From: a virus
Strand: one strand, 5' to 3'
IMG/VR virus record: IMGVR_UViG_3300042561_001225
Location: 1-35,422 of that record
DNA: 35,422 bases
Shown here one piece after another: positions 1 to 35,422 of the stretch (positions are counted from its first letter, which is position 1; the number at the start of each line of letters is the position of its first letter). The translations under genes and the position numbers were made by a program. The notes under the pieces are model-generated. The model saw only the letters and a list, made by a program, of their open reading frames with translations. It did no database searches and had not been told where the DNA came from.

Positions 1-1
1 C

Positions 2-1555
2 TTTGGATATACATCACAAAAAGGTCAAAGAGACACTAGTGAAGTATTCTACTATAACTCATTTGATGAAAAAATAGTTGTAACACCAGAAGAACAAAAA
101 GCAATTGCTATTATTCACTATACAAATCAAACTATTGATTTCTTCTATGGTGAAAAATTTGCACTAGAACCATATAACCCATCTAATCCAGAAGATACAA
201 CCGGTCAAGCAAGAAACTTTAAATTACATATTCCTTGGATTATGTGGCATAAAAATCCTGAATGTTGTTTTGGTCAAACATTCTGGGTTGATCCTCCAGG
301 ATTTGATGATAAGAATTTATTTGAAGTACATTATTTAGAATCTACAAAAAATGAAGGTATGAATCAACCTGGTATTAGGTATTACCATCTTTGGGATACA
401 AATCCAAATGCTAATGGATTACCAAGTAGGGTAGGTAAAGTATTCCCAGATAGTAAATTAGTTATTATTGATGATGAAGAAATTATTGCTGCAATGTCTT
501 ACAAATCAAACAGAAACTGGACATTAACAGCACCACAAGTTTCTTTAATAACACCAAATACTTGTGGTATACCAGGAACTACAAACGATGGAGTTTTAAC
601 TGGAAATGGAGAAACAATGTATATAACATATAGATTGTCAAATAGTACAACATTTACAAATTCATTACATTCTAACTATTATTCTAAAATAGTAGGAAAC
701 AACAATGAGTGTAATCCAAATGTATCACAAAATGTTGCTGTTAGATTTGGTGGTGAGTTTAATTGTTTAACTCAACCAAATGTACCAACAACCACAACAA
801 CCACAACAATACCAATTACAACAACAACTACAACTATGTTCTTTGAAACTTGTTACATTTTAACTCAAGATTTAAATGTAATAACAACAAATAGTGGTGA
901 TGGTTTAATTTGGTGTAATCAAGCGATATTGAATATTCCATTTACAACTGAAAACTCAAATTTTGCTTCAATTGAGAAAATTAAAACAATATATACAACA
1001 ACTACAACAACCGTTTGTCCGACAAATTGTGAATTACCAAGAGGTTTCTTAGCAGACACTTTCCAAGTTTTAGCACAAAAAGTTCCAACCGGACAAAGAC
1101 CAAATCCTTCTTTGTGGAAGATTATTGATTATACGTATTTAATTGAAAGTCAAAAAGTTAATGGATTTATAACACAAGAATCTTTAACTGGAACTACGTT
1201 TGTTGTAACAAAAGAAGAATACGAAAGCGCGCCATATTATAACTTAAATGATTATATTGATCTTGTACCAGTTGGAAATACCCAACCTAAGTTAAACTTT
1301 GGTGATGAATATTATTTTTACGGGTCTTTAGAAACCGACATTCAAGCAACAATTTATGAAATGAGGTATAAAATTAATTTAAGTGCTGCTGAATTTCAGA
1401 ATACAACTAATCCAACTTGGACTAAAGGAACTAAGTCATATATTACTGAGATCGCTTTACTTGATAGTAACAAAGATATTATGGTTATGTCTAAATTACA
1501 ATCACCGGTATTAAGACAAGGTATCCAACAATTTGTGGTCAAGATAGATTTCTAA
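2..1555 (+). CDS. Virion structural protein with poly-Thr linkers, 5' end missing
   Basis: The reading frame is open from base 2, so the gene begins before the window; 517 codons are visible before the stop. The first internal ATG (242) is only a Met inside an already open frame. Two threonine runs, at about visible residues 262-282 and 333-338, separate globular segments, and Cys pairs flank the second run. Such linkers are typical of large tail, baseplate or fibre proteins of Bacteroidota phages. No enzymatic motif is visible. The next gene starts 48 bases downstream on the same strand, and a second linker-rich protein lies nearby on the minus strand. The tail or fibre role is inferred from composition and context; no specific family was recognised. 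Confidence 0.6.
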   Translation, partial: FGYTSQKGQRDTSEVFYYNSFDEKIVVTPEEQKAIAIIHYTNQTIDFFYGEKFALEPYNPSNPEDTTGQARNFKLHIPWIMWHKNPECCFGQTFWVDPPGFDDKNLFEVHYLESTKNEGMNQPGIRYYHLWDTNPNANGLPSRVGKVFPDSKLVIIDDEEIIAAMSYKSNRNWTLTAPQVSLITPNTCGIPGTTNDGVLTGNGETMYITYRLSNSTTFTNSLHSNYYSKIVGNNNECNPNVSQNVAVRFGGEFNCLTQPNVPTTTTTTTIPITTTTTTMFFETCYILTQDLNVITTNSGDGLIWCNQAILNIPFTTENSNFASIEKIKTIYTTTTTTVCPTNCELPRGFLADTFQVLAQKVPTGQRPNPSLWKIIDYTYLIESQKVNGFITQESLTGTTFVVTKEEYESAPYYNLNDYIDLVPVGNTQPKLNFGDEYYFYGSLETDIQATIYEMRYKINLSAAEFQNTTNPTWTKGTKSYITEIALLDSNKDIMVMSKLQSPVLRQGIQQFVVKIDF

Positions 1556-1603
1556 ATCTTTAATTTGTTAAAGTTCCACATATATTTTTAAAAAAACTTT
1601 TTT

Positions 1604-2206
1604 ATGAAAAAATCGATAAAGAATTCACCAAAAGTTCTTGGTCTTGATATATCAACAAAAACTGTAGGTTTTGCTTTGTTTGATATTCAGTCAGGAGAAC
1701 TACTAGAATTGACACACATTTCACCAAAACCAAAAATAAATGACGATGACAAAATGAAAGAGTTATTATTAAAATCTGAAATTGTTGCGGAAAAAATAAA
1801 ACAATATGTAAACCTTGGTTTAGTAAAAGTTGTGATTGAAGAACCATTATTAAATTCAAATAATGTTTACACAATTCAAACATTGTTAAGATTTAATAGT
1901 TTTGTTTTTAAAGAGATATATAATATATTAGATATAATCCCAGAATTTATCTCAACTTACAATGCTAGAAAATTTGCTTGGCCAGATTTAGTACAAGAAA
2001 ACGATAAAGGGAAACACGTTTTATTTGGTGGGTTACCAAAAGATATTGATAAAAAAATGTTAATTTGGGAAAAAGTTGCTAAAAGAGAACCACAAATAAC
2101 CTGGCATTATACAAAAAATAATACACTCAAAAAAGAAAATTTCGATCAAACAGATGCCTATACTTGTGCTTTAGGTTATATGAGATTAAAAGAAATTTGG
2201 AAATAA
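1604..2206 (+). CDS. RuvC-like Holliday-junction resolvase (RNase H fold)
   Basis: This 200-aa protein has the order of acidic motifs expected of RuvC-like nucleases. The first strand reads LGLDISTKTVGFALF (D15), the second acidic strand VVIEEP (E79/E80), and the C-terminal helix DQTDAY (D181, D184). In this family the carboxylates bind two Mg2+ ions and cut four-way junctions. The likely role is to resolve branched DNA before packaging, the job done in T4 by the unrelated gp49. The length is close to bacterial RuvC (about 170 aa). The ATG at 1604 follows an A/T-rich leader without a Shine-Dalgarno site. A strong hairpin terminator follows. Another RNase-H-fold nuclease is possible, but the spacing favours RuvC. 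Confidence 0.75.
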   Translation: MKKSIKNSPKVLGLDISTKTVGFALFDIQSGELLELTHISPKPKINDDDKMKELLLKSEIVAEKIKQYVNLGLVKVVIEEPLLNSNNVYTIQTLLRFNSFVFKEIYNILDIIPEFISTYNARKFAWPDLVQENDKGKHVLFGGLPKDIDKKMLIWEKVAKREPQITWHYTKNNTLKKENFDQTDAYTCALGYMRLKEIWK

Positions 2207-2231
2207 TATCGTTTAAAATACCGATAATTTG

Positions 2232-2262
2232 AAATATCGTCTTTTTAGACGATATTTTTTTT
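2232..2262. terminator. Bidirectional rho-independent terminator
   Basis: A 10-bp perfect stem (2232-2241 with 2248-2257) with a 6-base loop is followed by a T run, and an A-rich stretch precedes it. It lies between the convergent resolvase gene (+) and the Pro-Thr fibre-like gene (-), so it can serve both. Confidence 0.85.
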
Positions 2263-2266
2263 GATA

Positions 2267-3304
2267 TTAACAAGGACCCCCTTGTGAAATATTAATATTC
2301 AACCCCGTTGGTCCTTCATAAGAACAAACAAGAATAGTAGCGTTTCCTGCAATATTAAATGTGACTAGTTCTCCAGTATCACAACTTCTAATGGTATATT
2401 GTGATTGATTATATGATAAATTTTGAACTTTATAACTAACACAAACTTGAGGTGTTGGTGTTGGGGTTAATGTTGGTGTAGGTGTTGGTGTTGGGGTTGG
2501 TGATGGACTTGGTAAAACATTACAAAATATACAACTTCCTTCATTTTCCGGACCATATTCATTTGTAACTTCTATTTTATCAACACCACTTATATTGTCA
2601 ACTAATCCAACATAAATAAAACATGTCGAAACGTCATTTATAAATCCACCGTAAACATAGTCCGGAATAATCGGATTACCCTTTGAATCTAAAATGTTTT
2701 GAGCTGAAAAATATTCAACACCGGTAGCACAATCAACAAATCGTTTACTATTTGCACAACTTATAATTCCTTCAAGTGTGTTAAATGTTACCAAACCTGT
2801 AAAATTACAAGGTCTATTAACATCTGGGGTTGGTGTTGGGGTTGGTGAAGATGTTGGTTGTGGTGTTGGGGTATATGTAAAACCAGTCACAACCATTGAA
2901 ACACTACCACAAAGATTTGTAGAACTTGGAGTTGGGGTTACAGTTGGTGTTGGAGTATTTGTTGGGGTTACAGTTGGTGTTGGAGTTACAGCACAATCAA
3001 AAATTGCATCAAAATCAATATTACAAACTGGGGTCGGTGTTGGGGTAGGTGGAAGACAAGGTCCAGATGAGAAAAAATCAGCACATAAATCTGGACAAGA
3101 ACTCAAACAAGGTGATTTCCCAAATAACAAACAAGTACCACCTAAAGTTGTTGACAAACACCAGCAATCATCAGTAAGCGAATAATAAATAACATAGGTT
3201 GAACCCGTGAAATAATCATACCCATTATATAATACTGGTCCTATTCCGTAATTATCGTCATAAGTCCCAGTTCCACTAATACAATAAACACTACTACAAG
3301 GCAT
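2267..3304 (-). CDS. Fibre/adhesin-like protein with Pro-Thr repeat linkers
   Basis: This 345-aa protein alternates small Cys-containing segments with four low-complexity Pro-Thr tracts (PTPTPTP, PTPTVTPTP, SPTPTPTP, SPTPTPTPTPT). The segments between carry repeated CxTG or CDTG-type turns, for example SCDTGEL near the C-terminus. Pro-Thr tracts form stiff extended spacers, so a surface-exposed fibre or adhesin with beads on a rod is likely. The upstream minus-strand gene (3305-3526) ends exactly where this one begins and contains a similar ICDTGS segment. It is therefore probably a related single-domain partner. No enzymatic or known receptor-binding motif was recognised. The antisense reading frame (Gly-Val repeats) is an artefact of the repeat. 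Confidence 0.6.
   Translation of the reverse strand: MPCSSVYCISGTGTYDDNYGIGPVLYNGYDYFTGSTYVIYYSLTDDCWCLSTTLGGTCLLFGKSPCLSSCPDLCADFFSSGPCLPPTPTPTPVCNIDFDAIFDCAVTPTPTVTPTNTPTPTVTPTPSSTNLCGSVSMVVTGFTYTPTPQPTSSPTPTPTPDVNRPCNFTGLVTFNTLEGIISCANSKRFVDCATGVEYFSAQNILDSKGNPIIPDYVYGGFINDVSTCFIYVGLVDNISGVDKIEVTNEYGPENEGSCIFCNVLPSPSPTPTPTPTPTLTPTPTPQVCVSYKVQNLSYNQSQYTIRSCDTGELVTFNIAGNATILVCSYEGPTGLNINISQGGPC
2451..3052. repeat. Imperfect hexamer repeats encoding Pro-Thr linkers
   Basis: Four tracts of G/T-rich hexamers (ggtgtt, ggggtt) lie at about 2451-2510, 2825-2873, 2928-2990 and 3028-3052. The third contains a perfect 26-bp direct repeat (2931-2956 and 2961-2986) at 30-bp spacing. Because the unit is 6 bp, gain or loss of units keeps the reading frame and changes only linker length. 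Confidence 0.8.
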
Positions 3305-3526
3305 TTATACAACAACTATTTGATTTATTTGACAACCATTATTGTCAACAACATTAATATTAAAACTTGTTAATGAACCAAGAGGTATTGGAACTTCAAA
3401 AACATAAGGAATATCACCAGTTGTTATTGTATTAACAAAATAACACACAGTTGAACCGGTATCACATATATAAACATTAAAAGGATTTTGTCCTGTTAAA
3501 TTTGAAATTGTTATGTCTGTTGGCAT
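3305..3526 (-). CDS. Small structural protein, fibre-associated
   Basis: This 73-aa protein starts MPTDITISN and is rich in Thr, Asn and beta-prone residues. It has one CDTGS turn and no hydrophobic signal. Its stop codon directly abuts the start of the 345-aa Pro-Thr protein, so the two are translated from one message. Its ICDTGSTVCYF segment resembles the SCDTGEL segment of that neighbour. This suggests a stand-alone copy of the same bead-like domain. A TATATTTATG sequence lies just upstream of its start on the minus strand. The function is inferred only from this association. Confidence 0.55.
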   Translation of the reverse strand: MPTDITISNLTGQNPFNVYICDTGSTVCYFVNTITTGDIPYVFEVPIPLGSLTSFNINVVDNNGCQINQIVVV

Positions 3527-3563
3527 ATAACATAAATATAGAAAATAAAAAAATCTTTTGAAG

Positions 3564-3594
3564 TTGTTTAATTAAAATATTTTATTTATATTTG
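3564..3594 (+). promoter_or_regulatory. Bacteroidota-type promoter for the replication operon
   Basis: TTG (3564-3566), a 20-base spacer and TATATTTG (3587-3594) match the Bacteroidota -33/-7 consensus (TTG, then TAnnTTTG). It sits 19 bases before the ATG at 3613, at the head of the long plus-strand operon. Confidence 0.55.
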
Positions 3595-3612
3595 TTTTTA
3601 AAATTAAAATTT

Positions 3613-4137
3613 ATGGGGTTAGATGTTAAAGAGTATTTTAATAAAAATCGTAGAGATCACTATTGGAATGAAAATAAAGAAAAATATCAAAAGTTTTTTA
3701 GACGACATTTAATTAATTTAAAAACCGCTGTAGATTTAGAAACATCCGAAACAGACCTTAAATTAGATACATATCGTTGGTTAGGATATATGGGTATTGG
3801 AACACAAGCCGGATTAAGTCTTGCAATTAGAACTGAAAAATCAAAAGAAACAAATAAAAAATTAGGTGATCACGTTATTGGTACTGTTGAAATTGGTAGA
3901 CACGTACATAGAGAATGTGAAAAATATAATTGGGATTATGACTATATGGTTAATACCTGGTTATATGAAAATCTTTGGATTTGGTCAACAATCATGGTTT
4001 CAAAATGTGAGCACAAGGATGAAAATATTGCGATAGATGCAAATAAAATAGAAGATAAAAGATTTCTAAAACATTATATTAATGTTTCAGATTTTTATGA
4101 ATCAAAAAGAAACGGTAAAAAATTAATATTTGATTAA
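3613..4137 (+). CDS. Hypothetical protein, first gene of replication operon
   Basis: This 174-aa soluble protein starts MGLDVKEYFNKNRR. The ATG at 3613 is preferred over a TTG at 3592 because the TTG lies inside the promoter -7 box. It is rich in aromatic and charged residues (many Tyr and Trp), mostly helical, with a His/Cys-containing middle (GRHVHRECEKYNWDYDY) and no recognised catalytic motif. It is 28 bases upstream of the primase gene, so a role in DNA replication or its early control is possible but unproven. I do not recognise the family. Confidence 0.6.
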   Translation: MGLDVKEYFNKNRRDHYWNENKEKYQKFFRRHLINLKTAVDLETSETDLKLDTYRWLGYMGIGTQAGLSLAIRTEKSKETNKKLGDHVIGTVEIGRHVHRECEKYNWDYDYMVNTWLYENLWIWSTIMVSKCEHKDENIAIDANKIEDKRFLKHYINVSDFYESKRNGKKLIFD

Positions 4138-4165
4138 GTGATATTTTTCATTTATATTATATTGA

Positions 4166-5071
4166 ATGGAAGACACAACAGAAGCACTAGTTGAATTATT
4201 GGAAGAAGTTTTAGGTGACCACGGGTTGCACTACCCAAACCGAGGTCAAATTTCCTTTAATTGTCCTGTATGTGATGAGGAAAGAAACAAGCATAATCTT
4301 GAAGTAAATTATTTCAACGACGTATATAAATGTTGGGCCTGTGGTGATAGTGAGGGAACTCACGGGTCATTAGGAAAATTGTTTGGTAAATTTGGGACCA
4401 AAAAACAAAAAAAATTATACAACATTTTAAGACCAGATGAAACAGAAAAAGTTGTAAAAACAAAAAAACCAAAAGTAGTTCTTCCAGAAAATTTTACATT
4501 ATTTAAAGATTCCCACCCAATATATCCCGTAAGAAAACAAGCGTATAATTATCTTAAAAGTCGTGGAATAACTGATGAAATAATTGAAAGGTTTGGTATT
4601 GGTTTTTGTGATAAAGGAAGTCACTCTGGAAGAATTGTAATACCATCATATGATAAAAATGGTAAACTTAACTATTATGTTGGAAGAAGTTGGGACATAA
4701 ACAGTAGGGCTAAATACCGTAATCCAGAAGCAGAAAAAGAAAAAATTATTTTTTGGGAAAATTTAATTGATTGGAATAAAGACATATATTTAGTTGAAGG
4801 AGCTTTTGATGGAATGTTTTTAGATAATCCGGTTGTGATGCTTGGAAAACATATGTCAGAACTTCTTTTTGATACAATCTACAATAATGCAAAAGGTGAT
4901 GTTATAATTTGTCTTGATGGTGATGCCTGGGTAAATGCTGTTAAACTGTATCACGAATTAAACGGTGGTGAATTGTGGGGTAGAGTAAAGATTGTGAAAC
5001 TCCCAAATGATAGGGATGTTTGTGACTTAAAAGGTCAAATAAATGATTATTATTATGAAATAAGAGATTAA
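4166..5071 (+). CDS. DnaG-type DNA primase (TOPRIM)
   Basis: This 301-aa primase synthesises RNA primers for lagging-strand replication. The N-terminal zinc-binding domain has CPVC (C33, C36) and CWAC (C56, C59). The central segment resembles the DnaG core, including SRGITDEIIERFGIGF and RIVIPSYD. The TOPRIM motifs are VEGAFDG (E211) and LDGDAW (D251, D253), which hold catalytic Mg2+. There is no helicase domain, so like T4 gp61 it should partner a separate helicase outside this window. Its stop codon overlaps the ATG of the next gene by one base, so translation is coupled to the nuclease. Assignment to the DnaG/TOPRIM class is firm; the exact subfamily is not. Confidence 0.85.
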   Translation: MEDTTEALVELLEEVLGDHGLHYPNRGQISFNCPVCDEERNKHNLEVNYFNDVYKCWACGDSEGTHGSLGKLFGKFGTKKQKKLYNILRPDETEKVVKTKKPKVVLPENFTLFKDSHPIYPVRKQAYNYLKSRGITDEIIERFGIGFCDKGSHSGRIVIPSYDKNGKLNYYVGRSWDINSRAKYRNPEAEKEKIIFWENLIDWNKDIYLVEGAFDGMFLDNPVVMLGKHMSELLFDTIYNNAKGDVIICLDGDAWVNAVKLYHELNGGELWGRVKIVKLPNDRDVCDLKGQINDYYYEIRD

Positions 5072-5934
5072 TGGATTTACATAAAGTAGCTGAAGAAATA
5101 CGAGAAATTTTAAATAAAAAACGAGAAGAACTAAAATTAACTTTTGAAGAAGACGCTCATAAATATACAATGTTGGACCTTGATGGAAATTTGAGAACTG
5201 ATTTTCCATCTGTATCAAAAGTGATGAAACTTTTCTATGATGAATTTCCAACAGAAAAGAAAGCTTATGAAATGTCTGGAGGAGATCCAGATGAGACAGA
5301 ACGACTTTTAGCTGAATGGGCCGAAAAGGGTGTAAGATCAACAAATATGGGATCCCGCGTTCACTATTTCTTGGAAGAACACGTATTAAAAGAATTTAAT
5401 ATCAATAAAAATGTGAGACAACCAATATTTGAATGTGATATACAACAACTTGTTGTAAGTGATACTATGATTGTTGCTGGTAAAAATTACATTGAATTAT
5501 TAAAACAAAGAGGTTGTGTTTTACTTGATACTGAAATTGTTTTAGGGCATCCAGAACTTGGATATACCGGTCAGCCGGATAAAGTTTGGTTGGTTATAAG
5601 CACAAAAGGAGAAATTGGTATTTTAATAACGGACTGGAAAACAAACCAGGAAAAAAACTTTATAGTTCAAAAGTATATAAAACCAATGAGACCACCGTTT
5701 GAGTATCTACCAAATAATGCTCTTGGTCACTATAAAACACAATTACCACTTTACGGTAAATTACTTTTAAAAATGTTAGAAAGGTCAAAATATGAAGATA
5801 TAAAACTACTAGGCTGTATTATTGTAAGACTAACTGAAGATAGGGAATATGTTGAATATAGAGTAGATAAAAATACAATTGATACAATACTCGAAATGGA
5901 TATACAATCAGAATTGACAAATTTAAAAAAATAA
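5071..5934 (+). CDS. PD-(D/E)XK superfamily nuclease (RecB/Cas4-like)
   Basis: This 287-aa protein has the motif order of RecB-family PD-(D/E)XK nucleases. It shows a PSVSKVMK segment near residue 46, a MGSRVHYFLEEH helix (H98), a TEIVLG strand (E155), TGQPDKVW (D170) and the core ITDWKT (D188, K190). These residues bind metal and cut DNA. In phages such proteins act as exonucleases or single-strand nucleases in recombination and replication. It starts one base into the primase stop codon, which links it to replication. No helicase or Fe-S Cys cluster is present, so it is a single-domain nuclease. Superfamily is confident; substrate polarity is unknown. Confidence 0.75.
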   Translation: MDLHKVAEEIREILNKKREELKLTFEEDAHKYTMLDLDGNLRTDFPSVSKVMKLFYDEFPTEKKAYEMSGGDPDETERLLAEWAEKGVRSTNMGSRVHYFLEEHVLKEFNINKNVRQPIFECDIQQLVVSDTMIVAGKNYIELLKQRGCVLLDTEIVLGHPELGYTGQPDKVWLVISTKGEIGILITDWKTNQEKNFIVQKYIKPMRPPFEYLPNNALGHYKTQLPLYGKLLLKMLERSKYEDIKLLGCIIVRLTEDREYVEYRVDKNTIDTILEMDIQSELTNLKK

Positions 5935-6039
5935 ATTATATTTTGGTATGGAAACTTACATTACATTAAGCTGGTACTACAACACAAGTTGGGACCACGA
6001 AAAATTTGGAAAAATAAACATAAATTATATTTTAGTATG
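5931..6039 (+). repeat. Duplicated 20-bp translation leader
   Basis: The segment ataaattatatttt followed by GGTATG at 5931-5950 recurs at 6020-6039 with a single G/A difference (19 of 20 identical). Each copy ends in the ATG of a small gene. The copies may be an A/T-rich initiation signal or the trace of a local duplication. Confidence 0.6.
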
Positions 6040-6040
6040 A
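5948..6040 (+). CDS. Tiny ORF, 30 aa
   Basis: METYITLSWYYNTSWDHEKF begins this 30-codon frame. Its TGA overlaps the ATG of the next gene (ATGA), the usual coupling pattern here, and its leader is nearly identical to that of the next gene. It is aromatic-rich with no recognised motif. Tight packing and the shared leader favour translation, but a spurious frame cannot be excluded. Confidence 0.4.
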   Translation: METYITLSWYYNTSWDHEKFGKININYILV

Positions 6041-6285
6041 AATTATATATGACAAAAACTTATTCTGTTTTTGAATCTTATGGACCGATTGAAGTCAACC
6101 TTGAAGATTATCCAGAACTTGAAGGAAAAACAGAAGAAGAAATCCTTGAACACTTTAATTCAATAATGTACGAAGAAACTATTAAAGATGGTAGTGAATC
6201 AACATTAGTTGACGAATTTCAGTTTAACACTGAAATGATAAAACAAAAATATTCCAATGAGGAAGAAGAAATCGTAAATTACTAA
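6037..6285 (+). CDS. Hypothetical acidic protein, 82 aa
   Basis: The start at 6037 (MKLYMTKTYSVFES) is chosen over an upstream TTG at 5989 because it carries the duplicated leader and overlaps the preceding TGA; the ATG at 6049 is an alternative. The product is acidic with a LEDYPELEGKTEEEILEHF segment and an acidic C-terminal tail, and it has no known motif. It sits one base before the zinc-ribbon gene in the replication operon. Function unknown. Confidence 0.55.
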   Translation: MKLYMTKTYSVFESYGPIEVNLEDYPELEGKTEEEILEHFNSIMYEETIKDGSESTLVDEFQFNTEMIKQKYSNEEEEIVNY

Positions 6286-6286
6286 T

Positions 6287-6502
6287 ATGGATGATATTAT
6301 TAAACCAAGAATTGATTTAAAACAACAAGAAACACTTAAATGTGAAAAGTGTGAATCAAAATTCTTCAAAGAAGTTGTAATGATAAAAAAAGTACCAAAA
6401 CTCTTAACTGGAAGCCCGGAAGATACATTGGTACCATTCCCAACTTATATGTGTAATGATTGTGGACATGTAAATAAAGATTTTGAATTATTTGACAAAT
6501 AA
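6287..6502 (+). CDS. Small zinc-ribbon protein
   Basis: This 71-aa protein has two CxxC knuckles, KCEKCES (C19, C22) and MCNDCGH (C56, C59), separated by a 33-residue hairpin region. That is the geometry of a zinc ribbon, a fold often used for DNA, RNA or protein contacts. It is short, soluble and lies in the replication operon between hypothetical genes. A transcription or replication accessory role is plausible, but nothing more specific can be read. Confidence 0.65.
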   Translation: MDDIIKPRIDLKQQETLKCEKCESKFFKEVVMIKKVPKLLTGSPEDTLVPFPTYMCNDCGHVNKDFELFDK

Positions 6503-6503
6503 A

Positions 6504-6650
6504 ATGGAAATAGGAAAAATGACAATTAGTGAAGCTTATCCTCATTTAAACACAATTGCATTAGCATATGGTTTAAAGTTAAATAGAGTTAAAGATTTTA
6601 AATTCACTAGACTTATTTTAGTAAACCTTTACAATAGAGAATTAGTATGA
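6504..6650 (+). CDS. Small hypothetical protein, 48 aa
   Basis: MEIGKMTISEAYPHLNTIAL begins a 48-codon frame that starts one base after the upstream stop, and its TGA overlaps the next ATG (ATGA at 6647). It is predicted helical and basic in the second half (YGLKLNRVKDFKF). The perfect fit between its neighbours supports it as real. No family recognised. Confidence 0.55.
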   Translation: MEIGKMTISEAYPHLNTIALAYGLKLNRVKDFKFTRLILVNLYNRELV

Positions 6651-6898
6651 CACACAAAGAATTTTACTTTTGGTTAGAAGGTTATTTACACGGTAGGTTA
6701 GAGAATAAACATATACAAATAACACCAATTATTGAAAAAATGAATGAAGTTAAGGATCTTGACCCATTTTTTCCAAATCAAAAAATTACAGTACCATCAC
6801 CATTCAATCCTATTGTTATACCATTAAAAAAAGATGACGACCCATATAAACCACCTTTTACAATTACTTGTGAAACAAAACAACAATTAAATGATTAA
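6647..6898 (+). CDS. Hypothetical protein, 83 aa
   Basis: It starts MTHKEFYFWLEGYLHGRLEN. The N-terminal FYFWLEGYL segment is a short amphipathic helix, and the C-terminal half is Pro-rich (FFPNQKITVPSPFNP, KPPFTITC) and probably extended. It overlaps the preceding gene by 4 bases and the following one by 8. No enzymatic motif is present. Function unknown. Confidence 0.6.
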   Translation: MTHKEFYFWLEGYLHGRLENKHIQITPIIEKMNEVKDLDPFFPNQKITVPSPFNPIVIPLKKDDDPYKPPFTITCETKQQLND

Positions 6899-7076
6899 AA
6901 AAATTAAAAGATTAGCCGCTCTTTCTATAAAATTTGTAGCAAACCACTATGGGTATAAAATTGTAATGGTTAAAATGGGTAATGGTGAAGTTATTATTGA
7001 AGGCGATAAGGAATTATTAAAATATACCGACATATCTGGATATACATTTAAAAAAGAACCATTAAAAAGAAAATAA
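6891..7076 (+). CDS. Small basic protein, 61 aa
   Basis: This Lys-rich 61-aa protein (MIKKIKRLAALSIKFVANHY) overlaps the previous gene by 8 bases, and its final base is the first base of the next ATG. It has a basic N-terminal helix and a short beta-like C-terminal half (GNGEVIIEGDKELLKYTD). It could bind nucleic acid by charge. No family recognised; it is supported mainly by operon packing. Confidence 0.55.
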   Translation: MIKKIKRLAALSIKFVANHYGYKIVMVKMGNGEVIIEGDKELLKYTDISGYTFKKEPLKRK

Positions 7077-7855
7077 TGATTAAAAAAATAATACATTTTT
7101 CAGATTTACATATTCGTCTTTTTAAAGATCACGACTTGTATAAATCAATTTTGGAAACAGCACTTGAAAAGTGGAAAGAAATAAAACCAGACCGAATTGT
7201 TTTTACTGGTGACTTAGTACATTCAAAAAATCAAATGACCCCAGAACTTATTGAAATGGTTAGATGGGTATTAACAGAATGTTCTTCTATTGCACCAACA
7301 ATTATTATACCTGGAAATCACGATTTTTTGGTAAATAATACAGAACGACTTGACGCTTTAACACCAATTATAACATCACTAAATAATAAAAACATTTTTT
7401 ATTATAAAGACCGTGGTGTTTACGAAGATGATAATATTAGCTGGTGTGTATATTCACAATACCAAGGAAATATACCACCAGATTTAAATGTTGCAACCGG
7501 TATTAAAGTTGGTCTATTTCACGGACCAATACAAGGAATGAAAACGGATTTAGGTTTTGATTTTGGTGAAGAGGCGTATGATGTTGAAAAGTTTGATGGT
7601 CTTGATATTGTACTATGTGGAGACATTCATAAAAGACAAGAATTTAAATTTAAAACTGGTAAAGGGTATATGATTGGGTCACCAATCCAACAGAATATTG
7701 GTGAGAGTATCAGAAACCACGGTTTCGGAACTTATGATTTCGGAACCAAAGAATATACGTATACAGATTTATTCAACCCAAAGCCATTTTTAAAGTTTTC
7801 CATAAAATCATTTGAAGATATTGAAAATGGAACAGAAAAACTCCAAAATTTTTGA
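7076..7855 (+). CDS. Recombination nuclease subunit, SbcD/Mre11-like (T4 gp47-like)
   Basis: A 259-aa calcineurin-like phosphoesterase with the full Mre11/SbcD motif set: SDLHI (D10, H12), GDLVHS (D46), PGNHDF (N81, H82), LFHGP (H149) and CGDIHKRQ (H185). These residues bind two Mn2+ and cut DNA ends. With the SbcC-like ATPase at 9181 it would form the 46/47-type complex that processes ends and degrades host DNA. It is shorter than T4 gp47 (about 339 aa) because most of the C-terminal capping region is missing. Its end overlaps the coiled-coil gene by 29 bases. Three small genes separate it from its partner, unlike the compact T4 arrangement. Confidence 0.85.
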   Translation: MIKKIIHFSDLHIRLFKDHDLYKSILETALEKWKEIKPDRIVFTGDLVHSKNQMTPELIEMVRWVLTECSSIAPTIIIPGNHDFLVNNTERLDALTPIITSLNNKNIFYYKDRGVYEDDNISWCVYSQYQGNIPPDLNVATGIKVGLFHGPIQGMKTDLGFDFGEEAYDVEKFDGLDIVLCGDIHKRQEFKFKTGKGYMIGSPIQQNIGESIRNHGFGTYDFGTKEYTYTDLFNPKPFLKFSIKSFEDIENGTEKLQNF

Positions 7856-8450
7856 TAAAAAAATTATTAAAACAGTTTCAGAATTTTGTTTGACAAACAA
7901 TATTGAAAATGTTGATGACTTTATGTTCCGTTGTTTTAAACAAGGTTTTGATATTGAAAAATTTGGATTATTGGGAAATTCACTTAATGATGGTGAAAAA
8001 TACTTAAAAACGGATGTAATTGATGAAAAACAGGTAATAAAAGAAATTATTGTTGAAAAAAGGGTGGAAATACCGGTTGAGGTAATAAAGGAGGTTGAAA
8101 AAATTGTTGAAGTTATAAAAGAAGTTCCAGTTGACAGAGTTATTGAAAAAGAAATATACATTACAGATGACAACCAAGTAAATGAACTTGGCGAAAAAAT
8201 TGCCGAGTTGAAAGAAGAAATGTCTAAAAAAGATAAAGAATTAGATGAGCTTAGACGTAATTTAGACATAAAATTAGACGACACACAAACAAAAATGCTC
8301 CAGGAAACACTCCAGAAGTTAAGAAAAGAACTACTAGAGAAAAATAAAAAAATAGAAGAATTAGAAAAAATAAACCAGAACTCACTTAATAAAGAAAATC
8401 CAGCAATGGCAATTTTTATGAAGGGATCAAATTTAAAAAGTAACTTATGA
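7827..8450 (+). CDS. Coiled-coil protein between SbcD- and SbcC-like genes
   Basis: This 207-aa protein uses the ATG at 7827; the TTG at 7812 is rejected. An N-terminal globular helical segment (residues about 1-65) precedes a Val/Ile/Glu/Lys periodic stretch (EIPVEVIKEVEKIVEVIKEV) and then a classical heptad coiled coil to about residue 185. The Val-rich repeats suggest an extended stalk. Both ends overlap neighbours (29 bases with the SbcD-like gene, 4 with the membrane gene), so it is translationally coupled. An accessory or scaffolding role for the nuclease complex is possible but only contextual. Confidence 0.6.
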   Translation: MEQKNSKIFDKKIIKTVSEFCLTNNIENVDDFMFRCFKQGFDIEKFGLLGNSLNDGEKYLKTDVIDEKQVIKEIIVEKRVEIPVEVIKEVEKIVEVIKEVPVDRVIEKEIYITDDNQVNELGEKIAELKEEMSKKDKELDELRRNLDIKLDDTQTKMLQETLQKLRKELLEKNKKIEELEKINQNSLNKENPAMAIFMKGSNLKSNL

Positions 8451-8863
8451 CATCATTATTGATTTTTATGTTAGTAGCATATGGTATGACAACCATATTG
8501 GTATATGGGTCCATATTCAATGGACTAAGAAATTTAATACACACATCGGCAAATGACGAAAATATTGGACCAATAAAATCAATTTTTGGTTTTATATCCG
8601 AATTAATACAATGTATGTTATGTACCGGAACCTGGGTTGGGTTTTTTTTATCATTAACAATGTTTTCACCAATACATAATTTAATTGGACTTAATCAGTA
8701 TTATTCCGTATTTTTTGATGGAATGTTTTCAGCAGGTTCAGTTTGGGCAATAAATGCAATTATAGAATGGTTTGAAGAAAATAGACCGGTTAAACAACAA
8801 GTTTACATAGATAATATTGAACAAGGAGAAGAGCAAACAGAAGAACAAACTTTAAACAATTAA
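8447..8863 (+). CDS. Membrane protein, DUF1360-like
   Basis: This 138-aa protein has an N-terminal hydrophobic helix (SLLIFMLVAYGMTTILVYGS), a second helix around ISELIQCMLCTGTWVGFFLS and a third near the FFDGMFSAGSVWAIN segment, then a charged C-terminal tail. The CxLCTGTWVG motif resembles the CxxCxGxW signature I associate with DUF1360 membrane proteins. Its location in a DNA-metabolism operon is unexpected; it might tether complexes to the membrane or act on the host envelope. It overlaps the coiled-coil gene by 4 bases. Family call moderate, function unknown. Confidence 0.55.
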   Translation: MTSLLIFMLVAYGMTTILVYGSIFNGLRNLIHTSANDENIGPIKSIFGFISELIQCMLCTGTWVGFFLSLTMFSPIHNLIGLNQYYSVFFDGMFSAGSVWAINAIIEWFEENRPVKQQVYIDNIEQGEEQTEEQTLNN

Positions 8864-8874
8864 ATATAAATAAA

Positions 8875-9177
8875 ATGGGAAAAGCAGCAAAAGCTCATAG
8901 AGCAAAAGTAGAAAAAAGAAACCGTAAAGTTGCACAAGAAAGATATGCAATGCAAAACAAATTAAACAAAATGATGCAGTCAATGGCCGAAGGTAAAAAT
9001 TCAGAAAATTTGGATATTAAATTTGGTGAACAAGATTTAAACTTTAATGTTATTAGTGATGATGACAAACAATCTATCGTTTCATTTAAAGAGAACCATC
9101 CAGAAATCGTTGAACCAGAATTTGATAGTGCCGGGTTTTCAATTGCAGATAGAGAACCGGACTCAAACCAAGAATAA
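8875..9177 (+). CDS. Hypothetical charged protein, 100 aa
   Basis: The N-terminal half is strongly basic and helical (GKAAKAHRAKVEKRNRKVAQ) and the C-terminal half acidic. The basic helix could contact nucleic acid or an acidic partner. It ends 3 bases before the SbcC-like gene, so it is probably co-translated with it. No family recognised. Confidence 0.6.
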   Translation: MGKAAKAHRAKVEKRNRKVAQERYAMQNKLNKMMQSMAEGKNSENLDIKFGEQDLNFNVISDDDKQSIVSFKENHPEIVEPEFDSAGFSIADREPDSNQE

Positions 9178-9180
9178 ATA

Positions 9181-11559
9181 ATGGATCTATTTAATCCACC
9201 AAGATTATACAATTACAATATTATGATAAAAGATTTGGACTTTCCAAAGTTTGAAAACCCGTCTATACAAGTAGTATGGGAAGATTTCCAAGAAAATTTT
9301 ACACAAGATAAGATTAAAAGTGTTAAACATTATTTCCAAAAAAAATATAACACAACCAATGTTAATGTTTTAACAAAGGTTAAAAATGTGGACCAGGAAA
9401 CAATGCAAACGGTTGATGTTTCAGTTAATATTACTGACACCAACTATCAATTGGACTTGTTAAAGAAATTTTTGGAGTCAAAAGGTTATGAAAAAAATCT
9501 TGATAAAGTATTGGAGTTAAACCGAATGGTTGAAAACAAAATGGAAGAAGGTGATGTTGATATTACACAATTCAAAAAGTGGTATATTAGAAATATTGAG
9601 TTCTCGAATTTTTTATCATACGGTGAAAACCAAAGATTAGATTTTGACAAACTAAATGGTTTAGTTGTTGTTGAATCTAATCCACCTAATTTTGGTGGTA
9701 AGACAGTTCTTACGGTGGATTTATTGATGTTCTTATTTTTTAATGAGACAACAAAAACATCAAAAGCTGAGGAAATCTTTAACCGATTTACCGATAAAGA
9801 CTCGGTGGTTGTTAAAGGTGAAATCACAATTGATGGTGAAGATTATATTATTCTAAGAAAGATTGAAAGAAAAAAATCTAAAAAGGGTGACTGGAATGTA
9901 AAAACAGAATTAGACTTCTTTAAAAAATTACACGACGGATCACTACAAAACTTCACCGGAGAACAAAGAAGGGAAACTGAAGCGTTCATTAAAAATTCTA
10001 TTGGAACCAAGGAAGATTTCTTAATGACCATTCTTACAACAGCAACAAATCTTGAAGATTTATTGGAGTCAAAACCAACAGCCAGAGGACAAGTCCTTTC
10101 AAGATTTATGGGTCTTGAGTTTTTAAAACGGAAAGAGGAGGTCGCAAAAGAAATTTATTCGGACTTTAACAAATCAAAACTATCAAATCTATATAGTTCT
10201 GAACAGTTAAAATCGGATATCAAAACTTATGAGGACCAAATCGTTAGTTATAATGAATCAATTGTTGAGTATAAGAATGAGTTAAAAGATATTGACGAAA
10301 AATTAAGTAAGGGTAAAGAATATCGTGATGATATGTTAAAGAAAAAACATACAGACATTGATAAGGAAATTGCTCTTATGAACCCACAGGAAACTCAAAT
10401 TGAAATCCAGAATTTGAATGGTCAAAAAGAATCTTTCCAGGAAAAATTAAAGGAATTAAATGTTGTTGAACCGGAAAACTATTATTATGAAGATAAGCAT
10501 GATGAGGTTAAGGAAGAATACAAAAAAGTTAATACCGAAAAGATTACACTTGATACAAAAATATCTGAAATTGAAAAATTAAAAAGTTCAGTTAAGGGTG
10601 GTATTAAGTGTGAACACTGTGGAATTGAGTTAATGAACGCTGCAATTACCCAACAAAAAATCTCGGAACTTGACGGACTTATCCTTCAAAGAGGTGAAAA
10701 AGTTAAATTAATGACGGATTTAACCAACAAAGAAAAAGAATTTGTTGAAACTAAAAGACAGTTTGATGAGTATGAGAAAAACAAACTTATCAAAGAAAAA
10801 TATGATTTAAGTATTGAAAGTTGCGACTTAAAGATTTCTGGGTTAAATAGTAAGTTGGAAAGATGGAATGAAGTACAAGATAAAATCAAATCTAATTTGA
10901 AAATTGACGAAATGTTAATTAAAGCTGACATTAGAATTGATGAGCTTGAACAAATGAAAAAAGATAAGAACCAACAAATCTCTTCAACCGAATACAATAT
11001 TAAAACAACGGATGAAAAAATTGATCATAATAAAAAAATGATTGTTAAAATCCAGGAAGAAGAAGAAAAGGATAAAATTTACAAAATATATCTTGAATCT
11101 TATGGTAAGAACGGAGTTTCAAAAATTATTATGAAAACTATGATGCCGTTAATTAACTCTGAATTACAAAGATTAATGGAAGATAGTAGTTATTTTAAAC
11201 TTGAAATTAGAATCAATGATAAAAGTGAAGTTGAGTTTCTTATGATTGATAATGGGACCGGTGTCGAAAAACTTATGGTTTCCGGATCTGGTTACGAAAA
11301 AACTATCGCTTCACTCGCTTTGCGTTCGGTGTTGAGTAAGATCTGTAGTTTACCAAAACCAAATCTGGTGGTATTTGATGAGGTTTTTGGGAAAATTAGT
11401 AATGACAACTTGGAAATGGTATTTGAGTTTTTTGTTAAAATTAAAGATTATTTTGATAAAGTGTTCCTTATTTCGCACTCGCCTTTAGTGAACCAATGGG
11501 CAGATTCGTCTGTTAAGATTAGAAAAGAAGATAATGTTTCAAAAGTTTTGGTAAATTAA
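9181..11559 (+). CDS. Recombination ATPase subunit, SbcC/Rad50-like (T4 gp46-like)
   Basis: A 792-aa SMC-type ATPase. The N-lobe starts near residue 135 (IRNIEFSNFLSYGENQRLDF), followed by a P-loop at 167-175 (NPPNFGGKT). Two long coiled coils flank a zinc hook (C477, C480 in KCEHCGIE). The C-lobe carries the ABC signature (VSGSGYEKTIASLALRS, from residue 700), Walker B (VVFDEVFGK, D733/E734) and the H-loop (LISHSP). With the SbcD-like subunit it would open and process DNA ends. Two oddities: an extra N-terminal region of about 130 residues before the ATPase lobe, and a P-loop with Pro where the first Gly is usual. The end of the gene carries the -33 box of the next promoter. Confidence 0.85.
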   Translation: MDLFNPPRLYNYNIMIKDLDFPKFENPSIQVVWEDFQENFTQDKIKSVKHYFQKKYNTTNVNVLTKVKNVDQETMQTVDVSVNITDTNYQLDLLKKFLESKGYEKNLDKVLELNRMVENKMEEGDVDITQFKKWYIRNIEFSNFLSYGENQRLDFDKLNGLVVVESNPPNFGGKTVLTVDLLMFLFFNETTKTSKAEEIFNRFTDKDSVVVKGEITIDGEDYIILRKIERKKSKKGDWNVKTELDFFKKLHDGSLQNFTGEQRRETEAFIKNSIGTKEDFLMTILTTATNLEDLLESKPTARGQVLSRFMGLEFLKRKEEVAKEIYSDFNKSKLSNLYSSEQLKSDIKTYEDQIVSYNESIVEYKNELKDIDEKLSKGKEYRDDMLKKKHTDIDKEIALMNPQETQIEIQNLNGQKESFQEKLKELNVVEPENYYYEDKHDEVKEEYKKVNTEKITLDTKISEIEKLKSSVKGGIKCEHCGIELMNAAITQQKISELDGLILQRGEKVKLMTDLTNKEKEFVETKRQFDEYEKNKLIKEKYDLSIESCDLKISGLNSKLERWNEVQDKIKSNLKIDEMLIKADIRIDELEQMKKDKNQQISSTEYNIKTTDEKIDHNKKMIVKIQEEEEKDKIYKIYLESYGKNGVSKIIMKTMMPLINSELQRLMEDSSYFKLEIRINDKSEVEFLMIDNGTGVEKLMVSGSGYEKTIASLALRSVLSKICSLPKPNLVVFDEVFGKISNDNLEMVFEFFVKIKDYFDKVFLISHSPLVNQWADSSVKIRKEDNVSKVLVN

Positions 11560-11561
11560 AA
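11541..11561 (+). repeat. 21-bp direct repeat, left copy
   Basis: AAAAGTTTTGGTAAATTAAAA covers the last codons (KVLVN, stop) of the SbcC-like gene and recurs at 16542-16562 with one mismatch, over the last codons (KVLVD, stop) of the second cytosine methyltransferase. Both copies contain a promoter -33 TTTG. The pair brackets the restriction-modification, sigma and methyltransferase block. Confidence 0.7.
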
Positions 11562-11578
11562 TATTATTTGTAAGTTTG
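11547..11578 (+). promoter_or_regulatory. Promoter for the EcoRI-like operon
   Basis: TTTG (11547-11550), a 20-base spacer and TAAGTTTG (11571-11578) match the Bacteroidota consensus. The -33 box lies within the upstream coding end, and the -7 box is 33 bases before the restriction-enzyme ATG. Confidence 0.6.
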
Positions 11579-11610
11579 TTATTATTAAAACACATATAAA
11601 TTATAAAAAT

Positions 11611-12429
11611 ATGAGTATTACGAAGAAACAGTCAAAACGATTAACCAACCAACATAAAAAGTCTCAAGGAGTTGTTGGTATTTTTAGTGATGGGGCAAAA
11701 ATTCACGAATCGTGTGTTGGCAAGGCTACAACACATCTATTTAAAAAAATTCAAGAAGAATATTCACATCTTACTTTTAGATATAGAAAGAGTGTGTCAA
11801 AAAAAGAAATAAACGAGGTTTTGAAAAAAATGGACTCCGAATTGGGTCAAACTCTTTTTGTGTCTAAATCCTGTATTAAACCTGACGGTGGAATAATAGA
11901 AGTGAAAGACAAAAATGGGGAGTGGAGGGTAGTTTTAATTACGGAAGCAAAATTTCAAGGAAAGGACATTGAAAATATTAGAAAAGGACTTTTAGTTGGT
12001 AAATTATCCGACCAAGACTTAATGGTGGCAGGAAATGCAATTGAAAGAGCACCAAAAAACATAATTGAAGCTCGTAACTTAATGATTTCTGAACCCCATT
12101 TCCCATATATCTTATTTTTAGAAGGTTCAAATTTTTTGACAGAAACAATTTCAGTTAAAAGACCTGATGGGAGAGATGTTACCCTATCACCAAACTCTGG
12201 TTCGTTGAATAGATTGGATAGGTTGACATCATTAAATTATGGAATGCCATTAAATACTAATTTGTGTGAAAATAAATCTATAATCAAAAATAGTGTGATA
12301 TTACGTGTTTTACAAAGTGCATCTATTTATACAAAAGGAAACGGTGAAAAATGGAACAATACCGAAATGTTTAATATTATGATGGAAATTTCAAAAACTT
12401 CTCTTAAAATATTGAGTATTGATTTATAA
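11611..12429 (+). CDS. EcoRI-like type II restriction endonuclease
   Basis: This 272-aa protein matches the EcoRI endonuclease (277 aa) as I recall it along nearly its whole length, at clearly more than half of positions. The catalytic PD...EAK set is intact: PDGG (D92), TEAK (E112, K114), one residue offset from EcoRI D91/E111/K113. The recognition segments are also kept: the loop LMVAGNAIERAPKN and the helix LNRLDRLT holding the arginines equivalent to R200/R203. It should therefore cut GAATTC. The final few residues of EcoRI (FEQLTSK) are absent. The cognate methylase follows 14 bases downstream in the same R-then-M order as the plasmid system. No controller gene is seen. Finding this enzyme between phage replication genes is unusual. 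Confidence 0.92.
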   Translation: MSITKKQSKRLTNQHKKSQGVVGIFSDGAKIHESCVGKATTHLFKKIQEEYSHLTFRYRKSVSKKEINEVLKKMDSELGQTLFVSKSCIKPDGGIIEVKDKNGEWRVVLITEAKFQGKDIENIRKGLLVGKLSDQDLMVAGNAIERAPKNIIEARNLMISEPHFPYILFLEGSNFLTETISVKRPDGRDVTLSPNSGSLNRLDRLTSLNYGMPLNTNLCENKSIIKNSVILRVLQSASIYTKGNGEKWNNTEMFNIMMEISKTSLKILSIDL

Positions 12430-12443
12430 CCTAAAAAATAACT

Positions 12444-13394
12444 ATGACACGAAAAGGATCAAATAAAGTACTACAAAAGGCTAAAAAATCAAAAAGTGAC
12501 GAGTTCTACACACAACTTTCTGACATAGAAAGTGAATTAAAACATTATCAAAATCATTTTCGAGATAAAGTTGTTTTCTGTAATTGTGACGACGCTAGAG
12601 TTAGTAACTTTTTCAAGTATTTCTCACTCAACTTCCAAAAGTTGGGTTTAAAAAAATTAATTGCAGCATCATACCAAGAAAAGGGAAATGGTTCTTTCTT
12701 TGAGTATACAGGAAAAGAAAGTGAAAAAAACGTACCAAATTCTGATGATATTGTGTATTTTGAGGGTGATGGTGATTTTCGTAAACTTGAAAGTATTGAA
12801 CTATTAAAAAAATCGGACATTGTTGTTACTAATCCTCCATTTTCATTGTTTAGAGAATTTGTACAACAATTAATACAATATGATAAAAAGTTTTTGATAA
12901 TTGGTAATATAAATGCTATCACATATAAAGAAATTTTCCAAATAATCCAAGAAAATAAAGCTTGGTTAGGTATAAATCTTGGTAGAGGTATTTCAGGTTT
13001 CATTGTACCAGACCATTATGAACTCTATGGTACAGAGACAAGAATAGATAATTTAAATAATAGAATAATTTCACCAAACAACTGTTTGTGGTTGACTAAT
13101 TTGGATAATAATAAAAGACACGAATATATACAATTAACCAAAACATATATCGGAAATGAAGACGAATATCCTACATATGATAATTATGATGGCATAAACG
13201 TTGATAAAGTAAAAAAAATACCAAATGATTATCATGGTCATATGGGAGTACCTATAACTTTTTTACATAAATTTAATCCAGAACAATTTGAATTGATTAA
13301 ATTTAGAAAGGGGGACGATAATAAAGATTTATCAATAAATGGAAAATGTCCATATTTTAGAATATTAATAAAAAACAAAAGTTTTGAATTGTAA
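12444..13394 (+). CDS. EcoRI-like adenine-N6 DNA methyltransferase
   Basis: This 316-aa protein matches M.EcoRI (about 326 aa) as recalled from end to end, including AKKSKSDEFYTQ, NCDDARVSNFFKYF, the catalytic TNPPFSLFRE (NPPF at 130-133), FLIIGNINAITYKE, GRGISGFIVP and the C-terminal GKCPYFRILIKNK. It should methylate the inner adenine of GAATTC and protect both phage and host DNA from the upstream nuclease. A short variable region around residues 80-105 differs most. No separate promoter is evident between R and M, though promoters within R are known in the plasmid system. About 110 bases of A/T-rich spacer with another promoter follow. Confidence 0.92.
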   Translation: MTRKGSNKVLQKAKKSKSDEFYTQLSDIESELKHYQNHFRDKVVFCNCDDARVSNFFKYFSLNFQKLGLKKLIAASYQEKGNGSFFEYTGKESEKNVPNSDDIVYFEGDGDFRKLESIELLKKSDIVVTNPPFSLFREFVQQLIQYDKKFLIIGNINAITYKEIFQIIQENKAWLGINLGRGISGFIVPDHYELYGTETRIDNLNNRIISPNNCLWLTNLDNNKRHEYIQLTKTYIGNEDEYPTYDNYDGINVDKVKKIPNDYHGHMGVPITFLHKFNPEQFELIKFRKGDDNKDLSINGKCPYFRILIKNKSFEL

Positions 13395-13480
13395 AAATTT
13401 TAAAATTACACTAACTCAAACTAAAAAGTGTTAAGGAAATATTTTAAATAAAAAAAACCAAAATATCAGAAACTTTTTCT

Positions 13481-13488
13481 TATCTTTG
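13481..13488 (+). promoter_or_regulatory. TAnnTTTG -7 box upstream of the sigma operon
   Basis: TATCTTTG lies 19 bases before the ATG at 13508. No clear TTTG is found at the -33 distance, so this is a half-match. It would drive the hypothetical protein, sigma factor and two methyltransferases. Confidence 0.45.
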
Positions 13489-13507
13489 TCGTATAAATAA
13501 AAAATCT

Positions 13508-14026
13508 ATGAAATACTTATTATTTGTCTATCCCTGTGATGATAACTGGGATGAAACCGAGTCAAATCAAAAATTTGCACACGAACTGGTTCATATTATA
13601 AAAGAAGAACAACTTAAATTTGTTTATGGTGAAAACCATACAATCTTTAACTTTGAAAGTAATTTATCACAAAGTGAAGTTGAGGATTATGTTGAACTTA
13701 TTAAAAAAGATGTTCCGGAATTTATGTTTGTTCTTGTCCAAAACGCAAAGAATGTGTCATCCGATATGGATAAAAACAACTTTGAACATCTTATGGGTAA
13801 GAAAAAAAGAGGAAGAAACCCTAAAACAACTAACCAAAAACCAAAATTAAGTTGGGATGTTGCGGCATTTATGGAAGAACATAGAAAAAGGGTTGATGAT
13901 TTTTTAAAAAATAACGTCTGTGATTTGACTCTTGATGAAATTTTAGATAAAATTGTAGACCAAGGTATTGATTCACTCACAAGAGCTGAAAAAGATAAAT
14001 TAGACGAATATTCAAAACAAGTTTAA
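13508..14026 (+). CDS. Hypothetical protein with SLTxxEKxxL C-terminal motif
   Basis: This 172-aa protein has a globular N-terminal half (MKYLLFVYPCDDNWDETESN), a basic linker (GKKKRGRNPKTT) and a C-terminal helical segment, LDEILDKIVDQGIDSLTRAE. That last motif resembles a short C-terminal module (LDKIxxxGxxSLTxxEKxxL) seen in many Bacteroidota proteins, which supports the host group but gives no function. It is first in an operon with the sigma factor, 4 bases upstream of it, and may modulate transcription. Function otherwise unknown. Confidence 0.6.
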   Translation: MKYLLFVYPCDDNWDETESNQKFAHELVHIIKEEQLKFVYGENHTIFNFESNLSQSEVEDYVELIKKDVPEFMFVLVQNAKNVSSDMDKNNFEHLMGKKKRGRNPKTTNQKPKLSWDVAAFMEEHRKRVDDFLKNNVCDLTLDEILDKIVDQGIDSLTRAEKDKLDEYSKQV

Positions 14027-14030
14027 ATAT

Positions 14031-14831
14031 ATGAAAGAAAAAAACACCGGAGCCCCAATTAACCAGGAAGAGATTTATCACTACCTAAAAGATATTAGAA
14101 AGATTAAGGTTATGACACCTGATCGTGAAAAAGAATTAGCCTTAAAAATGAAATCTGATGAGGTTTCTGAAAGAGAAAGAAAAAAAATAGAAGAAGAACT
14201 ATTACAAGGAAATCTTCGTTTTGTAATTACTGTTGCAAAACAATATCAGAATCAAGGACTTGATCTTCCGGACTTAATTGCCGAAGGAAACCTAGGTCTT
14301 ATGAAAGCAATTAAAAATTTTGATTGGAATAAAGATTTGAGATTTATATCATATGCTGTATGGTGGGTTAAACAATCAATTATTCAGTCACTAAATGATA
14401 ATGCTAGAACAATTAGACTACCGGTTAATGTCGTCCAGGATTTACAAAAAGCTAAAAAAGAAGTTGAGCAATCTGGAAAAAAATTAGATGATAAGTTTTC
14501 ATCACTTCCGTCAATAATCAATCTTGATATGAATATCAATGAAGAAGGTGATACACTTATTGATATGATTGCAAATCAAGATGCTGATGCTCCAGACGCT
14601 TGTTTTGATACAAAAGACATTTTAAAAGATAAGTTATTATCATTACTAAATGTTTTAGACGACCGTGAAAAAATAATTGTTGGTGATTATTTTGGACTAA
14701 CTGGAACACCAAGAACTTTAGAAGATATTGGGTCAGATTTCAATCTTACAAAAGAAAGGGTCAGACAAATAAAAGAAAAAGCACTTAGACGACTTCGTAA
14801 TGAATCATCTGAATTATTTGATTATCTATAA
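14031..14831 (+). CDS. RNA polymerase sigma-70 family factor, primary-sigma-like
   Basis: This 266-aa factor has a short region 1.2 (YLKDIRKIKVMTPDREKELA), region 2 from about residue 60 to 125 (NLRFVITVAKQYQNQGLDLP, WWVKQSIIQ) and region 4 at about 228-255 (LEDIG, then LTKERVRQIKEKALRRLR). The region 2 sequence closely resembles the short primary sigma of Bacteroidota, whose promoters carry TAnnTTTG. Region 3 looks compressed. It is not like T4 gp55. It probably redirects host polymerase to phage promoters, perhaps those found in this window. The stop overlaps the next ATG by one base. Whether it is an active sigma or a competitor cannot be told. Confidence 0.88.
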   Translation: MKEKNTGAPINQEEIYHYLKDIRKIKVMTPDREKELALKMKSDEVSERERKKIEEELLQGNLRFVITVAKQYQNQGLDLPDLIAEGNLGLMKAIKNFDWNKDLRFISYAVWWVKQSIIQSLNDNARTIRLPVNVVQDLQKAKKEVEQSGKKLDDKFSSLPSIINLDMNINEEGDTLIDMIANQDADAPDACFDTKDILKDKLLSLLNVLDDREKIIVGDYFGLTGTPRTLEDIGSDFNLTKERVRQIKEKALRRLRNESSELFDYL

Positions 14832-15712
14832 TGAATATACTTTCTCTTTTTGATGGTATTTCTTGTGGTCAAATCGCTCTTAATAGGACCGGTATAAAGT
14901 ATGACAAATATTTTGCATCAGAAATTGATAAACACGCAATTACCGTAACACAACATCACTACCCAAATACAATACAGTTGGGTAGTATTGTTGGTTTAGA
15001 TACAAGTGTATTACCAAAAATAGATTTAGTAATTGGTGGATCACCTTGTCAATCATTTAGTAGGTCCGGTGATAATTCTGGGTTTGATGGTAAAAGTGGT
15101 TTATTTTGGGAATATATTAGAGTATTAAATGAAATTAAACCAAAATATTTTCTTCTTGAAAATGTTGTAATGAAAAAAGAATGGGAAAAAATTATAACAG
15201 ATACAATTGGTTTTGAACCAGTTATGATTGATAGTAAATTTTTTTCAGCGCAAAAAAGACAGAGATTGTATTGGACCAATATTCCATTTGATAAAAATAT
15301 AAAGGACAAAAATATTAATATACTTGATATATTGGGACCAAATGGTGATGAGTGTATTATAAATGACAATCCGGTAGTTCTTGAAATAAATGATGGTGTT
15401 TTTAAAATAAAAAACGGAACAAAAATAGGATATTTGTTTGCCAAAAATGGTGATTGCGTAAACTTGGAATTTCCAAAAAGTAAAAGTAGACGTGGACGTG
15501 TAAGTAATGGAAAAACTAACACATTAAACACTGCATGTAATTACGGCGTTATTGTTAATGATAATTTAAGAGAATTAAACATTTTAGAATATGAAAGATT
15601 ACAAACATTACCAGATGGTTATACTTCAATTGCACCATTAAATCAAAGAAAAAAAATGATTGGTAATGGGTGGACAGTTGATGTAATTTCACATATATTT
15701 AAAGGACTATGA
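14831..15712 (+). CDS. C5-cytosine DNA methyltransferase 1
   Basis: A 293-aa enzyme with all main Dcm-type motifs: ILSLFDGISCGQIAL (I, AdoMet), GGSPCQSFSR (IV, catalytic C73), LLENV (VI, E110), SAQKRQRLYW (VIII), then a target-recognition region at about 170-240 with an SRRGRVSNGKTNTLN segment, and GNGWTVDVI (X). It methylates cytosine at C5 in an unknown target. It begins on the last base of the sigma stop codon and overlaps the second methyltransferase by 4 bases. The first 45 residues are almost identical to that neighbour, so the two are tandem duplicates with different recognition regions. Confidence 0.88.
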   Translation: MNILSLFDGISCGQIALNRTGIKYDKYFASEIDKHAITVTQHHYPNTIQLGSIVGLDTSVLPKIDLVIGGSPCQSFSRSGDNSGFDGKSGLFWEYIRVLNEIKPKYFLLENVVMKKEWEKIITDTIGFEPVMIDSKFFSAQKRQRLYWTNIPFDKNIKDKNINILDILGPNGDECIINDNPVVLEINDGVFKIKNGTKIGYLFAKNGDCVNLEFPKSKSRRGRVSNGKTNTLNTACNYGVIVNDNLRELNILEYERLQTLPDGYTSIAPLNQRKKMIGNGWTVDVISHIFKGL

Positions 15713-16560
15713 ATGTATTAAGTTTATTTGATGGAATGTCCTGTGGACAGATTGCTCTTAATAGAGCTGGGATAAAGTATGACAAGTATTTTGCTTCAGA
15801 AATTGATAAATATGCAATTGAGGTTACGCAACATAATTATCCGGAAACAATACAAATTGGAGATATTTTAAATGTTAAAGGAAGTGATTTACCAAAAATT
15901 GATATTATGTTTGGTGGATCACCTTGTCAGGGATTTTCATTTGCCGGTAAAAGACTAAACTTTGAAGACCCAAGAAGTAAGTTGTTTTTTGAGTTTGTTA
16001 GATTAAAAGAAGAATTAAACCCAAAATATTTTTTACTTGAAAATGTTAAAATGAAAAAAGAACACGAACAAGTAATTACAGAACATATGGGTGTTGAACC
16101 AATAAGAATAAATAGTAATTTAGTTTCTGCTCAGAATAGAGAAAGATTATACTGGACAAATATACCAGGTATTGAACAACCGGAAGATAAGGGAATCTTA
16201 GTTAAAGATATTATTGATTATTCCGGAGAACACAAGATTCTTCCACCAAAAACAATCCAGGCACAACTTTACTATGCTAAAAATTATAAAGCGACCGGTA
16301 AGGCACCAACACTTACTCGTGAGTTAGCACACGGTTGGGGTAAGAACATAACACCTAAATGTTACTTAGAAATAAAAGCAATAACCGGTGAAGACAGATT
16401 ATTTTCACCATTAGAATGTGAAAGATTACAGACAGTACCAGACAATTATTCATCAATAGTTTCAAATACACAAAGGTTTAATATGTTAGGAAATGGATGG
16501 ACAGTAGATGTTATAACACATATTTTTAAAAATATTTCCCAAAAAGTTTTGGTAGATTAA
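15709..16560 (+). CDS. C5-cytosine DNA methyltransferase 2, tandem paralogue
   Basis: A 283-aa paralogue of the preceding enzyme: VLSLFDGMSCGQIAL (I), GGSPCQGFSF (IV, C73), LLENV (VI, E111), AQNRERLYW (VIII) and GNGWTVDVI (X). Its recognition region (about 185-245, with GKAPTLTRELAHGWG) differs completely from that of the first copy, so a different target is likely. It ends with an extra tail, ISQKVLVD, absent from the first copy. The DNA of that tail forms half of the 21-bp direct repeat shared with the end of the SbcC-like gene. No cognate restriction gene is seen, so self-protection is the likely role. Confidence 0.88.
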   Translation: MNVLSLFDGMSCGQIALNRAGIKYDKYFASEIDKYAIEVTQHNYPETIQIGDILNVKGSDLPKIDIMFGGSPCQGFSFAGKRLNFEDPRSKLFFEFVRLKEELNPKYFLLENVKMKKEHEQVITEHMGVEPIRINSNLVSAQNRERLYWTNIPGIEQPEDKGILVKDIIDYSGEHKILPPKTIQAQLYYAKNYKATGKAPTLTRELAHGWGKNITPKCYLEIKAITGEDRLFSPLECERLQTVPDNYSSIVSNTQRFNMLGNGWTVDVITHIFKNISQKVLVD

Positions 16561-16562
16561 AA
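16542..16562 (+). repeat. 21-bp direct repeat, right copy
   Basis: AAAAGTTTTGGTAGATTAAAA matches 11541-11561 at 20 of 21 positions. It covers the end of methyltransferase 2 and contains the -33 box of the promoter for the 36-aa gene. Confidence 0.7.
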
Positions 16563-16578
16563 AGTATTTATATCTTTG
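16548..16578 (+). promoter_or_regulatory. Strong Bacteroidota-type promoter for 36-aa gene
   Basis: TTTG (16548-16551), a 19-base spacer and TATCTTTG (16571-16578). The stretch from TATTTATA through CTTTGTATTGT is almost the same as in the promoter at 28400, suggesting one extended class. Confidence 0.7.
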
Positions 16579-16608
16579 TATTGTGAATGTGATTAATAAC
16601 AACACAAA

Positions 16609-16719
16609 ATGGATGACTTGGTACACCATTTAAAAAACGCAAGTCGTGATGTCATCTTACGGTTATTAGAGATAGGTTTAAATACCTTCCTAACAGGAAA
16701 AAAAGATAAAAGGGGATAA
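16609..16719 (+). CDS. Independent 36-aa gene
   Basis: MDDLVHHLKNASRDVILRLL begins a 36-codon frame with a predicted amphipathic helix and a basic tail (TGKKDKRG). It has its own promoter 30 bases upstream and a terminator that overlaps its stop codon, so it forms a stand-alone transcription unit between two larger operons. That arrangement is typical of an early host-takeover gene. No homologue recognised; the target is unknown. Confidence 0.6.
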   Translation: MDDLVHHLKNASRDVILRLLEIGLNTFLTGKKDKRG

Positions 16720-16741
16720 TAGTTGTCCCCTTTTATTATTT
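16708..16741 (+). terminator. Terminator of 36-aa gene
   Basis: A 9-bp stem (AAAAGGGGA, 16708-16716, with TCCCCTTTT, 16726-16734), a 9-base loop and a T-rich tail. It overlaps the end of the 36-aa gene. Confidence 0.85.
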
Positions 16742-16758
16742 AATAATATTTATTGGAA

Positions 16759-17265
16759 ATGAAATTATTAAATACGCTTAAAAATATAATACTAGAAAAT
16801 AGAACTAGAGAACATAGATTGTTTACAACACGAGATGGTATTAAATTTATTGCAACAACACATCAAACTTTTGACAGAAGTGGTGATTTAAGTTATGACG
16901 AAATAAAAGACATAATTTTAAATGCAATAGATTCTGGTATTAAAGTACACACAAGAGTTGGGGTCCCAAATAGAGTGCTTTCAAGATTAATAAGAGAAAA
17001 ATATGAAACTATACTTTATGAATTTTCTAAAAATCCTGAAGAAAAAAAAATAAAATTTGTATATGAAAGGAACGATAATGAAGATGATGAAGTTTTTGAT
17101 TTTATAGAGTTTATCGTTGCTCGTGGTGATGATGATGAGTTCTTGATTGTATCTAGTACATATTCATATGATGGAGACTATTTAAAATTATACGGCAAAG
17201 ATGCTGCCCAAGCAAGAAAAATAATACTAGAAAAGTATTTTCAAATCAGAACTGTATTATTATGA
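16759..17265 (+). CDS. Candidate internal (packaged) protein with capsid-targeting-like N-terminus
   Basis: This 168-aa protein uses the ATG at 16759; the TTG at 16753 is rejected. The first residues, MKLLNTLKNIILE, form a basic-hydrophobic helix ending in ILE13. That resembles the T4 capsid-targeting sequence, cleaved after (L/I)xE, and the N-termini of five other proteins here. The mature part has a beta-rich fold with a GDDDEFLIVSSTYSYDGD segment. A TATTTAT box lies 5 bases before the ATG. It opens the run of late-type genes 10 bases before the membrane coiled-coil gene. Its molecular activity is unknown; packaging is inferred from the N-terminus. Confidence 0.6.
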   Translation: MKLLNTLKNIILENRTREHRLFTTRDGIKFIATTHQTFDRSGDLSYDEIKDIILNAIDSGIKVHTRVGVPNRVLSRLIREKYETILYEFSKNPEEKKIKFVYERNDNEDDEVFDFIEFIVARGDDDEFLIVSSTYSYDGDYLKLYGKDAAQARKIILEKYFQIRTVLL

Positions 17266-17275
17266 TTACAATATT

Positions 17276-18400
17276 ATGAAAGAAAAATTTTTACCCTGGT
17301 TTTTATTATTTTGTGCATTAGGTCTATCCGGAACAGCAGCATATTATAGTGTTGTTGGTCTATCTGTTGTTTTTGTTGGTGTAGCAATTCCCGTGATTGT
17401 TATGGGATCATTCCTTGAAATTTCAAAGATAGCAATTGCCACTTACCTTCACGATAAATGGAAGGAAACCTATGGTGTATTAAAAATCTATATGACAATA
17501 GCACTTGTTACATTATCTATAATAACATCTCTTGGAATTTACGGATTATTAAGCACTGGATTTCAAGGAAATATTGCAAAACTTGAAATTAGTGAAAAAC
17601 AAATAAAAAATGTTGAAGTTAAAAAGAAACGGTTTGAAGAAATAAAACTTGAACTAATAAAAGAAAAAACAACTCTTGATGGTGATATTACAAAACTAAG
17701 AGATGGTCTTTCTAATAACACAACAACACAAACAGTTGATAGAAGAACCGGACAGTTAATTACAAGGGCCAACAATGCAAACAGAAGAACGTTTGAACTT
17801 CAACTAAAAGAAGCTCAAACAAGAAGAGATACAATTTCAAAAAGAATTGATTCAATGAACGATAGTATCACAAAACTTGATGTTCAAGTTCTTGATATGG
17901 AATCTCAGGAAATTTCTGGAAGTGAACTTGGAGCTATTAAATATGTAAGTGAATTACTTAATTGGGATATTAAAAGAACGGCAAATCTTTTCATATTGAT
18001 ACTAATATTTGTATTTGATCCATTGGCAATAACACTTGTTATTGCAACAAACCAAGCATTTAAAGGTAAAAGAAAAGAAGAAAAACCAGAAAAGAAAATT
18101 TGGGATAGAGTTAAAAAATTAAAAGAAGAAGGTAAACTACCTCCAGATTTAACAGAAGAAGAAAAGATGGATGAACCAACATCATTAGCATTTACACCTT
18201 ATTATGATGTTGATGATGAAGAAGAAACCGAACAAGTACCGACTGAGTTCCGACCAAGTACCGACCAAGTTACTCACGAACCAATAGTTGTTGAAAGAAT
18301 GCCGTTAAACTTACCAGATATTGATGAAAAACCCTGGAAAGAAACTCCGGAAGAGATAGAACAAAAAGAAACAACTAAAAGATTAATTTATAAAAAGTGA
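17276..18400 (+). CDS. Multi-pass membrane protein with coiled coil, lysis- or envelope-associated
   Basis: This 374-aa protein has two adjacent N-terminal transmembrane helices (about 5-45, FLPWFLLFCALGLSGTAAYY), a third at about 70-92 (YMTIALVTLSIITSLGIYGL), a 130-residue coiled coil, a fourth at about 237-258 (LFILILIFVFDPLAITLVIA) and an acidic Pro-rich cytoplasmic tail. Its stop overlaps the GTG start of the amidase gene (GTGA), so the two are coupled. The context suggests a holin-like or envelope-spanning lysis role, but it is larger than usual holins. It could also be a structural or injection membrane protein. Confidence 0.6.
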   Translation: MKEKFLPWFLLFCALGLSGTAAYYSVVGLSVVFVGVAIPVIVMGSFLEISKIAIATYLHDKWKETYGVLKIYMTIALVTLSIITSLGIYGLLSTGFQGNIAKLEISEKQIKNVEVKKKRFEEIKLELIKEKTTLDGDITKLRDGLSNNTTTQTVDRRTGQLITRANNANRRTFELQLKEAQTRRDTISKRIDSMNDSITKLDVQVLDMESQEISGSELGAIKYVSELLNWDIKRTANLFILILIFVFDPLAITLVIATNQAFKGKRKEEKPEKKIWDRVKKLKEEGKLPPDLTEEEKMDEPTSLAFTPYYDVDDEEETEQVPTEFRPSTDQVTHEPIVVERMPLNLPDIDEKPWKETPEEIEQKETTKRLIYKK

Positions 18401-18993
18401 CTCTGGATATTATTAAGTACGGAAAATTTGATTTCCAAGAAAAAAATAAAAAAAAGAAACAAATTATATTAACACATAGTTCAAGGATTCTTGACGAGTA
18501 TTTGGCTTCATTAAAATACCGAAACAATTTAAATTATAGTAAAATACCACATTACATAATATCAAGAGATGGTCACGTATTGAATTTACTTAAAAATGAA
18601 ATTATTTCTGAAAATTTTAATAACAATACAGTAAACTCGAACTCAATTATTGTGTGTTTAGAAAATCTTGGTTGGTTATATAAAGAACCATTAAAAAATT
18701 CGCACATAAACTGGATTGGTAATATTTATAATGGAAAGGTATTTGAAAAAAAATGGAGAGATTTTATTTTCTGGCAACCATATACTGATGTCCAAATAGA
18801 TAATACAGTAGAACTTGTCAAAAATATTTGTGAGAAAAGTAATATACCTTTAAAATTTGTTGGACATAATACCAAAATAAATAAACCAAGTAGTTTTGAG
18901 GGTATTTTAACAAGAAGTAATTATGATATAAATAAAACCGATTTAAGTCCGGCATTTGACTTTGACTTATTTAGTAAAAAATTGGAACTATGA
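18397..18993 (+). CDS. N-acetylmuramoyl-L-alanine amidase (Amidase_2-like endolysin)
   Basis: This 198-aa protein starts at a GTG overlapping the previous stop; there is no ATG in the N-terminal part. The fold order fits the PGRP/Amidase_2 family: ILTHSS (zinc ligand H27), PHYIISRDGHVLNLL, SIIVCLENLG, VGHN (H157) and KTDLSPAFDFDLF (D182, the third ligand in the usual K.DPGP.F motif). It would cut the amide bond between MurNAc and the stem peptide. No signal peptide or separate cell-wall-binding domain is present, so a holin-type partner is expected. The family call is fairly firm although the sequence is divergent. Confidence 0.7.
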   Translation: MTLDIIKYGKFDFQEKNKKKKQIILTHSSRILDEYLASLKYRNNLNYSKIPHYIISRDGHVLNLLKNEIISENFNNNTVNSNSIIVCLENLGWLYKEPLKNSHINWIGNIYNGKVFEKKWRDFIFWQPYTDVQIDNTVELVKNICEKSNIPLKFVGHNTKINKPSSFEGILTRSNYDINKTDLSPAFDFDLFSKKLEL

Positions 18994-19634
18994 ATAACTA
19001 TGAAGAAATAAAAAAATTATTAAAAGCATCAAGAAATCTTCTTGGTGAAAATAGTGATAAAGAAATAAAAAATATCAAAAATAAATATGGTATAATTTCT
19101 GAAAGATATAACATTTTAGAAGATGATGAAAATCCTTTGTCTAGAACTAATGTTATGAAAGACATTGAAGACACCATTGAAAGAGAAACTGAAGATGAGT
19201 ACGAAACTGCGGATTCAGACAAAGAAGAAGATAAAGGAATGAAAACCGAAAAGAAAAAAAGTTATAGAATTTCTGGCGGTTTAATGACAATTCACGCAAA
19301 AGATAGTAAAGATTTACAACTTACTACCGAAGATAAGAAAGCTTTCCAAGAAAGTATGGATGAATTTGTAGTTGAAGTCGCAGAACTTGTTGATTTTAAC
19401 AAGCTTAATTTATATGAAAACAATGTCGAATGGTCTGGAAAAATAAATGAATTAGACATTGATTTTTTCTTTTCAATCGCTGAGACTGATGGTGTCTACA
19501 TAAATGGAACAATGATAAGATTAGATAGTAATTTTCTTGAAATTGTAAACAAGTTACAAGCATACTATGAAAAGTTCAAAACAAAATGGTCTAAAGTTAT
19601 TGCTATAAGAAAGAAAACTCCAGAAAAGAAATGA
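18990..19634 (+). CDS. Candidate prohead core/internal protein
   Basis: This 214-aa protein overlaps the amidase gene by 4 bases and the next gene by 4. The N-terminus, MNNYEEIKKLLKASRNLLGE, is an amphipathic helix ending in LGE20, compatible with prohead-protease cleavage. It is followed by a strongly acidic low-complexity region (residues 45-85) and a C-terminal globular domain starting at YRISGGLMTIHAKDS. An acidic middle is common in phage scaffold or internal proteins. No TATTTAT box was noted before it. Alternatively it is a cytoplasmic lysis-cluster protein. Function is not established. Confidence 0.5.
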   Translation: MNNYEEIKKLLKASRNLLGENSDKEIKNIKNKYGIISERYNILEDDENPLSRTNVMKDIEDTIERETEDEYETADSDKEEDKGMKTEKKKSYRISGGLMTIHAKDSKDLQLTTEDKKAFQESMDEFVVEVAELVDFNKLNLYENNVEWSGKINELDIDFFFSIAETDGVYINGTMIRLDSNFLEIVNKLQAYYEKFKTKWSKVIAIRKKTPEKK

Positions 19635-19969
19635 AAGATTATATGAATAAAACAATTATGATTTTAACTCTATCATTGGTAATTATTCTACTAATCAAAT
19701 CATTTATTCCACAAAGAAAAGATGAGTTATTAAAATACAAATTAAAACAATTGGATATTCAGATTGACTCATTAAAAAAACAACAAGTAAAACTTATAAA
19801 TAAAATTGATAATTATAAAAAAGATATTTTAAAAATAGATTCATCAATTACTAATATTAGGGCTTCTAGAACTACTATAAATAATTTTTATGAAATTAAA
19901 GAAGACTCAATAAAAGGTATGGAAAGAAAACAAATTATTTTAGAATTAAAAAAGAGATATAAGTATTAA
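19631..19969 (+). CDS. i-spanin-like membrane coiled-coil protein
   Basis: This 112-aa protein has one N-terminal transmembrane helix (TIMILTLSLVIILLIKSFI, residues about 8-26) and then a periplasmic-type coiled coil (KLKQLDIQIDSLKKQQVKLI). That is the topology of inner-membrane spanins (Rz). It lies next to an exported coiled-coil protein and downstream of the amidase. Rz proteins are recognised by topology rather than sequence, so this is an inference from layout. It could instead be a holin accessory protein. Confidence 0.5.
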   Translation: MKDYMNKTIMILTLSLVIILLIKSFIPQRKDELLKYKLKQLDIQIDSLKKQQVKLINKIDNYKKDILKIDSSITNIRASRTTINNFYEIKEDSIKGMERKQIILELKKRYKY

Positions 19970-19970
19970 T

Positions 19971-20384
19971 ATGAAGGTAGGGTTTTTTATATTGTTTTTA
20001 ACATTTTTTTCATATTGTTTTTCACAAACAACTGGATGTGACGATACAACAGTAATTTGTGTTCCAAACAATGTTGCAAAAGAAATTTTAATTGATTTAA
20101 ATAGAAAAGATAAATATAAAGAACAAATTATAACATATGAAAAAGAAATTATTGAATTAAATACTAAAATAGATAAGTTAGAATCAATCAATGAAACCTG
20201 GGAAGAAAACTATAAAGTAAGCTCAAAACTTGTTAAAAACACAGAAGAAAAGGTAAAATTATTAGAAGAAGATAATAAAAATTTAAGAAAAGACATTTCA
20301 AAAGTTAAAACTAAAAATACTGTAATTGAAATTGTTGCTGGTGCAATTATTGGCACATTAACCTATATAATACTAGTTAAATAA
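19971..20384 (+). CDS. Exported coiled-coil protein with C-terminal anchor, spanin-like
   Basis: This 137-aa protein begins with a clear signal peptide (MKVGFFILFLTFFSYCFSQ). A Cys-containing segment (TTGCDDTTVICVPNNVAKEI), a long coiled coil (residues 45-110) and a C-terminal transmembrane helix (IVAGAIIGTLTYIILV) follow. The Cys in CFSQ could be read as a weak lipobox but lacks the usual LxGC form. With the preceding gene it may span the periplasm as a lysis complex. Its last base is the first of the next ATG. Lysis role inferred from position and topology. Confidence 0.5.
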   Translation: MKVGFFILFLTFFSYCFSQTTGCDDTTVICVPNNVAKEILIDLNRKDKYKEQIITYEKEIIELNTKIDKLESINETWEENYKVSSKLVKNTEEKVKLLEEDNKNLRKDISKVKTKNTVIEIVAGAIIGTLTYIILVK

Positions 20385-20629
20385 TGTCATTAACACAAGC
20401 ACAGAAAAAAGAAATAGAATCAATTGTTAGAAAAGAAATTAAAGATTTTCTAGGATCAAGTACAACAAAACAATTTGAGGATAAACTAATCGAAAAAATC
20501 CGAAAAGAACTTAAAAGAGGTAAATTAGAAACTGATGTAAAAGATTTAATTATAAAATCATTCAGAGAATTTTATACAATAATGTACCAACAAAGAAGTT
20601 TTTGGGAATCAAAATTTAAAAGTTCTTAA
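20384..20629 (+). CDS. Small helical protein, possible head/core component
   Basis: This 81-aa fully helical, Lys/Glu-rich protein (MSLTQAQKKEIESIVRKEIK) ends with an aromatic stretch (FREFYTIMYQQRSFWESKF). It begins on the last base of the previous stop and ends 2 bases before the next gene. Short helical proteins in this position often act as chaperones or core components in T4-like phages. No specific family recognised. Confidence 0.5.
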   Translation: MSLTQAQKKEIESIVRKEIKDFLGSSTTKQFEDKLIEKIRKELKRGKLETDVKDLIIKSFREFYTIMYQQRSFWESKFKSS

Positions 20630-20631
20630 CT

Positions 20632-21321
20632 ATGGAAACAGATTTATCAAAAGTATTTAAAGAAAAACTATCTTCAGAGTTATCAGCAGCAGGTGTAACA
20701 GGTAAGGATAAAATGGATGCTATGAGTTTAAAAGAAACTGACGAAAAAAGAGAACCAAAAGAATTTTTAAAAGATGGCGTTTCATTAAGTGAAGTTTTAA
20801 AATTGGTTAAAAATAAAAGATTAACTAGAAATACAATTAGAAAAGAAATTTCAAAATTACTAAAGGATAATGAAAATGTAAAAGAATTTCTTAAATCGGT
20901 ACTTGATTCGTATAAAGAAAAAAAAGAAGAAACTAAAGAAGCCTTGGCAACTGGAGGTGGTTATGGTTATGAAACACCTTTATTTTCTGGAGAAGAACCA
21001 AAAAAAGTTGAAACCAAAGAAGCAACAAGTAGTGCATCATCCGGACCATATGAAACACCAAAAATGTGGGCAAAATCAACTAGTAAAAAACATTGGAGAG
21101 GAAGGTCAAAAACACAAATCCCAGGAGGTAAATTCGTCCAGGTTAAAAAAAAATGTAAACGTTTTCCATATTGTAACCAAGGCGATATTAAGGCTCTTAA
21201 CATTTTTGAAAATCAAACACTAAAGAATGTAATATCAAATCTTAGTGATAGGTATGAGTTGCATGAAGATTTTTTAAAAGAGATTATTTTCAAGGAGATA
21301 AGTAAAATTGAAAATAGATGA
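20632..21321 (+). CDS. Structural/internal protein candidate with KKCxxFPYC module
   Basis: This 229-aa protein has a helical charged N-terminal half, a Gly/Ser-rich linker (ATSSASSGPYETPKMWAKST), a basic conserved-looking module (IPGGKFVQVKKKCKRFPYCN, two Cys five apart) and a helical C-terminus. I believe similar modules occur in other large phage proteins, but this is from memory. The two Cys could bind metal with other ligands or form a disulphide. It lies in the late-type operon 22 bases before the zinc-containing protein at 21343. Function unknown. Confidence 0.5.
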   Translation: METDLSKVFKEKLSSELSAAGVTGKDKMDAMSLKETDEKREPKEFLKDGVSLSEVLKLVKNKRLTRNTIRKEISKLLKDNENVKEFLKSVLDSYKEKKEETKEALATGGGYGYETPLFSGEEPKKVETKEATSSASSGPYETPKMWAKSTSKKHWRGRSKTQIPGGKFVQVKKKCKRFPYCNQGDIKALNIFENQTLKNVISNLSDRYELHEDFLKEIIFKEISKIENR

Positions 21322-21342
21322 TATTTATTAAATAAAAAAGAA

Positions 21343-22500
21343 ATGAGAAATTTTGACAGAATATTAAAAAAAGTTCTAAATGAAAGTTTGGAAAGTAAAG
21401 CTGAAGAAGTTATGGAGAAACTTTATGGTAATCAAAAAAGATTAGATAAAGCACCACCATTTGGTAAACTAACATCAGCCGACTTTAAAAAATTAAGAAG
21501 CAAAAAAAGTAGACACGAAGTTGATGAAGATGATGAATTAGATTTTAACCCACCTGGAGAATCTTTTGACTATATTGAAGAAAAAGAAATTTGTGAATGT
21601 GGTGGTGAAATGAGAGAAGGTGAATGTTCAGAATGTGGAATGAAAAGTTCTGGAACAATTTATGAATTAGAAGTTGAAGATGAAGAAGAGATTGTTTATG
21701 AAGTCCAATTAGACGAAACATCAGAAGTTGATGAAGAAGAAATGGAAGAAGGTAATGCGTTTAGTGGTGCATTAGAAAAAGCAAAAAAAGACGGTAAAAA
21801 ATCTTTTAAACTTGATGGTAAAACATACCCAGTTAAAGAATCTGTTTTATTTACAGAAGAACAATTAATTGATCTTATTGAGGAAGTTGCTAAAAAAGAA
21901 AAAGATAACATTAAAAAAGGAAAAACACATCCGGGATTATCAACATATGAAAAATCACATAAAGGAAGTGGTAAGGAAGAAAATGAATATATGACTTCAT
22001 TTATGAAAAAAATGAAAGATTATTTAAAAGACGGTTCAAAAGGTAAATTTGAAACTGAACCAGAACATTTTCCAAAAGGAAATGGTCAGTTAGCAAAAAT
22101 GGCGGCTAAAAAATATACTATGTCAGATGATGGTAAACAATTTATAGATGATTATATGAGACCTGGTATGGAAAATTTGGTACCAGATGAAATTGAGTAT
22201 GATCAGGAATGGGTTGGGGACAATATTAAAGGTTCCTCAAGAACTGGAAATAATCCTAAATGGGCTAACGCTGAAAAAACTGATTTAGGTGATAAGATAC
22301 ATAAAAAAATGAAAGACCAAAAGTATAGAAAAGCTAAATTAGCTGCATATCGAAAATCAAAACAACCTGTAACTGATGGTACCGGAGAAAATTCTGGTAA
22401 AGGAGTTAATATCAAACTTGAAAGTAAAGAAACAAAAAAATTAAATGAAGAGTTTGATAGAATGAAAGGTTTAATTTCTTATGATAGAAAAACTCAATAA
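21343..22500 (+). CDS. Candidate internal/scaffold protein with capsid-targeting-like N-terminus
   Basis: This 385-aa protein starts MRNFDRILKKVLNE, an amphipathic helix ending in LNE14, the clearest (L/I)xE prohead-protease site in the window. A zinc-ribbon-like segment (CECGGEMREGECSECGM), an acidic Glu-rich stretch and a GNAFSGALEKAKKDG module with a following beta hairpin come next. The rest is basic and Lys-rich, as in DNA-packed internal proteins. A TATTTAT box lies 14 bases before the ATG and a strong terminator closes the gene. Packaging is inferred; enzyme activity is not evident. Confidence 0.6.
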   Translation: MRNFDRILKKVLNESLESKAEEVMEKLYGNQKRLDKAPPFGKLTSADFKKLRSKKSRHEVDEDDELDFNPPGESFDYIEEKEICECGGEMREGECSECGMKSSGTIYELEVEDEEEIVYEVQLDETSEVDEEEMEEGNAFSGALEKAKKDGKKSFKLDGKTYPVKESVLFTEEQLIDLIEEVAKKEKDNIKKGKTHPGLSTYEKSHKGSGKEENEYMTSFMKKMKDYLKDGSKGKFETEPEHFPKGNGQLAKMAAKKYTMSDDGKQFIDDYMRPGMENLVPDEIEYDQEWVGDNIKGSSRTGNNPKWANAEKTDLGDKIHKKMKDQKYRKAKLAAYRKSKQPVTDGTGENSGKGVNIKLESKETKKLNEEFDRMKGLISYDRKTQ

Positions 22501-22527
22501 TTTACAAAATTATAGTTATAACTTATA

Positions 22528-22561
22528 TTCTCCATAGATGGACTCTATGGAGAATTTTTTT
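22528..22561 (+). terminator. Strong terminator with the next gene's start codon in its loop
   Basis: A 10-bp perfect stem (TTCTCCATAG, 22528-22537, with CTATGGAGAA, 22545-22554), the 7-base loop ATGGACT and seven Ts. The loop begins with the ATG of the following frame. A second in-frame ATG (22547) lies in the right arm. Confidence 0.85.
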
Positions 22562-23020
22562 AACTACCTATCAAAACCGGTATCAAATGAAGATGCTGAT
22601 ATCTGGTTTAAGTCAAATAATATAATTTTTGAAAAAATGGAATTATATTATGAATTTGTAATTTCATTATTAGATTTAATAGAAAAAACATATCTTGGTG
22701 AAGGTTCAGACCCAAATACAAAAATCGAAACAAGTGAGGAAGATGATGTAAAACATTTTGATTGGTGTTGGAAAAAAACAATTAAAAATTTTGAAAAAGA
22801 AAATATTATTTTTGATTCCGAAGGCGAACATAATGAATATCTTAAAACATTATTCCTTGAAATTTTTTACAATCAAAAAGAAAATACAATAAGATATGCT
22901 GTAAAAAATTTTTTTAAAGATTTGTTTGACTTAGAAAAAGAATTTACAAGATCTGATTTGGATATGATTCTAACAATATATAAATCATTAGACAAAAATA
23001 TGGTCTATAATATTTACTAA
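22538..23020 (+). CDS. Hypothetical acidic protein, 160 aa
   Basis: This protein starts MDSMENFFNYLSKPVSNEDA. The first ATG lies in the loop of the upstream terminator and the second (22547) in its stem, so initiation would be possible only when the hairpin is open or from a transcript starting within it. The protein is helical, acidic and aromatic-rich, with a HFDWCWKKTIKNFEKENIIF segment and no catalytic motif recognised. It could belong to a separate transcript in another infection phase. Function unknown. Confidence 0.6.
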   Translation: MDSMENFFNYLSKPVSNEDADIWFKSNNIIFEKMELYYEFVISLLDLIEKTYLGEGSDPNTKIETSEEDDVKHFDWCWKKTIKNFEKENIIFDSEGEHNEYLKTLFLEIFYNQKENTIRYAVKNFFKDLFDLEKEFTRSDLDMILTIYKSLDKNMVYNIY

Positions 23021-23073
23021 CACAATTTAGATTATATCATTAGTATAATAATAAACTTATATTTAAATTTAAA

Positions 23074-23244
23074 ATGGAAACTTTAGAAAAAATTAAAGCT
23101 CTAGTTGAAGACCTAAATGTTGATGCAACAAAATTTTATGGGGGTAATAAAGCTGCCGGAACAAGAGCAAGAAAAACAGCAAAGGAAATTAAAGACCTTG
23201 CACAATTGTTAAGAAAAGAAATTTTAGAACATAAAAAAGCGTAA
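23074..23244 (+). CDS. Histone H1-like DNA-binding protein (Hc1-type)
   Basis: METLEKIKALVEDLNVDATK begins a 56-aa protein. The segment FYGGNKAAGTRARKTAKEIK followed by DLAQLLRKEI strongly resembles the histone H1-like proteins of Bacteroidota, whose central Arg/Lys helix contacts DNA. A phage copy might compact or coat DNA, or alter host chromatin. It ends on the first base of the next gene's ATG. The sequence match is short but characteristic. Confidence 0.75.
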   Translation: METLEKIKALVEDLNVDATKFYGGNKAAGTRARKTAKEIKDLAQLLRKEILEHKKA

Positions 23245-23429
23245 TGAATTTACAAACAATTTATCTTTTTATTTTTATTTTTTCACTCTTATTCAATTTA
23301 AGAATCGGGTTTAAATTTATTATTTCAATTTTTCAAAACCCACCAGTAAAAATAAACTTTAATAAATATGAATTAATATTTATCGGATTGTCTTTGTCAT
23401 ACATAATAACATATTTAATTTCAAAATAA
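23244..23429 (+). CDS. Small membrane protein, 61 aa
   Basis: This 61-aa protein has two hydrophobic helices, residues 3-18 (LQTIYLFIFIFSLLFN) and about 44-58 (LIFIGLSLSYIITYLI), joined by a basic loop. It overlaps the histone-like gene by one base and precedes the next gene by one base. The size and two-helix layout would fit a small holin or an envelope-modifying protein. Nothing specific supports either. Confidence 0.55.
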   Translation: MNLQTIYLFIFIFSLLFNLRIGFKFIISIFQNPPVKINFNKYELIFIGLSLSYIITYLISK

Positions 23430-23430
23430 A

Positions 23431-23862
23431 ATGAGTCTATATAGTGAATTTAATGTTCTTTTTCCTTACCTTAAATCTGTAAGAAAATTAGAAAAATATT
23501 TGGTTTTTGATATTGAATTTGTAAAAGTATGGAAACTACCAAAAAAATATGTTAATGAAGAAAGAGTTATTGAAACTAAATCGGAAGATATTAGTCTTAG
23601 AAGTATTTCTTTTGTTAGCGAATTTAACGAAAAATCTGTAACAGAAACAATTTCAAACATAAAGTCAATTATTGCTTATAATAAAGAAAGAGAAGAAAAA
23701 GAAAAATTGTTTGAGTCAAAAGTAAATGAGTTAAAAAAAATATTTGAAAAATCTGATTTAAACAATTTGCAAGATTTAAAGTTTGAAATAATAAAACAAA
23801 AAATAACTTTAGATGACGAAGAAGATACAGACGAAAGCGGAGAAACTCAAAAACTGGTATGA
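23431..23862 (+). CDS. Hypothetical protein, 143 aa
   Basis: MSLYSEFNVLFPYLKSVRKL begins a mostly alpha/beta N-terminal half, followed by a charged helical region (residues 75-120) and an acidic tail (DDEEDTDESGE). Its last 50 bases overlap the next gene in another frame. The first of three successively overlapping small genes. No family recognised. Confidence 0.6.
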   Translation: MSLYSEFNVLFPYLKSVRKLEKYLVFDIEFVKVWKLPKKYVNEERVIETKSEDISLRSISFVSEFNEKSVTETISNIKSIIAYNKEREEKEKLFESKVNELKKIFEKSDLNNLQDLKFEIIKQKITLDDEEDTDESGETQKLV

Positions 23863-24022
23863 TTTAGAAATCGAAAAAGATAAACTTGAAATAGAACAAG
23901 AAAAATTGAAGTTTATTGAAGAAATTAAAAAAAATAAAAAAGAAGATATTCTACCTCAAAAACCAGAAATTGAAAAATTATCATTATGGAAAAGAATGAA
24001 AAAAGTGATATTGGGCATTTAG
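23813..24022 (+). CDS. Small coiled-coil protein, 69 aa
   Basis: It starts MTKKIQTKAEKLKNWYDLEI. A Glu/Lys coiled coil is followed by a C-terminal amphipathic tail, KLSLWKRMKKVILGI. It overlaps the preceding gene by 50 bases (+1 frame relative to it) and the following gene by 37. The overlap is larger than elsewhere in the window, so either end could be mis-set or involve frameshifting. The Trp-containing tail resembles that of the next protein. Confidence 0.5.
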   Translation: MTKKIQTKAEKLKNWYDLEIEKDKLEIEQEKLKFIEEIKKNKKEDILPQKPEIEKLSLWKRMKKVILGI

Positions 24023-24333
24023 AAAAATTAGCATTACTTAGTGATGCGGTTAAAGATATTTTTCCGGACGGAAAAACAACAATTGCTTTTGAATTGAACA
24101 AAGATGATTATAAAACGATTCAAGGGTATTTCAGAAAAATTGATAGTAATTTTAATAGGTTCCAGATAGACATTTCTGGGACCGAATTTTTATTTTTAAA
24201 TGAAAGGTATTTCCAAGAACTAGAAAAAAAAGAAAGTGAAATAGAAGAACCAAAAGAAGAACCAATTGAAATTAAAAAAATTGGATTTTGGAATAAAATT
24301 TATAATTTACTATCCTCTAAAAAAAGTAGTTGA
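23986..24333 (+). CDS. Hypothetical protein, 115 aa
   Basis: It starts MEKNEKSDIGHLEKLALLSD. A globular alpha/beta region is followed by an acidic linker (EIEEPKEEPIEI) and a C-terminal tail, KKIGFWNKIYNLLSSKKSS. That tail resembles KLSLWKRMKKVILGI at the end of the preceding protein. The start overlaps that gene by 37 bases, and its 3' end overlaps the convergent minus-strand gene by 24 bases. A membrane-binding amphipathic tail is possible. Function unknown. Confidence 0.55.
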   Translation: MEKNEKSDIGHLEKLALLSDAVKDIFPDGKTTIAFELNKDDYKTIQGYFRKIDSNFNRFQIDISGTEFLFLNERYFQELEKKESEIEEPKEEPIEIKKIGFWNKIYNLLSSKKSS

Positions 24334-24945
24334 TTTTTTATATAAAATTTTTTTATCAATACCTTTAGACTCTAATAAGTTATAAAGGTATTTTTTTTGT
24401 GCTGAAGAAGAGTCCGGTACTACAATGCAGTCAAATCTTTTTTTATTCAACAAACTCTTAGAAAAGTTTTCTAAAAATCTTTCAGCATCACTTTCACTCT
24501 TCAATGAGAATAAATTAATTTGTTCGTCGTTTTGAAGAATCAACTTATTATTTAATTTAGACAATAATTTCATACCATCTTTAGGAATATATTTTTTAAA
24601 AAAATCCCCAACATTTATTTTTTTATTTGTTTTTAAATCATAAATTAATTCCTCTATTTTGTAGTTTGATATTTTTAATATTTTATAATCATCAGTATCC
24701 AAATCAACTAAAAGGTTTCTACCAAGATTATCTTTTATGTAATATTTATCAAAATTTGTTGAATTTTTTTCTAGTAAACCAATTTCATATGAACAAGAAA
24801 ATCCATTCTCGATTTGTTTTTCAAATATTACATCATTTTCATCAATTAACTTATCAAAAAACTTTTCAGCTCTTTCTTTAGTTACAAACTTCTTGATTAT
24901 TCTTTTTCTTTCTTTATTTTTGAATAAAACAACTAAATAATTCAT
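24310..24945 (-). CDS. Hypothetical protein, 211 aa
   Basis: It starts MNYLVVLFKNKERKRIIKKF. The N-terminal 80 residues look like a small alpha/beta domain, with FVTKERAEKFFDKLIDENDV and SCSYEIGLLEK segments. The C-terminal half contains SDAERFLENFSKSLLNKKRF and an SSSAQKKYLYNLLESKGID tail. It is transcribed toward the 115-aa gene (24-base overlap) and diverges from dnaJ across a 33-base gap. No enzymatic motif recognised; the first domain may be a recurring small fold in such phages. Confidence 0.6.
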   Translation of the reverse strand: MNYLVVLFKNKERKRIIKKFVTKERAEKFFDKLIDENDVIFEKQIENGFSCSYEIGLLEKNSTNFDKYYIKDNLGRNLLVDLDTDDYKILKISNYKIEELIYDLKTNKKINVGDFFKKYIPKDGMKLLSKLNNKLILQNDEQINLFSLKSESDAERFLENFSKSLLNKKRFDCIVVPDSSSAQKKYLYNLLESKGIDKKILYKKSTTFFRG

Positions 24946-24978
24946 ACTATATTTAAAAATACCAAAAAATTAAGATAA

Positions 24979-25911
24979 ATGAATACTGAAACACACTACT
25001 CAATTCTGGGTGTAAATGAAGATGCCACTCAAGATGAAATAAAAAAAGCATATAGAAAATTAGCAAAAGAAAATCATCCAGATAAAGGTGGAGATGAAGA
25101 GTTGTTTAAAAAAATATCTGTAGCGTATGATACTGTTGGTGATGAGGAAAAACGAAAACAATATGATATACAAAGAAAAAATCCATTTGGTGGAATGGGT
25201 GGAGATTTTGGACAATCCTTCAACGACTTGTTTAATAGTATGTTTGGACAACAAAGACAAAAACCTAAAGCTCCGGCAAAAAATATAAATCTAGATATAA
25301 CAATTATTGATTCATATCTCGGTATTAAAAAAACGGTAAACTATCAAAGAAAAATAAGTTGTGATCCTTGTCAAGGAACCGGAGGAGAGAAAAGAGTTTG
25401 CCAAACCTGTCAAGGTGCTGGTCAAGTTACTCAGAGAATGGGAAGCGGCATGTTTATCCAGATTGTAAATGTGGTTTGTCAAACTTGTAATGGCGCTGGA
25501 AGTTTTGTGGTAAATCCATGTTTGTCTTGTAATGCATCAGGAACAAAAGATGAAATAAAAAACCTTGAGATACAAATTCCTCACGGTATTGATGATGGAC
25601 AGTTTTTAAGATTACAAGGTATGGGTGATTTTTATAAAGGTACTTACGGTGATTTAATTCTAAGAGTATTTTTGTCTAAAAAAGATAATTTTGATAAAAT
25701 AGATAATCATTTAATATATAACGCCTACTTCAACCTTGAAGACCTTAAAAAGGATTCGTTTACAATACCACATCCGGATGGACAATTAACAATAAAGTTT
25801 CCACAAAAATTTGATACCTCAAAACCTTTAAGGGTAAAAGGAAAAGGGTTCAAACTAAATTCAGTTGGTGATTTGATGATAAATCAATTTATAAAGTACG
25901 ATAGGAATTAA
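24979..25911 (+). CDS. dnaJ: DnaJ (Hsp40) co-chaperone
   Basis: This 310-aa protein has a J domain (1-70) with HYSILGV and the essential HPD (33-35), a short Gly/Phe region (GGMGGDFGQSFNDLF), four CxxCxGxG-type zinc repeats (C128/C131, C141/C144, C167/C170, C181/C184) and a C-terminal substrate-binding domain. It is shorter than bacterial DnaJ (about 375 aa), mainly in the Gly/Phe linker and the C-terminal dimerisation region. It would stimulate host DnaK, perhaps for virion assembly or replisome remodelling. The fourth repeat has NASG in place of xGxG. It converges on a small membrane gene with a 4-base overlap. Confidence 0.9.
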   Translation: MNTETHYSILGVNEDATQDEIKKAYRKLAKENHPDKGGDEELFKKISVAYDTVGDEEKRKQYDIQRKNPFGGMGGDFGQSFNDLFNSMFGQQRQKPKAPAKNINLDITIIDSYLGIKKTVNYQRKISCDPCQGTGGEKRVCQTCQGAGQVTQRMGSGMFIQIVNVVCQTCNGAGSFVVNPCLSCNASGTKDEIKNLEIQIPHGIDDGQFLRLQGMGDFYKGTYGDLILRVFLSKKDNFDKIDNHLIYNAYFNLEDLKKDSFTIPHPDGQLTIKFPQKFDTSKPLRVKGKGFKLNSVGDLMINQFIKYDRN

Positions 25912-26069
25912 AACAAAGACATAATATCCTGGACCAATCTTATTGAACCATATATAGCTAGGGCAAATACAACCCCACCCGTAATGAACATAAATTTTTG
26001 AACTCTTTTAACTCCTTTGTCACTTTTACAAGATTGACATCCAACTTTTGTTGCTTCTTTTGTTTCCAT
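25908..26069 (-). CDS. Small membrane protein with CxxC, 53 aa
   Basis: The ATG at 26069 (METKEATKVGCQSCKSDKGV) is preferred over one seven codons upstream because it gives a soluble head followed by one clean transmembrane helix (FMFITGGVVFALAIYGSI). The CQSC pair sits in the short head. It overlaps the dnaJ stop by 4 bases on the opposite strand. Similar small CxxC/TM proteins are common in phages; function unknown. Confidence 0.55.
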   Translation of the reverse strand: METKEATKVGCQSCKSDKGVKRVQKFMFITGGVVFALAIYGSIRLVQDIMSLF

Positions 26070-26159
26070 ATAATTTAAAAATAAATACATTTTGTTGACT
26101 TTTAAAGATTAAAATATCATTTTTTTCATTAGATATTATATTTATAAAGAAAAGAAATT

Positions 26160-28097
26160 ATGGATTTAATTGGGTTATTATCAAATGTAGTAAAAGAGAA
26201 TGTTACAACTAAAAAAATATTGTTAGAATATCCTGAGTCAACGATTAAAAAGTTGGTTGATAAATTTTCAAAACAAACAGATGAAACTGAAGAAGTCATA
26301 AGAAAAAATATTGCTGACTTTGAAAGATTTAAGTCGGCATTTAGTAATGAAGATAAAGACATCTTCAAACATTCATATGATAAAATGAAAAGTTTAATTG
26401 CTGATAAAGCAACAAAACAAAAATCTAAAAAAGATTTGGAATCTTTGGTTCAAGAATATATTACAAAATATAAAGGTGCCGATTTACAATTAACAAAATT
26501 AAATATCAAAAAATTCTTTGAGGTAAAAACACATTTCCCACAATTAAAAGAGTTTAAAAAAGATGTTACAACATTCAATCCATCTGAGTTAAATGCGATG
26601 CTTGAAAAGTATTTTTCAAAATTTAATAATCAAGGTATAAATGAACTTGTAGCAGCAATAACTCAAAAATTTCACACTATGGTTCCAGATGAGGACCCAA
26701 TGACCGTAATATTACCTAGAGCAAAAAGATTTGTTAAATTTTTTAATTTAATACCTTTGAATGCTAAACTGAGTTCTTATATGACTTTTGAAGAGTTTGA
26801 ACACGTTGTTGATGGTTATACACCAATGGATGAAAGTGAATATTCAGTTCCAGAAATTGATACAAGTGATGTTGACATTACATATGAAGATGATAATGTA
26901 TTAATCTTTGCTCCGGACCAAAAACATAAATGTATCAATATTAGAAAAAAATATGCTCCAGATAGAAGATGGTGTACATCTTGGGAAGGATCATCAAATT
27001 ATTACTATAATTACCGTTTGAACCAAAATTTAACATTATACTATGTTATAAATAAAAATTTACCATCATCTGACGTAAATTATGCTTCAGTTATATTAGT
27101 TGATAAATGGGGAGAAAAAAGATTAGCAGATGGTACGAATTCAGGAAGATATTCTGGTAGTTCAGTTATTCCTTGGAAAGAAATATTAGGTAAAATTCCT
27201 GTTTTACAAGGTAAAGAAGATTACTTTAGACCAAAACCATATACAGATGAAGACCAAGCTAAATTACAGAGATATAAAAGTTATAATCTTAAAACAACAG
27301 ATGCTGTTAGAGAACTTGGTGGTATTGAAGAACTTGAATTATGGATGGAGTTAAGAAGTCCTGATTTTAAAAGTACTGTAAATGGTGATGAAATTTTTGG
27401 TAACCTACCAGAAGAAATACAAAAGAAATACATTGGTCTTGGAAATGAGCTAAGTGCCGGAATGGTTAGAGCATTAACACCAAGCGCAATGACATACTAT
27501 GTCTCAAAAAAGAAAGAAAAATTATTACAAAAATCACTTAAAGATTTAAGTGAAAACGATATGGAAGTAATTCTATCAAAAGAAATGAGACCATACTTCA
27601 AGAGCCTTAAGAGAAAATATAGAAATGAACTTGAGACATCGTTTGACCCTGGTTATTTAACAATTGAATATCCAAGTTCACCAAACGGTAAATATATGAG
27701 ATTGTTCGGTATTGAAGATTTGTTTGATATTTTACCATCAGACACATCATTCTTACAAATTGAAAACAAATCAAAAGATGATAGTATTGTAATAAAAATT
27801 CCAGAATCAATTGATAGATTTACCGAGATGTCAACACTTGTTTTTGATAATGTTATTGATAAATTACCAGAATCAATTGGAAACCTATCAAAACTTATAT
27901 TTTTGAATTTGACAAATAATAAAAATTTAACTACTCTTCCAGAGTCAATGGTAAAATTAACTTGTTTACAATTTGTATCAGTTAAAGATTGTGGTATTAA
28001 TGTTGATAATTTATCACCAAAAATATTGAAGTATTTTAACCCAATTGGTGATTTCTGGGAAGTTAATTTTCCGCCGGAGATGATGGGTAATTGTTAA
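26160..28097 (+). CDS. Large candidate internal protein with WCTS domain and leucine-rich repeats
   Basis: This 645-aa protein starts MDLIGLLSNVVKE, then ENVTTKKILLE. Both VKE13 and LLE23 are possible prohead-protease sites at the end of an amphipathic helix. Residues 30-220 are helical. A central domain includes RRWCTSWEGSSNYYYNY (W271) and SVILVDKWGEKRLADG. Repeats near residues 555-620 read LPESIGNLSKLIFLNLTNN and LTTLPESMVKLTCLQF, clear leucine-rich repeats. A TATTTAT box lies 14 bases before the ATG. It may be packaged and injected, with the repeats binding a host protein. No catalytic activity is established. Confidence 0.65.
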   Translation: MDLIGLLSNVVKENVTTKKILLEYPESTIKKLVDKFSKQTDETEEVIRKNIADFERFKSAFSNEDKDIFKHSYDKMKSLIADKATKQKSKKDLESLVQEYITKYKGADLQLTKLNIKKFFEVKTHFPQLKEFKKDVTTFNPSELNAMLEKYFSKFNNQGINELVAAITQKFHTMVPDEDPMTVILPRAKRFVKFFNLIPLNAKLSSYMTFEEFEHVVDGYTPMDESEYSVPEIDTSDVDITYEDDNVLIFAPDQKHKCINIRKKYAPDRRWCTSWEGSSNYYYNYRLNQNLTLYYVINKNLPSSDVNYASVILVDKWGEKRLADGTNSGRYSGSSVIPWKEILGKIPVLQGKEDYFRPKPYTDEDQAKLQRYKSYNLKTTDAVRELGGIEELELWMELRSPDFKSTVNGDEIFGNLPEEIQKKYIGLGNELSAGMVRALTPSAMTYYVSKKKEKLLQKSLKDLSENDMEVILSKEMRPYFKSLKRKYRNELETSFDPGYLTIEYPSSPNGKYMRLFGIEDLFDILPSDTSFLQIENKSKDDSIVIKIPESIDRFTEMSTLVFDNVIDKLPESIGNLSKLIFLNLTNNKNLTTLPESMVKLTCLQFVSVKDCGINVDNLSPKILKYFNPIGDFWEVNFPPEMMGNC

Positions 28098-28115
28098 ATT
28101 TAAAAAACAATATTT

Positions 28116-28397
28116 ATGAAAAATGTGGATGTTGAAGTTTATATGAGTAATCTAATAAGCTTTTTTGAAAAAAATCCAAACGACTTAATAACTTTGATTG
28201 GTGATTTACAAAAAGATGAATTTTACTCTAAACTTAGAGAAGAGTGTGAAAAAAATCTAAAAGAAGGAAAGGACATTGTACTTTCTAAAGAACAAATCGT
28301 TAATATTGTTGTTGAATTGAAGATTCCGGATATGAAATATAATAATTTGGATAAGATTATACAGAAAACAAAATTTGGTGATATTATTTTAAATTAA
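28116..28397 (+). CDS. Hypothetical protein, 93 aa
   Basis: It starts MKNVDVEVYMSNLISFFEKN and is acidic and helical, with FFEKNPNDLITLIGDLQKDE and DIVLSKEQIVNIVVELKIPD segments. TATTTATG directly precedes and overlaps the start codon, as it does for the gene at 29507. It lies 18 bases after the leucine-rich-repeat gene, and its end is immediately followed by the promoter of the RNA unit. No family recognised. Confidence 0.6.
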   Translation: MKNVDVEVYMSNLISFFEKNPNDLITLIGDLQKDEFYSKLREECEKNLKEGKDIVLSKEQIVNIVVELKIPDMKYNNLDKIIQKTKFGDIILN

Positions 28398-28399
28398 AA

Positions 28400-28430
28400 T
28401 TTGGAAATTAGAAAATTATTTATACCTTTG
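28400..28430 (+). promoter_or_regulatory. Strong promoter for the structured RNA
   Basis: TTTG (28400-28403), a 19-base spacer and TACCTTTG (28423-28430). From the -33 through about ten bases after the -7 it closely matches the promoter at 16548, including TATTTATA and CTTTGTATTGT. Confidence 0.7.
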
Positions 28431-28436
28431 TATTGT

Positions 28437-28628
28437 TGAGTTAGAAATTAAAAATATCTTAACTGAAAATATCGCGGTTTAGACATTGAGCTAGGGCACG
28501 GTATACGTCGAAAGATGGTAGTTAAGTGGGTCTCTTGGACACACCCAGCCAAGCGTAAAAGGAGTGACACGACAGACGAAGTCCACACCAGTTAAATCCC
28601 TCAGATATTTTATCTGGGGGGTTGTTTT
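28437..28628 (+). ncRNA. Unidentified structured RNA, about 190 nt
   Basis: A non-coding stretch bounded by a near-perfect promoter and a strong terminator. All plus-strand frames have early stops. Its 28471-28590 part is richer in G+C than its surroundings, as for structured RNAs in AT-rich genomes. Visible pairings include TTAACTG (28459-28465) with CAGTTAA (28589-28595) as a closing stem, or alternatively CTTAACT (28458-28464) with AGTTAAG (28520-28526). There is a TGGGT/ACCCA hairpin (28527-28531 with 28541-28545), and TGGAC (28536-28540) with GTCCA (28581-28585). The two exclusive uses of the 5' strand suggest switching or a pseudoknot. It is not a tRNA, tmRNA or RNase P RNA that I can recognise. 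The 5' end is estimated from the promoter. Confidence 0.65.
28598..28628 (+). terminator. Terminator of the structured RNA
   Basis: A 10-bp stem (CCCTCAGATA, 28598-28607, with TATCTGGGGG, 28611-28620; one G-T pair) and a 3-base loop, followed by GTTGTTTTT. The minus-strand gene ends directly at its edge, so it may also stop that transcript. Confidence 0.85.
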
Positions 28629-29233
28629 TAAAAATAAGGATTTATAACTTTTATTGTTTGTTTAGTTGGTCTTTTAAATGAAACATTTTTACCTTTAATT
28701 TGATTAAATAAATTAATTGAATATTTAGGTGGTTTACCAGGATTCCTATCTAAAATATCGACTAAAATTTCATAGGTAATACCATTTCTTTCACTTTTTA
28801 ATTTTATTACGTCATTACGTTTTAAACTTAAACTAATAATTGATTTAATAATTTTATCAACATTCGCAACAACAACATCAACACCTTCTTTTTTATCTAC
28901 TTTACTAAACCGATCATCGTCAGAATAATCTTCATCTCTAAAAACTCTTTCAGCAAAGTGTTTACCAACATTAATAATAATTTCAGCTGATTTCTCTTGA
29001 CCTGTTACACTATCAGTAAACTTACCTTCAATGGGACCAATTTTATTTGCATAATCTTGGATTTCATCTTGAGTTTTTTTAATTAAATCTTCCGATATTT
29101 CATTTATAAAACCCTTTTTAATTCCCAAGATATACTTTTTGTAAGCTTCTTCAGACAATCTACCAACATATTGAACTGTAAAGTCATTATAATATTTATG
29201 TTCATTAAGTATTCTTCTAATTAAATCTCTCAT
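28628..29233 (-). CDS. Candidate internal protein with capsid-targeting-like N-terminus
   Basis: This 201-aa protein begins MRDLIRRILNE, a basic-hydrophobic helix ending in LNE11, nearly the same end as VLNE in the 385-aa protein. The mature part is helical at first (SEEAYKKYILGIKKGFINEI), then carries a beta-rich domain with SAEIIINVGKHFAERVFRD and a C-terminal NPGKPPKYSINLF segment. The last part recalls small nuclease or toxin folds, but no catalytic set can be named. On its own strand, TATTTAT lies 8 bases before the ATG. It is flanked by two short stand-alone units on the opposite strand. Confidence 0.6.
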   Translation of the reverse strand: MRDLIRRILNEHKYYNDFTVQYVGRLSEEAYKKYILGIKKGFINEISEDLIKKTQDEIQDYANKIGPIEGKFTDSVTGQEKSAEIIINVGKHFAERVFRDEDYSDDDRFSKVDKKEGVDVVVANVDKIIKSIISLSLKRNDVIKLKSERNGITYEILVDILDRNPGKPPKYSINLFNQIKGKNVSFKRPTKQTIKVINPYF

Positions 29234-29267
29234 TCTAAAAAATAAATATATTTATTTATCAAATAAG

Positions 29268-29298
29268 TTTGTAGATATGAAAAAAATATATATCTTTG
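29268..29298 (+). promoter_or_regulatory. Strong promoter for 37-aa gene
   Basis: TTTG (29268-29271), a 19-base spacer and TATCTTTG (29291-29298), 40 bases before the ATG at 29339. Same spacing as the promoters at 16548 and 28400. Confidence 0.7.
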
Positions 29299-29338
29299 TA
29301 GAAGATAAATGATTGATAATATTTAAAAACACTATAAG

Positions 29339-29452
29339 ATGAAAACAATTGAAATAACAATCCAGGAAATTTGGGCCGCAACAAGACCGGTCGTTCAGAA
29401 GAGTAAAAAACAATATACTCGTAAACAAAAACATAAAGTAAAATACCAATAA
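29339..29452 (+). CDS. Independent 37-aa basic gene
   Basis: MKTIEITIQEIWAATRPVVQ begins a 37-codon frame with a short amphipathic N-terminal half and a very basic tail (KSKKQYTRKQKHKVKYQ). A consensus promoter and a strong terminator enclose it as a single transcript. The basic tail suggests RNA or DNA binding. The layout mirrors the 36-aa unit at 16609. No homologue recognised. Confidence 0.6.
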   Translation: MKTIEITIQEIWAATRPVVQKSKKQYTRKQKHKVKYQ

Positions 29453-29466
29453 TTTAAAATGGTGTT

Positions 29467-29494
29467 AAGTGGTGACTTTATCACCACTTTTTTT
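29467..29494 (+). terminator. Terminator of 37-aa gene
   Basis: A 9-bp perfect stem (AAGTGGTGA, 29467-29475, with TCACCACTT, 29481-29489), a 5-base loop and a run of Ts. Confidence 0.88.
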
Positions 29495-29506
29495 ATTTTT
29501 ATATTT

Positions 29507-29854
29507 ATGGAAGAAAAAAAACTTATTGATACAGAACAGAAAATTTTAGAATCTTTTTTTAAAAATAAAAATACAATTTACTCTAAAACTAAAATTTATA
29601 CACCAATTGCAGTTACACCAGAGTTGTTACTTAAAAAAGATTTTAAATTAGAAGTTGCTAATATGGTTGAGATTGAAAGTACAATCCACTATCTTGAAGC
29701 AATTTTCCAGAACAAGTCTGGGTTTTATATATATTTATCAAGAAAAGAAATTAGTGAAAAGAGTTATAAAGTAACAATTTACTTTGAATCTGAAAAAATT
29801 AACGAAGTCACTTTCTTTATAAAAAATTTAATTAAATTAAAAGATGGAAATTAG
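29507..29854 (+). CDS. Hypothetical protein, 115 aa
   Basis: It starts MEEKKLIDTEQKILESFFKN. An upstream in-frame ATG at 29459 is rejected because the extension would run through the terminator stem and encode a hydrophobic artefact. The protein is alpha/beta with IHYLEAIFQNKSGFYIYLSR and VTIYFESEKINEVTFFIKNL segments. TATTTATGG directly forms the start region. It overlaps the thioredoxin gene by 11 bases. Function unknown. Confidence 0.6.
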   Translation: MEEKKLIDTEQKILESFFKNKNTIYSKTKIYTPIAVTPELLLKKDFKLEVANMVEIESTIHYLEAIFQNKSGFYIYLSRKEISEKSYKVTIYFESEKINEVTFFIKNLIKLKDGN

Positions 29855-30158
29855 TAGTGTTGAATTACAAAAAAAAATTAACAACGGTGAAAAAATAATC
29901 GTTGAGTTCTGGGCACAATGGTGTGGTCCCTGTAGAATGATGAAACCTATTTTTGAAAAAGTTGCAAATGAAAATACAAGCAATGTTCAAATGTATACAA
30001 TGGATGCAGATTTAAATAGAGATGTAATGATGGGCCTTGGAATTAGAAGTATACCAACAGTAAAGATATTCAATGCCGGGCAGGTTGTTGAAACAAAAGT
30101 TGGTGTTTTATCTGAAGGACAAATAAATGATTTGGTAAAAGAATTAATCAATGGATAA
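29844..30158 (+). CDS. Thioredoxin
   Basis: This 104-aa protein of typical thioredoxin length has the active site WCGPC (W26, C27, C30) in EFWAQWCGPCRMMKP, the buried Asp region (TMDADLNRD) and the cis-Pro loop IRSIPTVKIF. It reduces disulphides in the cytoplasm; phage thioredoxins commonly supply ribonucleotide reductase or act as replication factors. It overlaps the preceding gene by 11 bases and the glutaredoxin-like gene by 8. No signal peptide. Confidence 0.93.
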   Translation: MEISSVELQKKINNGEKIIVEFWAQWCGPCRMMKPIFEKVANENTSNVQMYTMDADLNRDVMMGLGIRSIPTVKIFNAGQVVETKVGVLSEGQINDLVKELING

Positions 30159-30438
30159 AGTAGCAATTCTTTTCACAATGAAAAGTTGTCCATTTTGTGT
30201 TGAATTAAAAGAAATGTTGGAAAAAGAAAATATTCCATTTGTTGACCGCGACATTGATCAATACGAAGAAGAGTATGAATTATTTGTTGAGGCAACAGGA
30301 AATGATTATGTTCCGTCATTTATTCTTATTGAAGATGTAACATCTCAAAAACCAATTACAGAGTTATTTGCTCCGGACAGAGATTTTGATGATATAAATG
30401 AAGGGTTTGAGATTATAAAATCTTTTATTAATGGTTAA
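30151..30438 (+). CDS. Glutaredoxin-like protein
   Basis: This 95-aa protein has the N-terminal strand VAILFTMKSCPFCVELKEML with a CPFC active site (C13, C16), DRDIDQYEEEYELF and a cis-Pro segment (DYVPSFILI). The layout is that of glutaredoxins such as T4 NrdC-type proteins. The C-terminal half is more acidic than usual and lacks a clear GGxD glutathione motif, having DDINEGFE instead. Electron donation to ribonucleotide reductase together with the overlapping thioredoxin is likely. A bidirectional terminator follows. Confidence 0.8.
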   Translation: MDKVAILFTMKSCPFCVELKEMLEKENIPFVDRDIDQYEEEYELFVEATGNDYVPSFILIEDVTSQKPITELFAPDRDFDDINEGFEIIKSFING

Positions 30439-30445
30439 AAAAAAT

Positions 30446-30469
30446 CCCCACCTTTAAAGTGGGGTTTTT
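30446..30469. terminator. Bidirectional terminator after the redox genes
   Basis: CCCCAC (30446-30451) pairs with GTGGGG (30459-30464) around a 7-base loop, with A-rich sequence before and TTTTT after. It separates two convergent genes. Confidence 0.85.
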
Positions 30470-30472
30470 AAT

Positions 30473-31168
30473 TTATAATACAACTATGTGTTCTAACATA
30501 TCTTGTTTTAGATATGGTTTTTCTTTTTCTGGGAACATTATATCCTGTAAAAGGTCATAGTCCCTAACTTTTTCCTCAAACTCTTTTAAATCAAATGAAA
30601 ATACATCAAGTACTAAAGATTTTATTGAATGTGAATTAATCCAGGAATCAGAAACTATCTTAATTTTTAAATCTTCATCTTCATCCTCTTCCTTTGTAAA
30701 ATAAAATTTAACCTCATCAACATTTAACAAACTATACATATGATTAAAAATGTAGTGTGAATAGTAAGTCATTAAACGACCACAATTTAATGAATAACCA
30801 TAAGGAAACTCTGAAGTTACTGCAATTTCATAGATTGGTTCTGGTTCCTCAACAAACACATCTTTATTTACATTAACCCAACCCTTTTCAATATTGTTAA
30901 TTTCTTGACCATACCGGATAATGTCAATTGTGTTAATCTTTTCAATACCAACTTCTTTTATAACATCACCAAACCATTCATAAAAATCTGTTTTAATTTG
31001 ATCAATGTTTAAGATTGTTTTACTTGTTGTTTGACCATTTATTATAAAAAATGATTCACAATCTGTAACCTGGATAATTGAATTTTCTTTTTTATCTATT
31101 CTTGTAAGAATAAAATCGGCAAATAAATTTACAATGCCTCTTCTGGAATTTTTATTAATTTTTCTCAT
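30473..31168 (-). CDS. Hypothetical protein, 231 aa
   Basis: It starts MRKINKNSRRGIVNLFADFI. An N-terminal alpha/beta domain contains TDCESFFIINGQTTSKTILN and a helix DFYEWFGDVIKEVGIEKINT. The middle holds an aromatic stretch (GRLMTYYSHYIFNHMYSLLN), and the end is acidic. The first domain faintly recalls the N-terminal repeat of S-adenosylmethionine synthetases, but catalytic motifs are missing, so I do not assign it. It is preceded on its strand by the 368-aa acidic gene. Function unknown. Confidence 0.6.
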   Translation of the reverse strand: MRKINKNSRRGIVNLFADFILTRIDKKENSIIQVTDCESFFIINGQTTSKTILNIDQIKTDFYEWFGDVIKEVGIEKINTIDIIRYGQEINNIEKGWVNVNKDVFVEEPEPIYEIAVTSEFPYGYSLNCGRLMTYYSHYIFNHMYSLLNVDEVKFYFTKEEDEDEDLKIKIVSDSWINSHSIKSLVLDVFSFDLKEFEEKVRDYDLLQDIMFPEKEKPYLKQDMLEHIVVL

Positions 31169-31218
31169 ATACCATTTTTTTATAATGGATATGAATTTTT
31201 ATTGGATTGTTAAATAGT

Positions 31219-32325
31219 TTAGATATAATCACCTAACATATCGTTAATGTTTCTTTTTACATAATCCCAATCGGCATAATCTGGTATTCTAAAATCAATT
31301 TCTGAATAAACTTCATAATCAAATAGATGTCCCATCATACTGGTATAACTACCAAAATATTCTAATGTAGAGTCATTATAACCACCACCTTTATTTTCAC
31401 CAATAAAGGCCATAACGTTACTTTGAAAATCTCTTATTTTAATGTATGAATAATATTTTGTTTTTTCACCAACTTTTTTTGCTTCATCCATAATTCTTGA
31501 TGAAAAATATTCTTCAAGTCCTCTATATACAAGGTCATAACATTCTTCTTCATATGCTCTATTATAAGCACTATTATGTACAGAATATAATTCACTTTTT
31601 AACTCTTCTAAATCACCATTAAGAAGTTCATTCATTGCTTCTTCATCATTAATTAAAGATAGTACATTATCTTGTGTTATTTGAAATATACCATCACGAG
31701 CTTGAATATCGGCTAGTTCTTGGAAGAAATCAGCCGAATAGTCCTCAACATTTAAATCTCGATTCCCAATATGTTTAAGTATGTATTCACCTAAATATTT
31801 TTTATTATTATCATCAAGTTCTTCAATCACATCACGGTATACATCAGAAGTTGTATCCCAATATGGGTCCCACATTTCATCATTTAAAACATATTTTGCA
31901 AGATCTCTAGCTGTTGTATCACGACCTCTATCATCAAAAAAAACCGCTAATTCTTCTCTACCCCTTAAATATAACCAAAAACCATCAGACCTCATCTCAA
32001 CGTCAGTTAAAATATTATCACAAATATATTTTAAGGCTATATCCGGTGCATTACCTATCCAGTATTCTAGAAAATAATTTTTTGCAACATCATCAAAATC
32101 ATCATATTCGGCATTTTCAATAAAACCGTTTTCATCTAAAAAATCAAATAAATCTTGATTATTGTTAAAATCAGTATAGTCAAGTTTTGAAATATCAATT
32201 TCATCTTGACGATTGTTTTTTGCGACAATACGAAGAAAGTTAATTACACTAACAAAAACTTTTTCTATTCTATCCCGAAAACCATCTTCATTAAAGTCAT
32301 CAATGAAAGTATCTAAATTTGCCAT
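31219..32325 (-). CDS. Large acidic hypothetical protein, 368 aa
   Basis: This strongly acidic, mostly helical protein (MANLDTFIDDFNEDGFRDRI) is rich in Asp, Glu and Tyr. It contains GFWLYLRGREELAVFFDDRG, several YRxxIEELDD-type segments and a C-terminal FRIPDYADWDYVKRNINDML. Its acidic, Asp/Tyr-rich character resembles the C-terminal third of the packaged-protein candidate at 32615, so they may share a fold. A TATTTAT box lies just upstream of its start on the minus strand. There is no clear (L/I)xE targeting helix. Function unknown. Confidence 0.6.
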   Translation of the reverse strand: MANLDTFIDDFNEDGFRDRIEKVFVSVINFLRIVAKNNRQDEIDISKLDYTDFNNNQDLFDFLDENGFIENAEYDDFDDVAKNYFLEYWIGNAPDIALKYICDNILTDVEMRSDGFWLYLRGREELAVFFDDRGRDTTARDLAKYVLNDEMWDPYWDTTSDVYRDVIEELDDNNKKYLGEYILKHIGNRDLNVEDYSADFFQELADIQARDGIFQITQDNVLSLINDEEAMNELLNGDLEELKSELYSVHNSAYNRAYEEECYDLVYRGLEEYFSSRIMDEAKKVGEKTKYYSYIKIRDFQSNVMAFIGENKGGGYNDSTLEYFGSYTSMMGHLFDYEVYSEIDFRIPDYADWDYVKRNINDMLGDYI

Positions 32326-32343
32326 ATTTTATAAATATAAAAA

Positions 32344-32372
32344 AAGGTGGAAAATTACTCCCACCTTAATTT
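32344..32372 (-). terminator. Terminator of the 46-aa minus-strand gene
   Basis: AAGGTGG (32344-32350) pairs with CCACCTT (32361-32367) around a 10-base loop. On the minus strand a T run follows. The + strand tail (AATTTTT) makes it weakly bidirectional. Confidence 0.75.
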
Positions 32373-32390
32373 TTCTTTGGCCAAAGGAAA

Positions 32391-32531
32391 TTATTTTTTG
32401 TTGTAATACTTTTCAATTACTTTTTTAACTGACTCTTGAACAGTTTGGTTTTTAACCGGTTGTTGTTGTACCTGTTGAGGTGCAGCTTGAGCAGCTTGTT
32501 GATTTCCTTTGTTTTTACATCCGCAACCCAT
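32391..32531 (-). CDS. Small Gln-rich protein with MGCGC N-terminus, 46 aa
   Basis: MGCGCKNKGNQQAAQAAPQQ begins a 46-codon frame with a Cys pair at residues 3 and 5, a Gln/Ala/Pro-rich linker and a short C-terminal helix, QESVKKVIEKYYNKK. A terminator follows. The Cys-Gly-Cys start plus linker and helix looks like a small structural or metal-binding tag. Comparable tiny proteins occur in other Bacteroidota phages, as far as I recall. Function unknown. Confidence 0.6.
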   Translation of the reverse strand: MGCGCKNKGNQQAAQAAPQQVQQQPVKNQTVQESVKKVIEKYYNKK

Positions 32532-32614
32532 CTTTAATTGTTTTTAGAATGTTTATTTGATTATAAATATCAAACTAAAACAATATTTGTAAAGTTTTTA
32601 GTATTTATTATTAT

Positions 32615-34099
32615 ATGAAAAAAATTAAGTTGATTTCATTATTGAAAACTCTTATTCGTGAAGAGATTGAAGAAGTAAGAATTACTCCAGATGAATATAA
32701 GGACCTTTTAAGAAAAGTTGCCGGTAATGCACACGGTATTCCGACATTACCAAAATTTAGAGGTAAGAAATTAGTTGTTACTGGTGATTTAAACTTACGT
32801 GATGATAAAAGAATTACAGATTTAGGCCCAATTAGAGTTGAGGGAGGATTAGATGTTTCAAATACAAATATTAAATCATTAGAAAATGTTGAAGTTACTG
32901 GATCTGCTCGTTATTGGCATACACCTTGGGCAAAAGAACTTGATAGAAGAAAAAGACAAAGAGAATTAGCTGATGCTGAAGAAAGAAGAGAAGAAGACGC
33001 TTGGAATTTAAATGATACAGATGATGAAGGTGAAAGAGCAAATGCTGCTTTTGAGTATGCCGTAGATTTAGGTTTATTAAAAGCTAGAACAGAAGACGAA
33101 GAAATTGAGTTAAGAGAATTAAAAACAAAATTATCGGAACTTGAAACTCAAATGGATCAAGAAGAAGATGAAGAAAGATATGATGAACTATCCAATGAGT
33201 TTGATGAGGTACAAGAAAGAGTTGATGAACTTGAGGGTGACTATACCGATGTTTACGATTTAATTCCAGATGGAGGTCACTATGAATTAGATTCGTTTAG
33301 GTCAGCAAGTGAAGGTTTTGTAATTTCAGTTGGAACAGAAAGTGAAGCTGATGAATCAATGAGGGACTACTATCAAGAATGGGTTGATGACCCAGTATCA
33401 TATCTTAATAGTGATACAATTTCATATCATCTTGACGGTGATAAAGTTGCTGATGAATTTGAAAGTATGGTTGATGATTGGGTTAGAGAGGACCCGGATA
33501 ATTATGGTATTGAAAAAGATTTAAGTGATGACCAAGAAGAAGAAATTTGGTTACTTGAAATGGAAAAGTGGGTATATGAAAATGAAGGCGTAAGAGCCCC
33601 AATATCCGAACCAACAAAAGAAGATGGTAATGTGTTTGATTTTGAAGACGCGGAAGGTAATAGATTCCAATATAAAAATACAAGTACAGACCCAAATAGA
33701 CGTAATTGGGTTTTATATAAAGACGGTCAAGTAGTACCACCACATCAAATATATGATGATGAAGATACTGAAGATCATGAAGATGAACGTGAAAGTAGAA
33801 TTTCAGATATTGAGTATGAAATAGAAGAAATAAAAGATAATCCAGATGGTGACCCAAATGAAGAACAAATTGAAGAAGAAGTAGAAGATAGGTTATATAG
33901 TATAAGAAGAGATCCGCTTACATTTTTAGAAGACATGGGTTATGACTTTAGAAGTATGATAGATTTTATTGATAAAGATGATTTATTAGAAAGTTTAATT
34001 AATGATTCAGATTATGGTAGTGCACTTAATGGATATAATGGAGAGTATGACCAAATTAATATTAATGGGACCGATTATATTGTAATGAGAACAGATTAA
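32615..34099 (+). CDS. Large acidic candidate internal protein with capsid-targeting-like N-terminus
   Basis: This 494-aa protein begins MKKIKLISLLKTLIREEIEE, a basic-hydrophobic helix ending in IRE16, a potential prohead-protease site. Residues 50-100 form a short leucine-rich or beta-solenoid-like repeat (KLVVTGDLNLRDDKRITDLG, then GGLDVSNTNIKSLENV). A highly charged coiled coil follows (about 165-215), then a very acidic C-terminal half. TATTTAT lies 6 bases before the ATG. Such acidic, repeat-containing proteins with targeting helices fit packaged proteins. No enzyme motif is seen. The antisense frame within it is ignored. Confidence 0.6.
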   Translation: MKKIKLISLLKTLIREEIEEVRITPDEYKDLLRKVAGNAHGIPTLPKFRGKKLVVTGDLNLRDDKRITDLGPIRVEGGLDVSNTNIKSLENVEVTGSARYWHTPWAKELDRRKRQRELADAEERREEDAWNLNDTDDEGERANAAFEYAVDLGLLKARTEDEEIELRELKTKLSELETQMDQEEDEERYDELSNEFDEVQERVDELEGDYTDVYDLIPDGGHYELDSFRSASEGFVISVGTESEADESMRDYYQEWVDDPVSYLNSDTISYHLDGDKVADEFESMVDDWVREDPDNYGIEKDLSDDQEEEIWLLEMEKWVYENEGVRAPISEPTKEDGNVFDFEDAEGNRFQYKNTSTDPNRRNWVLYKDGQVVPPHQIYDDEDTEDHEDERESRISDIEYEIEEIKDNPDGDPNEEQIEEEVEDRLYSIRRDPLTFLEDMGYDFRSMIDFIDKDDLLESLINDSDYGSALNGYNGEYDQININGTDYIVMRTD

Positions 34100-34137
34100 T
34101 ATTTACTGGTAATATTATATCACTATTATTATGTCAA

Positions 34138-34917
34138 ATGGCAAGAAAAAAGAAAATAGAATTTTTAATGAACACCGATTGGATGTTCGAGAAACCAATT
34201 GACAGAGAACACAAAGAATACAAACTTTTATCGTATTTTCAAAAAATGGGTGAAAAACTGGATAATATGGAATTATATCCAGGATTTATTGAGTTGTCAT
34301 TACATTTAGCAAATGTTCAAACCCTAGTAAAAGATAAAAAACTTTTATATATCACAAAAAAACTATCAAGTGTTGATGATGAATTACTTGTTAGAGATTT
34401 AAAAATTAAGGATGTTCCTGAAATGTCAAAAGAAGAGTATGAAGAGTTTGTTAAAATTCTAACATATTCAATGCCAAGGTTAATAGAGTATTTTAATATT
34501 GCAAAATCGGTTTGGGAACTGGTTTTTGATAGGGTTTTTTTAAAAGTAAGAACAAACAAAAAAAATGAATTAAACCCAAAAGGATATTTTTATTATGAAG
34601 ATAAAGAAAAGATACTTTATGTTTGGGAATACGAATTAAAAAAAGCGGCCAAAAATTCACCGGAAAGTGTTATAAAATCAAATTTAATTTATTCGGATTT
34701 AAAAAACGATTTGACACTACCAAAAATTATTTCTAACTTTTCTACAACAAAAGAGCAAGCAAAAAATAAATTACCGGTATATGAAATGACATCGGCTGGG
34801 GATTTCCCAATAGAGAATACCTTATTACCTTTGTTTAAAAGAAAATTAATTTCTTATATCAACCAGAAAAAAACTATTAACAAATATTTTGAAAACAAAG
34901 AAAATTTAAACTTATAA
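34138..34917 (+). CDS. Hypothetical protein, 259 aa
   Basis: It starts MARKKKIEFLMNTDWMFEKP and is helical, with YPGFIELSLHLANVQTLVKD and SMPRLIEYFNIAKSVWELVF segments and a C-terminal FPIENTLLPLFKRKLISYIN. Its basic start and mixed character give no domain assignment. I believe similar proteins occur in other large Bacteroidota phages. It is followed after 2 bases by a 36-aa gene, suggesting one operon up to the DUF3310 gene. Confidence 0.65.
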   Translation: MARKKKIEFLMNTDWMFEKPIDREHKEYKLLSYFQKMGEKLDNMELYPGFIELSLHLANVQTLVKDKKLLYITKKLSSVDDELLVRDLKIKDVPEMSKEEYEEFVKILTYSMPRLIEYFNIAKSVWELVFDRVFLKVRTNKKNELNPKGYFYYEDKEKILYVWEYELKKAAKNSPESVIKSNLIYSDLKNDLTLPKIISNFSTTKEQAKNKLPVYEMTSAGDFPIENTLLPLFKRKLISYINQKKTINKYFENKENLNL

Positions 34918-34919
34918 AA

Positions 34920-35030
34920 ATGGAAAAAATAGAATTAAAAGATTTAATTGAATTAATTAAGAAATACCCAAATGACCAACAATTGGGAACACAAATTAAA
35001 AAATTAGTAAACGAAATCAAATCCAAGTAA
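34920..35030 (+). CDS. Small helical protein, 36 aa
   Basis: MEKIELKDLIELIKKYPNDQ begins a 36-codon, two-helix frame tightly placed between the 259-aa gene (2 bases) and the DUF3310 gene (3 bases). Packing and codon use match the neighbours. No family recognised. Confidence 0.55.
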   Translation: MEKIELKDLIELIKKYPNDQQLGTQIKKLVNEIKSK

Positions 35031-35033
35031 AAA

Positions 35034-35261
35034 ATGGAAAAAGAAATGGTTAATCACCCTGATCATTACCAATTTGGTAAAAATAATGAATATGAAGCAA
35101 TTAAAGTTATTGATGCTTGGGATTTGGGTTTTTCACTTGGAAATACCGTAAAATATATCTCAAGAGCTGGTAAAAAAGATACAGATAAAGAACTACAAGA
35201 TTTGAAAAAAGCTTTATGGTATTTAGAACATCATATTAAAAATTTAGAAAACCAACAGTAG
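35034..35261 (+). CDS. DUF3310 family protein
   Basis: This 75-aa protein carries the family signature nearly in full: VNHPDHYQFG at the N-terminus, EAIKVIDAWDL, then LGNTVKYISRAGKKDTDKEL and DLKKALWYLEHHI. DUF3310 proteins are very common in phages and are sometimes labelled nucleotide kinase without good support; their role, probably in nucleotide metabolism, is unresolved. A terminator overlaps the stop codon. Confidence 0.88.
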   Translation: MEKEMVNHPDHYQFGKNNEYEAIKVIDAWDLGFSLGNTVKYISRAGKKDTDKELQDLKKALWYLEHHIKNLENQQ

Positions 35262-35275
35262 TGTTGGTTTTTTTG
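35249..35275 (+). terminator. Terminator after DUF3310 gene
   Basis: AAACCAACA (35249-35257) pairs with TGTTGGTTT (35262-35270) around a 4-base loop that contains most of the stop codon. A T run follows. Confidence 0.88.
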
Positions 35276-35306
35276 TTTTTATGAATATTTATTTATAAAA
35301 CTAAAT

Positions 35307-35422
35307 ATGAAGTTAAATCCGGAAACTATAGAAAAATGGAATTCATTTTCAACTGACGACAAAAAGTTTGTAGTTGAATTTTTAATTGTTGCAAACCCAA
35401 ATAAAAAAATCCCACTAACAGA
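35307..35422 (+). CDS. Unknown protein, 3' end missing
   Basis: MKLNPETIEKWNSFSTDDKK begins an open frame that runs off the window after 38 codons. A TATTTAT box lies 14 bases before the ATG, as for several late-type genes. Too little is present to identify it. Confidence 0.5.
   Translation, partial: MKLNPETIEKWNSFSTDDKKFVVEFLIVANPNKKIPLT

Follow-up and report, generated by a model that had tools for sequence, protein, structure and literature searches.

What is a complete EcoRI-type restriction-modification (R-M) pair doing in the genome of a phage? The question is raised by the window, by which we mean the whole stretch of DNA analysed, a 35,422 bp virus record that is probably a fragment; coordinates below refer to it unless another contig is named, and the features described from SbcC to the sigma factor lie on its + strand. 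The window encodes a RuvC-like protein, a primase, an exonuclease, SbcCD and a sigma factor, and no structural genes were recognised in it. At least 250 relatives of its SbcC were found in IMG/VR, and one clade relative, a 304 kb contig (L140), carries a T4-type Gp23 capsid protein (1.8e-64) and a terminase (1.3e-15). That contig was the only match within the clade in searches for these two proteins, the other contigs probably being fragments. Judged from sequence, the clade is a large group of uncultured T4-like jumbo phages, and the type of promoter at the locus, together with bacterial homologues of the nuclease that are mostly from Bacteroidota, points to a Bacteroidota host.

The nuclease gene (R, 11611-12429) encodes a 272 aa protein that Pfam, the PDB and residue alignment assign to the EcoRI family of type II restriction endonucleases. 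It matched the Pfam EcoRI profile PF02963 over positions 1-254 of 257 (E=5e-123, 409.6 bits) and crystallised EcoRI in the PDB from end to end (E=6e-108), with 65% identity to the plasmid-encoded R.EcoRI over residues 5-272, so that the sequence-only reading of an intact, full-length enzyme was borne out, apart from a C-terminus about 7 residues shorter. When R was aligned with 95 homologues, the residues D91, E111, K113, Q115, N141, R145 and R200 (EcoRI numbering) were near-universal and kept in the window. They include the three PD-(D/E)XK catalytic residues, D91, E111 and K113, which correspond to the D92, E112 and K114 named in that reading. Its claim for the DNA-recognition residues stood in part: the base-contact residues Q115, K117, N141, A142, R145, R200 and R203 are all present, as is M137, but H114, A138, E192 and Y193 are replaced by F, V, S and P, respectively. 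EcoRI positions 114, 138 and 192 are residues 115, 139 and 193 of the window protein, and an R homologue on an independent viral contig (L002) has S, V and L there. We take E192K to belong to the same class of EcoRI mutants as A138T and H114Y. The latter two alter the specificity of EcoRI (PMC11755562). With three promiscuous-mutant positions changed, the specificity of R may deviate from exact GAATTC; since other natural EcoRI homologues also vary at these positions, we did not adopt relaxed specificity through H114F, A138V and E192S and treat it as a possibility.

The methyltransferase gene (M, 12444-13394) begins 14 bp downstream of R and encodes a 316 aa M.EcoRI-family adenine-N6 DNA methyltransferase. 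As had been claimed, it is intact: it matched PF13651 (EcoRI_methylase) with E=2e-122, is 69% identical to M.EcoRI, and has its NPPF motif starting at residue 130. Comparison with the L002 pair gave dN/dS values of 0.15 for R and 0.12 for M, indicating purifying selection, and hence selection on R as well as on M. The pair shares with the EcoRI systems of Escherichia coli plasmids (e.g. pU90-3) both full-length protein families, the R-then-M order and the catalytic and contact residues, and differs from them in its sequence identity (65% for R, 69% for M), the four substitutions and the short R C-terminus. The EcoRI system sits on a small plasmid or a chromosome, whereas the window pair sits in a jumbo phage. 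The pair adds a member to a family already known, and the sequence comparisons support a complete, intact and selectively maintained EcoRI-type pair in a genuine phage.

The left neighbour of the pair is an SbcC-like ATPase (9181..11559; phrog_77, E=8e-43) that is 66-95% identical in the best 80 of at least 250 relatives. A Bacteroidota-type promoter had been proposed upstream of R, and one is present by pattern and alignment (TTTG-N19-TAAGTTTG, 11548..11578). It belongs to the phage backbone, being common to the nearest relatives, L101 and L102, despite their different cargo. On the right, a TATCTTTG -7-type box conserved in relatives (13481..13488) precedes g172 (13508..14026), which encodes a 172 aa DUF6576 protein (PF20216, 8.5e-11) and follows the locus in most relatives. 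A phage sigma-70-family factor comes next (14031..14831; Sigma70_r2/r4; phrog_351, 2.5e-54). The pair had been placed between a recombination ATPase and a sigma factor; the ATPase is confirmed, but g172 intervenes before sigma, so that the right border was off by one gene. Behind the sigma gene are two tandem C5-cytosine methyltransferase genes (14831-15712 and 15709-16560), the presence of which varies among relatives.

Because the contig is metagenomic, and bacteria and plasmids often carry EcoRI systems, the pair might have come from a chimeric assembly or from contamination with bacterial or plasmid DNA. A plasmid match at the DNA level, which the sequence-only reading regarded as a possible sign of contamination, was looked for, and no plasmid with DNA matching the pair was found. 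The same reading proposed a search for the pair in related phages, and L002 has the identical SbcC-R-M order. In a tree that is mainly Bacteroidota, the R proteins of L002 and the window group as sisters (SH-aLRT 98). The backbone promoter and the flanks of the window are continuous with L101 and L102 up to the exchange points, and the GC content of the pair matches that of the window. As far as sequence can tell, contamination and chimerism are excluded, and we give them hardly any credence. The dS values between the window and L002 were 1.25 for R and 1.09 for M, while that for SbcC was saturated, so R and M have diverged less at synonymous sites than the backbone gene. Together with the low dN/dS values, this suggests that the pair is functional by selection and was probably transferred between the phages after their backbones diverged.

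Such a pair is rare in phages, as had been supposed. Among 50,697 annotated phage records, the EcoRI nuclease was found in 1, as a broken prophage copy, and M.EcoRI homologues in 13; 12 EcoRI loci turned up when 2.9 million viral contigs were scanned with a sensitive method. The family is common in bacterial genomes (264 loci), and M lies directly behind R in 86 of the 95 loci examined. An earlier survey counted nine R-M systems in 831 phage genomes and described phages as almost devoid of them (PMC4176335). Helicobacter phage Pt11509_1 (PQ159904.1) resembles the window in having homologues of both EcoRI proteins in a phage record; unlike the window, it has an R annotated as a fragment and a split M in a prophage-type genome with an integrase. 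Solitary methyltransferases of the same family as M occur in Mycobacterium, Flavobacterium and Campylobacter phages, without the adjoining EcoRI nuclease seen in the window. On one viral contig (L003, 534-1978) the nuclease is N-terminally truncated and the methyltransferase intact, which looks like decay towards a solitary methylase.

The interval from SbcC to g172-sigma, hereafter the slot, was measured in 79 relatives among the matches listed, and its loci were dereplicated to 54 lineages. In 23 lineages it spans no more than 150 bp, in 2 (L177 and L179) a diverged g172 is the apparent cargo, and 29 bear cargo; about 25 of the 54 are thus empty, the empty sites being mostly about 50-115 bp. 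The slot exceeds 500 bp in 42 of 78 loci, which the SbcD-g212, g212-g138, g138-SbcC and g172-sigma intervals do rarely or never; between sigma and g374 lies a second zone of variation. By Pfam or homology, 20 of the 29 cargo lineages carry a DNA methyltransferase of the N6_N4, D12, N6_Mtase or Eco57I type, beside which a separate partner ORF lies in 18. Three further lineages (L117, L122 and L180) encode proteins of 809-818 aa with methyltransferase-like motifs and no Pfam match, and the remaining six have neither a methyltransferase nor such a large protein, one of them carrying an IS605 TnpB. Single-polypeptide R-M-like slot proteins of about 780-818 aa, most without a Pfam match, were noted in L117 (10422-12851), L118 (10445-12799), L122, L180, L196 and L211, and IS605-type TnpB genes in L119 (10403-11581), L120 and L121.

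Several partner ORFs could be assigned. That of L149 matched ICEA (2.5e-36; NlaIII-like), IceA1 presumably being an NlaIII-type CATG nuclease; that of L109 matched PDDEXK_11 (1.9e-6); those of L137 and L136 matched REase_II; and one further cargo partner gave a weak HNH match. Most partner ORFs in other cassettes matched no recognised family; they may likewise be nucleases. A sequence search of solved structures with four cargo proteins (three unassigned partner ORFs and one large fusion protein) returned nothing useful, and the two partner families modelled with AlphaFold gave structures of low quality (pTM 0.55 and 0.37), the better of which yielded no fold match at E <= 0.001. An ORF of 174-175 aa occupies the right edge of the slot in L151 (5915-6439), L155 (11987-12511), L180 (12902-13429), L198 (10428-10955), L212 (12290-12817) and L224 (11002-11529), adjoining several unrelated cassettes and standing alone in L198; it is possibly a common accessory or regulator. 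The EcoRI pair proposed from the window is real, but it is no isolated oddity: it is one allele of a slot with many R-M-like cassettes.

The contents of the slot differ even between close relatives. L101 and L102, with SbcC and sigma each 95% identical to those of the window, lack the EcoRI pair and carry a 263-aa ORF with an N6_N4 methyltransferase in its place. Their DNA matches the window along the end of sbcC and over the promoter; similarity is lost near 11583 and resumes near 13457, ahead of the g172 promoter. Comparison of these flanks and of the empty site of L114 defines 11583..13457 as the exchanged segment, with borders approximate to a few bases. In phages around L002, with SbcC 96-98% identical, the slot is either empty, at 90 bp, or filled with one of several cassettes of other kinds, and the left flanks of this group show a common terminator-like hairpin ahead of unrelated cassettes. 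Differences in the slot extend to phages with 98-99.7% identical SbcC, such as L188 and L189 (99.7%). Among the matches listed there were at least 34 non-empty slot architectures, and the state of the slot changed at least 38 times on an SbcC tree with 139 rows. At least 201 pairs had SbcC at least 95% identical and different slot states, a count that overstates the independent events since many members are near-copies. These patterns suggest that cassettes are exchanged by homologous recombination through the flanks, and the phages appear to trade R-M-like weapons at one fixed place.

Comparable anti-phage hotspots are known from P2-like prophages and P4-like satellites, where a fixed phage locus holds alternative defence systems, R-M included (Rousset 2022, PMC9122126). 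The features of such hotspots, namely one locus, alternative cargo and an empty site in relatives, were all seen here. Those hotspots belong to temperate phages and satellites and hold many kinds of defence, of which R-M is one; the present slot belongs to T4-like phages without a detected integrase, and its identifiable cargo is mostly R-M-like. No earlier account of such a slot in T4-like phages was found in the literature searched, which left most subscription journals outside reach, and a T4-like jumbo-phage slot mainly for R-M-like cassettes appears to be new.

Site frequencies were also compared. The window has 3 GAATTC sites against about 11-15 expected, and 11 CATG sites against 88 expected, CATG being strongly depleted clade-wide. 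We rejected GAATTC avoidance as a mark of the cassette: equal or greater scarcity is seen for CATG and for several GATC palindromes, and L101 and L102, without the EcoRI pair, are also low in GAATTC, so that its scarcity is not tied to the cassette. GATC is entirely missing from L002 (6.7 kb) and from L188, L189, L192, L194, L196, L197, L205 and L211 (12-18 kb each). Relatives without the pair do carry GAATTC (7 sites in 12 kb of L189, 8 in 18 kb of L192), and their DNA would thus be cleavable by R.

With intact genes, conserved residues, purifying selection, a slot with empty sites and swaps between near-identical phages all read from the sequences, we favour, with some reserve, a functional EcoRI-type R-M cassette in a dedicated slot of a Bacteroidota T4-like jumbo phage, which would guard progeny DNA and cut unmethylated DNA of co-infecting phages and perhaps that of the host. 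We infer the activities of both enzymes, the GAATTC specificity, the timing, the target and the recombination route as follows. The host polymerase would transcribe R and M jointly from the promoter at the sbcC end. M would methylate replicating phage DNA, giving virions with protected genomes, while R would cut DNA with unmethylated GAATTC sites inside the infected cell, chiefly that of co-infecting relatives with another cassette or none, the host chromosome being a possible additional target. Cassettes would be swapped by homologous recombination via the conserved sbcC and g172 flanks.

The main rivals to this competitor-directed reading are anti-restriction by M and the cutting of host DNA. 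M could be the selected part, shielding the phage from EcoRI-like enzymes of the host, with R as a passenger. EcoRI-type systems are frequent in Bacteroidota (the 264 genome loci), phage methyltransferases are usually solitary (PMC4176335), M.EcoRI homologues outnumber R in phage records by 13 to 1, and L003 combines an R fragment with an intact M; yet R is intact in the window and in L002, under purifying selection matching that of M (0.15 vs 0.12), and a partner gene is retained in most methyltransferase cargoes of the slot, which leaves this explanation unlikely. Less likely again is that R degrades the host chromosome early, to supply nucleotides and stop host transcription, with competitors as secondary targets. 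This would fit the position of R as the first gene after a host-type promoter, and phage DNA would enter the cell methylated, unlike the DNA of the host. However, the cassette is absent from half of the clade, so such a function is dispensable, M produced together with R would shield host DNA too, and the many alternative specificities would be left unexplained.

The sequence-only reading also offered an addiction module stabilising the phage genome. A selfish module that stabilises itself or the phage genome would behave as plasmid R-M systems do (PMC4176335, PMC3874152). This reading fared poorly: a search of 8 clade contigs, most of them fragments, detected no tyrosine integrase, and the capsid and terminase of one relative are T4-like, which makes a lysogen in need of stabilising improbable; empty slots are also frequent. 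We consider it very improbable. To return to the competitor-directed reading, that near-identical phages hold alternative cassettes at a single locus suggests an allele-specific exclusion of competing phages. More tentatively, we propose that virulent T4-like jumbo phages might keep a single-allele R-M slot with rapid recombinational turnover, in which the R-M type of each phage excludes differently typed co-infecting relatives, the window carrying the EcoRI allele.

A single clade of large phages that apparently do not integrate has a fixed place for R-M, which dozens of alternative cassettes occupy in roughly half of the lineages. The slot offers a supply of uncharacterised restriction enzymes, and near-identical phages that differ only in R-M content form a natural set in which the benefit of R-M to a phage is directly testable. 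If the proposal of a single-allele slot is true, phage R-M would be an inter-phage weapon under frequency-dependent selection.
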